DNA of 64,000 nt from Bacteroidota bacterium (GTDB taxonomy: Bacteria; Bacteroidota; Bacteroidia; Chitinophagales; Chitinophagaceae), in the NCBI GenBank assembly GCA_030706685.1, contig JAUZOA010000009.1, forward strand, positions 44,643-108,642, given 5' to 3'. Below the pieces are notes generated by a model. That model saw nothing but the letters and a program-made list of their open reading frames with translations. It was not told the origin of the DNA and ran no database searches. Of this stretch, positions 1 to 64,000 are shown piece by piece. The translations under genes were made by a program, and so were the position numbers. The stretch's first letter is position 1. The number at the start of each line of letters is the position of its first letter.

Positions 1-679
1 CAAAGATCACCGCCGATGGTTGCATACTACGGGTGATCGCGAATGTGCTATCCCATCCGTAATAATTTGTCCTGTCAATCTTTCTTAGTTCTCTTGCGCC
101 ACCATAGTAGCCATCGCCTCCATTGGCGCCATCATGCCATGAAATAAACAATGATCCGTAATTACTGTACAATTCTTTTAACTGCGCCCGGTAAATTGTG
201 ATATACCCTGGTATCCCATATTGCGGATTATTCCTGTCCCAGGGAGAACAATATACTCCTAATTGCATACCCAGTTTGTCGCAGGCTGCCCGGTATTCTT
301 TCATGATGTCCCCTTTACCGTTTTTCCAGGGACTCTTTGTGATATTATGTTCCGTAGTTTTTGTCGGCCAGAGACAAAGGCCATCATGATGCTTGGCCAC
401 CACTACCACGCCTTTGAAACCACCCGCTTTAGCGGCTCCGACGATTTGTTCAGCATTAAAATGAACAGGATTGAGAATGGCAGGATCTTCATCACCATAA
501 CCCCATTCTTTATCGGTATAGGTATCCACGCCGAAATGAATAAGGCAATACATTTCCATTTCATGCCATTTGAGTTGCGCCTTTGTTGGCAATGCTCCGT
601 AAGGTTTTGGCGGCGCCTGGCTGAATGCAAAGGAGTTTATAATAAAAGAGAAGGATATAGTTGCAACCAGTTTGTTCAT
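1..679 (-). CDS. alpha-L-fucosidase (GH29), 3' part truncated by window edge
   Basis: Absent from the ORF track because no stop lies in the window. My reverse-strand translation from 679 reads MNKLVATISFSFIINSFAFSQAPPKPYGALPTKAQLKWHEMEMYCLIHFGVDTYTDKEWGYGDEDPAILNPVHFNAEQIVGAAKAGGFKGVVVVAKHHDGLCLWPTKTTEHNI, the GH29 N-terminal signature. Confidence 0.85.
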   Translation of the reverse strand, partial: MNKLVATISFSFIINSFAFSQAPPKPYGALPTKAQLKWHEMEMYCLIHFGVDTYTDKEWGYGDEDPAILNPVHFNAEQIVGAAKAGGFKGVVVVAKHHDGLCLWPTKTTEHNITKSPWKNGKGDIMKEYRAACDKLGMQLGVYCSPWDRNNPQYGIPGYITIYRAQLKELYSNYGSLFISWHDGANGGDGYYGGARELRKIDRTNYYGWDSTFAITRSMQPSAVIF

Positions 680-742
680 TTGTAAGTTTTAAAAATCGGG
701 TACTTCGGTACCCCATATTTAATTTCACTTTTAAATTTTCGT

Positions 743-832
743 GGACTAAAGCCCATATCCAGGAGAACTTTTTAAACCCCACCCTTAAGGCCGGGGTTAT
801 AAGATAAACCCTCTGCCCCGGGCTTTAGCCCG
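743..832. repeat. palindromic intergenic element, copy A (ggactaaagccc ... ccgggctttagcccg)
   Basis: Outer inverted arms ctaaagccc/gggctttag with a GC-rich inner palindrome; second copy at 3491-3581. Confidence 0.65.
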
Positions 833-852
833 TTAGTTGAGCAATAATATTT

Positions 853-3474
853 TCATTCCACCATTATTTCATCCATAAATATCCATGATTTTGTGCCTTT
901 AAATAAATATCCTTCCGGTATATCGCCAAAAGTTTCCGCGACCACCCGTATGTACCTCGCTTTTATCTCCTTATTGCCAATGATGAATGATCTCAGGCCG
1001 GGTTCTCCCATACGCGGCACTTCGTGATTCGTATAAGTATCTGCCCATTTAAAATCTTTTCCATTTTCCGATACAAAAACCGAAACCCTTGGCGGCAAAT
1101 AAATTCCGCTGTTAGGATCCAGTAAAAAATTAACCGTGACAGAATGAATGGTTTCGGCCTTTTGTAAATCGATTGTCGCGAGTACATCCTTTCCTGAAAA
1201 ACCCAGCCATTTATTGTCTTTAAAAGCTGTAGAGCCCATCATTCCATCAGTAAGCGATGAATTTCCCGATGCCGCGTATTGAGGGGCATATTGAGATTGC
1301 AGTGTGACAGGTTTACCCAAAGCCTTGCTGACAGGAATAAGGGAACTGGCCATCGCTACCTGCTTATCATGAACAAATAATCCTGCTTGTATGGTCGCAG
1401 CCTTATTAATTAAAAATGGTTGGGTATAGTTGATGAGGGTGCTATCGCCTATCCAATATTTTATTTCAGCATCCGCCACTGTAGAAGTTATGGAAACTTT
1501 CGCGACCCTGTCCTTACCGATGGAATAGCTTATCAATGGATCCGGTGTTACCTGTACCAAATCAAACCAGGCTGTTCCGGCGGTAAGCAGGTCAAAGTTT
1601 ATAATAGCGGCGGAAAAGGAAGAATCCGATTGGAATATAAAAGAATATTGCTGCCAGTCTTTTGTCAGCTTAAATATCTTCTCCTGTCCCGGGCCTTCCA
1701 CGCCAATACGGAATGAAGGCATTTTTTCCTGCTCCTTCGCTTTCGCCCAGATTGAAACTCTATAACTGTTCTTTGCTTTTATCACAATGGGTAATAGACG
1801 GATCTTGTCCCCGCTGCTATCAACCGGTGTTGTAAGCCGCAAGCTAAACATTCCATCAACGCTTTGTCTTGGATCAGCGAAGAAACTGGCTCCTGCGTCT
1901 TCCTTTCCCGGGAAACTTTTTTTGGTGTTGCTTCCAATCGGTAACCCGGGGCTTATTATTTTTTCAAAGCCGGGGTTTAGAGTCAGGTTACCCGGATAAA
2001 CTCCCGTTGATTCCTGTATTGTTTTTCCTTTAATAAGGTAAACTCTCGTTCCCAACGCGTCAATGATATCATTTAATTTACCATTCTTGAAGGTCAGTTC
2101 ACGATTCTCAAACCAGAGGGAAGCTGTCAATGATCCCTGCTGCTGATTTCCCTGGTTATTTATTTGAATACTGACCGGCTTAGGTTTGTTTTCCTTATTC
2201 ACTGCAATAACGAGGAGATCGCCATCATGAGAAAAGGACTTTGCTACAACCATAGAATCATTAGCGCTGATGGGCGTTGCTATTTCATCAGACAATAGAA
2301 AAGAAGCCATTTGATTCACTTCAACGGCTATATCGCTGCATACTGACCAGGCTGAAACGGCCTGGGGATTCAAGTTGCCGGCCGCATGTGTATAATATTG
2401 TATTGCTTTTACCCCGTTGATCAGGCCCAGGTAGGTCATCAGCCTTATTTCTTTTGCCGTTGGTTCCCTTGCCCACATTTCCTGCCCGCCAAAAGCTTGC
2501 GGCACCAGCCATATAGATTTTTCGTGACGGAAATCCAGGTTCATTTGGTTTACAAACTGCTCAACCATATTCAAAGGGCCCGGAACGGGGTAAGGATCGG
2601 TCATCGCGATGTCCATACAGTTACGGTACAAGGAGAATTTTGAAGGCAGCATAAAAACGATGGATACCGGGTGATAAGGATCTAATTCATGCACGATCCT
2701 GTAAGCCTTCTCCAATAAAGCAGGCGGCCGGCCTTGTCCATCCGGTTCATCGTTGATATACCATGAAAGTAAAGCCGGGTGGTCACGAAAAGCAATGATT
2801 TCTTTTTTCAATATCTCTTCTTTTTCTTCTTCACTCATAGCTAAACCCTTTGCTCCGTTATGGCCTGAGCCGATCAATGAATTGACACTGTATTGTACTC
2901 TCATCCCCAATCGTGCACAACGATCCATATATGCTTTGCGCTCTTCATAAGTTTCAGGAAGATTGGATTGATAAGGAGCGATCAAAGTAAAACCATGAGT
3001 GATCTCCTGTTCCGGCAGGCGCTCAACAGGCCTGCAATAGAAACCTACCGGGAAAAAAGGAAGTCCGTCAGCAATAAGCCCACCTGTCTGGAGATCAATT
3101 TTAACTTCGTTGGCTTTGGGCTGAAGACGGACAATATCAATCGCATTCTTTTGAATGATTACACCCTTATGGGAAATGCTATAAGTTAATTCTGTTTTAC
3201 CAGGGTCAAACTGGTTCAATGGCATTTTAATGTTTAGTAAATTATTTTTTATAACTCCTGATTCGGCAACCCGTTTATTGCCATTGAAAACAGATAAGAT
3301 ATATTCACTGGGAGACGGGAGGTGCGAAATTTCCGCGATAATGATCACCTCTTTTTCCGTTGTGTAATAATTGTATTTTGAAAACACTTTCGCTTCTTGT
3401 GCCTGTATACGGGTTTGATATAATGCAAACAGCAGCATCAACAAGAACTGCATTAGAAGATAAAATCTTTTCAT
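853..3474 (-). CDS. secreted glycoside hydrolase-like protein (GH2-type TIM barrel, chitobiase-like C-terminal module, discoidin-like C-terminus)
   Basis: Signal peptide; FFPVGFY...HPALLSWYINDEPDGQGRP...YRIVHELDPYHPVSIVF resembles GH2/GH5-clan barrels; C-terminus resembles F5/8-type modules. Confidence 0.65.
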   Translation of the reverse strand: MKRFYLLMQFLLMLLFALYQTRIQAQEAKVFSKYNYYTTEKEVIIIAEISHLPSPSEYILSVFNGNKRVAESGVIKNNLLNIKMPLNQFDPGKTELTYSISHKGVIIQKNAIDIVRLQPKANEVKIDLQTGGLIADGLPFFPVGFYCRPVERLPEQEITHGFTLIAPYQSNLPETYEERKAYMDRCARLGMRVQYSVNSLIGSGHNGAKGLAMSEEEKEEILKKEIIAFRDHPALLSWYINDEPDGQGRPPALLEKAYRIVHELDPYHPVSIVFMLPSKFSLYRNCMDIAMTDPYPVPGPLNMVEQFVNQMNLDFRHEKSIWLVPQAFGGQEMWAREPTAKEIRLMTYLGLINGVKAIQYYTHAAGNLNPQAVSAWSVCSDIAVEVNQMASFLLSDEIATPISANDSMVVAKSFSHDGDLLVIAVNKENKPKPVSIQINNQGNQQQGSLTASLWFENRELTFKNGKLNDIIDALGTRVYLIKGKTIQESTGVYPGNLTLNPGFEKIISPGLPIGSNTKKSFPGKEDAGASFFADPRQSVDGMFSLRLTTPVDSSGDKIRLLPIVIKAKNSYRVSIWAKAKEQEKMPSFRIGVEGPGQEKIFKLTKDWQQYSFIFQSDSSFSAAIINFDLLTAGTAWFDLVQVTPDPLISYSIGKDRVAKVSITSTVADAEIKYWIGDSTLINYTQPFLINKAATIQAGLFVHDKQVAMASSLIPVSKALGKPVTLQSQYAPQYAASGNSSLTDGMMGSTAFKDNKWLGFSGKDVLATIDLQKAETIHSVTVNFLLDPNSGIYLPPRVSVFVSENGKDFKWADTYTNHEVPRMGEPGLRSFIIGNKEIKARYIRVVAETFGDIPEGYLFKGTKSWIFMDEIMVE

Positions 3475-3490
3475 ACTAAATTTTGTGTTG

Positions 3491-3581
3491 GGGGCTAAAG
3501 CCCATGTATGAAGAGGCTTTATAATCCCGGCCTTAAAGCCGGGATTATAAAATAAGGCCGCTACTACCGGGCTTTAGCCCC
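3491..3581. repeat. palindromic intergenic element, copy B (ggggctaaagccc ... aatcccggccttaaagccgggatt ... ccgggctttagccc)
   Basis: Nested palindromes; same layout as 743-832; overlaps the 3' end of the GH20 CDS. Confidence 0.7.
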
Positions 3582-5924
3582 ATTAGCCGGGCAACAATAA
3601 TTTTTAAACCACTCAGCAGGAATTTCCTGCGGCTCCGATCCATTTTTGCTATACTGCAATTTCAATGTATAGCCTCCCCCGCCTTCTATAAAATCGAGCG
3701 CTATACTATGCAATCCTTTTTTTAGCGCCACCTGGCCATTCTTTTCCCTGGGCGCATGCATACCATCGTTATTGACAACTTCGCGGCCAGCTATCCGCAG
3801 CACGGCTCCATCATCGCTGGTAAGATAAAAACTATAGATCCCGTCTTCGGGCACATTTATATATCCCCTGTATTGCAAAGCGAAACTTGGCGCTTCGGCT
3901 TCTTTGGGAACGATTATACCCGGTACATTAGCAAACCCATCGGGTTTATCATTCGGGATAAGCGTTGTATTTTTAAAAAATTGTTTATACCAGTTGCAAA
4001 TCAGCCCGGCATTGGCAGCAGCAACCGGTTCTGCTTCAGCCAGGCTTTCTTTCCGGTAATGCAGGCTGTAAACATCTCCCCTTTCGCCATTTGCCCTGAA
4101 TGCCGCCAGCCTGATAGTTTGTGATTGACTGATCACCAAAGGTTCGGTTAACACGCTGGAACGTGTATCGGGCTGTGTATTATCCTGCGTGTACCTGATC
4201 GTCAGGTTGTGCAGTGGTTTTTCAATTGAAAGCGTATCCTTGTCTGTAAAAGCATAATTCTCCAGTAACGGCAGATCCGGCAAACGATAATTTACCTGCA
4301 ATAAATCAAGTCTTGTATAATGAACCATTAATCGTTGTAAATAAAATTTATAATCATTGCGATGGGTCCATAATCTTTCCGCAAGAGCGGTCATCCGTGG
4401 CATGATCATATAATCGGCGCGTTTTTCAGATGGGATTTGTTCCGACCATAGATTAGCCTGCGCGCCGGTAATATTCTTAGCTTCATCTTCGGTCAAGCCT
4501 GCGGGTACCGGGTCATAATGATACACGGCTGGTAAAGAGTTTTTATCAGGTTGTTCATTAAAGTATAAGGGATTCCCGGGTGTCATGATTACTTTATTCC
4601 CGTTTTTGGCCGCCATGACAGGCGCTTTCGGCACCCATGTTCTCCAATACATGATCACCGCGGTTTTGCTGATACCTCCTTCCAGTATTTCATCCCAGCC
4701 AATAAGGGTCCGGCCCTTTTCCCTGAAGAATTCTTCCATTTTGCGGATAAAATAACTTTGCAATTCCGCTGTGGTTTTCAATCCCTCTTTTGCCATCAAT
4801 GCTTTGCATTCATCAGACTTTGCCCAGAATGAGCGATCTACTTCATCACCGCCAATATGAATATACTGGCCGGGAAAAATATCCATGATCTCGGTAAATA
4901 CATCTTTGGCAAATTCAAAAGTCGTGGGAAGACATGGGCAGACCGGTATTGAAAACAATTCACCAAAAGCGCTTTTGCCATTACAACTTAAATAATTGTA
5001 GGCGTTGATGGCCGCCATCATGTGACCGGGCATATCAATTTCCGGTATGATATCAATATGCCTTGCCGCGGCATAAGCTACTACCTCTTTCATCTCCTGT
5101 TGCGTATAATAACCGCCATATAGAATTTTCCCGTTTTTATGAATGATATGACTGGCATCAATAATGAAATCAGGGTTATCTTTTGATCGTTCCATGCAGG
5201 CGGAATCCTGTTTATTGAAAGTTCTCCAGGCCCCTTCTTCCGTCAACCTGGGGTATTTTTTTATTTCGATCCTCCAGCCCTGGTCATCGGTAAGATGAAG
5301 ATGGAGTTTGTTGAACTTGTACAAGGCCATCAGGTCAATGAGCTTTTTAAGGTAGGCTACGGAAAAAAAATGTCTTGATACATCGAGGTGCATCCCCCGC
5401 CATGCATAGGCAGGCTCATCCTTTATCGTAACAGCGGGTAAGGAAAAACTCTTTTGCAGGGGTCCATTTTTTTTCTCAACAGAAGCCGGCAATAGTTGTC
5501 GTATTGTTTGTATTGCCATGAACATACCAGCCGGTGATTTCGCGCTCAGCGTTACCTGCCGGTTAGTGATGCTGAGATGATAACCTTCAGGCGCTGTTAC
5601 AGAAGTATCATATATCAACCGGATGGCGGAGCCCTTTGTGTTTGTACTTTGTTTTAATGGTCTGCCAAAACCGGGTGCAAAAAGTTCACTTAATATACCG
5701 GCTTCATTTTTAAAAAGATGATCAGCCGGTACAAGGATCACGGTCGCGGGAGTAACAATAAAATGACCCTGGCCCGATGCCAGGTTTGCCGGGTAAGGTA
5801 TGAGCGGGTATTGAATGACATCCTGCTGCGCATTGGCGGCGCCGTTGCAGGTAAACAGCAACCAACAGAAAACGCGGCCTATCCACCGGTTATATTTTTC
5901 CTTTATAATACTATTGCTCTGCAA
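3564..5924 (-). CDS. beta-N-acetylhexosaminidase (GH20) with C-terminal PA14-like domain
   Basis: YAWRGMHLDVSRHFF, LHLHLTDDQGWRIEIKKYPRL, IPEIDMPGHMMAAI, IHIGGDEVDRSFW; PA14-like YFLTSDDGAVLRIAGREVVNNDG segment. Confidence 0.93.
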   Translation of the reverse strand: MQSNSIIKEKYNRWIGRVFCWLLFTCNGAANAQQDVIQYPLIPYPANLASGQGHFIVTPATVILVPADHLFKNEAGILSELFAPGFGRPLKQSTNTKGSAIRLIYDTSVTAPEGYHLSITNRQVTLSAKSPAGMFMAIQTIRQLLPASVEKKNGPLQKSFSLPAVTIKDEPAYAWRGMHLDVSRHFFSVAYLKKLIDLMALYKFNKLHLHLTDDQGWRIEIKKYPRLTEEGAWRTFNKQDSACMERSKDNPDFIIDASHIIHKNGKILYGGYYTQQEMKEVVAYAAARHIDIIPEIDMPGHMMAAINAYNYLSCNGKSAFGELFSIPVCPCLPTTFEFAKDVFTEIMDIFPGQYIHIGGDEVDRSFWAKSDECKALMAKEGLKTTAELQSYFIRKMEEFFREKGRTLIGWDEILEGGISKTAVIMYWRTWVPKAPVMAAKNGNKVIMTPGNPLYFNEQPDKNSLPAVYHYDPVPAGLTEDEAKNITGAQANLWSEQIPSEKRADYMIMPRMTALAERLWTHRNDYKFYLQRLMVHYTRLDLLQVNYRLPDLPLLENYAFTDKDTLSIEKPLHNLTIRYTQDNTQPDTRSSVLTEPLVISQSQTIRLAAFRANGERGDVYSLHYRKESLAEAEPVAAANAGLICNWYKQFFKNTTLIPNDKPDGFANVPGIIVPKEAEAPSFALQYRGYINVPEDGIYSFYLTSDDGAVLRIAGREVVNNDGMHAPREKNGQVALKKGLHSIALDFIEGGGGYTLKLQYSKNGSEPQEIPAEWFKNYCCPANGAKAR

Positions 5925-7755
5925 CGGTCAATTGATTTAAAATAGGATCCTGCAATGCAGTTAATGAAGTATGCCCTTGTTTTAATTCATCAAAAACTAC
6001 TATTTCATTCACTCCTTTTTTCAACCATCCTGCCGGTACATACAGTGTTTGTTGCGGGCCTGTTTGCCAGTACTTGCCAATGTTCAGCCCGTTCAAAAAA
6101 ACAAAGCCCTTGCCAAAAGAGCGCATATCCAGGTATGTGTCACCTGTTTCAGTCAGCGTAAAATATCCCTTGTATAAGCCGGGTTGGGACCCGGGCGTTT
6201 TCACTTTGAATTTAATAGTATTCAAATCGCTGAACGGGAAGCTGTACATTTTCCAGTCAGCTATTTCAGTACCGTTTAAAGTAACTCTTTGCAGGATGCC
6301 TTTGCGATTATCTGTTAAATAGGGGCCATAATTAATACGACCGTTGTTTTCAACCCATATATCCAGCATCGCATTTTGCAGAATATCGTTCAGTAACAAT
6401 GAATCTTGTTTGAGTCTCCTGTCCAGTATACCCGCTTGCTTACCATTGATATAAATAATAGCATAATCTCTTAGCCCCCCGATTTTTAAATAGCCCGGTT
6501 TTGCCTGTTTAATAACGGAGCGATATAAAACAAAACCATAGGCCTGGTCAATGGCTTCGAAGCATAGTGGTGTTTTGGATAAAACAGGTTTGGGCAGATT
6601 GTCAAACACGCCGGCGAATTGTGTGAACAAGATATTTGTAATGGCAATTGTTTTTTTCTTCACCGGCACCGCAGGTAAGGTTGATCCGGGTGGTAAATGC
6701 TTCGCTATTATTTCCCGGAACTTAAAATACTTTTCTGTAGGGTTGCCCGCTTCATCCAGTGGCGCATCATAATCATAACTGGAAACCTGTGGCGCATAAG
6801 GCTGATCAATGTTCATATTGGCCCCGTTCATAAAATCGCGGGTAGTGCCGCCGTGAAAAACATACATATTGACGGATATGCCCGCGCTTAAAATTTTATC
6901 TAATTTCTCCGCTTCCTTATCTGCCACGCCTTTTGCATGTCGTTTACCCCATTGATCAAACCAGCCGGGATACCATTCTGCTACATAATAAGGGCCTTCC
7001 CCTTCATGGTATTTATTGATTACTGCTTTCACTTCAGCCGGATCTTCCAGTCCATTTACCGCAGGCAGGTAACCAGGTAAATATCCGTTGGCCATTTTAT
7101 CGGCGCCATCACAGGTAAATAAGACTCCGTCAAAACCGGCATTCCTGAATAATTGCCGGTTCATGTCAAGGTACGTTTTATCATTGCTGTAAGAGCCGTA
7201 TTCATTTTCGATCTGTACCATCAATATATTGCCGCCATGCGTTACTAAAAGCGGGACTAATTGTTTTGCTAATTGCAGGATGTATTGAGCATAGGCCCCG
7301 GTAAACCGCTTATCCCTGCTTCTCACCTTAACCGTGCTGTCTTTAAGCAGCCACCAGGGATAACCACCGAACTCCCATTCGGCACAAACATAAGGGCTTG
7401 GGCGCAATACAACCCACAAGCCCTCTTCCCTGGCAATTTGTATAAAGGCGGCTATATTATTGTTATCGCTAAAATCATATTTACCGGGGAAAGGCTCATG
7501 AGCATTCCAGAAAACATAGGTACCGATTGTGTTCAGGCCCATCGCTTTTGCCATCTTCATCCTGTCTCTCCAATATTCTTTAGGGATGCGGGTATAATGC
7601 ATTTCGCCCGATATCATTTGAAAAGGCTTGCCATCCAGCAGGAAAGCCGTGTCGCCCAGTGAAAAACTATGTTGTTGTGTTTGGGCCGAAGCGGGTCTGT
7701 AAGCTGATGGCCCCATCATCAGAATAAAAACCAGGCTGATCCGATATATCATCAT
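5911..7755 (-). CDS. beta-galactosidase (GH35)
   Basis: MISGEMHYTRIPKEYWRDRMKMAKAMGLNTIGTYVFWNAHEP, GGNILMVQIENEYGSY, YYVAEWYPGWFDQWG. Confidence 0.93.
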   Translation of the reverse strand: MMIYRISLVFILMMGPSAYRPASAQTQQHSFSLGDTAFLLDGKPFQMISGEMHYTRIPKEYWRDRMKMAKAMGLNTIGTYVFWNAHEPFPGKYDFSDNNNIAAFIQIAREEGLWVVLRPSPYVCAEWEFGGYPWWLLKDSTVKVRSRDKRFTGAYAQYILQLAKQLVPLLVTHGGNILMVQIENEYGSYSNDKTYLDMNRQLFRNAGFDGVLFTCDGADKMANGYLPGYLPAVNGLEDPAEVKAVINKYHEGEGPYYVAEWYPGWFDQWGKRHAKGVADKEAEKLDKILSAGISVNMYVFHGGTTRDFMNGANMNIDQPYAPQVSSYDYDAPLDEAGNPTEKYFKFREIIAKHLPPGSTLPAVPVKKKTIAITNILFTQFAGVFDNLPKPVLSKTPLCFEAIDQAYGFVLYRSVIKQAKPGYLKIGGLRDYAIIYINGKQAGILDRRLKQDSLLLNDILQNAMLDIWVENNGRINYGPYLTDNRKGILQRVTLNGTEIADWKMYSFPFSDLNTIKFKVKTPGSQPGLYKGYFTLTETGDTYLDMRSFGKGFVFLNGLNIGKYWQTGPQQTLYVPAGWLKKGVNEIVVFDELKQGHTSLTALQDPILNQLTVAEQ

Positions 7756-7824
7756 GAGTAACTATTATTCAGGAAGTGCTAATTTACGAGGCATAACTAT
7801 TATTTACTATTGCCACTAAAAACA

Positions 7825-7857
7825 GTTAACTGGTATTGCAAAAGCAAACCAGTTAAC
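7825..7857 (-). terminator. strong stem-loop, probable intrinsic terminator of the upstream SusC/D operon
   Basis: gttaactggt-a-ttgc-aaaa-gcaa-accagttaac; on the minus strand it is followed by tgtttttag. Confidence 0.5.
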
Positions 7858-8030
7858 CATGCTTATAAACGACTGCTTGCTTCCTGCCGATAATTGCCTG
7901 TGCTTAATGACTAATCACCAGGTAAAGACTTTGCTGAAATATATCCGGTTAAAATTGCTGCATCTTTCTTAACTATCCGGGCCTGAACCTGGTGAAAGTC
8001 ATGGCTAAAAAGCAAACCAGAGCCTCACTC

Positions 8031-9035
8031 TTATTGTACAGCATTTACTTCCCCAAAGCCTACCCTGCTGCCGCTCACCCATGCCGAAATATCAAACCTG
8101 AAATATTGAGCCGTTGGCGGAGCAAGGAAGTTCACTCCTTTCAGATCAGGGCTGGCAGCGGTTGATCCTGTTGCCGGGCCTGTCCCTTTCCATATTCCCT
8201 GTACCGTCCATGTCACATTATCATTGCTTGTAGAAATGGTCATCTGCGTTGCATTTTCCGATGCGGATACATAATTGGGAACAATTTGAAATCCCTTTAC
8301 CGTTTGCTGGCTTCCCAGATTGATGATCGCCCATTTCGCAGCTGTAGAACTATTACTGGATCTCCAGGATGTACTGTTATTCCCATCTATCATGGCGGGT
8401 CCAAGTGCTCCTGAAGTGGTATTACTTACTGTCACGCTCCAGGCTGTTCTGCTCATCAGGGTCCCGGTCAATGATGTCTGGACCGAGTCTACATTCGTAT
8501 ATATGTATGGAACATATAAATAAGCAGTAGCCTTGTTGGTACTGATGCCTACACCTTTATCTTCGCTCCCGATTTTTGTAACGGTAAGCGGCAGCACATA
8601 CCCATTCGTATCTGTAAGCGCGCGGACATTCGTGATTTCAATTTTAATCGGGTCTGATGCCAGCGTACCGGCATTTATTTTATGCTGGTAGCCGCTGACT
8701 GTATACGTATTTGCCGGCAGCAACAAACATTTTTTATTATTATCCTTGTTGAATTGACCGACAAACCGGTCATCCGGGTAGATATATACATCCACATCTG
8801 CAGGAACTTCGCGGGTGGAATATACAGGTATTTCAAAAGAAGTCTTGCCCCAGATAGATATGGGAGTTTGTGTTAAAGACGCAGCTATTGTATTATTGGC
8901 CGTACCAAAATCACCCTGGACAAATACCAGGAGTTCTTTTGATTCAAGCACATCTTTTTTACAGGAGCTTAAAAGTACCAGGGCAGTTAGTCCTAATAGC
9001 TGAATGCTTTTATTGAAAAGGTTTATCTTTCTCAT
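8031..9035 (-). CDS. DUF1735-type lipoprotein with discoidin (F5/8 type C-like) domain
   Basis: Lipobox LLSSC; DUF1735-like N-terminal repeats; SRTAWSVTVSNTTSGALGPAMIDGNNSTSWRSSNSSTAAKWAIINLGSQQTVKGFQI...YFRFDISAW. Start chosen at MRKINLF within ORF 8031..9071. Confidence 0.75.
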   Translation of the reverse strand: MRKINLFNKSIQLLGLTALVLLSSCKKDVLESKELLVFVQGDFGTANNTIAASLTQTPISIWGKTSFEIPVYSTREVPADVDVYIYPDDRFVGQFNKDNNKKCLLLPANTYTVSGYQHKINAGTLASDPIKIEITNVRALTDTNGYVLPLTVTKIGSEDKGVGISTNKATAYLYVPYIYTNVDSVQTSLTGTLMSRTAWSVTVSNTTSGALGPAMIDGNNSTSWRSSNSSTAAKWAIINLGSQQTVKGFQIVPNYVSASENATQMTISTSNDNVTWTVQGIWKGTGPATGSTAASPDLKGVNFLAPPTAQYFRFDISAWVSGSRVGFGEVNAVQ

Positions 9036-9091
9036 ACCTTCTTTTTTAATTTCATAAAAGTTTATTTGCACCTTCTACCATCCGCGCAGTT

Positions 9092-10267
9092 TTATTGAGC
9101 ACACTTATTAGCAGGATCTGAATTCCACACTACCGGCGCCTTTGTCCAGGTCATATTGCGTCCGTTGCCGGTGCGGTCAAAAAAAGTATTTCCTGAACCT
9201 TCATTAAGCTTCCAGTAGGCAATCAATCCACTGGCCGCCGCATCTACACCGCATAATCCTTCCTGAATTTCCGTTTTGGATAAGGGCCGGTTCCAGAAGC
9301 GTATTTCAGCGATACGACCAAGAAATCGTTGAGCTGTTTGATAGCCCGCATATGACATACCGAGCTCAAGCGCGCCGAATGTATATACCTGCCCGGAAGC
9401 ATCAAAACTATTATCCAATGTACCGTCTACATACAGTTTACAGGTACTGCCATCATAAACACAAGAGATGGTGTACCATCTTCCCAGGGCGAATAAGGTA
9501 TTAGAAAAAACGCTTCCCGAAGAATTGATCCATTGCAACTGGTTTTGCTGGCTGCCCGCTTCCCCGAAACGCAATAGATTAAACATGCTTTGATCCACCG
9601 GCCCCCAGTTGCATAAACGGCTGATGGGAGGGCTGCCTGTATGCCATGCATTGACGTAACACTTGACCTCGAAGGTAAAGGCTCTTACATTCGTATAAGG
9701 AGTAGGAAAAGTATCACTGTCATAAAAGTTGGGATTCTGGATATCTACAGCATTGAATTGGTTAACCCTGGCAACTTTTAGAAAAATGGTGCGGGAAGGC
9801 TCCAGTACCGCTAGCGGTCCTGTCACATTTTTAATAGTTACGGGTATGACATAAGATCTTCCGTCTACAAAATCGTTGATGGATGTAATGCGTACGGTAA
9901 CAGGATCGGATACATTCGTTCCGGTTTTAATCACGCCGCTCGTGGCGGATATATCATAGCTTCCCACCGGCGCGGGATAGTAATTGGCCGCTAGTTCCGC
10001 ATTGTATTTTGCGACCAGGCTCGTGTCAATTGCAAAATTTACGGTAATATCCTCAGCCACTATGCCGGTAGCCGTTGCCGTTACAGCATAAGTGGATGGA
10101 ACAGTTTCCACTGTGAATTTTACAATTTTAGTAGTTTCAGTGCCCGTTATAAGAATTACATCCGGATGTTCCGTATATTTTTTGCAGGTGGAAAAGAGAA
10201 CGGGGATGGCACAAAGCACCGCAATGGAAGAGATCCCGGAAGTATATTTTGATAAGTTCATATTCAT
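9092..10267 (-). CDS. DUF1735-type lipoprotein with LamG/concanavalin-like domain
   Basis: Lipobox-like VLFSTC; C-terminal RWYTISCVYDGSTCKLYVDGTLDNSFDASG...AEIRFWNRPLSKTEIQEGLCG. Confidence 0.75.
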   Translation of the reverse strand: MNMNLSKYTSGISSIAVLCAIPVLFSTCKKYTEHPDVILITGTETTKIVKFTVETVPSTYAVTATATGIVAEDITVNFAIDTSLVAKYNAELAANYYPAPVGSYDISATSGVIKTGTNVSDPVTVRITSINDFVDGRSYVIPVTIKNVTGPLAVLEPSRTIFLKVARVNQFNAVDIQNPNFYDSDTFPTPYTNVRAFTFEVKCYVNAWHTGSPPISRLCNWGPVDQSMFNLLRFGEAGSQQNQLQWINSSGSVFSNTLFALGRWYTISCVYDGSTCKLYVDGTLDNSFDASGQVYTFGALELGMSYAGYQTAQRFLGRIAEIRFWNRPLSKTEIQEGLCGVDAAASGLIAYWKLNEGSGNTFFDRTGNGRNMTWTKAPVVWNSDPANKCAQ

Positions 10268-10301
10268 TTGTTTTAAAAAATTTATACTAACACACGAATC
10301 T

Positions 10302-11345
10302 TTAACGTACTGCCGGGTTTACAATCTGGATAGTACGTCTTACATTGCGGTAAGGCGGGGAAGTGTTGTAATCCCTGTCGAAATAAAATCCTCCCCAGCC
10401 CGCTTTTTTCCCTTGTGTCGGATTCCAGCGGGCCATACCTTCCAGCGAGTACATCTGTGTTCCTTCCTTTGTTAATGTATTACCATTGGCCTCTGTAAAA
10501 GGAGAACCCCCTGTCGCCCACCAATCACCCAGGTTTTCGGTAACGATAAATTTTCTTGTAGGAAGCCAGCTCACAGAGTTATACCGGCCCTGAAGGAATG
10601 AGGCAGAAGTCGTAGTAGTGCCCTGTGTATAAGACTGGTTGACAAGATAATTGATATAGGGTTCGATAGCGGAAGGTATTGCATCTGTATAATAATCAAC
10701 AATCAGGTACTTGTCAGGATGGGCAGATTTAGGGCCTACGGAATCTCCCAGGATTTGAACAAACTTTGTTAAATTATTCCCGGAAAGCCAGTCAACAAAT
10801 TGCCCATTATTCGGCTCATAGTCAAGATCCAACCCGTCCAAATCATTATTACGGACCATACCGAGGAGGTAATTAGCATAATCCTTAAGCCCCTGATCCG
10901 ATAATTCAAACCGGCCATTGTATTTCTGTATCCTTATGATTTCGGGTATAACCATTTTAATACCTCTTACTTCCATAGCACGGCGCATTTCAGTGTAGGC
11001 AATTGGGTTGTATGTTGAAAGCGAGTCATCATGCCGCAATGATGGAATACCCGCCCAAAGACTACAGAAGTCAAGACTATCCGGGAGACCGGCGATATGC
11101 TCACCGAAGGAAGCCGATTGTTTGTAGTCGGCAATAACTCCTTCTTTATTGCCATAGGCGGCAAACCACCCATAGAAAACCTGGTGATCAGATTTTTTGT
11201 ATGCTCTAAGGTTGGCGTAATACTCATCGCTATACTTATTTGCATTCTGAAGCGATAAAGCGTCAGCAGTATTTTGCTTTTTGCAATTAATAAACACCAT
11301 TGTAATGATGAGAATCAAAAAAGGTGATGTTAATTTTCTTGTCAT
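10302..11345 (-). CDS. GH18 endo-beta-N-acetylglucosaminidase-like lipoprotein
   Basis: Catalytic motif DGLDLDYEP (DxxDxDxE) intact; lipobox FINC. Start chosen at MTRKLTS within ORF 10302..11381. Confidence 0.82.
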   Translation of the reverse strand: MTRKLTSPFLILIITMVFINCKKQNTADALSLQNANKYSDEYYANLRAYKKSDHQVFYGWFAAYGNKEGVIADYKQSASFGEHIAGLPDSLDFCSLWAGIPSLRHDDSLSTYNPIAYTEMRRAMEVRGIKMVIPEIIRIQKYNGRFELSDQGLKDYANYLLGMVRNNDLDGLDLDYEPNNGQFVDWLSGNNLTKFVQILGDSVGPKSAHPDKYLIVDYYTDAIPSAIEPYINYLVNQSYTQGTTTTSASFLQGRYNSVSWLPTRKFIVTENLGDWWATGGSPFTEANGNTLTKEGTQMYSLEGMARWNPTQGKKAGWGGFYFDRDYNTSPPYRNVRRTIQIVNPAVR

Positions 11346-11403
11346 GATACTATTTTTTAAAGCAATAAATATTGGTTGCATGATTGGTTTTTTCCATTAC
11401 TCA

Positions 11404-13032
11404 TTACGGTTTCTTATCCCACCAGAGTTTTGTTCCTCCATTATCAGCTCCCCCTAACACAGCAATGCCGGTCGCTACTCCCGATCCATTACTCTGATAC
11501 TCCGATTGCGGAAAGGGCAACCGTCTTATCTGCGTAGTCGTGTTGATCAATCCTGCACTATTGTTTACCACTACCGGGAATACTTTGGGATACCGCACAC
11601 GCCTGAATTCTGTCCACGCTTCCTGTCCATCGGGATACATGGCAATCCATTTTTGTGTAAGAATTTTTTCCAGTTTGGTTTCCAGCGCATCCGTGGACTC
11701 CTTCCACTTAATAATGATTGTACTCAAGCTGCTGCCTGCGTTGACATTATTGCTGGCAATAGAAGGATCAACATAGGTGGCAGGTTTACTCAAAGAGTCA
11801 GCAATGTAATTAGTGGAAGAGCCGGCGCCCCACTGATCAAAAGAGGTTTGAATCCCGGTTTGATAAAATGTCTGGGCCGTACCTCCCATGTTCCAGCCTC
11901 GTACAGCTCCTTCTGCTTTTAAAAAATACATTTCCGCAGCAGACATCCATCGTATCGGTGTTTCGGGGGCTACATTCAGTGTCGAAAAAGGTGTGGTGTA
12001 TAATGCTTTATTGGTAATATTAATGCCATTGCGTATGCCGTGATAATTGTTATCCGCGACCGCTTTATTAAACATTAAGGGAAGACGGGGGTCAGCATAT
12101 CCTTTCAGGAAGGATTCCATATTGGCTCCCATTCTTACATCGTCAAAGTTGAAGCAGATAATCTGCAAAGGGTTATGGATCTGGACCCCGTTGGCAGTTT
12201 TTAGTAAAGCATTATCATCATTGGTGGTAAAAACTCCATAGGAATTGTTGACGGCTGCTTCTGCATATTGCTGGGCCTTAACGGGATCAACATAGGCCAG
12301 TCGCATAGCCAGTCTTAACTTAAGTGAATTGGCAAATTTTATCCATTTCACATAATCACCTCCGTAAATAAGATCATAACCGGCAAGCGGTTTTAATCCA
12401 GGAAAATTCTGCACATACGTGCTCAGCGTATTAATGGCAGAATCCAGGTCAGTAAAGAAGGAATAATAGATTGCACTCTGGGCATCATAAGGGGTCGTCA
12501 AACTACCACTCCCAAATTGGAAATAAGGAAGCGGGCCGTACATATCTGTAGTGCGATGCATGGCTTCTACCTTGATGATTTGGGCCAGCGCATAGATATG
12601 CTGGGCCGAAGACTGGCCCTGCGTTTTCTTTTTGATGGCCAGCCAGGCCGGCATTACGCTCAGGAACGCACGGTTAAACGCCTGCCCGTACCAGCCCGGA
12701 GTAAGATTATACGTCGTATTGTTGGAACCTCCGAACCAGTTATTGCTGGCGCCCATATAACCCGAATACACATCACCCGCCAGGTTTTGTACAACCTGGT
12801 ACATCTCATCCCCAAACGCCGGTTGTTGCGCTACCGGGAATACATTCTGCTCCATCTGGGAGAAAAATACCCCTGTAGACAAATTATCATACTGCATCAT
12901 CTCCTCGGTCGCGTTGTTGGGATTGGTATTAAAATCCTTGAATTTCCTGGTGCAGCCGAAAGAAAAAATCAGCAACAATGCCGCAAGAGGCAGCAGGAAT
13001 TTTTTAGTTGTAATCTTTTTAATCGTATTCAT
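11404..13032 (-). CDS. SusD/RagB-family nutrient-binding outer membrane lipoprotein
   Basis: Lipobox FSFGC, KFKDFNTNPNNATEE, EAMHRTTDMYGPLPYFQFG, EKILTQKWIAMYPDGQEAWTEFRR. Confidence 0.9.
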   Translation of the reverse strand: MNTIKKITTKKFLLPLAALLLIFSFGCTRKFKDFNTNPNNATEEMMQYDNLSTGVFFSQMEQNVFPVAQQPAFGDEMYQVVQNLAGDVYSGYMGASNNWFGGSNNTTYNLTPGWYGQAFNRAFLSVMPAWLAIKKKTQGQSSAQHIYALAQIIKVEAMHRTTDMYGPLPYFQFGSGSLTTPYDAQSAIYYSFFTDLDSAINTLSTYVQNFPGLKPLAGYDLIYGGDYVKWIKFANSLKLRLAMRLAYVDPVKAQQYAEAAVNNSYGVFTTNDDNALLKTANGVQIHNPLQIICFNFDDVRMGANMESFLKGYADPRLPLMFNKAVADNNYHGIRNGINITNKALYTTPFSTLNVAPETPIRWMSAAEMYFLKAEGAVRGWNMGGTAQTFYQTGIQTSFDQWGAGSSTNYIADSLSKPATYVDPSIASNNVNAGSSLSTIIIKWKESTDALETKLEKILTQKWIAMYPDGQEAWTEFRRVRYPKVFPVVVNNSAGLINTTTQIRRLPFPQSEYQSNGSGVATGIAVLGGADNGGTKLWWDKKP

Positions 13033-13053
13033 ATGAATCCTTTAAAAAAGTTA

Positions 13054-16000
13054 TCAGAATTGAATTTTCGCACTGAATCCCACACTTCTCAAACTGGGTT
13101 GCATAAAATAATCTACGCCCTGGTAATAGGTGCCGGTATTGGCAGTTGTTTCCGGGTCAAAAGGCGCCTTGTTATAAAACATAAACAAGTTTCTGCCGAT
13201 AACCGAAAGGGTTATTCCCTGTATTTTATTATGGAAAAACTTAGCAGGGAAAGTATATCCAAAGGAAGCTTCTCCCAGGCGTACATTGGTAGCGCTGTAT
13301 ACATACATGGACCCTATGCCTGCCACTCCTCCGCCCACTACAGCATAATAGGGCGCGGCGGGTATTTTATACCCATTTACAATAGCACCACCCTGGTCTC
13401 TGGCTATTGCGGAGGCTTCTGATACACCAAACCGGTCCATGATGGCCTGCGTAACCGAAACACATACGCCGCCGATCCTGGCATTTATAAGAAAATTGAG
13501 ATTAAAGTTTTTATAAGTGATACTGTTCCTGAACCCAATATTATACCTTGGGCTTGCATTACCTGCTTTGATCAGGGTATTGTTCGGATCAGCAGATACC
13601 GTCTGGGAAGCCGAGTTTACGGCAATATAACCATGTTCATCTGTTGCAAGAGTGGTTACATAAATATCGCCAATGGAACCGCCTGTTATATTGTACATCG
13701 AATAACTGCCTGTGCCACCCATATACAGGCTATCCTGGCTTAGCATTTGGCCAGTGACCGGGTCTTTATAGTCTTTCAATAACTTGACAATCTTATTACG
13801 GTTAAGGCCAAAAGCCAGGGAAGATGACCAATCCAGTTTCCAAATTTTACTATTATATCCCAATACAGCTTCGATACCTTTATTTGTTACCTGGCCTCCA
13901 TTAATATAAAGACTGCTGTACCCTGTACTGGGAGCCACGCCCGGATGGAATAGCTGGTTATAGGTATCCGATTTATAGGCTGTTACATCGAGGTTGATTT
14001 TATTACGTAAAAGCCTCATGTTGATCCCCGCTTCATACGATTTCGTATGCTCGGGCTCTATATTTCCGGCTAAATAGGAAGTAGTGACCGGGTATCCGCC
14101 CTGCAAGGCAAAGCCCGGAATAGTAACAAACCGTTCAGGAGGATTACCTGCTTCGCCATAAGCGGCTCTCACCTTGATAAAAGACAGGTAGCTGCTATGG
14201 AATTTCAACAAGTCGCTCAGAATAGCGGACAAACCAACAGAGGGATAAAAAAATGAGCTATGAGCGGTGTTCGCAAGGGTCGATGGCCAGTCGTTCCTGG
14301 CGGTTGCATCAAGGAAAACCATATTCCTGTAACCCAACTGTGCGCTAGCGAATACAGATTGTGTCTGATCATGATAGCTGTTTGCCTGACTGGCGATTGT
14401 CTGTCCGCTGCTCATGTCTACATTGCCAAAATCAAAAAGGTTGGGCACGTGTAACAAAGGGCCCCCATAAATGCTTACAGCTTGCTGCTCATCCGATATG
14501 CTTGAGCCGGCATTCACATTCAGGCTATAGTCGCCAAACGATTTATTGGCCGTTGCTATCACATCGGCATAAGTTTGTCGTGTGCGGGTGTTGTTGTTAT
14601 AGTAAGCCCCGTCAGGAGAAGCAAACAGCCCGGATGTGGAAGCAAAATATTTTCTTTCATTTACCAATACATTGTTATCAATCTTTACGCGGCCGGTGAT
14701 GCTGATCCAGTTTTTCAGGTTATATTTCAATCCCACACTCATAATATACCTGTCTTTCTTAGTATTGAACTTATCGCGGTTTATTATCCAATAAGGATTT
14801 TGCATTTGGAATCCCATGTCACCAAAAGGCCAGAACTGTGTTTTAAAATTCCGGGCCGCATTATAGCGTTCATATACCTGGTACTTTTCTATATCATCGC
14901 CGCGGGGGAAAAGATAAATCGGGATCAGGGGATTAAAATACTGCCCTTGTGAAAGCATGTTCTGTTCCTCGGCCTTCACATACATTATTCCAAGGTCAAG
15001 ATTAAACTTGTCGTCCAGGAATGAAGAAGTGTTGCGAATAGAAAAATTATACCTCGTCAGTTTGTTGTTAGGTATGATCCCTTTTGCGTTGATCGATGTT
15101 CCCGAAAAATAGGTCTGGTTTTTATCTGTACCGGTAGAAAGGCTTATTGCGTTGGTAACATTAGTCCCGGTTTGAAAAAAATCTATAGGGTCATAGGTGG
15201 CTGTCGTTTTTAATTTAGTTCCCCAGCTAAAAAAATCCTGCGGATCTGACCCGTACTCATTTTGAAAACGGGGCAAAACAAAGGGGCTGTAAAAATTGGT
15301 ACTGTTGATAAAGCTGACATTCAATTTACCTGCAGTGCCCTTTTTTGTAGTAATCAATATGACACCATTAGCGGCCTGGCTGCCATAAAGCGCCGTAGCG
15401 GAAGGACCCGTCAATACAGACACAGAAGCAATATCTTCAGGATTCAGGTTGGAAGCACCATCACCGGTTGCATTTGCGCCCGAAAAAACATCAGCGGGCT
15501 GACCGCTTTGCAGACTTGGCAGCGGTATACCGTCTACAACATATAAAGCGTTATTATTGCCTTGTAAAGATTTCGCCCCCCGCATCACGACCCTTGCTGA
15601 TCCGCCGATACCTGAAGAAGCGCTGTTGATGGTAACACCTGCTACTTTACCGGTAAGGCTGTTGACAAAGTTGGCATCCTTTACCTTGTTCAGTTCATCA
15701 CCTTTCACTTCCTGCACATTATACGTAAGGGCCTTGGTCTTTTTGGGGATACCCAATGCCGTCACCACGACCTGTTCAATTTCGTTGACTACTTTCTGCA
15801 TCACAACATCAATATTGCTGCGCCCGTTGATCGGTTCTTCTATTGTCCTGAACCCGATAAAAGTTATTACCAGGGTCTGGCCAGGCTCGGCATTGATAGA
15901 AAAAAGACCCGCCGCATTCGTTGCTACAGAGTTCTTCGTGCCCTTGACAGTTATGGTGGCTCCTTCCAAAGGGCCTCCTTCAGCACTCTTAACAGTACCC

Positions 16001-16491
16001 GTGATCTCCTGCAGCGGGATTTCTTTCTGAACAGGTGATTGTAAGGAAGAAACGGTGGTGGAAGAGGTGGCGGCAAATTTCTTCTTTATAAAAATTGTTT
16101 TGTTGCTGATCTCGTAATCTACCGGCTGGTCGCGGAAAGTAGCGTTCAAAAAATCTTTCAGCGGCATATCTTTTACGGATAATGAAACAGGTTTAGCTCC
16201 TGTCAGCAGCCCTTTATTGGCAAAAATGCTATAGCCGGTTTGCTTTTCAATGGCATTGAATACTTTGGTAAGGGCTACATTTTTGCCGGAAAAAGTAATG
16301 GCTTGCGAAAAACCTTCTGCGCGGGCATTGAGTAAACCCAGGGCGAGAAACACAATAGTTAGCTTCATAATTAACAGCGTTTTGGTTGTGAACCGTAACA
16401 ACTGTGGCAGCTTTATCAAAGGTTGGCTGTAGAACACGACCATGAAGGGAACAACCACAGCATTCGGGTTACAAAGAGCAGTTTTTTTCAT
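13054..16491 (-). CDS. SusC/RagA-family TonB-linked outer membrane protein with N-terminal STN domain
   Basis: STN-like segment, carboxypeptidase-like regulatory domain (GTVKSAEGGPLEGATITVKGT), plug (VVTALGIPKKTKALTYNVQEV), NLNPEDIASVSVLTGPSATALYGSQAANGVILITTKKG. Start chosen at MKKTALCNP within ORF 13054..16599. Confidence 0.95.
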   Translation of the reverse strand: MKKTALCNPNAVVVPFMVVFYSQPLIKLPQLLRFTTKTLLIMKLTIVFLALGLLNARAEGFSQAITFSGKNVALTKVFNAIEKQTGYSIFANKGLLTGAKPVSLSVKDMPLKDFLNATFRDQPVDYEISNKTIFIKKKFAATSSTTVSSLQSPVQKEIPLQEITGTVKSAEGGPLEGATITVKGTKNSVATNAAGLFSINAEPGQTLVITFIGFRTIEEPINGRSNIDVVMQKVVNEIEQVVVTALGIPKKTKALTYNVQEVKGDELNKVKDANFVNSLTGKVAGVTINSASSGIGGSARVVMRGAKSLQGNNNALYVVDGIPLPSLQSGQPADVFSGANATGDGASNLNPEDIASVSVLTGPSATALYGSQAANGVILITTKKGTAGKLNVSFINSTNFYSPFVLPRFQNEYGSDPQDFFSWGTKLKTTATYDPIDFFQTGTNVTNAISLSTGTDKNQTYFSGTSINAKGIIPNNKLTRYNFSIRNTSSFLDDKFNLDLGIMYVKAEEQNMLSQGQYFNPLIPIYLFPRGDDIEKYQVYERYNAARNFKTQFWPFGDMGFQMQNPYWIINRDKFNTKKDRYIMSVGLKYNLKNWISITGRVKIDNNVLVNERKYFASTSGLFASPDGAYYNNNTRTRQTYADVIATANKSFGDYSLNVNAGSSISDEQQAVSIYGGPLLHVPNLFDFGNVDMSSGQTIASQANSYHDQTQSVFASAQLGYRNMVFLDATARNDWPSTLANTAHSSFFYPSVGLSAILSDLLKFHSSYLSFIKVRAAYGEAGNPPERFVTIPGFALQGGYPVTTSYLAGNIEPEHTKSYEAGINMRLLRNKINLDVTAYKSDTYNQLFHPGVAPSTGYSSLYINGGQVTNKGIEAVLGYNSKIWKLDWSSSLAFGLNRNKIVKLLKDYKDPVTGQMLSQDSLYMGGTGSYSMYNITGGSIGDIYVTTLATDEHGYIAVNSASQTVSADPNNTLIKAGNASPRYNIGFRNSITYKNFNLNFLINARIGGVCVSVTQAIMDRFGVSEASAIARDQGGAIVNGYKIPAAPYYAVVGGGVAGIGSMYVYSATNVRLGEASFGYTFPAKFFHNKIQGITLSVIGRNLFMFYNKAPFDPETTANTGTYYQGVDYFMQPSLRSVGFSAKIQF

Positions 16492-16671
16492 AATTTCGCA
16501 CTGGTTTGGTTGTTTAAAAATGAAAGTTTTACCGAACTCGAAATTTTGGATTGAACTGAACCATACGCCGCCAGGATGTCCGTCCGTGGCGGCTTTCATT
16601 TCTTATCAATCCTACATGGTTATTTTTATGCAACCACGTACAGGTTTTTCATTTTTGTTTTACTCCATATC

Positions 16672-18033
16672 TCAGGGCATTACTATCAATTTCCTGCCTT
16701 CTTCAATCCTGAAATGCACTTCAGATAATTTCAGCCCGCTAAGAACATCGGATAAGCTAAGATCTCTTCCCATGGTACCCATGAATTCCAGGTCAGGTAC
16801 TCCTTTTTCATATACCACTTCGATATCGTACCAGCGTTCCAACTGGCGCATCACTTCTTTCAGTGTAGCATCCTGGAAATTGAATACACCATTTTTCCAG
16901 GCCATTACTTTGTCCACATCAACATCACTCAGTATCTTAATTCCGGGCTGAACCGGCAACTCAGCCACCTGCGCTTGTTGCCCCGGTTTTATCACAACTT
17001 TTTTTCCGCTATTGGTGATCTGTACCGATCCTTCCAGCAAAGTAGTATTGATGCTTGCTTCATTCGTATAGGAGTTAACATTAAAATGTGTTCCCAATAC
17101 TTCTATTTCCGTTTGATCATTCACTTTTACCCTGAATGGCATTTTTGCATTCTTCGTCACTTCAAAATAGGCTTCACCGGTTATCTCCACTTTTCTTTCA
17201 TTACCCGTAAATACTGTGGGATAGCGCACTGATGAAGCAGCGTTGAGCCAGACTTTTGTTCCATCCGGCAGCACCAGTTGGAATTGTCTTCCTTTTGGCG
17301 TGGTCATCGTATTATAAGCGACGGCAGCAACAGCGGATCTATCAGCGTTATAGGTGAGTTGTCCGTCATTCAGCAACACTTTGGTTCCGTTTTGAGTAGC
17401 TATCAAACCATTCCCGATACTGTCTAATACAACAGTACGGCCATCTGCGAGAGTGAGTATGGCTCCCTGCCTTCCGGGAGAGATATCAAGTTTTGATGAA
17501 ACAATTTTATCGCCTTGCGCTTGTTTTGATGGCCTGATCAATAGCCATAAATAAGCGCCCATACCTAACAGAAGGATAACAGCCGCGGCATACCGTAACC
17601 AGAGGGATTTCATATAATGAATAGGACGTAAAGGTTGTTCAGCCGGTTTTCCTAAAATAGCCGGCAATTTCGCTTCCAGCGCACTAAGAATATCCGGGGT
17701 TATTTGTTCCTGTACAACCGGTTGTCGCAATTGCGCCAGGATAAGCTCTGCGGCAACAGGGTCTAAATTTTCGCTGCCGAGCCATTTGATCAAAGCATCG
17801 GCATCCTGCGGGGACAATTCTCCTTCGAGTAGCCGGTTAAATAAGGATATATAATCTTGAGAAGTAGATGACACTCTAAACGATTTATTATTGAAGACGT
17901 ACAAAGGGTACAACCGGGGGGGATCGGAGGAAAAAAAATCACGTTGGTTAAGTAAAAACCCGAACCGGGATACCCTATCCGGGATAATCGTAATGATCTT
18001 TTGGTAAAAACTAAAACATGCTGCAGGTAGCAA
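16672..18033 (-). CDS. FecR-family anti-sigma factor (start uncertain)
   Basis: TPKGRQFQLVLPDGTKVWLNAASSVRYPTVFTGNERKVEITGEAYFEVTKNAKMPFRVKV; C-terminal DUF4974-like domain. Confidence 0.93.
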   Translation of the reverse strand: MLPAACFSFYQKIITIIPDRVSRFGFLLNQRDFFSSDPPRLYPLYVFNNKSFRVSSTSQDYISLFNRLLEGELSPQDADALIKWLGSENLDPVAAELILAQLRQPVVQEQITPDILSALEAKLPAILGKPAEQPLRPIHYMKSLWLRYAAAVILLLGMGAYLWLLIRPSKQAQGDKIVSSKLDISPGRQGAILTLADGRTVVLDSIGNGLIATQNGTKVLLNDGQLTYNADRSAVAAVAYNTMTTPKGRQFQLVLPDGTKVWLNAASSVRYPTVFTGNERKVEITGEAYFEVTKNAKMPFRVKVNDQTEIEVLGTHFNVNSYTNEASINTTLLEGSVQITNSGKKVVIKPGQQAQVAELPVQPGIKILSDVDVDKVMAWKNGVFNFQDATLKEVMRQLERWYDIEVVYEKGVPDLEFMGTMGRDLSLSDVLSGLKLSEVHFRIEEGRKLIVMP

Positions 18034-18613
18034 TGAATAACAGGAGAACTAATGCGGTATCCGTATGTCCTGAAATATAGCTGCGAATAGATTTATTGGC
18101 AGACACCAGGTATTCTTTGATTGTAAATGCAGAGATCCCCATGATCTCTGCAGCTTTTCTATAAGTACATCCTTCTATTTTTACCAGTTCATACACTTTT
18201 TTTTGCTGAGGGGAAAGTTGATCAATCGCATTTTTCAGGACGACTGATAATTGCTGGTGATCAAACGTTTCTTCTATATGTTCATAATATTCGCCGGTAA
18301 GGGCCCGGAACCGTTCCATCAGCAGGCGATCACGTTGTACTTTACGGAAAAAATCATGGACGAGGTTTTGAGCAGCCTTGTATACATAACCTGCAAAACT
18401 TTCAGTAATGCTGTTACTTTCTCTTTTTTGCCAGATCCTGGTAAAAAGTTCCTGTACCATTTCTTCCGCCAATGCAGGATCACGGATCATTTTAAGTATA
18501 TTAATATATAGTTGCGGGCTATAATGCCGGTACAGTGTTGTGAATGCGTCTTCACTACCGGCCTGCATCTCCTGCACCAGCCAGGGCTCATTATATAAGG
18601 GTTCGTTCGACAA
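18011..18613 (-). CDS. RNA polymerase ECF sigma-70 factor
   Basis: FTTLYRHYSPQLYINILKMIRDPALAEEMVQELFTRIWQKRE; QQKKVYELVKIEGCTYRKAAEIMGISAFTIKEYL; upstream of FecR and SusC. Confidence 0.93.
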   Translation of the reverse strand: MSNEPLYNEPWLVQEMQAGSEDAFTTLYRHYSPQLYINILKMIRDPALAEEMVQELFTRIWQKRESNSITESFAGYVYKAAQNLVHDFFRKVQRDRLLMERFRALTGEYYEHIEETFDHQQLSVVLKNAIDQLSPQQKKVYELVKIEGCTYRKAAEIMGISAFTIKEYLVSANKSIRSYISGHTDTALVLLLFIATCSMF

Positions 18614-18768
18614 GCAGCTACAATCAGGTTATTAACACTTAAAAGTAGCAAAAAGGCAATGAATATCTTATAACTATAGTCAATAAGCCTCATAACTAAA
18701 GTCAACAAGTCGTTGTTTGATGAAAAGAAACGGAAGTATCAGAGGTTCAGCGGGGAATGGCCTTGTTT

Positions 18769-19671
18769 TTATAAGATAGTCCCCTGAAGGTTGATCTCAT
18801 TCTGAAGAAATTCGATAAAATGATTGAAATAATCAGGGCGTTTCTTGTTGGCCATTATCGCCACAAAATGTTTACGTTTCAAACCCGATTTCCCGATTTT
18901 CACAGCTTTTAGCGCATGGCTTTTCAGGTAAGGCTGTAAAGCCCATTTAGCCATCACGAGAATACCCATTTCAGCTTTTACCATTTCAATAGATGCCTCT
19001 GTCAATGGAAGCGGCGTTATTTTTTTCGGCGAAACTCCCGCCGGGGCTAAAACAAACTGGTGTACGGTAACCGTTTCAAGGGGCAAAGAATGAATCAGTA
19101 AATGCTCTGTGGCAAAGTCTTGAGCAACGACAAACTTCTTTTTGGCCCAGGCATGGTTTTCGGAAACCGCGGCAACCATTTCATCCTGGAACAGTTCAAT
19201 ATAACTGATTGAATCATTCTTAACAGGATCGCTGGTAATAGCAACATCCAGTGAGCCTGCCAGCAATTTTTGTAACGGGTAATGAGTAGCTTCCATTACA
19301 ATTTTTAAATCAACGTTGGGGTATAACAACTGGAATTGTTTCATGACGGAAGGCAACCAGTGATAACTGGAATAACATTCTGTGCTCAGCCTGATCTCGC
19401 CGAATTCCCCGTAAACCAATTTTTTAATTTGCTGTTCTGTATCCTGCAATTTTTCCAACACCTCCTTTGCCGTTTCATATAATCTCTCACCGGCTTTTGT
19501 AAGTACCATCTTTGTATTTACTCTCAAAAAAACCTTTGTACCCAACTGGTGCTCAGCTTCCTTTAACTGGTAGCTTAAAGCAGATTGGGTAAGGTGCAAT
19601 TTGCCGATTGCCTTCGTAAGACTGCCCTCTTCCGCAATGGCTTTTATAAGTCTCAGATGCCTTATTTCCAT
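18769..19671 (-). CDS. LysR-family transcriptional regulator
   Basis: MEIRHLRLIKAIAEEGSLTKAIGKLHLTQSALSYQLKEAEHQLGTKVFLRVNTKMVLTKAG. Confidence 0.92.
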   Translation of the reverse strand: MEIRHLRLIKAIAEEGSLTKAIGKLHLTQSALSYQLKEAEHQLGTKVFLRVNTKMVLTKAGERLYETAKEVLEKLQDTEQQIKKLVYGEFGEIRLSTECYSSYHWLPSVMKQFQLLYPNVDLKIVMEATHYPLQKLLAGSLDVAITSDPVKNDSISYIELFQDEMVAAVSENHAWAKKKFVVAQDFATEHLLIHSLPLETVTVHQFVLAPAGVSPKKITPLPLTEASIEMVKAEMGILVMAKWALQPYLKSHALKAVKIGKSGLKRKHFVAIMANKKRPDYFNHFIEFLQNEINLQGTIL

Positions 19672-19705
19672 TGCTTAAAAATACGATAGTTTACAGAAGG
19701 CATAT

Positions 19706-19747
19706 ATGAACAGGTTTCATGCAATGTATGAAGGATTTGATTTCATA
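19706..19747. promoter_or_regulatory. two ATGAA-N-TTCAT inverted repeats, candidate LysR operator
   Basis: atgaacaggtttcat (19706-19720, contains T-N11-A) and tatgaaggatttgatttcata (19727-19747) between divergent genes. Confidence 0.5.
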
Positions 19748-19791
19748 AAAAGGTGGTATCCCGGATAATTTTGTATGCAAAAAAGAGTACC

Positions 19792-20184
19792 ATGAACGCG
19801 CAAATTCAACATTACGAAAACAAGTTAGCCTTTGAGATAGATCCCTCTGATTTGTTTGCTGCCCTGAATACCGGGGAAAAAATCGTACCCCTTGATGCCC
19901 GCAAACAACATGGCTATGAAGACGAACATATACCAGGGGCTATCAATATCCCTCATGCCACCATGACGGAAGAAAGCACTCAGCATTTAGACAAAGATGT
20001 TTTGTACGTTACTTATTGTGATGGCATTGGTTGCAATGCTTCCACCAAAGGAGCTTTAAATATGGCGAGATTGGGTTTTAAAGTAAAGGAATTGACAGGT
20101 GGCATTGAGTGGTGGAAATTTGACGGTTATGCTACTGAAGGTAAAAAAGCCGTGAAAGGACTGTCCGTGCAATGTGCCTGTTAA
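19792..20184 (+). CDS. rhodanese-like domain protein
   Basis: KIVPLDARKQHGYEDEHIPGAINIPH...YVTYCDGIGCNASTKGALNMARLGFKVKELTGGIEWWK. Start chosen at MNAQIQ within ORF 19753..20184. Confidence 0.87.
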   Translation: MNAQIQHYENKLAFEIDPSDLFAALNTGEKIVPLDARKQHGYEDEHIPGAINIPHATMTEESTQHLDKDVLYVTYCDGIGCNASTKGALNMARLGFKVKELTGGIEWWKFDGYATEGKKAVKGLSVQCAC

Positions 20185-20326
20185 TTTATGCCTGAAATTC
20201 GGATGAGTGCGCCATTATTTTTATCATAAAGGCGGAGGCGGCAAGCCTGAAGTTATGTTCAGGGATGATTCGGGTAATTTCTTTGGCTTATGTCAATCAA
20301 CCCCTGTTCAGTAAAGTTTTACCACT

Positions 20327-20695
20327 ATGGGAAAATCAAAAACTACAAGAGAAGGGAAAGTCGCTTTTTATAACAAGCTGGTGGCTTCTCATCCCGATGC
20401 CGTTCGCAAAGGAGATACCGTACCTTATACCTCCCTTAACGGGCATATGTATAGTTATTTCTCAAAAGATGATTTTGTGGCGCTCCGGCTTCCTGAAGAG
20501 GAAAGGGCAAAATTCCTGGACAAGTATAAAACCAAATTGGTAGAGCAATACGGTATCATACAAAAAGAATATGTAACCGTACCCGACAGCCTTCTGGAAA
20601 AAACCAATGAGTTAAAAAAATATTTTGACATCAGCTATAAATATGTAAGCTCCCTGAAACCTAAGGCAACTTCTAAAAGCAAAAAAAAGAAGTAA
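20327..20695 (+). CDS. hypothetical protein with Lys-rich C-terminus
   Basis: Complete ORF with Bacteroidota-like codon use; ends KPKATSKSKKKK. Confidence 0.65.
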   Translation: MGKSKTTREGKVAFYNKLVASHPDAVRKGDTVPYTSLNGHMYSYFSKDDFVALRLPEEERAKFLDKYKTKLVEQYGIIQKEYVTVPDSLLEKTNELKKYFDISYKYVSSLKPKATSKSKKKK

Positions 20696-20816
20696 CGGTA
20701 AAAAATCATTCTTGTGAAATTCACGTGGTTTTCAGGCATTCGCCGAAAGAATATGAAAGGGAGGATTCTTCACTTTGTTCAGGATGACGTCCGTCATTGT
20801 GAGTGCAACAAAGCAA

Positions 20817-21497
20817 TTATTTATAGATCCATAATAGAATTGGTTTTTCCGACTTCTTAATAATCCCGGAAAGTTCTTCAAAAAAATTTACTGATACCAT
20901 TGGGCAGCCAAAACTGTTGCACAAGACACGGGGATAAATTTCTTCATCCGGGACGCAATCATGTCCATGGATGACAATACCTCTTTTGAAAGCATTTGAA
21001 TTCGAATTATCCAAGCCATACAGCCGGTAGGATTTACCCCATTCGCCCATATAGAATGCACCTACTTTGTATTTCCCCAAAGAGCTGCAGCCACAATCAG
21101 GCGTATTTGAAAACTTTGCCTGGGAAAGGAACTGTGTATTACAGCTTCCATGTGCTACTAACCCTGACAGGGCAATTGTATTCTTCTGAAGATCATAAAC
21201 GAAGAAACGATTCTTGCCGCTTTTTATTCCCAGGTCAACCAGGAAACAATATTCAGTTGAATACCCATTTTGCTGCACATACGTTATCGCCTGGTCTATA
21301 TGACCCTTTAAACCCACTGCCGGTTTCACTTTCGGGCTATTCTTATGGGTCAGTGATAAATTGGGTTTATTCTTTGGTGAAACAGGTTCCGTGCTGGCAG
21401 GAACAGGATCGCCGGGTATGTTTGTACCGGATACACCACAGGATGCAAATAACACGGAGCAGCTAATGGCCAGGAATAACAGGTGCGGAAGCTTCAT
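20817..21497 (-). CDS. murein L,D-transpeptidase catalytic domain family lipoprotein
   Basis: Lipobox LFASC; GIVIHGHDCVPDEEIYPRVLCNSFGCPMVSVNFFEEL matches the H...S.GC.M type motif. Start chosen at MKLPHLL within ORF 20817..21590. Confidence 0.75.
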   Translation of the reverse strand: MKLPHLLFLAISCSVLFASCGVSGTNIPGDPVPASTEPVSPKNKPNLSLTHKNSPKVKPAVGLKGHIDQAITYVQQNGYSTEYCFLVDLGIKSGKNRFFVYDLQKNTIALSGLVAHGSCNTQFLSQAKFSNTPDCGCSSLGKYKVGAFYMGEWGKSYRLYGLDNSNSNAFKRGIVIHGHDCVPDEEIYPRVLCNSFGCPMVSVNFFEELSGIIKKSEKPILLWIYK

Positions 21498-21701
21498 GGA
21501 TATAACATTCCCGGACAAGATAATAAGAAGCCCATAAATGAAAAAACCACTGGCCTTGTTTTCAGAGAGGAATAAGAAAAAAAAGAGCACTCTCGTATAA
21601 TTACGAAAAATTTTCCGTTTTTCCCCGCTTCTTTATACTACCCTATTGCTTTTCCAGGTATTATATAATATCCTTGTATTTGAAAATCAATATCCTTACT
21701 C

Positions 21702-22547
21702 ATGAAGCGCTGTCTATTTATTTTCCTGTCTATACCCCTTGTATTTTCTTCTTTTGCACAGGACAATACTAAATCAGGAGAATCTTCCATTAGCCTGAAT
21801 TTTTCAGGGGTACCTGTTGTAAATATTACCGGGACCGACACCAGCTATCAAAATGCTTTGTCCATTTCGCCGGTCTTTGACTTAAGAAGCAAAAGCGGAT
21901 GGGGAATTACTTATTCTCCTTCCCTTGTCACGTCGGGCCAAAAAACAGGAATTTATGTGCATTCACTTTCTGCCGGGTATGAGCGTTATGGCAAAAAGAA
22001 TTTCGACATCGCCTTTAACTATACCCGTTACATTTTTACTGATAAAACCAGTGTTCCTTACTCGCCTATAAATAATGAAATCTATTTTTCCTTAGCCTTC
22101 ACTAAACCATGGTTAAAGCCTTTTTTCGCTACCAGTATTGGTTTCGGAAAAGATTCTGCCAATGTTGCTGAACACGATATCGGGCTGGCAGCAGGAATAA
22201 GCCACGGTTTCAGCTGGGAAGACAAGGGTATTTTCTCACTAATTGAACTAACTCCGTCGCTTTCATTGAACGGCGGCACCAATGATTTCTTTTCTCTTCT
22301 TACTGTTTCCAGGTACATATCACATAGCCATAATTTCGCGAAATATGTAAAAAGGGGAGGCAAAGGGAAAAGGGCAAATACTCCAGTTTCATTTGAGCTA
22401 TCGAACTTTGAATTGAATATGGAAACAAATTTTGAAATCGGTTCTTTCAGTATTCATCCTTCGGGCAGCGTCTTTTTGCCTGTGAGTTCGGGAACTGATA
22501 ATAGTGTATATGGGTATGCACAAATTTCCGTACAATACCATTTTTAA
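21702..22547 (+). CDS. hypothetical secreted/outer membrane beta-barrel-like protein
   Basis: Signal peptide MKRCLFIFLSIPLVFSSFAQ; alternating hydrophobic strands; C-terminal aromatic (VQYHF). Confidence 0.65.
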   Translation: MKRCLFIFLSIPLVFSSFAQDNTKSGESSISLNFSGVPVVNITGTDTSYQNALSISPVFDLRSKSGWGITYSPSLVTSGQKTGIYVHSLSAGYERYGKKNFDIAFNYTRYIFTDKTSVPYSPINNEIYFSLAFTKPWLKPFFATSIGFGKDSANVAEHDIGLAAGISHGFSWEDKGIFSLIELTPSLSLNGGTNDFFSLLTVSRYISHSHNFAKYVKRGGKGKRANTPVSFELSNFELNMETNFEIGSFSIHPSGSVFLPVSSGTDNSVYGYAQISVQYHF

Positions 22548-22674
22548 GTTTCATCTACTAACAGATTGATCTTAGTCTTTGCGCTCATTACGATAGCTGG
22601 TTAAATGATTCAGCCATCTGTTTTCTATTTTAAGGTTTAAAAAAAAGTTGTTATCTAGCAGCTAAATTGGTCAA

Positions 22675-23328
22675 ATGAAAATTTTGATATCATTCGTCTT
22701 ACTATACCACTGCTTAAATAGCAATGGGCAATCCAAACCTTTTGTACCTGTTGAATATGAGTATCCGGCAGCCATTCTAAAAACCCCCAAGACATATATT
22801 TATAGTAAGGCGGGAGACTCCTCGCTAAGTTTCAGGGATGTTATAATGACTAAAAAACCGGGTCAGATCATTATCAATTCGAAAGAATATGACCAGGAGT
22901 CTATTAGTGATTCCAGCGTAGAAATAAACGATAAGGATGTTGAACATTACTTATTCATGAACGGTAAAATGATCAAAGGAGTCAGTACAGAAGATTCCGT
23001 GCACAATAATGGATCCAGGCTTGGAGAGAAAGTACAATCGGAATTCTTTAAAATAGATCCTTCTTATGTCTGGTCTGCCACTTTTCGTTCCAGGTTTTTG
23101 AAGGACACTTCCATTACATGGGACAGGAGGCAAATCAATTGCCTGGTAATAGAAACAAATATTACCCAGGTCATCACCGATACCAATGACTCAACTTTCA
23201 AAAAACAAGGGGATGGGAAAGTCATTTATTATTTTGGGAAAGAAGTGGGCCTTATAAGATGTATTACCATAATAAATGGCACTGCTTCTGCCCGCGATCT
23301 CAAACAAATTAAAGAATTAAAAGAGTAA
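22675..23328 (+). CDS. hypothetical secreted protein
   Basis: Signal peptide-like N-terminus; complete ORF. Confidence 0.6.
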   Translation: MKILISFVLLYHCLNSNGQSKPFVPVEYEYPAAILKTPKTYIYSKAGDSSLSFRDVIMTKKPGQIIINSKEYDQESISDSSVEINDKDVEHYLFMNGKMIKGVSTEDSVHNNGSRLGEKVQSEFFKIDPSYVWSATFRSRFLKDTSITWDRRQINCLVIETNITQVITDTNDSTFKKQGDGKVIYYFGKEVGLIRCITIINGTASARDLKQIKELKE

Positions 23329-23367
23329 TTCTGCTTATTGTCAGCAATACCCAGATCACAAAAAGCA

Positions 23368-24114
23368 TTACGGAGCTGGTTTTTTTTCTGCCATGCTATT
23401 GCCCATAGCAGCGAGAAATGCCTTCAAAAAATCACCCTTAGCCTCCGGCTGGTTAACGGCATCTAAAATCTTCTGTTTCTGTTCCAGTGAAAAAGAAGCA
23501 AAAATATCCCACATCAGTTTCGTTATTTTCTTGTAAGCATCGCCTATGTTACCTATGGCTTGCTTGTCTAAATGCCTGTGTACTTTTTGACTTGGTTTTT
23601 CCTGCAGCAGGTTCATGATATAGGATTGTAGAAGCTGCTTCATGCTGTTTAATTTGGGCTGCAGTTGCGCGAGCATCGAATCTTTCATAGCCGTCATTTT
23701 TTCTATCTGCAGGCTTACTTTCTTCTCTGCGATCTTTGGCTGCTTCCACTTTGTCACTGTATCTGCAATATCTTTACCGTTAGAGGAAAAGAAGAAGCGG
23801 TTTTGAATATCGCTGTCATTGGAGGCGACTTCTACCTTGTCCCAGTTTCCCAGCGTGTATTTATATTGGTATTGCCTGCCTTCAAACAAGGGAAGGGTAA
23901 TGGCGTAAACATCTTCGCTCACTCTGTTCATTTGGAACAAGGAGTCACCGGCATGCCAGTAATTAAATGACCCGGCCATATATACATTCTTATCATCATT
24001 GTTACCATGCGGAATTTGAACCGTAAAACGGACAGCAGCGACCTGGGCCGATACATTCGTCAAGGATATGAGAAAAATACCCACTAAAGCGATTCTGATT
24101 ATTTTATGTGTCAT
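23368..24114 (-). CDS. secreted protein with glycogen-binding (CBM48/AMPK-like) domain
   Basis: VRFTVQIPHGNNDDKNVYMAGSFNYWHAGDSLFQMNRVSEDVYAITLPLFEGRQYQYKYTLGNWDKVE. Confidence 0.72.
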   Translation of the reverse strand: MTHKIIRIALVGIFLISLTNVSAQVAAVRFTVQIPHGNNDDKNVYMAGSFNYWHAGDSLFQMNRVSEDVYAITLPLFEGRQYQYKYTLGNWDKVEVASNDSDIQNRFFFSSNGKDIADTVTKWKQPKIAEKKVSLQIEKMTAMKDSMLAQLQPKLNSMKQLLQSYIMNLLQEKPSQKVHRHLDKQAIGNIGDAYKKITKLMWDIFASFSLEQKQKILDAVNQPEAKGDFLKAFLAAMGNSMAEKKPAP

Positions 24115-24289
24115 GATCAGCAAATTTTGGCAAAATTCGTATGGCCTTTATTGCTAAAACATGATAGCGGTCAGGTAAATGAATATAAAGGAGATAAAAT
24201 GAATTCCATTTTGGTGGATTATATGATCACGACAGTCAGTAATGCCGGCTTGTAAAGTATGACCGGGTTTTATCTAATTGCCTGTGAAA

Positions 24290-24784
24290 TTAAAATAGCC
24301 GGTCGCGCAGAAACAGGATCATATAACCATGAATAAGCATTGGCAGTGATCCTAAAAGCGCGACACCAGTTATAGGGAAGATTTTCATCCTGCGACTTTT
24401 CAGGATATTTCCCATCATAAAAAAATAGTAGGGAAGATATAAGATCACCGCGGTAATCAGTCCCGGCATATATGCTTTATCAGTGATAGCCCCTGTAATA
24501 TGAAATAAAGCATTGGCAAGCATTAGAAAACTAAACCATAAGACGACGAGGAATGCTGAAAAAGGAGAAGGAGAAATGAATTCTATCACGACTACAGCTA
24601 TGGTTATTACCAATGCAAAAATATTGACGCTCCAGAACAGCCGGTAATTGATTCCGCTGTTTACATGATGATTGAACCATGAGACAAAACCCGGTGCTTC
24701 TTCTATAAAATGACAAATAAAAATAAGAGGAGCCAGTAAAATGATGTACCCGGAAATTTCCTTAGTAGTGCTTATTGCAGGCAT
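24290..24784 (-). CDS. HXXEE domain-containing membrane protein
   Basis: FICHFIEEAPGF motif and multiple TM helices. Start chosen at MPAIST within ORF 24290..24808. Confidence 0.65.
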   Translation of the reverse strand: MPAISTTKEISGYIILLAPLIFICHFIEEAPGFVSWFNHHVNSGINYRLFWSVNIFALVITIAVVVIEFISPSPFSAFLVVLWFSFLMLANALFHITGAITDKAYMPGLITAVILYLPYYFFMMGNILKSRRMKIFPITGVALLGSLPMLIHGYMILFLRDRLF

Positions 24785-24962
24785 AAATATTTCAAGGTTG
24801 CGCCACAAAGTTTAAAAAATAAAAAAAGAACAGGAAAACTTATTATTGGCCGCCCGGTTACTTTGCATACCCGATCCCCGCATTTCCGCCGGGGGCGGGC
24901 GGGCAGATCAGTTGGTACCCTGTAATGAGTTGTGCTCTATTCTGTTTATTATCACCCGTTTC

Positions 24963-24976
24963 CTGATTAAAATCAT
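24963..24976. promoter_or_regulatory. FNR-like palindrome cTGAT-TAAA-ATCAt upstream of hemN
   Basis: Compared with consensus TTGAT-N4-ATCAA; 57 bp upstream of the chosen hemN start. Confidence 0.45.
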
Positions 24977-25032
24977 CCGCCGGAAAAAGAGTAATCATGA
25001 TGATTGCGGCCGGGGACCCTGATTTTTGTGGC

Positions 25033-26406
25033 ATGGGTATCACCATTGATAATAAATTAGTCGCAAAGTATAACCTCCCTGTGCCACGGTACACGAGCTA
25101 TCCGACAGTCCCTTTTTGGAAAGAAGGGCTCGACAAAAAACTATGGGAAGAAACATTTACACGGCAGTTTGCTATTCATAATAAGCAGGAAGGCATCAGT
25201 CTTTATCTTCACCTTCCTTTTTGTGAATCACTCTGCACCTACTGTGGCTGTAATAAAAAGATAACTACCAATCATAGCGTAGAAGAAGAATACCTCGCGG
25301 CCCTTACCCGTGAATGGCAGCTTTACAGGGATACCATGAAGGAACGGCCGCTGATAAGAGAGATTCACCTGGGTGGCGGTACCCCCACTTTTTTTTCTCC
25401 TCGCAACCTGGCGGGTTTGCTGGATGCCATTTACCGGGAATCGATTATTCACCCGCAGCACGAATTCAGCATAGAAGGACATCCCAACAATACAACAACA
25501 TCCCATCTTCAAACATTATTTGATCTTGGTTTCCGGAGGATCAGTTATGGCGTACAGGACAATGACCCCGACGTACAATACATCATTAACCGTATTCAGC
25601 CCTTGGAAAACGTAAGAAAAGCCACAGAGAGCGCGAGGAAGATAGGATTCCAGTCCGTCAATTTTGACCTGATCTACGGTTTGCCGAAACAGACTATGCA
25701 AACTATGGAAAGGACCATCCTCCAGACGCTGGAATTAAAACCCGACCGCATTGCTTTTTACAGTTATGCCCATGTACCCTGGACAAGCCGCGGGCAAAGA
25801 TTGTTTGATGAAAATGACCTTCCTTCAGCAGAAGTCAAAATGCAGCTATACCTCCTTGGCAAGCAGCTTTTTACCCAACACGGGTATGTAGATATCGGCA
25901 TGGACCACTTCGCTTTGCCTTCCGATGATCTCTATATAGCAAGAGAAGAGGGTCGCCTGCACAGGAATTTTATGGGTTATACCACACAACGAACTTCGAT
26001 GCTGCTTGGGCTGGGCGTATCCAGTATCAGCGATGCCGGGACCGCGTTTGCACAAAATCATAAAACAATCCAGCAGTATTATGAATCTGTAAATAATAAA
26101 GAATTTGCAGTCGCCAAAGGTTATTTCCTCAATGAAGAGGATGTTTCATTCAGGCAATATATTCTCAACATCAGTTGCAAAGGGTTTACCCCATTTAATC
26201 CCGCGGATACAGATACGTTGAAAAAATTCAGTTTTCCTGAATTAAAAAAACTGGAAGCAGACGGATTGCTTTCCTGGAACGAGCAACAATTAACTGTAAC
26301 GGAACGGGGTATGCATTTTATCCGGAATATATGCCGGGCTTTTGACCTGCATTTATTAAGGAATGAATCTTCTGATAAAAAGCCACAGTACAGTAAAGCT
26401 ATTTGA
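25033..26406 (+). CDS. hemN: oxygen-independent coproporphyrinogen III oxidase
   Basis: VPRYTSYPTVPFW, LYLHLPFCESLCTYCGCNKK (radical SAM CX3CX2C), EIHLGGGTPTFF, YGLPKQTMQTM. Start chosen within ORF 24997..26406. Confidence 0.95.
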   Translation: MGITIDNKLVAKYNLPVPRYTSYPTVPFWKEGLDKKLWEETFTRQFAIHNKQEGISLYLHLPFCESLCTYCGCNKKITTNHSVEEEYLAALTREWQLYRDTMKERPLIREIHLGGGTPTFFSPRNLAGLLDAIYRESIIHPQHEFSIEGHPNNTTTSHLQTLFDLGFRRISYGVQDNDPDVQYIINRIQPLENVRKATESARKIGFQSVNFDLIYGLPKQTMQTMERTILQTLELKPDRIAFYSYAHVPWTSRGQRLFDENDLPSAEVKMQLYLLGKQLFTQHGYVDIGMDHFALPSDDLYIAREEGRLHRNFMGYTTQRTSMLLGLGVSSISDAGTAFAQNHKTIQQYYESVNNKEFAVAKGYFLNEEDVSFRQYILNISCKGFTPFNPADTDTLKKFSFPELKKLEADGLLSWNEQQLTVTERGMHFIRNICRAFDLHLLRNESSDKKPQYSKAI

Positions 26407-26525
26407 GCAGTTCTTCCAACGATTCCAAAAAATTTCTTCCTGCATTTGCAGGACTATTACGCAACGGGTTAAAAATTATTCTTTTTATTCTTTGCCCATT
26501 GCGGGATAATAAACCGAAATAACAG

Positions 26526-27077
26526 TTACTTAGAGGAATTACGAATCTTCTTATAGATATAAATAGCGGCCATCAGCAATACAATAAACACTACCAGCCC
26601 GGTCAATCCCCAGAGGAAGCTCATACTTTCTTTTACGGTTGCCAGCATGACAATGGCTACGAGGAAAATAGTGGCCACTTCGTTCCAAAGGCGCAACTGC
26701 TGGGAACTATACCGGAACAAGCCTTTGGATTGATCTTTAAAAATTTTATGCAGGGTAAAATGATAGATATAAAGCAATACTACAAAGATCAATTTTACCA
26801 GCAGCCATCGCCCGGCGGGTTCAAAGATCAGCCTGTCCCAGCCACTTTTCAGCATTACCGTTGTTCCAAAAAAAAGGGTGAGTATAGCCGAAGGCCATGT
26901 TATTCCATACCACAATCTTTTCATCATAATGCCAAACTGCTGCCGCAAGGTCTCTTTAGCTTCACCGGTTTTTTCGCCGGCTTCTGTATTATAAATAAAC
27001 AGCCTTGGCATATAAAACATGCCGGCAAACCAGGTGACAATAAAAATAATGTGAAGCGCCTTTAAATATAGATACAT
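26526..27077 (-). CDS. CopD/HemJ-like membrane protein (candidate protoporphyrinogen oxidase)
   Basis: YLKALHIIFIVTWFAGMFYMPRLFIYNTEA, conserved His/Trp pattern of UPF0093/HemJ; adjacent to hemH. Confidence 0.75.
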   Translation of the reverse strand: MYLYLKALHIIFIVTWFAGMFYMPRLFIYNTEAGEKTGEAKETLRQQFGIMMKRLWYGITWPSAILTLFFGTTVMLKSGWDRLIFEPAGRWLLVKLIFVVLLYIYHFTLHKIFKDQSKGLFRYSSQQLRLWNEVATIFLVAIVMLATVKESMSFLWGLTGLVVFIVLLMAAIYIYKKIRNSSK

Positions 27078-27084
27078 ACAAGTG

Positions 27085-28131
27085 TTACGTTAGAACCATA
27101 TGCTGATCGCCTTCTGCATATTCTTTGACCCACCCCGCCAATGTACTCACCCATAAAGGATGAACATTAAGGCAGGGGATCATCGTATATTCCTCGCCTC
27201 CCGCCTGCAGAAATGTTTCCTTTCCCCTGATAGCGATTTCTTCCAGTGTTTCCAAACAATCGCTGACAAAGGCCGGGCAGATAATTAATAATTTCCTGAT
27301 ACCTTCTTTGGGCATTTCTTCCAAACGTATATCCGTAAAGGGTTCCAGCCAACCCTTACCCAACCGGGATTGAAAAGAGATGCTGAATTTACCAGTTGGA
27401 ATATTCAAAGCTTTCGTGATCAGTTTTGTTGTCTCAAAACATTGATGGCGGTAACAATAAGCATGCGCTTTTGAATTGACTTCACAACAATCCGCCGTTG
27501 CCAGGCAATGAGAACCCGTAATATCGCTTTTTCTTATATGCCTCCCCGGTACGCCATGATAGCTGAATAGAATATGATCATATTCCTGTTGCAGAAAAGA
27601 AGCAATATTCTCCGCCATGGCATTTATATAATCCTTCTCGTTGTAAAAGGGCTTAATAAACGTGAGTTTAAATGGATACTTTTTTTTCCCATAACATTCT
27701 TTAGCATATTCCACAGCCGTTTCATAAGAAGACATGGCATAATGCGGATAAAGCGGAACAGCAATTACTTCTTCAATACCGGGTTCAAGCCTCATTAAAT
27801 TATCGAAAGCCATGTTCGGGGATGGATTACCATAACGCATGGCTATTTCTACAGGCCCGGTTACCTTTTGCTGTAATGCCGATTGTAACTGTTTGGTAAA
27901 AACAATTAAAGGAGAACCTTCTTTTGTCCAGATAGTCTTATAAGCTTCCGCCGATTTGGGAGCCCTGAACGGAACGATAATTCCGCTTACCAATAATTTC
28001 CGGAAAACATAGGGATAATCAATTACTTTACCATCCATCAGGAATTCATTGAGATAACGCCTTACATCTTTTACTTCCGTTGAATCCGGGGAGCCCAGGT
28101 TCATTAAGACAATTCCCTTTTTTACAGCCAT
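27085..28131 (-). CDS. hemH: ferrochelatase
   Basis: GIVLMNLGSPDSTEVKDVRRYLNEFLMD, ILFSYHGVPGRHIRKSD, FSISFQSRLGKGWLEPFTD. Confidence 0.95.
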   Translation of the reverse strand: MAVKKGIVLMNLGSPDSTEVKDVRRYLNEFLMDGKVIDYPYVFRKLLVSGIIVPFRAPKSAEAYKTIWTKEGSPLIVFTKQLQSALQQKVTGPVEIAMRYGNPSPNMAFDNLMRLEPGIEEVIAVPLYPHYAMSSYETAVEYAKECYGKKKYPFKLTFIKPFYNEKDYINAMAENIASFLQQEYDHILFSYHGVPGRHIRKSDITGSHCLATADCCEVNSKAHAYCYRHQCFETTKLITKALNIPTGKFSISFQSRLGKGWLEPFTDIRLEEMPKEGIRKLLIICPAFVSDCLETLEEIAIRGKETFLQAGGEEYTMIPCLNVHPLWVSTLAGWVKEYAEGDQHMVLT

Positions 28132-28262
28132 GTGTTAAGAATAGTTTGCAAATGTAACCATTCATCATTTTGTTGCTTTGCTGAGTTAGTCACATTATTG
28201 TCAGAAAGCCCGCTACATCAATATTTATCAATACATTTATTGACTTTGCTCAAATGATTATG

Positions 28263-28274
28263 TGATGAGAATCA
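28263..28274. promoter_or_regulatory. FNR-like palindrome TGAT-GAGA-ATCA between divergent hemH and hemA
   Basis: Core matches consensus; outer bases are g/g rather than t/a. Confidence 0.35.
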
Positions 28275-28365
28275 GGGGGTAGAAATGACACTTCAATGAC
28301 CGAGAAATTCGTTTACAAAAAATTGCGCGGCTAATTTTGTTCCATCATTTTCTTATTTAGTAATA

Positions 28366-29604
28366 ATGCAAAACAGGCACAACGATATCTCTAAATTTTT
28401 TGTTGCAGGGATCAATTACAAAAAATCAGACGCCACTTCAAGGGGCTTATACGCTATCAACCCGGAGCAATATGCCGCCCTCCTGGCTACAGCCCCCGAT
28501 TATGGCTTAACAGAGTTATTTGTTCTGTCTACCTGTAACCGGACTGAAATCTATGGCTTTGCCGAAGAGGCTTCCTTTTTGTGCGAATTGCTTTGCACAC
28601 AAACAGCCGGTGAATTAGCCGCTTTTAAAGAAATGGCTTATGTCAAACAGGGCAACGAAGCCGTAGAGCATTTATTCCATGTGGCCGCCGGTTTAGATTC
28701 ACAGATCCTGGGCGATTATGAAATCGTGGGACAAATAAAACAAGCGGTTAAGTTTTCAAAAGAAAATAATTGCATTGGCGCCTATATGGATCGCCTGGTA
28801 AATGCTGTTCTGCAGTCTTCAAAAGAAATAAAAAACAATACCGGATTAAGCGGTGGTACAGTTTCTGTTTCTTTTGCCGCTGTTCAGTACATTAAAGAAA
28901 CGATTCACAATATCACTGATAAAAAAATATTATTACTCGGCACTGGTAAAATAGGCAAGAGCACCTGCAAGAACCTCGTGGACTATCTCGGTACAAAAAA
29001 TATTACGTTAATCAACCGTACGGAAGAAAAAGCAGCAGAACTGGCGAAGGAACTGGGTTTACAATTTGCTCCCGCCTCCGGGCTCGCCGGACAGATAGAT
29101 GCCGCAGATATTATTTTAGTAGCTACCAATTCAGTCGAACCTGTAATTCTGAAATCACACCTTGAGAACAGTAATCATAAACTAATCATCGATCTTTCTG
29201 TTCCCTACAATGTGGAAGATGAAGCACAGGTTTTATCCAATATCACGTTGATCAATGTTGATGAATTATCAAGAATAAAAGACGAGACTTTACATAAAAG
29301 GGAAGCGGAAGTGCCCAAAGCAAAAGCAATTATTGCCAGCCATATCGCGGGCTTTTTCGAGTGGTACAGTATGCGCCGTTATGTTCCCGTACTTCGTGCT
29401 ATAAAAACAAAACTGGAACAAATCCACACTTGTAATTTATATACCAGTTATTCTTCAAGACATACACTGTCTCCTGTTCAGGAAAATAAAGAGAAAGTTC
29501 AGAAAATCATCAATGGTATGGCAGTAAAAATGCGTGAACAGAATCAGCAGGGCTGCTATTATATTGAAGCCATTAATGAGTACCTTGCTACAGGAACAAA
29601 TTAA
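28366..29604 (+). CDS. hemA: glutamyl-tRNA reductase
   Basis: ELFVLSTCNRTEIYGF, HLFHVAAGLDSQILGDYEIVGQIKQA, LLLGTGKIGKSTCKNL. Confidence 0.96.
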   Translation: MQNRHNDISKFFVAGINYKKSDATSRGLYAINPEQYAALLATAPDYGLTELFVLSTCNRTEIYGFAEEASFLCELLCTQTAGELAAFKEMAYVKQGNEAVEHLFHVAAGLDSQILGDYEIVGQIKQAVKFSKENNCIGAYMDRLVNAVLQSSKEIKNNTGLSGGTVSVSFAAVQYIKETIHNITDKKILLLGTGKIGKSTCKNLVDYLGTKNITLINRTEEKAAELAKELGLQFAPASGLAGQIDAADIILVATNSVEPVILKSHLENSNHKLIIDLSVPYNVEDEAQVLSNITLINVDELSRIKDETLHKREAEVPKAKAIIASHIAGFFEWYSMRRYVPVLRAIKTKLEQIHTCNLYTSYSSRHTLSPVQENKEKVQKIINGMAVKMREQNQQGCYYIEAINEYLATGTN

Positions 29605-29609
29605 TCCAA

Positions 29610-30530
29610 ATGGACAAAGTGATCAGGGTTGGGACAAGGGAAAGCCAACTGGCTGTATGGCAGGCTACGCGGATAAAGGAGCTGCTTGGCCAGCAGGGTA
29701 TCGCGGCTGAACTGGCTTATATAAAAAGTGAAGGGGATATTGATCTGCAAACTCCTTTATACGAAATGGGTGTGCAGGGTGTGTTTACAAGGAGCCTGGA
29801 TATGGCTCTTTTAAATAATAAAATTGATATAGCGGTTCACTCGATGAAGGATGTTCCTACGCAACTGGCGAATGGGATCGTGCAGGCAGCGGTTTTGACG
29901 AGAGCTTCGTACAAGGATATTTTTGTTTTCAAAAATGATATCTCTTTTTTGAATGATTTTACATCATCCGCCGTTATTGCTACAAGCAGCATACGCCGTA
30001 AGGCACAATGGCTGAATCGTTACCCGGGTCATACCATTGAAAACCTCCGGGGAAATGTCAATACCCGTTTACGTAAAGTAGATGAGAATAACTGGAACGG
30101 GGCCATCTTTGCCGCCGCAGGATTGGAAAGAATCAACCTTCGCCCGCCAAACAGTATTGAGCTGGACTGGATGTTGCCCGCGCCCGCGCAGGGAGCCATT
30201 ATGGTGGTATGTCGCAAAGACGATGATTTTTGCCTCGAAGCCTGTGCGATACTGAATGATGCAGGTACGGCGCTTTGCACAAAGACAGAAAGAGATTTTT
30301 TGAAAACTTTACTCGGCGGTTGTTCAACACCCATCAGTGCGCTGGCGGAAATAAAAAATGAAATACTTTATTTTAAAGGCAATATTTTATCTACTGATGG
30401 AAAAGAGAAAGCGGAAATCGAAATGACCTGTCCCGTTCATCAAACGGGTATGGGGAGCAGGGCCGCTAACGAATTATTAAATAAGGGCGGGAATCAAATA
30501 GCCGACAGTATTCGCCATGCAGCAAAATAA
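29610..30530 (+). CDS. hemC: hydroxymethylbilane synthase
   Basis: IRVGTRESQLAVWQA, IAVHSMKDVPT, LLGGCSTPISALAEI. Confidence 0.96.
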   Translation: MDKVIRVGTRESQLAVWQATRIKELLGQQGIAAELAYIKSEGDIDLQTPLYEMGVQGVFTRSLDMALLNNKIDIAVHSMKDVPTQLANGIVQAAVLTRASYKDIFVFKNDISFLNDFTSSAVIATSSIRRKAQWLNRYPGHTIENLRGNVNTRLRKVDENNWNGAIFAAAGLERINLRPPNSIELDWMLPAPAQGAIMVVCRKDDDFCLEACAILNDAGTALCTKTERDFLKTLLGGCSTPISALAEIKNEILYFKGNILSTDGKEKAEIEMTCPVHQTGMGSRAANELLNKGGNQIADSIRHAAK

Positions 30531-31221
30531 GACGAATATATTATCCACCAGGCCACTGGATGCTTCGCTGGTAAATACAGCAAAGCAACACGGTATTGAC
30601 ATAGATATACTTTCTTTTATTGAAACGGAAGCCATTCAAACTATAGAAATACAGCAGGAGATTGAAAATGCTTTATTACAGTCTGCCACTGTCGTATTCA
30701 CCAGCATGAACGCGGTGGAAGCAGTAGCTGATCAATTGCAGGAGCCGCCCGACTGGAGTATTTATTGTATTGGCACGGCAACCCATAAACTGGTAAAAAA
30801 ATATTTCGGCGAAGAAACAATTGCCGGCACTGCTCCCAACGCAGCCGAATTAGCTGAATTAATTGTTGAAGAAAGCGGCAGTGATGAGGTTATCTTTTTT
30901 TGCGGCGACCAGCGCAGGGACGAATTGCCCGGTATTTTACAAAAAAACAATATTGAAGTAAATGAAATTGTGGTATATCATACAGTAGCCGTACCGCATA
31001 AAATCAAAAAAGAGTACCAGGGTATCCTGTATTTCAGCCCGAGTACGGTTGAAAGTTTTTTCAGGGTCAATAAATTGACTGGCCCTACTTTATTGTTTGC
31101 CATTGGCAATACAACCGCCAGTGAAATAATAAAATACTCTACCAATAAAATTATTATTAGTGATGAACCGGGGAAGGAACATCTGGTAAAAAAAATGATA
31201 AACTACTTTAGTAAGCAGTGA
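30517..31221 (+). CDS. hemD: uroporphyrinogen-III synthase
   Basis: Position in operon; VVFTSMNAVEAVADQ, ILYFSPSTVESFFRVN, AIGNTTASEI. Confidence 0.9.
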   Translation: MQQNKTNILSTRPLDASLVNTAKQHGIDIDILSFIETEAIQTIEIQQEIENALLQSATVVFTSMNAVEAVADQLQEPPDWSIYCIGTATHKLVKKYFGEETIAGTAPNAAELAELIVEESGSDEVIFFCGDQRRDELPGILQKNNIEVNEIVVYHTVAVPHKIKKEYQGILYFSPSTVESFFRVNKLTGPTLLFAIGNTTASEIIKYSTNKIIISDEPGKEHLVKKMINYFSKQ

Positions 31222-31264
31222 GCGGTCAGTGGTGAGTTTCATTCACTCACCACTGACCATTCAC
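31218..31264. repeat. hemD-hemE intergenic gtgagt/actcac hairpin repeat
   Basis: gtgagcggtcagtggtgagt / actcaccactgaccattcac, 18/20 complementary, 7-nt loop. Confidence 0.7.
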
Positions 31265-31303
31265 AACTGACTACTGACTTCTCACCGCTGACAACATGAA
31301 ATT

Positions 31304-32356
31304 ATGACAACATTAAAAAATGACTTATTACTCAGGGCTCTTCGAAGGGAAAAAGTAGAACGTCCTCCCGTATGGATGATGCGCCAGGCCGGAAGATACC
31401 TGCCGGATTATTTAAAATTAAAAGAGAAATATGATTTCTTTACCCGTGTACAAACACCGGAACTGGCCTGCGCGATAACGCTGCAGCCCGTTGACCAGGT
31501 AGGGGTAGATGCAGCGATCATCTTTTCAGACATTTTAGTTATTCCACAGGCGATGGGAATGGAAGTATTGATGGAGGAAGGAAAAGGGCCGTCCTTACCG
31601 GAAGTAATACAAACACAAAAAGATATTGATGCATTGCGTACCGATGGCGCGGAAGAAAGTTTAAAATATGTATTCGATGCATTATCCCTTACAAAAAGAG
31701 AATTGAACGGGAAAGTTCCTTTAATCGGTTTCGCCGGCGCGCCATGGACCATTTTATGTTATATGATAGAAGGCAAAGGAAGCAAAACATGGGATAAAGC
31801 CAAACAGTTTGCTTATACAGAGCCCCGGTTGGCACATCGGCTGCTGCAAAAGATCACCGATATCACTGTCCACTATTTAAAAGCGCAGGTAAAAGCCGGC
31901 GCCGATACAGTACAGGTATTCGACAGTTGGGCAGGTTCTTTAAGCCCGGCTGATTTTAAAACATTTGCCCAGCCTTATTTATTCCAGATTGCCGATGCAT
32001 TAAAAGAAACAGCGCCGGTTATTCTATTTCCCAAGGGAAGCTGGTATGCATTAAAAGACCTGGCTGAAAGCAATGCGTCGGGTATTGGTATTGACTGGAC
32101 GATCAGCCCGAAAATGGCCCGTGAGTTTACCGGCAATAAAATAACTTTGCAGGGCAATTTTGATCCCGCGAAATTATTAGCCCCTGTTAGCGAAATAAAA
32201 AAAGCAGTAAAAAAAATGATTGATGACTTTGGTATGCAGAATTACATCGCCAACCTTGGGCATGGTATTACCCCCAATGTGCCGGTTGATCATGCCAAAG
32301 CATTTGTAGAAGCCGTAAAAGAATATGAACCTTCGGTGGTGAGTAGTCAGTGGTGA
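31304..32356 (+). CDS. hemE: uroporphyrinogen decarboxylase
   Basis: [85 protein letters not shown]. Confidence 0.97.
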
Positions 32357-32416
32357 GTAGTGATCACTCACGACTAACAACTCATCACTCACCATTGATC
32401 ACTCACCACTCACAAC
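32336..32416. repeat. hemE-hemF gtgagt/actcac hairpin-type repeat overlapping the hemE 3' end
   Basis: ggtggtgagtagtcagtggtgagtagtgatcactcac...catcactcaccattgatcactcaccactcac. Confidence 0.65.
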
Positions 32417-33364
32417 ATGACTGGCAAAGACCACTGGACAGAATATATACACGACCTTCAAAACCGCATCTGCTCTGCATTGGAGCAAATTGACGGTAAA
32501 GGAAGATTTGTGGAAGATGCCTGGCAGCGACCCGAAGGCGGCGGGGGTAAAACGAGAGTGATCACGAATGGCCATGTTTTTGAAAAAGGCGGCGTTAATA
32601 CTTCTGTTGTTTACGGCAATGTAACCGATGCGATGCGGTCGCAATTAAAAATTAATGGCGCTGGCTGGTTTGCTGGCGGTTTGAGTTTAGTCATTCATCC
32701 AGTCAACCCGTTCGTACCCACTGTTCATTGTAATTACCGGATGTTTGAATTGTATAACGAAAAAAATGAAATAATTGACCGGTGGTTTGGCGGCGGAACA
32801 GATCTGACGCCTTATTATTTGTTTGAAGAAGATGCCCGGCATTTTCATCAGACGTATAAAAATGCCTGTGATGAATTTGACAAGTCATTCTACCCTGCAT
32901 TCAAAAAAGAATGTGATAATTATTTTGTAAACTGGCATCGTAACGGGGAACGCAGGGGAATTGGCGGAATATTCTACGACTATCAACGACCCGGTGAAAA
33001 ACAGGATATAAATTTCTGGATGAACTTCGGTAAACGTTGTGGTGACGCATTCATTACAGCCTATATACCTATTGTTGAGAAAAGAAAGGATACCCCTTAC
33101 CTGGCTGAACATAAGCACTGGCAGGAAATAAGACGTGGACGTTATGTAGAATTTAACCTCGTTCATGACAGGGGAACCTTGTTTGGATTAAAAACAAACG
33201 GGAGAACAGAAAGCATTTTGATGAGTCTTCCGCCGACCGTAAGGTTTGAATATAATTATCAGCCTCAACCCGGAACTGAAGAAGATAAATTATTGCAGGC
33301 TTGCCTTCATCCGCGGAATTGGCTGGCTGAAACCAGGAAAGAAGAAGGAAAAGAGCGGGTATAA
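32417..33364 (+). CDS. hemF: oxygen-dependent coproporphyrinogen oxidase
   Basis: SLVIHPVNPFVPTVHCNYRMFEL, WFGGGTDLTPYYLFEEDARHFH, GIGGIFYDYQ, GRYVEFNLVHDRGTLFGLKTNGRTESILMSLPP. Confidence 0.97.
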   Translation: MTGKDHWTEYIHDLQNRICSALEQIDGKGRFVEDAWQRPEGGGGKTRVITNGHVFEKGGVNTSVVYGNVTDAMRSQLKINGAGWFAGGLSLVIHPVNPFVPTVHCNYRMFELYNEKNEIIDRWFGGGTDLTPYYLFEEDARHFHQTYKNACDEFDKSFYPAFKKECDNYFVNWHRNGERRGIGGIFYDYQRPGEKQDINFWMNFGKRCGDAFITAYIPIVEKRKDTPYLAEHKHWQEIRRGRYVEFNLVHDRGTLFGLKTNGRTESILMSLPPTVRFEYNYQPQPGTEEDKLLQACLHPRNWLAETRKEEGKERV

Positions 33365-33401
33365 TGTTGGGTTATTTGTTAAAAATATTTATAACTATTG
33401 T

Positions 33402-34376
33402 ATGTACTTACAGAGACGAAACAGGATAATAAGACAATCACCGGCTATTCGTTCGCTGGTCGCTGAAACAATTCTTACTCCCGGCGATTTTATTGTTCCT
33501 CTTTTTATTATTGAGGGTAAAAATGACGAATCTGAAATCAGTTCCATGCCAGGTTATTACCGCCGCTCGTTAGACTTGACCGTAAAGGAAGTAAAAGAGT
33601 TATGGGCAACAGGATTGAAAAGTGTACTGCTTTTCATAAAATGTAAGGACGAATTAAAAGATAATAAAGGAACGGAGGCCCTCAATCCAAATGGACTGAT
33701 GCAGCGAAGCATTCGCGCCATAAAAGAAGCAGTGCCTGGAATGGTGGTAATGACCGATGTGGCGCTCGACCCGTTTTCTTCCTATGGTCATGATGGTATC
33801 GTGGAGAATAATGAAATTGTAAATGATGCTACGGTGGAAGTATTGGCGGCCATGAGTGTAAGCCATGCGCAGGCAGGCGCCGATTTTGTAGCGCCAAGCG
33901 ATATGATGGATGGCCGTATAGGAGCGATCCGGAAAGCGCTGGAAGAAAATAATTTCAATAAAACAGGCATTATGAGTTACAGCGCCAAGTATGCTTCCTG
34001 CTTTTATGGCCCGTTCAGGGATGCATTGGATAGCGCGCCCGGCTTCGGGGACAAGAAAACTTATCAAATGGATTATTCCAACCGGATTGAAGCGGTAAAG
34101 GAAACTCTAATGGATATTGAAGAAGGCGCAGACATTGTCATGATAAAACCTGCTCTTGCCTACCTTGATATTATCCGGGAAATAAAGAACGTTGTGAATG
34201 TACCCGTTAGTGCTTACAATATCAGCGGAGAGTATGCCATGGTTAAAGCAGCCGCCAAAATGGGGTGGTTGGACGAGGATAAAGCAATTTTGGAAACATT
34301 GACGGCTATTAAGAGAGCCGGGGCAGACCTGATAGCCACTTATTTCGCGAAAGATGCTATACGATTGATCCGATAG
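33402..34376 (+). CDS. hemB: delta-aminolevulinic acid dehydratase (porphobilinogen synthase)
   Basis: MTDVALDPFSSYGHDGIV, DFVAPSDMMDGRIGAIR, YQMDYSNRIEAVKE, MIKPALAYLDIIRE, VSAYNISGEYAMVKAAA. Start chosen at MYLQRRN within ORF 33246..34376. Confidence 0.96.
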   Translation: MYLQRRNRIIRQSPAIRSLVAETILTPGDFIVPLFIIEGKNDESEISSMPGYYRRSLDLTVKEVKELWATGLKSVLLFIKCKDELKDNKGTEALNPNGLMQRSIRAIKEAVPGMVVMTDVALDPFSSYGHDGIVENNEIVNDATVEVLAAMSVSHAQAGADFVAPSDMMDGRIGAIRKALEENNFNKTGIMSYSAKYASCFYGPFRDALDSAPGFGDKKTYQMDYSNRIEAVKETLMDIEEGADIVMIKPALAYLDIIREIKNVVNVPVSAYNISGEYAMVKAAAKMGWLDEDKAILETLTAIKRAGADLIATYFAKDAIRLIR

Positions 34377-34401
34377 AATTTCTAACTGATTATATATTAC
34401 T

Positions 34402-35697
34402 ATGACCAGAAATAAAAGTGAGCAATTATTTGAAAGGGCGCAAAGATCAATTCCCGGCGGGGTCAACTCCCCGGTACGGGCATTTAAAAGTGTGGGAGGA
34501 ACACCGGTATTTATGAAAAGCGCGAAAGGCGCTTATTTGTATGATGCCGATGGCAACAAATACATCGACTATATCGCATCCTGGGGCCCGATGATACTTG
34601 GTCATGCTTATGAACCCGTCGTAAAAGCGATACAGGAATATGCCGCTTATTCCACTTCGTTTGGCGCGCCAACGCGGTTAGAAATTGAAATGGCAGAGCT
34701 CATCATCAGCATGGCGCCCAATGTTGATTTAATCAGGATGGTGAGCAGCGGCACTGAAGCCTGCATGAGCGCTATTCGTTTGGCAAGGGGCTATACCGGC
34801 AGAAATAAGATCATCAAATTTGAAGGTCATTACCACGGCCATGCTGATTCTTTTTTAGTAAAAGCAGGAAGTGGCGTAGCGACTTTTAACATACAAACCG
34901 TTCCCGGTATCACGGCCGGTGTAGCCAATGATACACTAACAGCGGCATTTAATGATTTAGATGCGGTAAAAAAATTGGTTGCTCAGTATAAAGGTGAGAT
35001 AGCCGCTATCATTGTGGAACCGGTTGCGGGTAATATGGGTTGCGTTTTACCTCAACCCCATTTCCATGAAGGATTAAGAAAATTGTGTGATGAACATGGT
35101 ATCGTATTCATCTTTGATGAAGTGATGACAGGTTTTCGTTTAGCGCCCGGTGGCGCACAGGAAAAACTAACTATCAAGGCTGACCTGGTTACGTATGGGA
35201 AAGTGATCGGGGGCGGCTTGCCGGTTGGCGCATTTGGCGGAAAAAAAGAAATCATGCAGCATATTGCACCGCTTGGAAATGTATACCAGGCGGGTACCCT
35301 TAGCGGCAATCCTATCGCTATGATTGCAGGTTATACCCTGTTGAAGGAATTAATAAACAATCCCTCTATATACAAAGAACTGGATGAAAAAACCGAATAT
35401 CTCCACAAAGGCCTGGAAAAGGTTTTGCAGGCATGGGGCCAGCCCTTTGTTATTAATCGTTTTGGTTCTATGATAAGTGTTCACTTCAGTGACAAGCCGG
35501 TTATTGATTTTGCAACAGCATCATCGGCCAACAACGAAGTATTCAAAAAATATTTTCACGCCATGCTGAACAGGGGGGTCTACCTCCCTCCTTCTGCTTT
35601 TGAAAGCTGGTTCCTGAATAATGCTTTGACAAAAGAAGATCTTGATAAAACGATCAGCGCTACAAAGGAATCACTGGAAGATATCGCTAAACAGTAA
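34402..35697 (+). CDS. hemL: glutamate-1-semialdehyde 2,1-aminomutase
   Basis: [85 protein letters not shown]. Confidence 0.97.
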
Positions 35698-35832
35698 GTT
35701 TTTTTATCGTTCTATCGCTTTAAATTGATTTCTTGTTTTTAAAAATATCCCCGGGAAAGGGATCCGGGACTCCCATCAGCACTCTTTTATATATAAATTT
35801 GACCCGGCGCAAATCGAAAGCCTGCCTGCTTC

Positions 35833-36591
35833 ATGAAGAAAATCATTGCCATTTTTACTGCTGCACTATTGTTGACACAAACCAACTGTACTTTCAGGAA
35901 AGGAAATTTGGATAAATTGTGGTTTTACATGTATAGCAGCGGCATCCATGAAAGTGAAGACACAACGCTCACGCCCGCCAGTTTTATGGATTTGCAGCCG
36001 GATAAAACCTATACTTTCGACCTGGGTGGCTTTGACTATGGCCATTGGGAAAAGAAGGATAGCTTGCTGGTATTAAGAAGCACAAAAGGCTTTACTGTTT
36101 CATTTCCCATAAAACATTTTTTTGGCAATGAACTCAGCCTGCAGATCGGTACGGGAGCAATTTTGAATTTTGAGGGCAGGCCAGGCAGATTCTCTTCTCC
36201 TGCCGATAACCCTTTCTCCCTGGAAAATAACCAATGGCGGGTGCCGGCCACAAAGAAAGAGAGCGAAAAGGAATTGAAAACCCGCTTGAGGAATCATTGT
36301 AAATTTTATGAAATTTATTTCAGGTGGGCGCTTGAAACTGGCCTCAGCAGTATTGACGTCCGAAGCACACCCTCCCTCCTTAAGATGTATGGAAATGGCT
36401 TTGCCTTAAAAAAGTTTGAAGAATTACCTGCGTTATGGCGTTCTTATTTTTATGATGAAGAAGATTGCCGGAACGCAAGCGCTATTATCAAAAACATTTT
36501 TGACCATAAGGATATAGCCTGGGCAAATACTGATAACAGGTTCAAGATGTTTATCTCTGCCTTTCAGCAATTACAGCAATTCATAAAGTAA
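35833..36591 (+). CDS. hypothetical secreted/lipoprotein
   Basis: MKKIIAIFTAALLLTQTNC lipobox-like; complete ORF. Confidence 0.6.
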   Translation: MKKIIAIFTAALLLTQTNCTFRKGNLDKLWFYMYSSGIHESEDTTLTPASFMDLQPDKTYTFDLGGFDYGHWEKKDSLLVLRSTKGFTVSFPIKHFFGNELSLQIGTGAILNFEGRPGRFSSPADNPFSLENNQWRVPATKKESEKELKTRLRNHCKFYEIYFRWALETGLSSIDVRSTPSLLKMYGNGFALKKFEELPALWRSYFYDEEDCRNASAIIKNIFDHKDIAWANTDNRFKMFISAFQQLQQFIK

Positions 36592-36623
36592 ATTGACTGC
36601 CTTTACCGTCTTGTATTCGCCGG

Positions 36624-36870
36624 TTAGTTCGTTTTTACCCTGTTCTCTTTCGCGTCCGAAGCGGTAGCCCGGTTGCGTACCGCCATTAATTTCCGGTTCC
36701 CGAATGAATACCGGAAGGTCAAACGGATATTTACCGATTCTTCCAACTGGATGAAGTGTACATTAATCTCCTGGTATTGAAGCGAGGCATATGTATTCTG
36801 ACCATAAAATGTATCATTGAAATTAAGGTTGATACTTCCTTTCCTGCCCCCTAGGAATTTTTGTATGGCC
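36624..36870 (-). pseudogene. 3' fragment of an outer-membrane beta-barrel/TonB-dependent receptor gene
   Basis: Manual reverse translation AIQKFLGGRKGSINLNFNDTFYGQNTYASLQYQEINVHFIQLEESVNIRLTFRYSFGNRKLMAVRNRATASDAKENRVKTN*; this C-terminal pattern is typical of the family; in-frame TGA immediately upstream. Confidence 0.65.
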
Positions 36871-37061
36871 TGGCGTGTGAATCATAACCAGGTCATTATT
36901 CTTTGTAAGCGGGTATGCTTTATCAAACTCGTTGTTATACCTGTACTTCATGTTTACGGTGTCAAGCTTCAGCCATTCGGGGTACAGAACAGATAAATCA
37001 GCATTTTTCAACCCGAGTTCGTTTACAATTGTTTTTACTCGTTTAAAATACTTTACGAAGC
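36865..37061 (-). pseudogene. internal fragment of a possible MBL-fold hydrolase
   Basis: Frame reads KYFKRVKTIVNELGLKNADLSVLYPEWLKLDTVNMKYRYNNEFDKAYPLTKNNDLVMIHTPGHT; the MIHTPGHT motif is typical of MBL-fold proteins; reading is lost at the junction with the receptor fragment. Confidence 0.4.
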
Positions 37062-38036
37062 CTACGGCACTTTACCTTCCAGTATTTTAGTCAGCTTTAC
37101 CGCATCAATATTTCCGCCGGAGATCACACAAACAATTTTTCCTGTTCCCGCTTTGCCGGTAAGCGCTGCTGCTACAGAAGATCCTCCCGCTCCTTCCGCG
37201 ATCACCCGGCTGCGTTCCGCCAGCAGTTTAATCGCATCCGCTATATGCTGCAGGCTTATAACAATAGAATCATCTACCAACCCACTCACCAGTTCCCACA
37301 TCTCCGCAAGAATGCTTCCACTTCCCATTCCGTCTACAAATGAAGGGGCATATTCAATTTTTACAGGCTCTCCCTTCGCCAATGAAGGCGCTAAAGGAGC
37401 TGCTGTTTCCACTTCAGAAGCAAAAACTTTCGTACCCGGCTTCAGGGTTTTTACAGCCGACGCAATACCGCTGATCAGTCCCCCACCACCATACGGAACA
37501 ATTACCGCATCAACATCCGGCAAGTCTTCCAATATTTCCATTCCAATCGTAGCATTTCCTGCAATTACTTTCAGATCACTTACCGGGTGAACAAACAAAC
37601 CCTTCATGCCTTCAAACTTTCGGGTGACAAGTACCTGCCACCAATCACTAAAAGGTATCTTAATATACCGGGCGCCTAAGCGTGTGATAGCGTCCAGTTT
37701 TGTTTGCGGAGCATGATCCGGAACAATAACGGTACAGGGGATATTCATCGTTCTTGCAGTCCAGGCAACGCCTTGTGCCATATTTCCCGCGCTCGCGGTA
37801 TATACTCCATCGTTCAATAAATTTTTATCTGCGGCATTCAGGATATTGGAGGCGCCTCTCAGCTTAAAAGAGCCTATTGGTTGCAGGTTTTCCAGTTTCA
37901 GGTAAATTTCCCCGGGAAAACTATCAGGATAGAACCGTACAAGGGGAGTGCGGTTTATTTTTCCTTTTATGCGTTGTTGCGCTTCTTTGATTTCGTTTAG
38001 CGGGATAATCAAAGGCAATTTTGGAGTCAGGCTCAT
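37062..38036 (-). CDS. PLP-dependent threonine/serine (hydroxyaspartate-type) dehydratase
   Basis: IYLKLENLQPIGSFKLRGASNIL, YTASAGNMAQGVAW, VIVPYGGGGLISGIASAVK. Confidence 0.9.
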   Translation of the reverse strand: MSLTPKLPLIIPLNEIKEAQQRIKGKINRTPLVRFYPDSFPGEIYLKLENLQPIGSFKLRGASNILNAADKNLLNDGVYTASAGNMAQGVAWTARTMNIPCTVIVPDHAPQTKLDAITRLGARYIKIPFSDWWQVLVTRKFEGMKGLFVHPVSDLKVIAGNATIGMEILEDLPDVDAVIVPYGGGGLISGIASAVKTLKPGTKVFASEVETAAPLAPSLAKGEPVKIEYAPSFVDGMGSGSILAEMWELVSGLVDDSIVISLQHIADAIKLLAERSRVIAEGAGGSSVAAALTGKAGTGKIVCVISGGNIDAVKLTKILEGKVP

Positions 38037-39001
38037 GGTTCCATTGTTTTTGTGATCTTCCGGTAAATATGATTGACTGAAAATATATCTTCTACGGCAA
38101 GCCCCAGCGATTTAAAAACAGTTATATCGTCATCGCTTGTGCGCCCGTTTTTTTCCCCCAGCAATATTTCCCCAATCTCTCCTTTTACATGGCTGTTATC
38201 GATAGCCCCTTCGTTTCTGGGGATAATAAAATCTCCTGCTTCATTAAAAATCGATTCGTAACAATCCGTGAATAATTTACTTTTAAGAATAATAGCTGTG
38301 TCGAGTTCACGGGCATGCGGCGTACAGGAGCCCACTGCATTAATATGGGTGCCTTTTGAAACCCATTCAGCTTTTATGACAGGTTGAACAGATGCTGTAA
38401 GCGTACAAATAATATCGACATTCCTTACTGCTTCTTCCGGACTTTTAACAACTGTAACTTCTGTTTTATTTTTGTCAGATACTTTCTCAGCCAGTTGTTT
38501 CGCATTCGCTTCATTCCTGCTCCAGACAATTATCTTTTTTATTTTCCTGACCAGCAACATGGCTTCAATATGGCCAGCAGCCTGTATTCCCGAGCCAAGT
38601 ATGGAAACTGTTTCCGCATCTTTTCTTGCCAGTAAGTTAGTCGCTACCGCGCTCGCCGCAGGTGTACGAATAGCGGTTATTTCATCCGCGTCTGCCATGC
38701 AAAGCGGTCTCCCGTTTTGTGTCTCAAATAATAAAACCATTCCCTGGTGAGAACTGTATCCAAAATTTTTATTGCCGGGAAATACACTGATCACTTTTAT
38801 ACCCATTACATCAATATCTCCGGCATAACCGGGCATCATGCCAAGTAAACCTCTTTTATCCGGCAGCCACATCAGGGGACGCAAAGGCTGAACGCATTTA
38901 CCGCTTGCCAGCGAACGAAATGCTTTTTCCATTACAGGAATACATTCTTGCATAGGTAATAAAGAAATGACTGTTTCTTTATTTATTATTATTGGTTCCA
39001 T
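38033..39001 (-). CDS. ornithine cyclodeaminase/mu-crystallin family protein
   Basis: MADADEITAIRTPAASAVATNLLARKDAETVSILGSGIQAAGHIEAM; THINAVGSCTPHARELD. Start chosen at MEPIIIN within ORF 38033..39052. Confidence 0.9.
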   Translation of the reverse strand: MEPIIINKETVISLLPMQECIPVMEKAFRSLASGKCVQPLRPLMWLPDKRGLLGMMPGYAGDIDVMGIKVISVFPGNKNFGYSSHQGMVLLFETQNGRPLCMADADEITAIRTPAASAVATNLLARKDAETVSILGSGIQAAGHIEAMLLVRKIKKIIVWSRNEANAKQLAEKVSDKNKTEVTVVKSPEEAVRNVDIICTLTASVQPVIKAEWVSKGTHINAVGSCTPHARELDTAIILKSKLFTDCYESIFNEAGDFIIPRNEGAIDNSHVKGEIGEILLGEKNGRTSDDDITVFKSLGLAVEDIFSVNHIYRKITKTMEP

Positions 39002-39227
39002 TGATTTATGCTTACGCCGGGCATTCAATTTACATCTTTTTATGCTTGCCATTCACTTACTTACTCTATTACTCCATTTACGTTTTGTCTTGACGCAAAA
39101 AAAGGTAATCCCGATAGCTATCGGATCGCACCGCACAAGCTTTTATTAGAAACTACTGCAGGCTCAAACAGCCCTGCGTTGCCCGGCCCAGGCGGGACCA
39201 ATTTTCAAAATAGAACCCCGCCCTTCC

Positions 39228-40538
39228 CTACTCGCTGTCCGATTCATCATCAAAGACTATAATAGTGCGTTTTGTTTTTAGCAGGTTCATTATAGTGTCA
39301 GGGTTTATTCTCTCCAACTCAACTTTTATATTTTTTTGACCGGAGGTTCCACTTAAACACCAATTGATCTTATTTATATCCCTATAGCTAAAGTTGAGGG
39401 AAGCGGTATCATTTCCGCTGAAAGGATGTAAGGATAAAGTCCTTTTCAACGTGTCGCGTTCAATCGCATAGGTTTTATATAAACCGGGTTTCATAGTAGC
39501 GATCGTTACAAATCTTTTACCATCCGCAACTCTTTCACTCCAGAACCGCCAGCAAAGCGTATCATTTTCAATCAATTTCAATGTATCGCTATTGACAATG
39601 TAGTTTTTAACTAAAGAATATTCCCTTGACCTATTAATGTTTTCTGTTTTTGTATACCGGTTGTAAGCAAACAGGATATTTAATGTAAAAGAAGTACCGA
39701 TAAAAAGCAGGGCTAGTGTCTTAAGTAATATTGTTGCAACATTCTTGCCCGGAACATACTCATTTTGTTGCAGTACAGCCGGTTGCTGGATAAGGAAAAA
39801 TCTTACCAGTTGCTTAAGCCCGGGAGCCAATAAAAAAAACGCAATAAGAAGAATATAAGCCGACATAACCAGTACGCCTATCTGGTAAGTGTAATTCAGC
39901 ATAATCACATTGATCATTACCGCAATGATGAAGAGTAAACCTGCAACACGGGTACGGTTAAACAGTACCAGGATAGCTCCCAGCGCTTCAAAAAAACCGG
40001 TGAATATTTGATAGGGTCTTCCATATCCAAAAGTTGTCCATAACAAATTGAATGGGCTCAAATCCCCTACGGGTGTATACAAGCCCATCCGCGACGGAGG
40101 CGACATTTGTACAGGAAATACTTTTATGATTCCATAAGCAAATACGATACAGGACAGCGCAACCACCAGGAACCGTGAAAACCAGTAAAACAACTTATTG
40201 TAGTTTGCTCTTTTCCGGTCAACTATTGTCCATAGTCCACCAACCAAAAAGGCTAACAGCAAATAAACAGTATCCCGGATGGTATGTAATGACCCCGAGA
40301 AGGTTGTCCAGCTCTGAGGTATATATTTAAAATGAAAAATATGATCGTTGAGCCAAAGGCAGGGTCTTACAAATATTTTTTCACCCAGCCGCCATATAAA
40401 TAATGTGCCCCCAAATAAATTACCCAGAAAATTTTCTGTAAATATCTGCAGGGTAAGAAACAGGAAGAAAAATCTGAAGGCGATTTTTTGCCCCGTAGTC
40501 CATCGGTGATGGCTGCTTAGTTCCGGTTTAGTTTCCAT
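39228..40538 (-). CDS. polytopic membrane protein of unknown function (DoxX-like central region possible)
   Basis: Multiple TM helices; FFEALGAILVLFNRTRVAGLLFIIAVMINVIMLNYTYQIGV. Start chosen at METKPEL within ORF 39228..40664. Confidence 0.65.
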   Translation of the reverse strand: METKPELSSHHRWTTGQKIAFRFFFLFLTLQIFTENFLGNLFGGTLFIWRLGEKIFVRPCLWLNDHIFHFKYIPQSWTTFSGSLHTIRDTVYLLLAFLVGGLWTIVDRKRANYNKLFYWFSRFLVVALSCIVFAYGIIKVFPVQMSPPSRMGLYTPVGDLSPFNLLWTTFGYGRPYQIFTGFFEALGAILVLFNRTRVAGLLFIIAVMINVIMLNYTYQIGVLVMSAYILLIAFFLLAPGLKQLVRFFLIQQPAVLQQNEYVPGKNVATILLKTLALLFIGTSFTLNILFAYNRYTKTENINRSREYSLVKNYIVNSDTLKLIENDTLCWRFWSERVADGKRFVTIATMKPGLYKTYAIERDTLKRTLSLHPFSGNDTASLNFSYRDINKINWCLSGTSGQKNIKVELERINPDTIMNLLKTKRTIIVFDDESDSE

Positions 40539-40790
40539 TTTTAAATGTAGAAGCAAAGTGGGTCGCCTTAAACAGAAGTGACCCATTGGCAGCAGGGAAA
40601 TGACCTGCGGCCTGTCTTGTCCTATTACCGGCATTTCACCCCCGGCGATTCTTAAAATGAGCAAAAGTTTTGGAGTTCACTTGTTTAATTTCGCCATTTG
40701 CTAATTGCATAGCCGGGTGCTGAGGGAAAATTGTTTCTTAGTCTAAAACAAACTCCTTGCATTAATTTCACAGAAATATTTCGCTTTAAA

Positions 40791-40850
40791 TTAATTTTCG
40801 CAAACTTCCTTCAGCCTGGCTAATGCTTTGGGCCAGCCTTCAGAAAACAT
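40791..40850 (-). pseudogene. remnant of an SRPBCC/AHSA1-type protein C-terminus
   Basis: Reverse frame MFSEGWPKALARLKEVCEN*; the GWP..L..LK tail is typical of AHSA1-family C-termini; no upstream body. Confidence 0.4.
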
Positions 40851-40998
40851 TTTTTACTTTTTAGTGTGAAATAATGATAAGGCAAAGATGTGATGGTTAT
40901 TCTTTTCAGAGGGGGTGTGAAGGCGACACTTTTAGTGGCTGATTGCGCCAGTCCGGATAGGGTTATAAAAACAGCCTGAAATTCCTGGCAGCTTATTA

Positions 40999-41463
40999 TT
41001 ACTTAGTTCCCCATTCCCAAAGCCCGTATAAAGTTTTTTTCCCGGGGATATGACCATTTTCTTTTAAAATCAAAATAATTTGACCCCTATGATGCGCTTC
41101 ATGAGCAATCATATAACCCAGGAAAGCTTCGGGGTGAGGTTTAAAACCTTTTATTCTCCCGGTAGAGAAACCGGCTCTTAATAAACTAATAATCGCTTCA
41201 CTGCTTTTTCCCATTTCTTCCATCAAAACTTGTTTCGAAAGAGGGGTTTCTTTCTCAAATTTTTTCTGAGACGATAGTAATTCGGGGATAGCGACTTTCA
41301 GCCACATTAACCGGACATTATGGATATGTGCCAGTTGTTCACCGACGCTTCTGCCTTTTGCGACTGATCTGTCAGCAAACCATTCTTCTTTAGTATCCAG
41401 AACCAGCAAGCGGTTCATTTTCTGATTAATTATCCAGGTGTCAATTAAGTTTTCCATATGCAT
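40999..41463 (-). CDS. DinB family protein
   Basis: GRSVGEQLAHIHNVRLMWL, FLGYMIAHEAHHRGQIILILKENG. Confidence 0.87.
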   Translation of the reverse strand: MHMENLIDTWIINQKMNRLLVLDTKEEWFADRSVAKGRSVGEQLAHIHNVRLMWLKVAIPELLSSQKKFEKETPLSKQVLMEEMGKSSEAIISLLRAGFSTGRIKGFKPHPEAFLGYMIAHEAHHRGQIILILKENGHIPGKKTLYGLWEWGTK

Positions 41464-41673
41464 TTAATTGACCCAAAACTAATGGGCAGTTTTTATGAAT
41501 GGTAATTATACTTTATAAGAGGCGGGATTCAAGTTTCGCACCATAGAAAACTTTATGAGCGGTCATTATGGGAATGTCATTCCGTGCTATTATTAATTCT
41601 TTGGAAATAGTATTCATTAAAGCAACGCCGGGCTTTCGTTTGATGTCAGTGTTGTATAAAAATTGATACAAGA

Positions 41674-42747
41674 ATGATATATAGTAAAAACTACTTCATC
41701 CTGTTTACCGCAATTATTATGATCGCCGGTACTGGCTGTAAAAAAAATAACCAGGGAAACGGGTTGTCAACAGAAACGAAAGCAACAGTGACTACCATAG
41801 CGGGTGAAGGAACAGGTGCATACGCCAATGGCCCTGCCTTATCCGCCAAATTCGATTCGCCTGTTGATGTGGCTGTTGCCGATGACGGGACTATTTATGT
41901 GGCCGATTACAACAATCATCGCATCCGGAAAATTGCCGGGGACCAGGTATCCACGTTGGCAGGCAACGATACTTTTGACATTTTAAATGGCAATGGTGAA
42001 TTGGCCAGGTTTAAAAACCCTTACCGCATTGCCTTGGATGCGGGTGGCAATCTCTACGTTTTGGACCAGGTTGATCCCCGTGTTCGCAAAATATCTCCTG
42101 CCGGGTATGTATCTACCTATGCCGGTACTGACCAGCCAGGATTTTTGAATGGCGCTACATTAATGGCCCAATTCGAAGTAAATGCGGAAGGTATTGGCGC
42201 CGACGCGCAGGGAAACGTTTATATCGGAGATACCTTTAATGAGCGTATTCGCAGAATCAGTACAGCAGCCCAGGTTAGCACCTTCACCGGTAGCGGCTCT
42301 GAAGGCTTTACGGATGGTGAACCGGGAACGGCGCAATTCAGGTTTCCGGACGGAATTGCCTGCGATAGGCAAGGAAACTTATATGTTGCAGATGCGGGGA
42401 ATTTCTGTATACGCAAAATAAGCCCGGCCGGGGTTGTCACCAGGTTTGCTGGTAGTGGTGTAAGAGGAAATGCAGATGGCAACGCAGGAGTGGCACAATT
42501 CAATTTAATCGGCGATATAGTTGTGGACGGCGGGGGGAATTTATATGTAACAGATGACAATCGTATCCGTAAGGTTACGCCGCAGGGTGTCGTTTCTACA
42601 ATCGCGGGAAGCACGGCCGGTTATGTTGATGGCGACGGTACTACTGCAAAATTTAAAGATCCCGGAGGTTTGGGCATAGATGCACAGGGAAATATCTATG
42701 TAGCAGATATTAACAACAACCGCATCCGCAAAATTAGTTTTCAATAA
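41674..42747 (+). CDS. NHL-repeat lipoprotein
   Basis: Lipobox AGTGC; repeated FDSPVDVAVADDGTIYVADYNNHRIRKI modules. Confidence 0.9.
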   Translation: MIYSKNYFILFTAIIMIAGTGCKKNNQGNGLSTETKATVTTIAGEGTGAYANGPALSAKFDSPVDVAVADDGTIYVADYNNHRIRKIAGDQVSTLAGNDTFDILNGNGELARFKNPYRIALDAGGNLYVLDQVDPRVRKISPAGYVSTYAGTDQPGFLNGATLMAQFEVNAEGIGADAQGNVYIGDTFNERIRRISTAAQVSTFTGSGSEGFTDGEPGTAQFRFPDGIACDRQGNLYVADAGNFCIRKISPAGVVTRFAGSGVRGNADGNAGVAQFNLIGDIVVDGGGNLYVTDDNRIRKVTPQGVVSTIAGSTAGYVDGDGTTAKFKDPGGLGIDAQGNIYVADINNNRIRKISFQ

Positions 42748-42784
42748 AATAATCTGGCCAAATTATTCGCCAGAGCTCTTTAAA

Positions 42785-42809
42785 GCCAGCCCCGTTTCCG
42801 GGGGCTGGC
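42785..42809. terminator. bidirectional terminator-like hairpin between convergent genes
   Basis: gccagcccc-gtttccg-ggggctggc, perfect 9-bp stem. Confidence 0.5.
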
Positions 42810-42849
42810 GTGGGATATCAATTAACCGGTTACTAAAGCAATAGGCTGT

Positions 42850-43767
42850 TTAAAAAGCCCAAAGTCTCGTAATATTAAAGCCAATCACAAACTGCCCTTT
42901 CGTATAATCATTTTGATTGAAAAAATTATTACTCTGGGGCACAATGCCATAATAATTACCCGCAAAAATCTGGAAGGCATGTGAATCAGTAGTCGTCTCA
43001 AACCCAAATGAAATATTGGGATGAGGATTATTAGTAGGGTGTTGCGTTAGCGGCTGGTCATAGTTTGCAATAATCGACGACTTGTCTGAAATTTTGTACC
43101 TGCCAAGAAAGGCAATAGCAAAATGGCCATTCTTCATCTTTCTTTCTATTTCACCCTTACTGTTCACAAAGGCCTCTACATTATTGAACCAGGAAAAACT
43201 GGGTGCTACCTGCGCGGAGAAGCTCTCAGTTATTTTTCTGGCTACCATTAATTGGTTAAAATAAGAAAACCGGTGCACGCCGTAGGTGAAATTGCTTTTA
43301 TTCCTCGTATCAATAACCATATTGGTAAAATACGAAACACTAACCGGCACTTTGTTATTTTCCGTCTGCCTGATAATGGCGTATTTGGCATTCAGGTCCA
43401 CCTGCATTCTTTCTTTGGTTAACCCCGCGCCAATATTCAGCCGGTTGATAATAACGTAGCTCATGCCAAGACGAATATTAGAAGGCGCAAAAAGTCCAAA
43501 CATATCTTTCGAGCCATTATTAACCGTACCAAATCTATGCTGGATACTCATCTCCAATGAACCTTTCTTGGGTACAATAACAGTCTGGTTATCCATTAAC
43601 CAAACACTTTCGAAAGTGTTTTTTGCCAGCCTGACCGTTTTTATTTCCGGTTCTTCAGCGACGGTAGAATCCTGCGCCAGGAGCTGGTTGGCGCAAATAA
43701 ACAACATTACTGTCGCCAAAGACCTCCCGGTGAAGAATGATAATATTATTTTGGTATATTTTTTCAT
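42850..43767 (-). CDS. DUF5777-like outer membrane beta-barrel protein
   Basis: Signal peptide; KKGSLEMSIQHRFGTVNNGSKDMFGLFAPSNIRLGMSYVIINRLNIGAGLTKE. Confidence 0.7.
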   Translation of the reverse strand: MKKYTKIILSFFTGRSLATVMLFICANQLLAQDSTVAEEPEIKTVRLAKNTFESVWLMDNQTVIVPKKGSLEMSIQHRFGTVNNGSKDMFGLFAPSNIRLGMSYVIINRLNIGAGLTKERMQVDLNAKYAIIRQTENNKVPVSVSYFTNMVIDTRNKSNFTYGVHRFSYFNQLMVARKITESFSAQVAPSFSWFNNVEAFVNSKGEIERKMKNGHFAIAFLGRYKISDKSSIIANYDQPLTQHPTNNPHPNISFGFETTTDSHAFQIFAGNYYGIVPQSNNFFNQNDYTKGQFVIGFNITRLWAF

Positions 43768-43777
43768 ACAATTTCTT

Positions 43778-44212
43778 TTAATTGTTATTTGCTCCTTGTT
43801 TTATCCAGGCAAGCACCAATGCGTTATAATCCCTATTCAAACCCCCCGGGGGCATTTGTGTACTTTTTTTACCGGTCAGCCACAGATAGATCACGCTGTT
43901 AACAGGATCAGCAGTATTAAAATAATTTCCGATTTTCAGTGAATTATAGGCATTGGCAGCGCTTAAGTCCGGTACATGGCCGCCGGTTACATGGCACCCG
44001 CTCAAACTGCAACTTTTCGTAAAAATGGGAATAATATCGTTGGAAAAAGTTACAGCTCTTGTTATCTCCGGACCCGTATCAAAGATGACTGTCTTGTCCC
44101 GATAACATCCCGGCAATAAAAATAAAACTGTACTGCTCACCAAAATAATCCCCACTATTGTTTTATTGCGTAACATGATTGTATAATTTTTAAGTTTGGC
44201 AATAACGGGCAT
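43778..44212 (-). CDS. secreted haem-binding-like (cytochrome c-type) lipoprotein
   Basis: VTFSNDIIPIFTKSCSLSGCHVTGGHVPDLSAANAYNSL...TQMPPGG resembles Planctomycete-type cytochrome c domains. Confidence 0.65.
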   Translation of the reverse strand: MPVIAKLKNYTIMLRNKTIVGIILVSSTVLFLLPGCYRDKTVIFDTGPEITRAVTFSNDIIPIFTKSCSLSGCHVTGGHVPDLSAANAYNSLKIGNYFNTADPVNSVIYLWLTGKKSTQMPPGGLNRDYNALVLAWIKQGANNN

Positions 44213-44214
44213 TA

Positions 44215-45564
44215 CTATTGTTTGAATTTCAGCACCAGGTTTGGATTAATACCATGTTGATAGTTGGAACTATTCCAGATGGCTATTCCAAATTGCTGGT
44301 CCTGTAAACCTGTAAAGTCAATATCCTGGTTCAATACATCACCTGTTTTTATTTTACGCTTATATTCAACAACCCAACCACTGCCATTATACACAGCTGC
44401 ACTGGCAATATCTGCTCTTCCGCCAATTAAGGGGACACCGATAAAAGCCGCTATTGATTTTGGCGCTGTCGGGCCTGTTGCTGTAGCGCTTCTTTGATAA
44501 TCTGTACCTACAGTAGGATCTATGGTAGAAGCATCTCCTAAAGTCAAAACACCTGATGAGCTTACCTGGGTTACTTTTTTAGCTCTCCCGCTTACCGTAT
44601 CCGCTACTAATATAAAACCAGTATTTGAACCCGGTATTACCCAGATAGGAACAGCAACGGATGCACCGGTGCCATCTAATTTTAAATTCTGTGAATTACT
44701 AACCTCTCCCTGTGTTGGAGAAACTGTATAATTAGGTCTAAAAGGCCATGTTGCCGATTTAGTTCCGTCCGGAACAATGCCATCCACGTGACGTCCGTTA
44801 GCATTACCACCGGTTAAGTTAGTAATGGCCTGGCCGCCTGCCCAATCCTGGTAATTATCATCCATTTGATTAAGGGATGCATCTTTGCTGATAAAACCTA
44901 AACGACCCCACCACATATCAATTTTTTCGTTGGGCCCATTAGTGTAATGGTTGCCGCTGGCTGAATTGGAAACCATGACCGCCGGGTTTTGCGAATAATC
45001 TAAATAAGGAGTGAAAACATGGCAACTGGCATAACAAGTTTGGGTAAGAAACTTAGGTGTTGACTTATTAATGTTCCAAAGCATGGCAAATTTATCTTCA
45101 CCCCAGCCCTCTCTGGTTAAAACACCACTGCCATCAAATGTCCTGGATGAAGGTTCTTTTTGCCAGCCTGTTTTACCAGCGACATTCAACGCGGGATCAA
45201 AGTACCATGGAGTAACATTGGTGCTTTGAGTAGCATCAGGAATTTCCAGTAAAAAATAAATGTTTTGGTCATCATACATAGACCTTAATGTAGCAGGATA
45301 CTGTTGCCCGATATATCCTGTAAAAAGACCGTTCCCCGCGTCCGGAACAGTTGGGGTGATCTGTAACTTCTGGGCATTGGCCCACGCAGGATCAACCGCC
45401 CCGTCAATGACAGGAGCAGTGGCTGTGAACTGCGAGAACAATTCATTCCCGTTAAGTGCGACAGGCACATCCAATACCTGGTCGGACTTAGTACACTGTG
45501 CCAGGATGAATATGCTTACTATCAAAACTAAAATGACAGTAATACTTAGTTTATATTTTTTCAT
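44215..45564 (-). CDS. ethylbenzene-dehydrogenase-related haem-binding domain lipoprotein
   Basis: APVIDGAVDPAWANAQKLQITPTVPDAG...TLRSMYDDQNIYFLLEIPDATQS; TCYASCHVF. Confidence 0.72.
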   Translation of the reverse strand: MKKYKLSITVILVLIVSIFILAQCTKSDQVLDVPVALNGNELFSQFTATAPVIDGAVDPAWANAQKLQITPTVPDAGNGLFTGYIGQQYPATLRSMYDDQNIYFLLEIPDATQSTNVTPWYFDPALNVAGKTGWQKEPSSRTFDGSGVLTREGWGEDKFAMLWNINKSTPKFLTQTCYASCHVFTPYLDYSQNPAVMVSNSASGNHYTNGPNEKIDMWWGRLGFISKDASLNQMDDNYQDWAGGQAITNLTGGNANGRHVDGIVPDGTKSATWPFRPNYTVSPTQGEVSNSQNLKLDGTGASVAVPIWVIPGSNTGFILVADTVSGRAKKVTQVSSSGVLTLGDASTIDPTVGTDYQRSATATGPTAPKSIAAFIGVPLIGGRADIASAAVYNGSGWVVEYKRKIKTGDVLNQDIDFTGLQDQQFGIAIWNSSNYQHGINPNLVLKFKQ

Positions 45565-45650
45565 AAAACATATTTATTAATAAAATTTGTATAAAATATC
45601 AGTTATATACGGCTTCGGTCATAACCAAATCCGCAATACTGCTTTTGTTA

Positions 45651-46082
45651 TTATTTGTTCAATGTCCGTATATAATTTACAACAGACCACCTTTCAGCAT
45701 CTGTAAGCTTTTTATTGAAAGTTGGCATGGGTTTTCTTCCTTCTGTAATTTTCCAGTATAGTTCTCCGTCGGTAGATTTTGCAAATGCGGGCAAAGTAAA
45801 ATCTCCGCAGGCAATGTCTAAATTTCCCGCTTTGGTGCCGTCGCCTTTTCCGCTTTCCCCATGACAGGATTTGCAATTCTTAATGTATAGCTGTTTGCCG
45901 TCCTTTATAGATACCGGGTCAGACTTCACAGGGTTTTTCATATTTATCGCTGATGCAGGAGCCGGCCAGGGTGACCCTTTTGGTTTTGCCTGGGCAAATG
46001 ATACCTGGGATACAAAAAGCATAAAACATACTACTAAAGAAGCTTTCATTACTTGTTTAACTATTAGAGTAATCGCTTTCAT
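45651..46082 (-). CDS. c-type cytochrome (mono-haem)
   Basis: DGKQLYIKNCKSCHGESGKGDGTKAGNLD...ERWSVVNYIRTLNK. Confidence 0.9.
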   Translation of the reverse strand: MKAITLIVKQVMKASLVVCFMLFVSQVSFAQAKPKGSPWPAPASAINMKNPVKSDPVSIKDGKQLYIKNCKSCHGESGKGDGTKAGNLDIACGDFTLPAFAKSTDGELYWKITEGRKPMPTFNKKLTDAERWSVVNYIRTLNK

Positions 46083-46151
46083 TTTTTAAATTTTTATGAT
46101 TTATAAATTATTTGTTGACGTTGATTTGATTTTCATTTTAACTATTCATGC

Positions 46152-46760
46152 TTAACTTCTGCTGCCATGTAATTTTTTAAACAACCTGCCTGATTTATTA
46201 ATTCTCACCAGCTGGAAAATGACATAAAATATAGTACCCCAGATGATGACGATAATCGAGGTTGACGCGACGACCAAAAACATCGGGGCTTTTTCTCTTG
46301 AAGCAGAAAGGGAGCGATCACCCCAGTGAAAAGGCTCATTTTTAAGTGCGGCTCCCCATTTGACTTCTGATTGTGTTTCTGCATCTCCATAGGTTTCATC
46401 TTTTTCAATTTTGGCGATAATCACCAACATACCGTTTTTGTCCCCGGGCAAATCCATGGGGACGTCGATATTCGCTTCCCCGTTTTCATCAGTTTCAACA
46501 ACTTTTCCAACAGGCAATAAACTAAATGACCGCTTTACATACAGGTGAACTTCTGTGCCTTTCACCCGCCCGCTATCCGATAGTACTGTGGCTTTGCAGG
46601 TTTTTGTTGAATCGGTTTGTGAAAAGGATAATGTTATGGCGGCTGTCTTCTTTTCCTGCGCCAATAAATTGGACAGGGGCCATAGCGTGATAAAAAGAAG
46701 TATGAATGTTGCAACATTCATTTTTAAAGAGAATACGTTATTTGTTCTTTTGCAAGCCAT
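46152..46760 (-). CDS. hypothetical membrane protein of the respiratory cluster
   Basis: N-terminal signal, Ig-like/carboxypeptidase-like extracytoplasmic part, C-terminal TM helix. Confidence 0.65.
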   Translation of the reverse strand: MACKRTNNVFSLKMNVATFILLFITLWPLSNLLAQEKKTAAITLSFSQTDSTKTCKATVLSDSGRVKGTEVHLYVKRSFSLLPVGKVVETDENGEANIDVPMDLPGDKNGMLVIIAKIEKDETYGDAETQSEVKWGAALKNEPFHWGDRSLSASREKAPMFLVVASTSIIVIIWGTIFYVIFQLVRINKSGRLFKKLHGSRS

Positions 46761-46764
46761 ACAA

Positions 46765-48159
46765 TTAACTTTTGGGGTTGTCTAATTTCTCCAATTCAAT
46801 CCCTTCGTTTTCCAGCGTTTCCCAGATTGAAATGATGGGGAAAAATTTTGAAAATAGGGTAATAAGAAGCAGTACCCCTGCAAGTGATCCTGATACAATC
46901 GCTATTTCGATCCATGTAGGAAAGTAGATTGCCCAGTTAGCAGGCACATTCTGAATGGGTGTATAAGGATGCAACATGATGGGAGTAACAATCAGGTATC
47001 GTTTAAACCAGGCTGCTACTACTACCAGCAGGGCAATCGTGGCAAGCGGTACCGGCTTCCTGGCTCTTTTCCAGAGCAGCAATACAGCAGGCAGTGCCAT
47101 ACCAAATATTTGAACGGACCAGTAAAGCGGCGCATAGTGACCCGTAAATAAATCATTCAATAATTTTCCTTCCGCGCCTCTCATTTTATAAGCAGGAACC
47201 AAATATTCATTCAGGTTGAAATAGGCATAGATCAAACACAGAAATACTAGGAGTTTTCCCATGTAATTAAAATGCACGTCTGTTAAATACTTTTGGAGAT
47301 TATATGCTTTCCTGAAAACAAACATGGCTATGATAACACAGGCCGTGCCTGCCTGGAAAGCGCCGGCAACAAAGTAGGGCCCGAAGTTGGTGCTATCCCA
47401 TCCCGGGCGTAAAGTAGTAGCAAACAACCAGGCCGTGACGGTGTGAATGGAAATAGCCAATGGAATAATTAGTATGCAGATAATGGCTATACTTCTTTTC
47501 ATTATTTTCCACTGCTGACGATTTCCATTCCAGCCCAGCGCCAATACCCTGTACATCCATCGTTGCCATTTGGGTTTTTCTGTTAGCTTATCCCGGCATA
47601 AGGCTATACCCGGTAATAAAGGCGTATATAAAAACAAAACGCTTGTTACCAGGTAGGTTGATACTACAATAACATCCCATATAATCGGGGATTGAATACG
47701 GCCGTGAATAAACAAGTTCAAAACCCTGTCGGGCCGCCCCATATCAACTATAATGATTATACCGGCAAAAAGAATAGCCGCCACCGCAATGATTTCCGCG
47801 ATACGGGTGATGGGCCGATACCAGTCAAAATTTGTAAGCCGCAATACCGATGAAATCAGGGCCCCCACCAGGCTAATAGCAACAAAAAAAACGAAATTGG
47901 AAATGTACAGGCCCCAGGAAGCATAATCCCTCATCGCCGTAACTTTCAATCCGTTTCTAAGCTGGATGGAATAGGCATAGCAACCAACGAGAAGAACAAC
48001 AACCAGCAACCCTATCCAAAGTTTTCCCATTAGTCCTGTATGCCGCAAGGGCCGCAATATTGCTTCCCTGATTTCCAGGCGGTACTGCCTTTGTTCATCT
48101 TCCGTTAAAACAGGATGATATTCTGATCCTGCATGTGCATTTTGTAGCATACGCGTCAA
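46765..48159 (-). CDS. NrfD/PsrC-type polytopic membrane subunit
   Basis: ITRIAEIIAVAAILFAGIIIIVDMGRPDRVLNLFIHGRIQSPIIWDVIVVSTYLVTSVLFLYTPLLPGIALCRDK. Confidence 0.9.
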   Translation of the reverse strand: MTRMLQNAHAGSEYHPVLTEDEQRQYRLEIREAILRPLRHTGLMGKLWIGLLVVVLLVGCYAYSIQLRNGLKVTAMRDYASWGLYISNFVFFVAISLVGALISSVLRLTNFDWYRPITRIAEIIAVAAILFAGIIIIVDMGRPDRVLNLFIHGRIQSPIIWDVIVVSTYLVTSVLFLYTPLLPGIALCRDKLTEKPKWQRWMYRVLALGWNGNRQQWKIMKRSIAIICILIIPLAISIHTVTAWLFATTLRPGWDSTNFGPYFVAGAFQAGTACVIIAMFVFRKAYNLQKYLTDVHFNYMGKLLVFLCLIYAYFNLNEYLVPAYKMRGAEGKLLNDLFTGHYAPLYWSVQIFGMALPAVLLLWKRARKPVPLATIALLVVVAAWFKRYLIVTPIMLHPYTPIQNVPANWAIYFPTWIEIAIVSGSLAGVLLLITLFSKFFPIISIWETLENEGIELEKLDNPKS

Positions 48160-48164
48160 TCGTT

Positions 48165-49148
48165 TTATTCAGTAGTATTATGAGCTACTTTATCGTCTTC
48201 AAATGGAAAGTTTCTTTGGACAGCAGGGAGGTAATACACCCTGGGTTCAGTTCCTAATTCTTCCAGGTAACGGTATCCCGCCCTATCCCTGATCAATTCG
48301 CTTAATCGGAAAGTTTCATCCCCATTTGTTACTGTATCTTCATTGGCGTCTCCGTAAAGCAGGGTTCCATTCGGGCAACTCGTCACACAATCAGGCAATT
48401 TTGATTGTCTTGCCATACTTACACAGAAATCACATTTTGATACGGTTCCCATTTTATCTTGCAGGCTTGTCTCAATTGAATCATTATTATAATTTGTCCT
48501 GGTGGAATCATTACTATCATTATTTCCGGGTGTCGGGCATGATACAACGGCAGCGTCACTTGTCCCCCAGTTCTTTCCCCAATTAAAAACCCTGGCATTA
48601 TAGGGACACGCAGCCATGCAAAACCGGCAACCAATGCAACGGTTATTATCAATTAATACCACCCCATCTTTTCTTTTGAACGTAGCATCCACCGGGCAAA
48701 CCTTAGTACAAGGGGGGTTATCACAATGAAAACAAGGTTGGGCCATCCAATAAGGAGCAGTATCATTGGCATCCTGCATCTTTTTTACTTTTATCCATTC
48801 AACAGGAGGCCGCTTGTGGTGCATTTTCTGGCAACCTTCAATACATTTTCTTGCATTAGCGCAACGGGCCAGGTCAATGACCATTACAAATTTTTTCCCT
48901 TCAATTCCTTCCCTGGATTGAATGTCTGAAATTGTGCTTTCAGCAATATGGTGCTTCATGTGGTTACTGTCCACCTCCACTAATTTCCCATCCGCCGTCA
49001 TCAGTTTTACTTTTTTCCCGGATTCCGGGATGGTATCAGCATGCAGTGTCTTCTGAATACCCAATCCAGCTAGTGTAGCGCCGCCGGCTAACAGACCGAA
49101 CTTCAAAAATTTTCTGCGCTGGGAACCTTCTGTATTTTCTTTCTCCAT
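48165..49148 (-). CDS. 4Fe-4S dicluster electron-transfer subunit (DsrO/HybA/PsrB-like) with Tat signal
   Basis: RRKFLKFGLLAGGATLAG; MVIDLARCANARKCIEGCQKMH; CFHCDNPPCTKVCPVDATF; NRCIGCRFCMAACPYNARVFNW; KCDFCVSMARQSKLPDCVTSCP. Confidence 0.93.
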   Translation of the reverse strand: MEKENTEGSQRRKFLKFGLLAGGATLAGLGIQKTLHADTIPESGKKVKLMTADGKLVEVDSNHMKHHIAESTISDIQSREGIEGKKFVMVIDLARCANARKCIEGCQKMHHKRPPVEWIKVKKMQDANDTAPYWMAQPCFHCDNPPCTKVCPVDATFKRKDGVVLIDNNRCIGCRFCMAACPYNARVFNWGKNWGTSDAAVVSCPTPGNNDSNDSTRTNYNNDSIETSLQDKMGTVSKCDFCVSMARQSKLPDCVTSCPNGTLLYGDANEDTVTNGDETFRLSELIRDRAGYRYLEELGTEPRVYYLPAVQRNFPFEDDKVAHNTTE

Positions 49149-49302
49149 AAATTTTTTGACTGGTAAGTGAGAATAAAAAATAAATTATCCGAATTACTTT
49201 ATTAAGAATGTGAATTAAAAAATGATCGCCGCTTGTATAAAAAAGACCCCATCAATACCTTCAATTACGCTGTTAAATTACCAGCTAACCGACGTTAGTC
49301 TC

Positions 49303-49337
49303 TTGATGCAAATCATTACTCTACGTGACTCTTATCA
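49303..49337. promoter_or_regulatory. tandem CRP/FNR-like palindromes upstream of the respiratory cluster
   Basis: TTGAT-GCAA-ATCAT (49303-49316) and TGA-CTCTTA-TCA (49326-49337). Confidence 0.5.
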
Positions 49338-49602
49338 TGTAAGCATTAGACAGACCTCAAGCCTTTAAAAATCAGGAGAAAAATTTCACTTAGTAACAAT
49401 AAGATTAATGTGAGATAGTGGTCAATTTCTATTTCCCGCAAAGCTGGTAATTCCTGTAAAAGCACAGAAAGCTTTGTTGTTTATTATTGGCGGCCGATAA
49501 ATCTCTGCCGTCTTTATATAATATTATGTTCTGAAAATTCGGCCACTATTTATTGCAAAAGCAATGGGTGAGAGCAGATATTTACTGCTATGAAATACCA
49601 GC

Positions 49603-50841
49603 CTATATTTTTTTGAAGGCTACAATGCCGTTATGTCCGCCAAAGCCAAAAGTATTGCTCATCGCAACATTCACTTTCCTTTCGATGGGTTCTTTTACAA
49701 CAATCTTTAGTGAATGAGGTATTTCATCATCAATTTCATCGGTATTAATGGTAGGCGGGATCACTCCGTCGGTAATAGACTTAATGGATATGATAGCTTC
49801 TACAGCGCCGGCTGCGCCCAGCAAATGGCCGGTCATGGATTTAGTACCGCTGATGTAAAGATCCTTTTGTGTACCAAATAGCGCATGAATAGCTTTTGTT
49901 TCGCTAATATCTCCAACAGGCGTTGAAGTAGCGTGAGCATTGATATACTGTACATCTTCGGGATTTAGCCCGGCATCATTCAAAGTAAATTTCATTGCCT
50001 GTAAAGCACCCAGTCCTTCAGGATGTGTAGCCGTCATGTGATAGGCATCAGCTGTCATAGCAGCGCCGGCAATTTCCGCATAGATGGTAGCACCTCTTTG
50101 TTTGGCATGTTCATATTCTTCCAGCACCAAAGCGCCGGCACCTTCCCCCATCACAAAACCATCCCTCTTTTTATCAAAGGGTCTTGAAGCATTAAGTGGA
50201 TTATCATTTTTGGTCGACATGGCTTTCATGGCACAAAACCCGCCAACGGATGCTTCGGTTATTGGGGCCTCGGATCCGCCTGTAACAATAATTTTTGCTT
50301 TGCCCAATCGTATATAATTGAGGGCATCCATGATAGCTGTATTCGATGTAGCACAGGCAGAAACCGTAGTATAGTTAATACCCATATAACCATACTTGAT
50401 AGAGATCATTCCTGAAGCCATATTGGCAATCAACTTCGAAACAAAAAAGGGACTGAACCTGGGTTCGCCATTCGATAAAGTATATTCTTTTACCTGCTCT
50501 TCAAAAGTCTCCATACCTCCCTGTCCCGAGCCCCAGATCACACCGACATCAAATGGTGATAATAAATTGAGATCAAAACCTGAACCTTTAATGGCTTCAC
50601 CCGCGGCAATTAATGCATACTGGGTAAAGCGGTCAGTGCGTTTGATTTCGTTCCTGTCTAAATACTCTTCCGGCCTGTACCCGGGTATTTGACAGGCAAA
50701 TCTTGTTCTGAACTTTTGGGCATTAAACCGCGTAATAGCCGTGGCCCCGCTTCTTCCCGATAAAATGGATTGCCAAAAATCAGTTATGTTTTTGCCAAGG
50801 GGCGTAAATGCGCCCATGCCTGTTACAACGACCCTCTTCAT
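49603..50841 (-). CDS. fabF: beta-ketoacyl-ACP synthase II
   Basis: RVVVTGMGAFTPLGKNITDFW, TTVSACATSNTAIMDALNYIRLGKAKIIVTGGSEA, INAHATSTPVGDISETKAI, KSMTGHLLGAAGAVEAI. Confidence 0.93.
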   Translation of the reverse strand: MKRVVVTGMGAFTPLGKNITDFWQSILSGRSGATAITRFNAQKFRTRFACQIPGYRPEEYLDRNEIKRTDRFTQYALIAAGEAIKGSGFDLNLLSPFDVGVIWGSGQGGMETFEEQVKEYTLSNGEPRFSPFFVSKLIANMASGMISIKYGYMGINYTTVSACATSNTAIMDALNYIRLGKAKIIVTGGSEAPITEASVGGFCAMKAMSTKNDNPLNASRPFDKKRDGFVMGEGAGALVLEEYEHAKQRGATIYAEIAGAAMTADAYHMTATHPEGLGALQAMKFTLNDAGLNPEDVQYINAHATSTPVGDISETKAIHALFGTQKDLYISGTKSMTGHLLGAAGAVEAIISIKSITDGVIPPTINTDEIDDEIPHSLKIVVKEPIERKVNVAMSNTFGFGGHNGIVAFKKI

Positions 50842-50880
50842 AAATTTTTCAGGATGATGAACAGTAAAGATAGTATTATT

Positions 50881-50912
50881 TGTAAAAATATACCGATTGG
50901 TATATTTTTACA
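50881..50912. promoter_or_regulatory. perfect 14-4-14 palindrome, candidate TetR operator
   Basis: tgtaaaaatatacc-gatt-ggtatatttttaca between divergent fabF and tetR. Confidence 0.8.
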
Positions 50913-50927
50913 CTGTAAAAACCGGGC

Positions 50928-51521
50928 ATGTCAAAAGCAGAAAATACAAAAGCCTATATTGTCGAGCGAACAGCGCCTGTCTTCAACAAGAAAGGATATG
51001 CGGGTACCTCCTTAGCAGATCTTACCGAAGCCACTGGTCTGACAAAAGGGGCCTTGTACGGTAATTTTAAAAATAAAGACGAGATTGCCCTGGCAGCATT
51101 CGATTATAATTTAGAACTGGTAAAAGAGATATTTTTTGCCAACAGTATTTCATTCAGCCATCCCGTCGATCAACTGCTTGCTATTCCTGCTTTAGTAAAA
51201 AAGAATTTCCCCAAAATAGCCGCTCACGGGGGTTGCCCTGTTTTAAATACATCGGTGGAAGCTGATGATAATCACCCTTCGCTTAAAAAGAAAGTAGCCC
51301 AAACTATTAAGTCATCGAAAAAGAATATTCAATCAATCATTGAAAAAGGGATAGCTTCCGGCGTCATAAGAAAACAAGCCGATCCATCAAAGTATGCGCT
51401 TATCTTCTTATCCGTCATAGAAGGCAGCCTGATGCTTACCAAGATTACCGGCGACTTAGCCTTCCTGGATGTGGCTATGGAGAAATTAAAAGAGATCATA
51501 TTGACCGAATTAAAAAAGTAA
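50928..51521 (+). CDS. TetR/AcrR-family transcriptional regulator
   Basis: APVFNKKGYAGTSLADLTEATGLTKGALYGNFKNKDEIALAAFDYN. Confidence 0.95.
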   Translation: MSKAENTKAYIVERTAPVFNKKGYAGTSLADLTEATGLTKGALYGNFKNKDEIALAAFDYNLELVKEIFFANSISFSHPVDQLLAIPALVKKNFPKIAAHGGCPVLNTSVEADDNHPSLKKKVAQTIKSSKKNIQSIIEKGIASGVIRKQADPSKYALIFLSVIEGSLMLTKITGDLAFLDVAMEKLKEIILTELKK

Positions 51522-51850
51522 TGTTTTGATAAAAATCTACCGCCTGGTACATTATTTATCTTAGTACTATCCGCATTAAAATAATACAGTACTATCGCCG
51601 GGTGAGAGGAGGGTCAAATACGTTCATACCATAAACCTCCGGGGTTGGCACCCTGCCTGGTGGAACATGTCTTACTCCGGCAAGACCGTACCAGAAGGTG
51701 ACCACCATCGTAATTCAAGACATAACGGATATATAACTTTGTTTTTTCCGGAAAGCAATGATTCTTTAATTGATGGTTTATAATCATTTCCCGCTTGTAG
51801 CGACGAACTGATGTACATTTATACAGCAGTTGCCACAAACATCAATCATC

Positions 51851-52735
51851 ATGAAATACCCGGTAATAATAATTGCCTTTTTATTTTCTTCCCTTTCCTC
51901 CGTGCAAAAAGACAAGCCCGCTGACAAGATCCCCATTCTCATCCGTTGCGATGATATCGGTATGTGCCACTCAGTGAATCTCGCGGCCAAAGAGGTGCTG
52001 GAAACCGGCATCCCTGTCTCCATGTCTGTCATGGCTCCCTGTCCCTGGTTCGCTGAAGCGGTAGAACTACTGAAGAAATATCCGAACGTCTCTGTCGGCA
52101 TACACCTTACGCTTAATGCCGAATGGAAACAATACCGCTGGGGACCGGTGTCGGGATCACAAATTGTCCCAACCCTGGTCGATTCAGTTGGGTATTTCTT
52201 TCCTTCACGCGGCGCGCTTTTTGGCAATAACCCAAAACTCAGTGAGATTGAAACGGAACTCCGTGCCCAGATCGAAAAGGCCCTGCGGGCAGGATTAAAG
52301 ATCGATTATCTTGACTATCACATGGGCGCCGCTGTGCAAACTCCCGAAACAAGAGCGATTGTCGAAAAGCTCGCCGCGGAGTATAAAGTGGGCATCTCAC
52401 GCTACTATAATGAAACCGAAGTCGAAGGCTGGTACTTCGCTTCTCCCGCCAATAAACTGGATACGATGATGGTAAAGCTGAGAACAGTACAGCCGGGTGA
52501 GACCAAATTGTTTGTTATTCATGTCGGGCTTGATTCGCCGGAGATGAGCGCTATGGAAGATGCTAATCCCTGGGGACCAAAGGAGATGAGCAAACACCGC
52601 AACGCGGAATTGAACGGGCTTGTTTCGCCGCAATTCCAACATTTGCTTCATGATCCGAAATATCGTCTTGTCAATTATCGTATGCTGAATGAAGAAAAAG
52701 GGCTTAAGGCGATGAAAAGACCGGCAACGGATTAA
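51851..52735 (+). CDS. ChbG/YdjC-type carbohydrate deacetylase family protein (secreted)
   Basis: IPILIRCDDIGMCHSVNLAAKEVLETGIPVSMSVMAPCPWF, NVSVGIHLTLNAEW, IDYLDYHMG. Start chosen within ORF 51830..52735. Confidence 0.85.
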   Translation: MKYPVIIIAFLFSSLSSVQKDKPADKIPILIRCDDIGMCHSVNLAAKEVLETGIPVSMSVMAPCPWFAEAVELLKKYPNVSVGIHLTLNAEWKQYRWGPVSGSQIVPTLVDSVGYFFPSRGALFGNNPKLSEIETELRAQIEKALRAGLKIDYLDYHMGAAVQTPETRAIVEKLAAEYKVGISRYYNETEVEGWYFASPANKLDTMMVKLRTVQPGETKLFVIHVGLDSPEMSAMEDANPWGPKEMSKHRNAELNGLVSPQFQHLLHDPKYRLVNYRMLNEEKGLKAMKRPATD

Positions 52736-52849
52736 CTTGGTCAACTGTAAAGACCAGCCTCAGAAAAACGGTGCCTGCCCTGATAAAAACCGGGTTTGAT
52801 TTTTTGTTCTGCTTTTTTACCAGGTGAATAGCAATTGAAAATTCCAGAC

Positions 52850-53190
52850 CCCCCCGAAAGAAACTGTCCGGGAGTTGCATGTTCTCGCAGGTTATTTCTA
52901 AGGACTAAGGAAATGGTCAAGCGCCTCGGTCCGTCCTTAATAAGAAATTTTTCATCTTTAAGAAAAGCAAGACGGAGCGCAGCGCCTTCTTGAGTTTTGA
53001 ATAACACGAAGCGAAGACTGCGGTTCGAAGCACTTCGATTAGTTTGCTGCCTTGCCGATTCGCAATAGGAAAAGGTCAGCGATCGGAAATATTCCCCATC
53101 GAATCGGCCTGACTTTTTTGCTCCACTTTTTTGTGTCAAAGACAAAAAGTGGAACGGAAAACTACAAGGAGCAGGAGATTCAGCAAAAAT
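52850..53190. repeat. candidate dispersed repetitive element
   Basis: Low-quality ORF 52741..53211(-) with gaagcgaagactgcggttcgaagcacttcg; hairpin ccactttttTGTGTCAAAGACaaaaagtgg at the right end. Confidence 0.4.
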
Positions 53191-53303
53191 GAGATATTCA
53201 TTATAATTCACTTTACTTAGAAACGAATTAATGAAAAGCCTTTAATTTGCGTTTCGGTGTTTGCCGGCCCTTCGGCACAACCTTAACTATCTAAACCACT
53301 TAT

Positions 53304-55670
53304 ATGAACAGGTTTTTATTGACGTTCACTTCTTCTGTAATCATTTCTTTTGCATACGCGCAACAAGATAATTCTTTAACGGCCAAGGATTACCAGCATG
53401 CCGAAAGCCTGATGGGATACAATACCCAGCAATTCATCGACCGCGGCAGTGTCAATCCGAATTGGCTCGAGGGTGATAAATTCTGGTACCGCACATTAAC
53501 TCCGCAAGGCAGTGAATTTATTTTGGTGGATGCTGCAAAAGGAACCCGTGGCCCGGCCTTTGACCAGCAAAAACTGGCGACCGCGCTTTCATCAGCAACC
53601 GGGAGAAGTTATTCAGCACCGATGCTGCCATTCCAATCCTTCAGTTATTCCCCCGACGGCAATTCGATCATCTTTCGCGCAGATAATAAACAATGGAAAT
53701 ATGATTTGAAGAATAATACTGTAGCCAATGATACATCTCAAATGAGAAATAATATGGGGAGGCCGGGAGGTGGCAGATTCCGGGGGGGCGGCAATGAAGT
53801 GCTGTCACCCGACGGAAGTAAAGCTGCTTTCATTAAAGATTATAATTTATGGGTGCGTGATGTAAAGACCAATCAACAGACTCAACTGACCAAAGATGGC
53901 ATTAAGGATTTTGGATACGCGACCGACAATGCCGGATGGACCAGTAGTGACAGGCCGGTGCTTCGCTGGTCTCCAGATTCAAAGAAGATCGCAACATTCA
54001 AACAAGATCAGCGGAATGTCGGCGATATGTATTTGGTCACTACCAATGTAGGTCACCCCACACTGAAGTCATGGAAATACCCGCTGCCGGGTGATAAAGA
54101 GATCGCCACCATTCAGCGCGTCGTGATAAATGTGGATGACCCCAAAGTAATTGTCTTCAATATTCCTCCTGATCCGCACAGGGCATCACTCAGCGATGAT
54201 GTCTCCAGCAGCGGAACATTCGATGACGTGGATTGGAACCCTGATGATTCCGAGTTGGCATTTGTTTCCACTTCCCGGGACCATAAACAGGAAAAATTCC
54301 GCATTGCCAATACCACTACAGGAGAAGTGCGTGAAGTATTAGAAGAAACTGTTCCCACGCAATATGAATCGGGACAGGGAGCCATTAACTGGAGATATCT
54401 TCCCAAAACCAAAGAGATCATCTGGTATTCTGAAAGAGATAACTGGGGACATCTCTATTTATATGATGCCGCGACCGGGAAATTGAAGAATCAAATTACC
54501 AAAGGTGATTGGGTGGTGTTGCGCCTGGTCAAAATAGATGAGAAGAACCGGCAGATCTATTTTATAGCGAATGGACAACAACCGGAGAATCCTTATTTCA
54601 GCCAGTTCTGTAAGATAGGTTTTGATGGGAAAAACCTGGCGGTGCTTACGCCCGATGCAGGTACTCACCAGGTCAGTTTCTCTCCTTCAGAAAATTATTT
54701 TATTGATACCTATTCCAAACCAGACCTGCCATCTGTTTCTGTACTACGTGACAGGAATGGAAAAAAAATAGTTGAACTTGAAAAGACAGATGTATCAAGA
54801 TTGAAAGCAACAGGATGGAAGCCACCCATACCCATCTCCGTAAAAGCACATGACGGTAAAACAGATATTTATGGGCTGGTATTCACTCCCACCAATCTTG
54901 ACCCCAATAAAAAATATCCCATCATTGATTATATCTATCCCGGCCCGCAGGGAGGAAGTGTGGGAAGCTGGGCATTCAGCGCATCAAGAGGTGATCATCA
55001 ATCGCTGGCTGAACTGGGATTTATTGTTGTGGTGATCGAAGGAACCAGCAATCCTGATCGCTCTAAGAGCTTTCATGATATGTATTATCCAAATATGAGT
55101 GAGAATACATTGCCGGACCAGGTGGCTGGTATCCGGCAACTGGCGCAGAAATATCCTTATATGGATACAAGCCGTATTGGTATCTGGGGACATTCAGGCG
55201 GAGGCTTCGCGACCGCCGCGGCCATGTTTCGCTATCCCGATTTCTTCAAAGTAGGTATTTCTGAATCCGGCAACCATGATAACCGAAATTATGAAGATGA
55301 CTGGGGCGAACGTTATATCGGGTTATTGACAAAAGGTCCGGATGGTAAAGACAATTATGAAGCGCAAGCCAACCAGCTTTATGCGAAGAACCTGAAAGGA
55401 AAACTGATGCTGGCTCATGGCCTGATGGATAACAACGTACCCTCCTCTAATACCATGCTGGTAGTAGAAGCGCTGGAAAAAGCGAATAAGGATTATGACC
55501 TGGTTGTTTTTCCCAATGCCGCGCATGGTTATGGCGCCTATTCTCCTTATATGATGCGCCGCCGCTGGGATTATTTTGTAAAGAATCTATTGGGTAAAGA
55601 ACCGCCAAAAGAATATCAATTAGAATCAAAGACTGATCCGAGGAATGGTGGACAGCAATTGGGGTTTTAG
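53304..55670 (+). CDS. S9 family peptidase (dipeptidyl peptidase IV-like)
   Basis: RIGIWGHSGGGFATAAAMFRYPDFFKVGISESGNHDNRNYEDDWGERY; HGLMDNNVPSSNTMLVVEAL; NAAHGY. Confidence 0.94.
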   Translation: MNRFLLTFTSSVIISFAYAQQDNSLTAKDYQHAESLMGYNTQQFIDRGSVNPNWLEGDKFWYRTLTPQGSEFILVDAAKGTRGPAFDQQKLATALSSATGRSYSAPMLPFQSFSYSPDGNSIIFRADNKQWKYDLKNNTVANDTSQMRNNMGRPGGGRFRGGGNEVLSPDGSKAAFIKDYNLWVRDVKTNQQTQLTKDGIKDFGYATDNAGWTSSDRPVLRWSPDSKKIATFKQDQRNVGDMYLVTTNVGHPTLKSWKYPLPGDKEIATIQRVVINVDDPKVIVFNIPPDPHRASLSDDVSSSGTFDDVDWNPDDSELAFVSTSRDHKQEKFRIANTTTGEVREVLEETVPTQYESGQGAINWRYLPKTKEIIWYSERDNWGHLYLYDAATGKLKNQITKGDWVVLRLVKIDEKNRQIYFIANGQQPENPYFSQFCKIGFDGKNLAVLTPDAGTHQVSFSPSENYFIDTYSKPDLPSVSVLRDRNGKKIVELEKTDVSRLKATGWKPPIPISVKAHDGKTDIYGLVFTPTNLDPNKKYPIIDYIYPGPQGGSVGSWAFSASRGDHQSLAELGFIVVVIEGTSNPDRSKSFHDMYYPNMSENTLPDQVAGIRQLAQKYPYMDTSRIGIWGHSGGGFATAAAMFRYPDFFKVGISESGNHDNRNYEDDWGERYIGLLTKGPDGKDNYEAQANQLYAKNLKGKLMLAHGLMDNNVPSSNTMLVVEALEKANKDYDLVVFPNAAHGYGAYSPYMMRRRWDYFVKNLLGKEPPKEYQLESKTDPRNGGQQLGF

Positions 55671-55729
55671 GAAAAATTTTATGTGAGGAGTTATATTACT
55701 GCTTTCGTTGCCCGACGCGTCGCACATTT

Positions 55730-55749
55730 ACGCCCCGGTTCCGGGGCGT
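55730..55749. terminator. stem-loop downstream of the DPP-IV gene
   Basis: acgccccgg-tt-ccggggcgt perfect 9-bp stem. Confidence 0.4.
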
Positions 55750-55852
55750 AGAAAAATTACACCTGGCAGGAGCTTTACAAACTTAGTTTGAATTTGCCAC
55801 CGCACGCTGTAATTGTGGTGAAGTAAAGAGGGTTGTTTATCTTCACCCTATC

Positions 55853-56626
55853 ATGGTGACCGTTTTGCAGATTTTTTTTGTCCTGGGATTGATTGTTATA
55901 ATAATTCAGTTTGTATTTAGAATAAGAAGAGTAAACAAAACCATTCCCCTGCCGGAAAATTACAGGGAGTTGCTCAATGATTATGTAAAATTTTACAGGC
56001 AACTTGACGAGAAAGGAAAAGAAAAATTTGAAGAAAGAATTCAGCACTTTCTGTCTGCCGTGCAAATAACCGGGGTAAATGCTATTGCAGAAGATCTTGA
56101 CCGGCTTTTAATTGCAGCCGGGGCCATTATTCCCGTTTATGCTTTCCCGGACTGGCAGTATATCAACCTGCATGAAGTTTTATTATATCCCGGAACGTTC
56201 AATGAAGATTTTGACCAGGGAGGATCGGATCGCCCTGTCACAGGCATGGTGGGTACCGGGGCTATGCAACATGTAATGATCATTACCAAATGGGAACTGA
56301 GACAAGGGTTTATTAATAACCACGATGCCCGCAACACCGCTATTCATGAGTTTGTGCACCTGGTAGATAAAATGGATGGAACCATGGATGGTGTTCCTGA
56401 AATAATTTTAGAGCGGAAATATGTAAATAAATGGAAGAATCTGATGGATTCAACTATCCGGCAAATGAAAAGCTACGGATCAGATATTGATATGTACGGG
56501 GCCACTAACCACGCAGAGTTTTTTGCGGTTATTTCCGAATACTTTTTTGAGCGACCAGACTTATTAAAAGCCAATCATCCTGAGTTATATGAAATGCTTG
56601 GGATGATATATAAAATGGAGAGATGA
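55853..56626 (+). CDS. zinc-dependent peptidase (MtfA-like)
   Basis: NTAIHEFVHLVDKMDGTMDGVP, ATNHAEFFAVISEYFFERPDLLKANHPELYEML. Confidence 0.88.
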   Translation: MVTVLQIFFVLGLIVIIIQFVFRIRRVNKTIPLPENYRELLNDYVKFYRQLDEKGKEKFEERIQHFLSAVQITGVNAIAEDLDRLLIAAGAIIPVYAFPDWQYINLHEVLLYPGTFNEDFDQGGSDRPVTGMVGTGAMQHVMIITKWELRQGFINNHDARNTAIHEFVHLVDKMDGTMDGVPEIILERKYVNKWKNLMDSTIRQMKSYGSDIDMYGATNHAEFFAVISEYFFERPDLLKANHPELYEMLGMIYKMER

Positions 56627-56702
56627 TGGATGGCTGGGTTCGCGTCTTCACGGATCTGATTTTATACCAAAGCTGTAAAGTCTTCCCATAGCAGGATACT
56701 TC

Positions 56703-56903
56703 CCCGACGATGTCCCGCCCCGCCTGAGGTAACTGGATAGGGAAAACATCATGGGCGGACTCGTCGCTGTGAGAGGCGCCGGATATATGCCGGGAAAATG
56801 AGCTGGCCATTTTATATGACTTTGTACGAAATGGTTTACTGCGACGAGTCCGCCCACAAAGTTCTTTCAAATTGATCTTACTGTTGGGCGAGACATCGTC
56901 GGG
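56703..56903. repeat. nested double inverted repeat
   Basis: Outer arms cccgacgatgtcccgccc (56703-56720)/gggcgagacatcgtcggg (56886-56903), 17/18; inner arms tgggcggactcgtcgc (56752-56767)/gcgacgagtccgccca (56841-56856), 16/16. Confidence 0.75.
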
Positions 56904-57043
56904 CAAGAGTTTGATAGTTGGAGATTTTAGAAAAAAAAGATTGATGAAGGGGACTCGTGCGGGAAAAAGTGTCTGTAAGATTAAGTACCGGCTATTACAT
57001 CTAAAATATATTATACTTCACATCATTTCTCCCTATCCGCCCT

Positions 57044-58093
57044 TCACCGGGTCATCAAAACCGCCTTAATACAATTATCCATTTTTTTATCAAACACTTC
57101 GTACGCTTTTGCCCCATCCTCTAAGGAAAATTGATGGGTAATGATATCTTCTATCGCATAACGCTGCGGCACTTCGTCCTTCAATAATTTTTCAGCATAA
57201 TACCTGGCGGGGCAACGACCGCTTTTGTAAATAAGATTTTTATCATAGGCTTCGCCGGGAGAAAAGGAAAAATATTTGGCCGTATGCACACCCGCCGATG
57301 ATATTGTTCCGCCGGGACGGATCAGATCAATCGCCAGCTTCAATGTTTTATCACTGCCTGCTACTTCCATTACTGCGTCAGCGCCGCGGCCATGGGTGTG
57401 GTTAAGAATTTCTTCTTTCACATCGGTGAGCGATGGATTTAGTGGAATAGCGCCGAACTGTTTGGCGATGGCTAAGCGTTCGGGTATCACGTCAATAGCA
57501 AATAATGTTTCAGCGCCAAGATGCCTGGCAGCCAGTATGGTCATCAAGCCCACCGGCCCGCATCCTATCACTGCATAAACAGCCGAAGGTTTTATCCCGG
57601 CATTATCGGCACAGAAATAACCGGTAGAAAAAACATCGCCCAGCAGCAATCCTTTTTTTTCATCGAGGTCAGCGCTCAATGGCAGGAGCGTGCTGTCGGC
57701 CATCGGTACACGGATATACCCGGCCTGCGCTCCATGAAGACCATGACCCTTCTCCACCCATCCAAACAGGTTTCCTTTTTCACAGCGGCAGGTAAGACCG
57801 ATACGGCAATAAAAACATTCGCCGCAGGAAGTGGTAAAAGGACTGAGCACCCTCGCTCCTTTTTTGAATTTCTTTACATCTGCGCCCGCTTCTTCTACGA
57901 TGCCGGTGAACTCATGCCCCATCACGGTGCCGTGATCCAGCCCTGTTTCCCTACCATGATATATATGCAGATCGGAACCACAGATGCCCGCCATCGTTAT
58001 CTTCACAATGACATCAGATGGATGAAGCAACCCGGGATCTTTAACGGTGCTGTACTCAATGATTTCTTTTCCGCCGAATGTTAGCGCCTGCAT
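57044..58093 (-). CDS. zinc-dependent alcohol dehydrogenase (MDR superfamily)
   Basis: GICGSDLHIYHGRETGLDHGTVMGHEFTGIVEEAG, CGECFYCRIGLTCRCEKG, YAVIGCGPVGLMTILAARHLGAE. Confidence 0.93.
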   Translation of the reverse strand: MQALTFGGKEIIEYSTVKDPGLLHPSDVIVKITMAGICGSDLHIYHGRETGLDHGTVMGHEFTGIVEEAGADVKKFKKGARVLSPFTTSCGECFYCRIGLTCRCEKGNLFGWVEKGHGLHGAQAGYIRVPMADSTLLPLSADLDEKKGLLLGDVFSTGYFCADNAGIKPSAVYAVIGCGPVGLMTILAARHLGAETLFAIDVIPERLAIAKQFGAIPLNPSLTDVKEEILNHTHGRGADAVMEVAGSDKTLKLAIDLIRPGGTISSAGVHTAKYFSFSPGEAYDKNLIYKSGRCPARYYAEKLLKDEVPQRYAIEDIITHQFSLEDGAKAYEVFDKKMDNCIKAVLMTR

Positions 58094-58103
58094 GCTATCA
58101 ATA

Positions 58104-58631
58104 TTAGATTTTAATATAATCGTCCACTCTTTTCTTCTGTCTCAAATGATGCCGGAGATGCATTTCGGCAAATTGCATCCATTCATTTGCATTAAAATAG
58201 CCCAACCCAAAATGTTTTGTTTTACCCTTATATTGACTTTTTGAGACCAGGGCCGCGGTCTTATTTATTTCATCTTTCAAATGATTTAGTCCCTCTGTTA
58301 GTTGTTCTTTGCTGACAGGTGGCGGCGTATCCGCGTTGGAAGGCGGTCCTTCGAGTATCGCATCCGGAAACGCATTATTAAGAAACATGGCTTTAGCATT
58401 AACAGATGTCTCTTCCTCTGCGTGATCATTAGTGGATGCGCAAATTTGCATTTGTTTGATAAAATAGCTGGTAGCGCCAATAAGATGCATATACACTTGT
58501 CCAATCGACCAGCTTGTGGGCGAGGGTTTCACAGATAATTGAGTAAAACTATATTTTTCCAACTCCTTTATCCAGGTATCCAGTGTTTGATTAAAATCTT
58601 CAATTAACATAAATGTGATGATAAAAAACAA
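58104..58631 (-). CDS. DinB family protein
   Basis: SPTSWSIGQVYMHLIGATSYFIKQMQ, NEWMQFAEMHLRHHLRQKKRVDDYI. Confidence 0.75.
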   Translation of the reverse strand: MFFIITFMLIEDFNQTLDTWIKELEKYSFTQLSVKPSPTSWSIGQVYMHLIGATSYFIKQMQICASTNDHAEEETSVNAKAMFLNNAFPDAILEGPPSNADTPPPVSKEQLTEGLNHLKDEINKTAALVSKSQYKGKTKHFGLGYFNANEWMQFAEMHLRHHLRQKKRVDDYIKI

Positions 58632-58872
58632 AAAGAATGTTTAAAGGTTCTGTAATCAATAAATTTCTTTTCCCCCGAATGTTAGTGAAGTTAATGATTG
58701 GAACACTAACACTCTCCGCCGCTTAAAGAGGGAGCTTAGTTCAGGTCAATCCCTTCGTATCAATAAAATTATTTAAAGTAGTTACCGGTAGCTACTTTCT
58801 GCTTTTATAAAATTTTCTACTGGTAAAAAATGTATTGGCCTAAGTTCCCCCCTTCGGCGGTCAGGGGGCGCT

Positions 58873-59637
58873 TCAAAGCATCCCTTTGATCCATCCACCA
58901 TCCACCGGCAATGAAACGCCTGTAATATAACCGGCGCGTTCGCTGGCTAAAAATGCGACGGCGGCTGCGAACTCTTCCGGTTTTCCAAAACGCCCCAAAG
59001 GAATTTCAGATTTTACCGAAGCGAAAGAAGGATTGTTGTCAATTAATTCTTTCAGTCTCTCCGTTTCTGTATAGCCCGGCATTACGTTATTAACGGTAAT
59101 AGTATAAGAGGCTAGTTCATTAGCCAGCGTTTTCATTAAGCCAACTACTGAGGCCCTGACCGAGTTGGATAACATCAAATTATTAATCGGTTGTTTTACC
59201 GTGATAGACGTAATGGAAATAATCCGTCCCCATCTTTGTTCCTTCATGCCGGGTAAAAAACCATTGACCAGCCCCACTACACTTGCCAGCAGGTTATTAT
59301 AGGCATGATCCCAGTCCTGCTGTTTTAATTCTTCGATCTTTCCGGTAGGGGGCCCGCCTGTATTCGTGACGAGAATATCTACCTTGCTGTAAACCTGCAG
59401 GGCGCTTTTAATAACGGAGTCCCGTTCGGCAGCAATGGATAAGTCGCCGGTAAGGGCCAGGACCCGGGTATTCGTTTGCTTTTCTATTTCCTCTTTTGTT
59501 CTTTCCAGGTCCTCTTTATTGCGTCCGCAAATAATTGTCTTCGCGCCTTCCTGTGCCAGTTCTAACGCAACGCTTTTGCCAAGTCCTTTGCTGGAGGCGG
59601 CTACAAAAGCTACTTTATTTTTTAGTCCGAGTTCCAT
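58873..59637 (-). CDS. SDR family oxidoreductase
   Basis: KNKVAFVAASSKGLGKSVALELAQEGAKTIICGRN, GRIISITSITVKQPINNLMLSNSVRASVVGLMKTLANELA. Start chosen at MELGLKNK within ORF 58873..59691; upstream codons derive from a repeat. Confidence 0.92.
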   Translation of the reverse strand: MELGLKNKVAFVAASSKGLGKSVALELAQEGAKTIICGRNKEDLERTKEEIEKQTNTRVLALTGDLSIAAERDSVIKSALQVYSKVDILVTNTGGPPTGKIEELKQQDWDHAYNNLLASVVGLVNGFLPGMKEQRWGRIISITSITVKQPINNLMLSNSVRASVVGLMKTLANELASYTITVNNVMPGYTETERLKELIDNNPSFASVKSEIPLGRFGKPEEFAAAVAFLASERAGYITGVSLPVDGGWIKGML

Positions 59638-59803
59638 TGCTTCACTTTGTTCGCAATGACGTCTTCGCTTTGTTCGCAATGACGTCTTCACTTCGTTCGC
59701 AATGACGTCTTTGCTTGGTTCGTAATGATGTTTTGTTTCGTTCGCAATGATGTTTTCGCATTGCTCTCTATGACGTCTTTGCTTGGTTCGTAATGATGTT
59801 TCT
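59638..59803. repeat. approx. 23-bp degenerate tandem repeat, about 7 units
   Basis: ttcactttgttcgcaatgacgtc / ttcgctttgttcgcaatgacgtc / ttcacttcgttcgcaatgacgtc / tttgcttggttcgtaatgatgtt ... Confidence 0.85.
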
Positions 59804-59809
59804 AATTTC

Positions 59810-60169
59810 CTATTTTCTTAAATAATCATCTGTTTTATCCAACCAATCCTGGCGGGGAGGCGCCCAGGTATCTATTTCCTCTACATCACCCACCATCAGC
59901 GCTTCATGTGGCAGGTTGGATGGAATGACTACCACATCTCCCGGGCAAAGGTCCATCGTTTGTTCCTTATTGGCCCCAAACCAAAAACGCATTTTCCCCG
60001 AAACCACCTGGGTCACCTGTTCATGTATATGCTGATGCAAGGGTACTACAAAACCATCCTTAAATTTCATCCTCGCAATCATCAGTTTTTCTCCCGTAAC
60101 AATCTTTCGGGACATAGAGGGGTTTACCTCTTCGGCCGGAACTTCCTCCCAGTTCAATTTTTTTATCAT
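59810..60169 (-). CDS. cupin domain protein
   Basis: VVPLHQHIHEQVTQVVSGKMRFWFGANKEQTMDLCPGDVVVIPSNLPHEALMVGD. Confidence 0.9.
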   Translation of the reverse strand: MIKKLNWEEVPAEEVNPSMSRKIVTGEKLMIARMKFKDGFVVPLHQHIHEQVTQVVSGKMRFWFGANKEQTMDLCPGDVVVIPSNLPHEALMVGDVEEIDTWAPPRQDWLDKTDDYLRK

Positions 60170-60256
60170 GACCAATGGTTTTGATTAGCGGGAAATTGCA
60201 GTGAACTAAGTTATTGCTTTGTCCTGAGATTACACTCAGGGAGTCATTTCAGTAAC

Positions 60257-60388
60257 GGGTCAGTTTGAAATATGTCCACTGAGAACCGCAGAGATAAAGA
60301 GCGCCACAGAGAGACTATCATGAATCCTCTGAGATTCTCTGTTTCTCCGCGGTCTTCTGTGGCCCACATAAGTATTGAAACTGACCCA
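60257..60388. repeat. MITE-like element with inverted ends and internal CCGCAGAG-type repeats
   Basis: gggtcagtttgaaatatg near the left end and agtattgaaactgaccc at the right; internal accgcagagataaagagcgccacagagag and gattctctgtttctccgcggtcttctgtgg. Confidence 0.6.
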
Positions 60389-60475
60389 CTCATTTCCCGG
60401 AAAAGAATTAAATCGACCTTTAGTACTAAAGTTGCATCAGCAGGCGCCGGCTTTTTTCAGGACAAGACAAAGGGA

Positions 60476-60503
60476 ATAAAAAAACCCCGGCTCTTGCCGG
60501 GGG
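60476..60503 (-). terminator. Rho-independent-type terminator downstream of the DoxX gene
   Basis: Minus strand reads cccccggcaagagccgggg followed by tttttt. Confidence 0.7.
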
Positions 60504-60588
60504 TTGGAATAATTTATGCCCTGGTCCACAGGCCGAAGGCATAAACTTAGTAAGCCAATAACCGTATTGATCAAACCATAAACCTTAC

Positions 60589-61119
60589 TTAAATCTTTAC
60601 CAATCGTTCTTGAATTACTGGCCTGGGTGACCCGATTAATTTTTTTACAGGCCTTTTCAGGAATGCATCGAGCGACCATCTACCGGCTCCTTCTATTAAA
60701 AGAAAAAGGCAAATCAATACCTGCGCATAATCGGAACGTGTTTCATGCAGCACAGCCCAGATACCTATTTTAGGCGGCGCGGGAGGAATAGGCAGCGGGC
60801 TTGTACCTAAATACAGGGATATTTTAGTGCTGAGTATGGCAACAATCATTTGAATAATAAACCAGAAGGCGGTAAATCGTGTAAAAATGCCAAACAAAAG
60901 AAACAAACCGCCAATGATTTCCGCTGTCGCTACAAAATGGGCGGTCAGTTCGGGCATAGGAAAGCCAAGTTTTGTAAACCTGCCTAAACCCTGGTTGACA
61001 TAAACAAATTTTAATATCCCTTCCCAGAAAAATACACCGCCCGCCATTAGCCGGAGTATTAATATGGATGATTGTCCATTAACAGGCGGGTTGTTAAACC
61101 AATTGATCACTTTTTTCAT
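60589..61119 (-). CDS. DoxX family membrane protein
   Basis: LILRLMAGGVFFWEGILKFVYVNQGLGRFTKLGFP...VATAEIIGGLFLLFGIFTRFTAFWFIIQMIVAI. Confidence 0.88.
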   Translation of the reverse strand: MKKVINWFNNPPVNGQSSILILRLMAGGVFFWEGILKFVYVNQGLGRFTKLGFPMPELTAHFVATAEIIGGLFLLFGIFTRFTAFWFIIQMIVAILSTKISLYLGTSPLPIPPAPPKIGIWAVLHETRSDYAQVLICLFLLIEGAGRWSLDAFLKRPVKKLIGSPRPVIQERLVKI

Positions 61120-61672
61120 TTAGTATTTATTAATTGCTGAATAATGATTTCAGCGCAAAAGACAGAAATTCTAAAGGATGACAAAAAGATTTACATAAGC
61201 CAGATGGATTTCTTGATTAAACAAGAGAATTTGCCTTAATACGTAGAGTGAGGGATTCATTTCTACCACTGGAAAAATGGCTTTGTGCTTACCTGCAGTT
61301 TTTCCCCGACATGAATTGCCCGGAATAGTAATATTGGCATAAACCGTTCAATGCGATGAGTAAAAGAGATAGGCATGATTTTTTATTTTAAGTACGCCGG
61401 CAGCGGCCAAAGCCCCAATATCGCTTCCATCATAGTAAAATAAACGCAGGGTAAGTATCCTTTATCTTTGAGAATAACCAATGATGATATAAACAGCGTG
61501 TTGCAGAATGTATATGTGCGGGAAGCGATCAATGATTATTTTAAACGTAAGCTGTAATATAGCATAACTATTCAAACCCGTCTTACCGGCAGAAATTCGT
61601 TTTAAGACAATTTCTACGCGGTTCCGGAATAATGGCTTAACGGTCAAGCTATACCAGCGTAAGAAGGGCTGC

Positions 61673-62222
61673 GAATGCATGAGTTATGCAGGGGTAATGC
61701 GGGCTGAATGCAGGAGGAGCGCTATCCACACGCTACCCATACGTTACCTAAACATTACCTAAACGCTAATTGAATACGGGCCAAACGCTATCCAAACCTT
61801 ACCTGAACGCGGGCCAAACACAAGGGTAACACGGGCTGAATACAGTCATCTGGCTTTCATCTGGCTTCCATCTGGCTATCATATAGCTACCATCATACAA
61901 GGGAAACACTATCTGAATACAGGGATAATGCTACCTCAAAGCTGCCGTTCCCACACAGTTTACTTTACGCACCTCCTGGCTGACCAGTTATGCATGGGTT
62001 ATCCATGAGTTATCCATGCCGAATGCATGAGTCATGCATGGAACATCCGTGCTGAATATATGAGAGATCCATGCCGGATATATGAGACATCCATGCCAGA
62101 TCCATACGACTCGGCTGGGACTCATATGCGGCACTCAACCGAGATATATGAGACATCCGTGCCAGATCCAAGGGAGATCCGTGCCGGATATATGAGACAT
62201 CCATGCCGGGCGATGCATCTCA
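61673..62222. repeat. 11-bp phased degenerate repeat array, about 50 contiguous units, no indels
   Basis: Hand-partitioned from 61673 in steps of 11: gaatgcatgag ttatgcagggg taatgcgggct gaatgcaggag ... aaacgctatcc ... tctggctttca tctggcttcca tctggctatca ... ccatgccggat atatgagacat ccatgccagat ... atatgagacat ccatgccgggc. Loose core NNA(T/C)GCNNNNN holds through most units. Confidence 0.88.
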
Positions 62223-62329
62223 GCCAGGAAATATTTCGAATTTGTAGACGGAAGATGGAATACGGATAGTCAATCTAAATAATCACCCCTGAGTTCGTTT
62301 ACACAAACCCGGACATAGAAATGGTATGG

Positions 62330-63625
62330 TTATTTTGCCCTTACCAGGTCAAAAGTAGTACCGGTATATTGATGATTGATTAAGTGTAATACGACCCCGT
62401 TTTTCACGGCTTCAAACCAGCAATCGTATACCACGGTTTTGTTGTCCTGGTCGGTGGTAGAAATTTGCCAGGGAGAGAGCACCGAAAACGTTCCTTTATA
62501 ATGTTGCTGGTAGGTTTTCATGTTGCCTACCATACCCGTGGCTCCTTTGAATTCTGCTTCAAAACCCGAGCCGCTGCTGAAAATAAATTTATCACTCATC
62601 ACCACGGCGCTGGCGCCTACTGCCTGGTTGGTGTAATAATCATAATAGGAAATGGAACTTCCGCTTCCGGCCGCCCAGGCGCCTGTCAAATCCTGCGCGG
62701 TTACGCCAAAACGGTTATGCCCAAGCAGGTTTTTCAAATTATCACGAAATTGCTTTTGATGTTCGGCCTGTGAAGGAGACACGGCTACGACCGTTCTGGC
62801 GGTACCATTCTGCGCCACTATATCCATGGCCACATAACATCTCGTTCCCGTGGCATTTTCCGTTGCCTCGCCTTCGATATAATAGTGCCAGTCATCACTC
62901 CTGGCCACCGTACGGGTAAGTGTATAATATTTTGCGAATTGGTGTTGAAAATAATAATCAACCGTATTCTTCCTGCTTTCATCATTAAACTTTTCATCAT
63001 AAAAAAGACAAACCTTGAAATTATCTTTTGTGAGGAGTATATAGTCGTCCTGGGGTGTTGCCGACCAGCCATCATCAAAATGGGTAGTAGCCGTGCTAAT
63101 GCCATTGTTGTTGGTGCCGGCGATAACAGGATCTGTTTGTACCTGCTTATTCTCATCCACGGTCTCTAAAAACTTTTGAATATCCGGTACATAATCCTGG
63201 CTATTGGTTAATGACAGTATGCTGACTGTTTTATTTTTTCCGCTCAATACCGTTAATATGCCCACGGCGTTGTTTCCCTGGTATTGAAAGGAAGCGGTAC
63301 CTGCCATTGCCTTCCATCCTTTTTCTTCCACGGCTGGTTTTATTTCGGGCTGCGCCGTAATGCTCATTTGTTTGACCGCTATTTCATTCCACTGGTTCGT
63401 AAAATCCGTTTGAACGTTGTTGCTGCTTGTTACAGATTTATATACGGCGATAATACAAAAGCTCTCTTTTTGTTCATCGAACCGGGAGTAGGAAACATTA
63501 TTGCCGTTAGTGCTTTTCTTCCAGTCTTTGGGTGGAGAAAAACTCAGCATATCGAAGCTCTCTTTTTGCGCAGAGACTGTATATGCCATTATCAGCAAAA
63601 GGAAACATAGTAAGGGTCTGTTCAT
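62330..63625 (-). CDS. hypothetical secreted protein
   Basis: Signal peptide MNRPLLCFLLLIMAYTVSAQ; complete ORF. Confidence 0.75.
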   Translation of the reverse strand: MNRPLLCFLLLIMAYTVSAQKESFDMLSFSPPKDWKKSTNGNNVSYSRFDEQKESFCIIAVYKSVTSSNNVQTDFTNQWNEIAVKQMSITAQPEIKPAVEEKGWKAMAGTASFQYQGNNAVGILTVLSGKNKTVSILSLTNSQDYVPDIQKFLETVDENKQVQTDPVIAGTNNNGISTATTHFDDGWSATPQDDYILLTKDNFKVCLFYDEKFNDESRKNTVDYYFQHQFAKYYTLTRTVARSDDWHYYIEGEATENATGTRCYVAMDIVAQNGTARTVVAVSPSQAEHQKQFRDNLKNLLGHNRFGVTAQDLTGAWAAGSGSSISYYDYYTNQAVGASAVVMSDKFIFSSGSGFEAEFKGATGMVGNMKTYQQHYKGTFSVLSPWQISTTDQDNKTVVYDCWFEAVKNGVVLHLINHQYTGTTFDLVRAK

Positions 63626-63683
63626 ATCATTCAGCATTAATCTTGTTCGTATTATTATTACAGGTTGATCTTTATACCATAAC

Positions 63684-63982
63684 TGTTCGGAAGATTATAA
63701 CAGATATGAGCAAAGCAGTGGATTAGAATTTATTAGCGTTTATCTCAAAGACTTTTCATCCCCTCCTCCGGAGGGGCAGCAGCATTCTTCGCACATCTGA
63801 GTTTCCAAAAGGGGTGGGTCGTGGTTGCAGAATCTTACCTACTGCTCAGTAACCCACCCCGGTCATCTCAATTTCATATTTTCCTAAAATCGCCCCTCCA
63901 TAGGAGGGGATGAACTCCGAATTGCCACCATTTTCATTCGGCTCTTCACCATGAAGGATAGCTCATCATAATCTTCCGAACA
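63684..63982. repeat. nested inverted-repeat (MITE-like) region
   Basis: Outer 15-bp arms tgttcggaagattat (63684-63698)/ataatcttccgaaca (63968-63982); inner arms tcatcccctcctccggaggggc (63756-63777)/gcccctccataggaggggatga (63892-63913). Confidence 0.65.
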
Positions 63983-64000
63983 TTTGTGATCTTTACACCA

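Follow-up and report, generated by a model that had tools for sequence, protein, structure and literature searches.

The 11-bp repeat array at positions 61673 to 62222 of the window (i.e., the whole 64,000-nucleotide stretch of DNA analyzed here) is a single copy, made up of two modules, of a dispersed noncoding repeat family. At least eight related arrays were detected in the genome carrying the window, a 5.74-Mb draft assembly of 226 contigs, and the other copies are spread over at least seven further contigs (L023 on C1, L024 on C75, L025 on C35, L026 on C215, L027 on C150, L028 on C183, and L029 on C68). No homology was found among the flanks of the copies of this family. The array had been described in an earlier note as an old tandem repeat, a description that gives way to that of a single member of a dispersed family. 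The arrays suggest that the 11-bp spacing is read by some component of the cell. We assign a probability of about 0.4 to a reading in which the element would have spread as a block, selection would have kept its register, and the array would serve as a platform for an oligomeric DNA-binding protein.

Modular structure of the array and related families

Over 61673 to 62222, the lag-11 self-match was 0.495, compared with a maximum of 0.304 for 200 dinucleotide-preserving shuffles (z = 12.9), and lags of 22 and 33 gave values of 0.517 (z = 14.3) and 0.433 (z = 10.3), respectively. The 11-bp period reported in the earlier note was confirmed by this autocorrelation. The 11-bp signal was absent from the autocorrelation of the flanks (61100 to 61672 and 62223 to 62700), several 11- and 22-bp arrays were called in the array region by TRF, and a de novo scan placed the bounds of the period-11 DNA at approximately 61646 and 62232.

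On the basis of autocorrelation and homologous modules, positions 61673 to 61950 (forward strand) were delineated as module A, which comprises approximately 25 degenerate 11-bp units (consensus, approximately AAACGCTACCT), contains a TCTGGCTTTCA-type stretch at 61846 to 61892, and has homologs in L023, L024, L025, and L029. Module C (61986 to 62212, forward strand) consists of 11-bp units, mostly in alternating 22-bp pairs (CCATGCCGGAT/ATATGAGACAT; lag-22 z = 9.4 over 61961 to 62222), with a conserved interruption (approximately GGGACTCATATGCGGCACTC) and homologs in L023, L024, L026, L027, and L028. Between them lies a linker (61951 to 61985, no strand assigned) that is off-pattern and variable in length among copies. 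Aligned with that of L023, it shows two gaps of 1 bp each and differs in length by 2 nt, and the anchor distance from module A to module C is 111 bp in the window copy and 113 bp in L023. Approximately 50 units in unbroken phase had been proposed for the array; the register is indeed kept within the modules but is lost across the linker. The related copies vary in composition (A only, C only, or A plus C), and some additionally carry a module D (approximately TTGATAGGCAT).

Outside the element, the left neighbor (60589 to 61119, reverse strand) encodes a DoxX-family membrane protein (Pfam PF07681; E value, 7.7e-18), and the right neighbor (62330 to 63637, reverse strand) encodes a 435-aa protein with a signal-peptide-like start and no Pfam match.

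The genome also harbors a second family that looks unrelated (fam2; unit, approximately GTCAGGNNAGR), represented by 23 strong copies that have a head and a tail in common. Nine period-11 loci, including the window array, were revealed by the de novo scan in 464 kb of this genome; were this portion representative, the extrapolated total would be approximately 110 loci per genome. Period 7 was the sole other common class in this sample (eight loci) and, over all of the genomes sampled, accounted for 35 of the 86 arrays, more than any other period. Between families, the unit cores differ and resembled each other weakly (P < 0.05 for 11 of 91 pairs), and no single universal unit motif was found.

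Other repeats were observed in the window. Degenerate 7-bp arrays (CACTGAC/CACTCAC) are located at 31244 to 31278 and 32299 to 32456, and a tandem 23-bp/68-bp repeat (CTTCGCTTTGTTCGCAATGACGT) at 59640 to 59802 overlaps the start of a short-chain dehydrogenase ORF. An inverted-repeat element (CACTGAGAACCGCAGAG...CTCTGAGATTCTCTGTTTCTCCGCGG) occupies 60272 to 60370; because a close relative lies to the left of the fam2 copy L157, it represents a further dispersed repeat of the genome. The 3' ends of fam2 copies (L157 to L171 and L292 to L298) run into an ORF start (ATGGCAAAGATTAAACCGGGAATTATT...), which belongs to an intact 263-aa gene at L160 and extends for only a few codons at most other copies. 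No named family was found for the 263-aa ORF, and it was rejected as an autonomous partner of fam2: the genome contains a single intact copy, a short remnant, and a distant relative.

Phase retention in diverging copies

The 23 related fam2 copies were compared using MAFFT-based alignments, with changes mapped on an approximate tree. Pairwise divergence was 0.238 in the array and 0.236 in the nonrepetitive tail. The array had accumulated 425 substitutions and 18 indels, each 11, 22, or 33 bp long, with no phase-breaking indel, compared with 234 substitutions and 33 phase-breaking changes in seven clusters in the tail. In Fisher tests of array against tail, P was 6e-15 when every change was counted, 7.7e-4 when clusters were counted, and 0.016 when only the four nonhomopolymer clusters were; this comparison is based mainly on this one family and on one short, A-run-rich tail as the control. 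The earlier note had named two findings that would reduce the array to eroded low-complexity DNA, a nonsignificant 11-bp autocorrelation and frequent phase-breaking indels in close relatives; the autocorrelation is significant, and frequent phase-breaking indels were not seen between copies.

Across families, about 400 core-to-core spacings were 11 bp, one was 10 bp, and none was 12 bp. The 11-bp spacings numbered 116 in fam2, 55 in fam1-C, 45 in fam1-A (with one at 10 bp, in copy L029), and 145 in 37 copies of a further family, from genome G013, in which none was 10 or 12 bp. The earlier observation of substitutions with no phase slip accordingly holds within the window copy and nearly holds family-wide, the exception being L029. 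The fam2 unit is composed of a conserved core (TCAGG; divergence by phase, 0.00 to 0.11) and variable columns, of which the next two reach 0.65 and 0.41 (permutation P = 2e-4). Module C of the window copy showed a similar dependence, with divergence ranging from 0.16 to 0.52 by phase of 11, and the per-phase effect was not significant in module A (P = 0.13; four copies). Units at the same position diverged less between copies (0.185) than did units within one copy (0.248), indicating that arrays were copied whole and not homogenized. Concerted evolution was rejected on these grounds as the cause of phase retention. Error-prone templated amplification, an origin suggested in the earlier note, has no direct support.

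A neutral origin, in which slippage made the 11-bp units, the minisatellites eroded, and the seeming phase lock stems from a low rate of indel mutation in DNA that lacks homopolymers, appears unlikely to us. Slippage does yield indels of 11, 22, and 33 bp, the control tail is abundant in A-runs, and ordinary 11-bp tandem repeats occur in many phyla; among the matches listed, near-perfect 11-bp repeats in unrelated phyla resemble ordinary minisatellites. However, such an origin accords poorly with the lack of phase-breaking indels among the fam2 array substitutions (P = 0.016 even without homopolymer indels), with the strong contrast between conserved core and variable columns in fam2, and with the absence of homogenization.

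Stops are present in all six frames of modules A and C, the codon-position values were 0.36/0.32/0.27, and the substitution rate in module C follows phase modulo 11, not codon position. A protein-coding repeat, which the earlier note had thought unlikely, was rejected because of these stops, the absence of a codon-position signal, and the frameshifts that 11-bp indels would cause. A conserved RNA fold was likewise rejected, as the minimum free energy z values were -0.9 for one strand and -1.0 for the other, no covarying base pairs were found in 21 and 35 copies, and Rfam covariance models had no matches at E values of ≤1 in 60000 to 64000; the earlier suggestion of a structured repetitive RNA was therefore not supported. 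A different role for RNA, modeled on the proposal for TAACTGA heptamers upstream of start codons, would be that of a single-stranded binding array, i.e., a transcript read at 11-nt spacing by an RNA-binding protein. We regard this as very unlikely. It is consistent with the positions of two G013 copies (L127 and L135) just upstream of terminator-like hairpins and with the several fam2 copies that run into an ORF start, but array orientation is not tied to neighboring transcription units and the conserved fold is absent.

Relative to both neighboring genes, fam2 copies were codirectional in 7 cases, convergent in 6, antisense in 5, and divergent in 3, and the corresponding counts in G013 were 6, 5, 8, and 10. 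A simple untranslated-region role is disfavored by this apparent lack of orientation bias. The flanks of fam2 had a positive GC skew on the element strand (mean, 0.027; positive in 17 of 23; P = 0.003), which hints that the elements are co-oriented with replication; the G013 skew was not significant (P = 0.13).

Apparent insertion and distribution of the arrays

In G000, one element copy occupies the gap between lpxB and the gene upstream of it. In all six congeners, lpxB is associated with shorter intergenic DNA from which the element is absent, and the copies therefore look inserted. A heptamer array was observed upstream of lpxB in one congener (L315). The lpxB locus was used for this syntenic test because the DoxX neighbor of the window copy has no close ortholog among the congeners. 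Mobility is supported as the way in which the copies arose, whatever their role.

It is possible that mobility is the whole explanation, and that the arrays are selfish nonautonomous repeats (MITE, REP, or IS200/IS605 derived) whose 11-bp register serves their own mobilization (e.g., transposase or helicase loading) and has no host role. The dispersed copies without common flanks, the lpxB insertion in a single species, the conserved head and tail framing the fam2 and G013 arrays, and an inverted repeat (CTATCCNG..CNGGATAG) noted by eye at the 5' side of fam2 all fit this explanation. On the other hand, element ends and target duplications were not definable, the lpxB site being too diverged, and the genome contains two weak Y1 transposase matches, neither adjoining an array. 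Mobilization by RAYT/IS200 was rejected because arrays are absent from the loci of these two Y1_Tnp matches. A broken RAYT-like ORF near the fam2 copy L163 is suggestive, as a single case. Selfish mobility and neutral erosion are both live rivals to the platform reading.

Matches to an 11-spaced ATGC core pattern were found in 9 of 200 genomes, representing 7 of 104 genera, of the taxonomic family, with 43 matches in G013. The reversed control pattern, which also has an 11-bp spacing, matched other large genomes (G118, G133, G154, G198, and G210), indicating that arrays with other cores exist. Arrays with 11-spaced ATGC cores were detected in Chitinophaga ginsengisegetis, C. polysaccharea, C. 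barathri, and Chitinophaga sp. CF118 and S165, as well as in Sphingobacterium faecium and Bacteroidales metagenome-assembled genomes (MAGs), one of which has a head common to four contigs. A named Chitinophagaceae MAG and G037, which is of the same family as the window organism, carry identical units, from which the window organism very probably belongs to Chitinophagaceae. A search with window-family arrays gave no matches in congeners, and the de novo scan of approximately 380 kb of congener DNA revealed no period-11 loci and one marginal period-22 locus; any host function is therefore not conserved. The window array had no match in plasmids and phages. No report of phased 11-bp arrays was found in a literature search of open-access papers, in agreement with the earlier remark that no described family was recognized.

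The G013 family differs from that of the window and comprises approximately 40 distinct copies, in which ATGCTTNAAAC units come after a conserved head (GTGGYGC..TACCGCAATACATACACTAAACATGC). In the heads of L127 to L156, an 8-nt block occurs at the same place in either orientation (CTAAAGTG/CACTTTAG), as if inverted by template switching. Many G013 elements (L128, L130, L133, L136, L137, L139, L146, and L148) have another repeat (GTAAACTTCAAACAGGATTATCTGACAGAAGTGTAAACC) immediately upstream.

A putative spacing reader and known systems

In the platform reading, the element would spread as a block, inserting into intergenic regions, after which its letters would drift while selection keeps the exact 11-bp register. 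Each unit would be a contact site for one protomer of an oligomeric DNA-binding protein, and the protomers would assemble side by side along the array, one per 11 bp, with spacing thereby counting more than sequence. From the patterns described above, we infer that selection probably caused the phase retention, that a protein probably binds the arrays, and that DNA, not RNA, is probably the molecule that is read. Repeats in which letters drift and spacing is fixed point to a reader of spacing, and the many arrays per genome, together with unrelated ones in other genera, are natural replicates for finding it. The differing unit cores between families are awkward for a single sequence-specific protein. 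B-DNA has 10.5 bp per turn, and an exact 11.0-bp step therefore drifts by approximately 25 bp, or more than two turns, across 50 units; by this arithmetic, the step is no helical-phasing device over that length, and the earlier proposal that the cores sit on roughly one face of the helix is not supported. A phased protein-binding or segregation site had also been proposed. A binding platform is the least contradicted of the earlier ideas, but the dispersal of the copies leaves a segregation site in the strict sense unsupported. A broader reading, which we hold to be doubtful, is that of a Bacteroidota element class in which only the exact 11-bp step is conserved, the spacing being read by the cell or the element, with little regard to sequence, via a putative filament- or ring-forming binding protein, with a 7-bp sister class. 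These arrays bear on a long-open question, namely, the role of short intergenic repeat arrays (heptamers and 11-mers) in bacteria.

By appearance, the closest described kind is the heptameric intergenic direct-repeat array, which includes the STRR of cyanobacteria and the TAACTGA arrays of Beggiatoaceae, cyanobacteria, and some Bacteroidetes (PMC4679880). Heptamer and 11-bp arrays alike have a short unit, a period that is not a multiple of 3, intergenic positions at many loci per genome, a patchy distribution, and a putative function. Unlike heptamer arrays, the 11-bp arrays have highly degenerate units and a strict register, lack a single conserved unit, and lie within dispersed elements that have a head and a tail of their own. 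Membership in the STRR/heptamer group was rejected because the unit is a degenerate 11-nt sequence and not one conserved 7-nt sequence. A CRISPR array was rejected because the degenerate 11-bp units are contiguous, in place of identical repeats with unique spacers. REP/REPIN and MITE repeats are, like the 11-bp elements, intergenic, multicopy, noncoding, and nonautonomous, but their defining features are hairpins or terminal inverted repeats, together with a mobilizing transposase, and not an 11-bp array. REP/REPIN with RAYT was rejected, as the weak Y1 transposase matches do not lie beside repeats.

The parC iterons of plasmid R1 (type II partition) have an 11-bp unit. Like the window array, these ParR-bound iterons are direct tandem repeats with a step of approximately 11 bp. 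In contrast to parC, the arrays described here are chromosomal, occur as many dispersed copies without adjoining par genes, and do not share a unit sequence between families. No parM or parR gene lies beside the window array, the neighbors being the DoxX gene and the gene without a Pfam match, and the ParM-like actin family (PF06406) had no matches in the genome, as was also the case for control genomes. The parC tandem repeats of R1 are split by the par promoter (PMC5016525).

The omega repressor of pSM19035 binds the 7-bp heptads of parS side by side as dimers, on both direct and inverted units (PMC5016525). A search without a positive control gave no matches to the omega repressor family (PF07764). 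By analogy, the platform might work like parC iterons or omega heptads, and we assign it to neither. The parS heptads resemble the 11-bp arrays as tandem short sites, with a step of 7 bp there and 11 bp here. Inverted units, which omega also binds in parS, occur here as well: the two 11-bp arrays at L107 (14198 to 14350) and L123 (13380 to 13500) terminate with their own units in inverted orientation, giving long inverted repeats.
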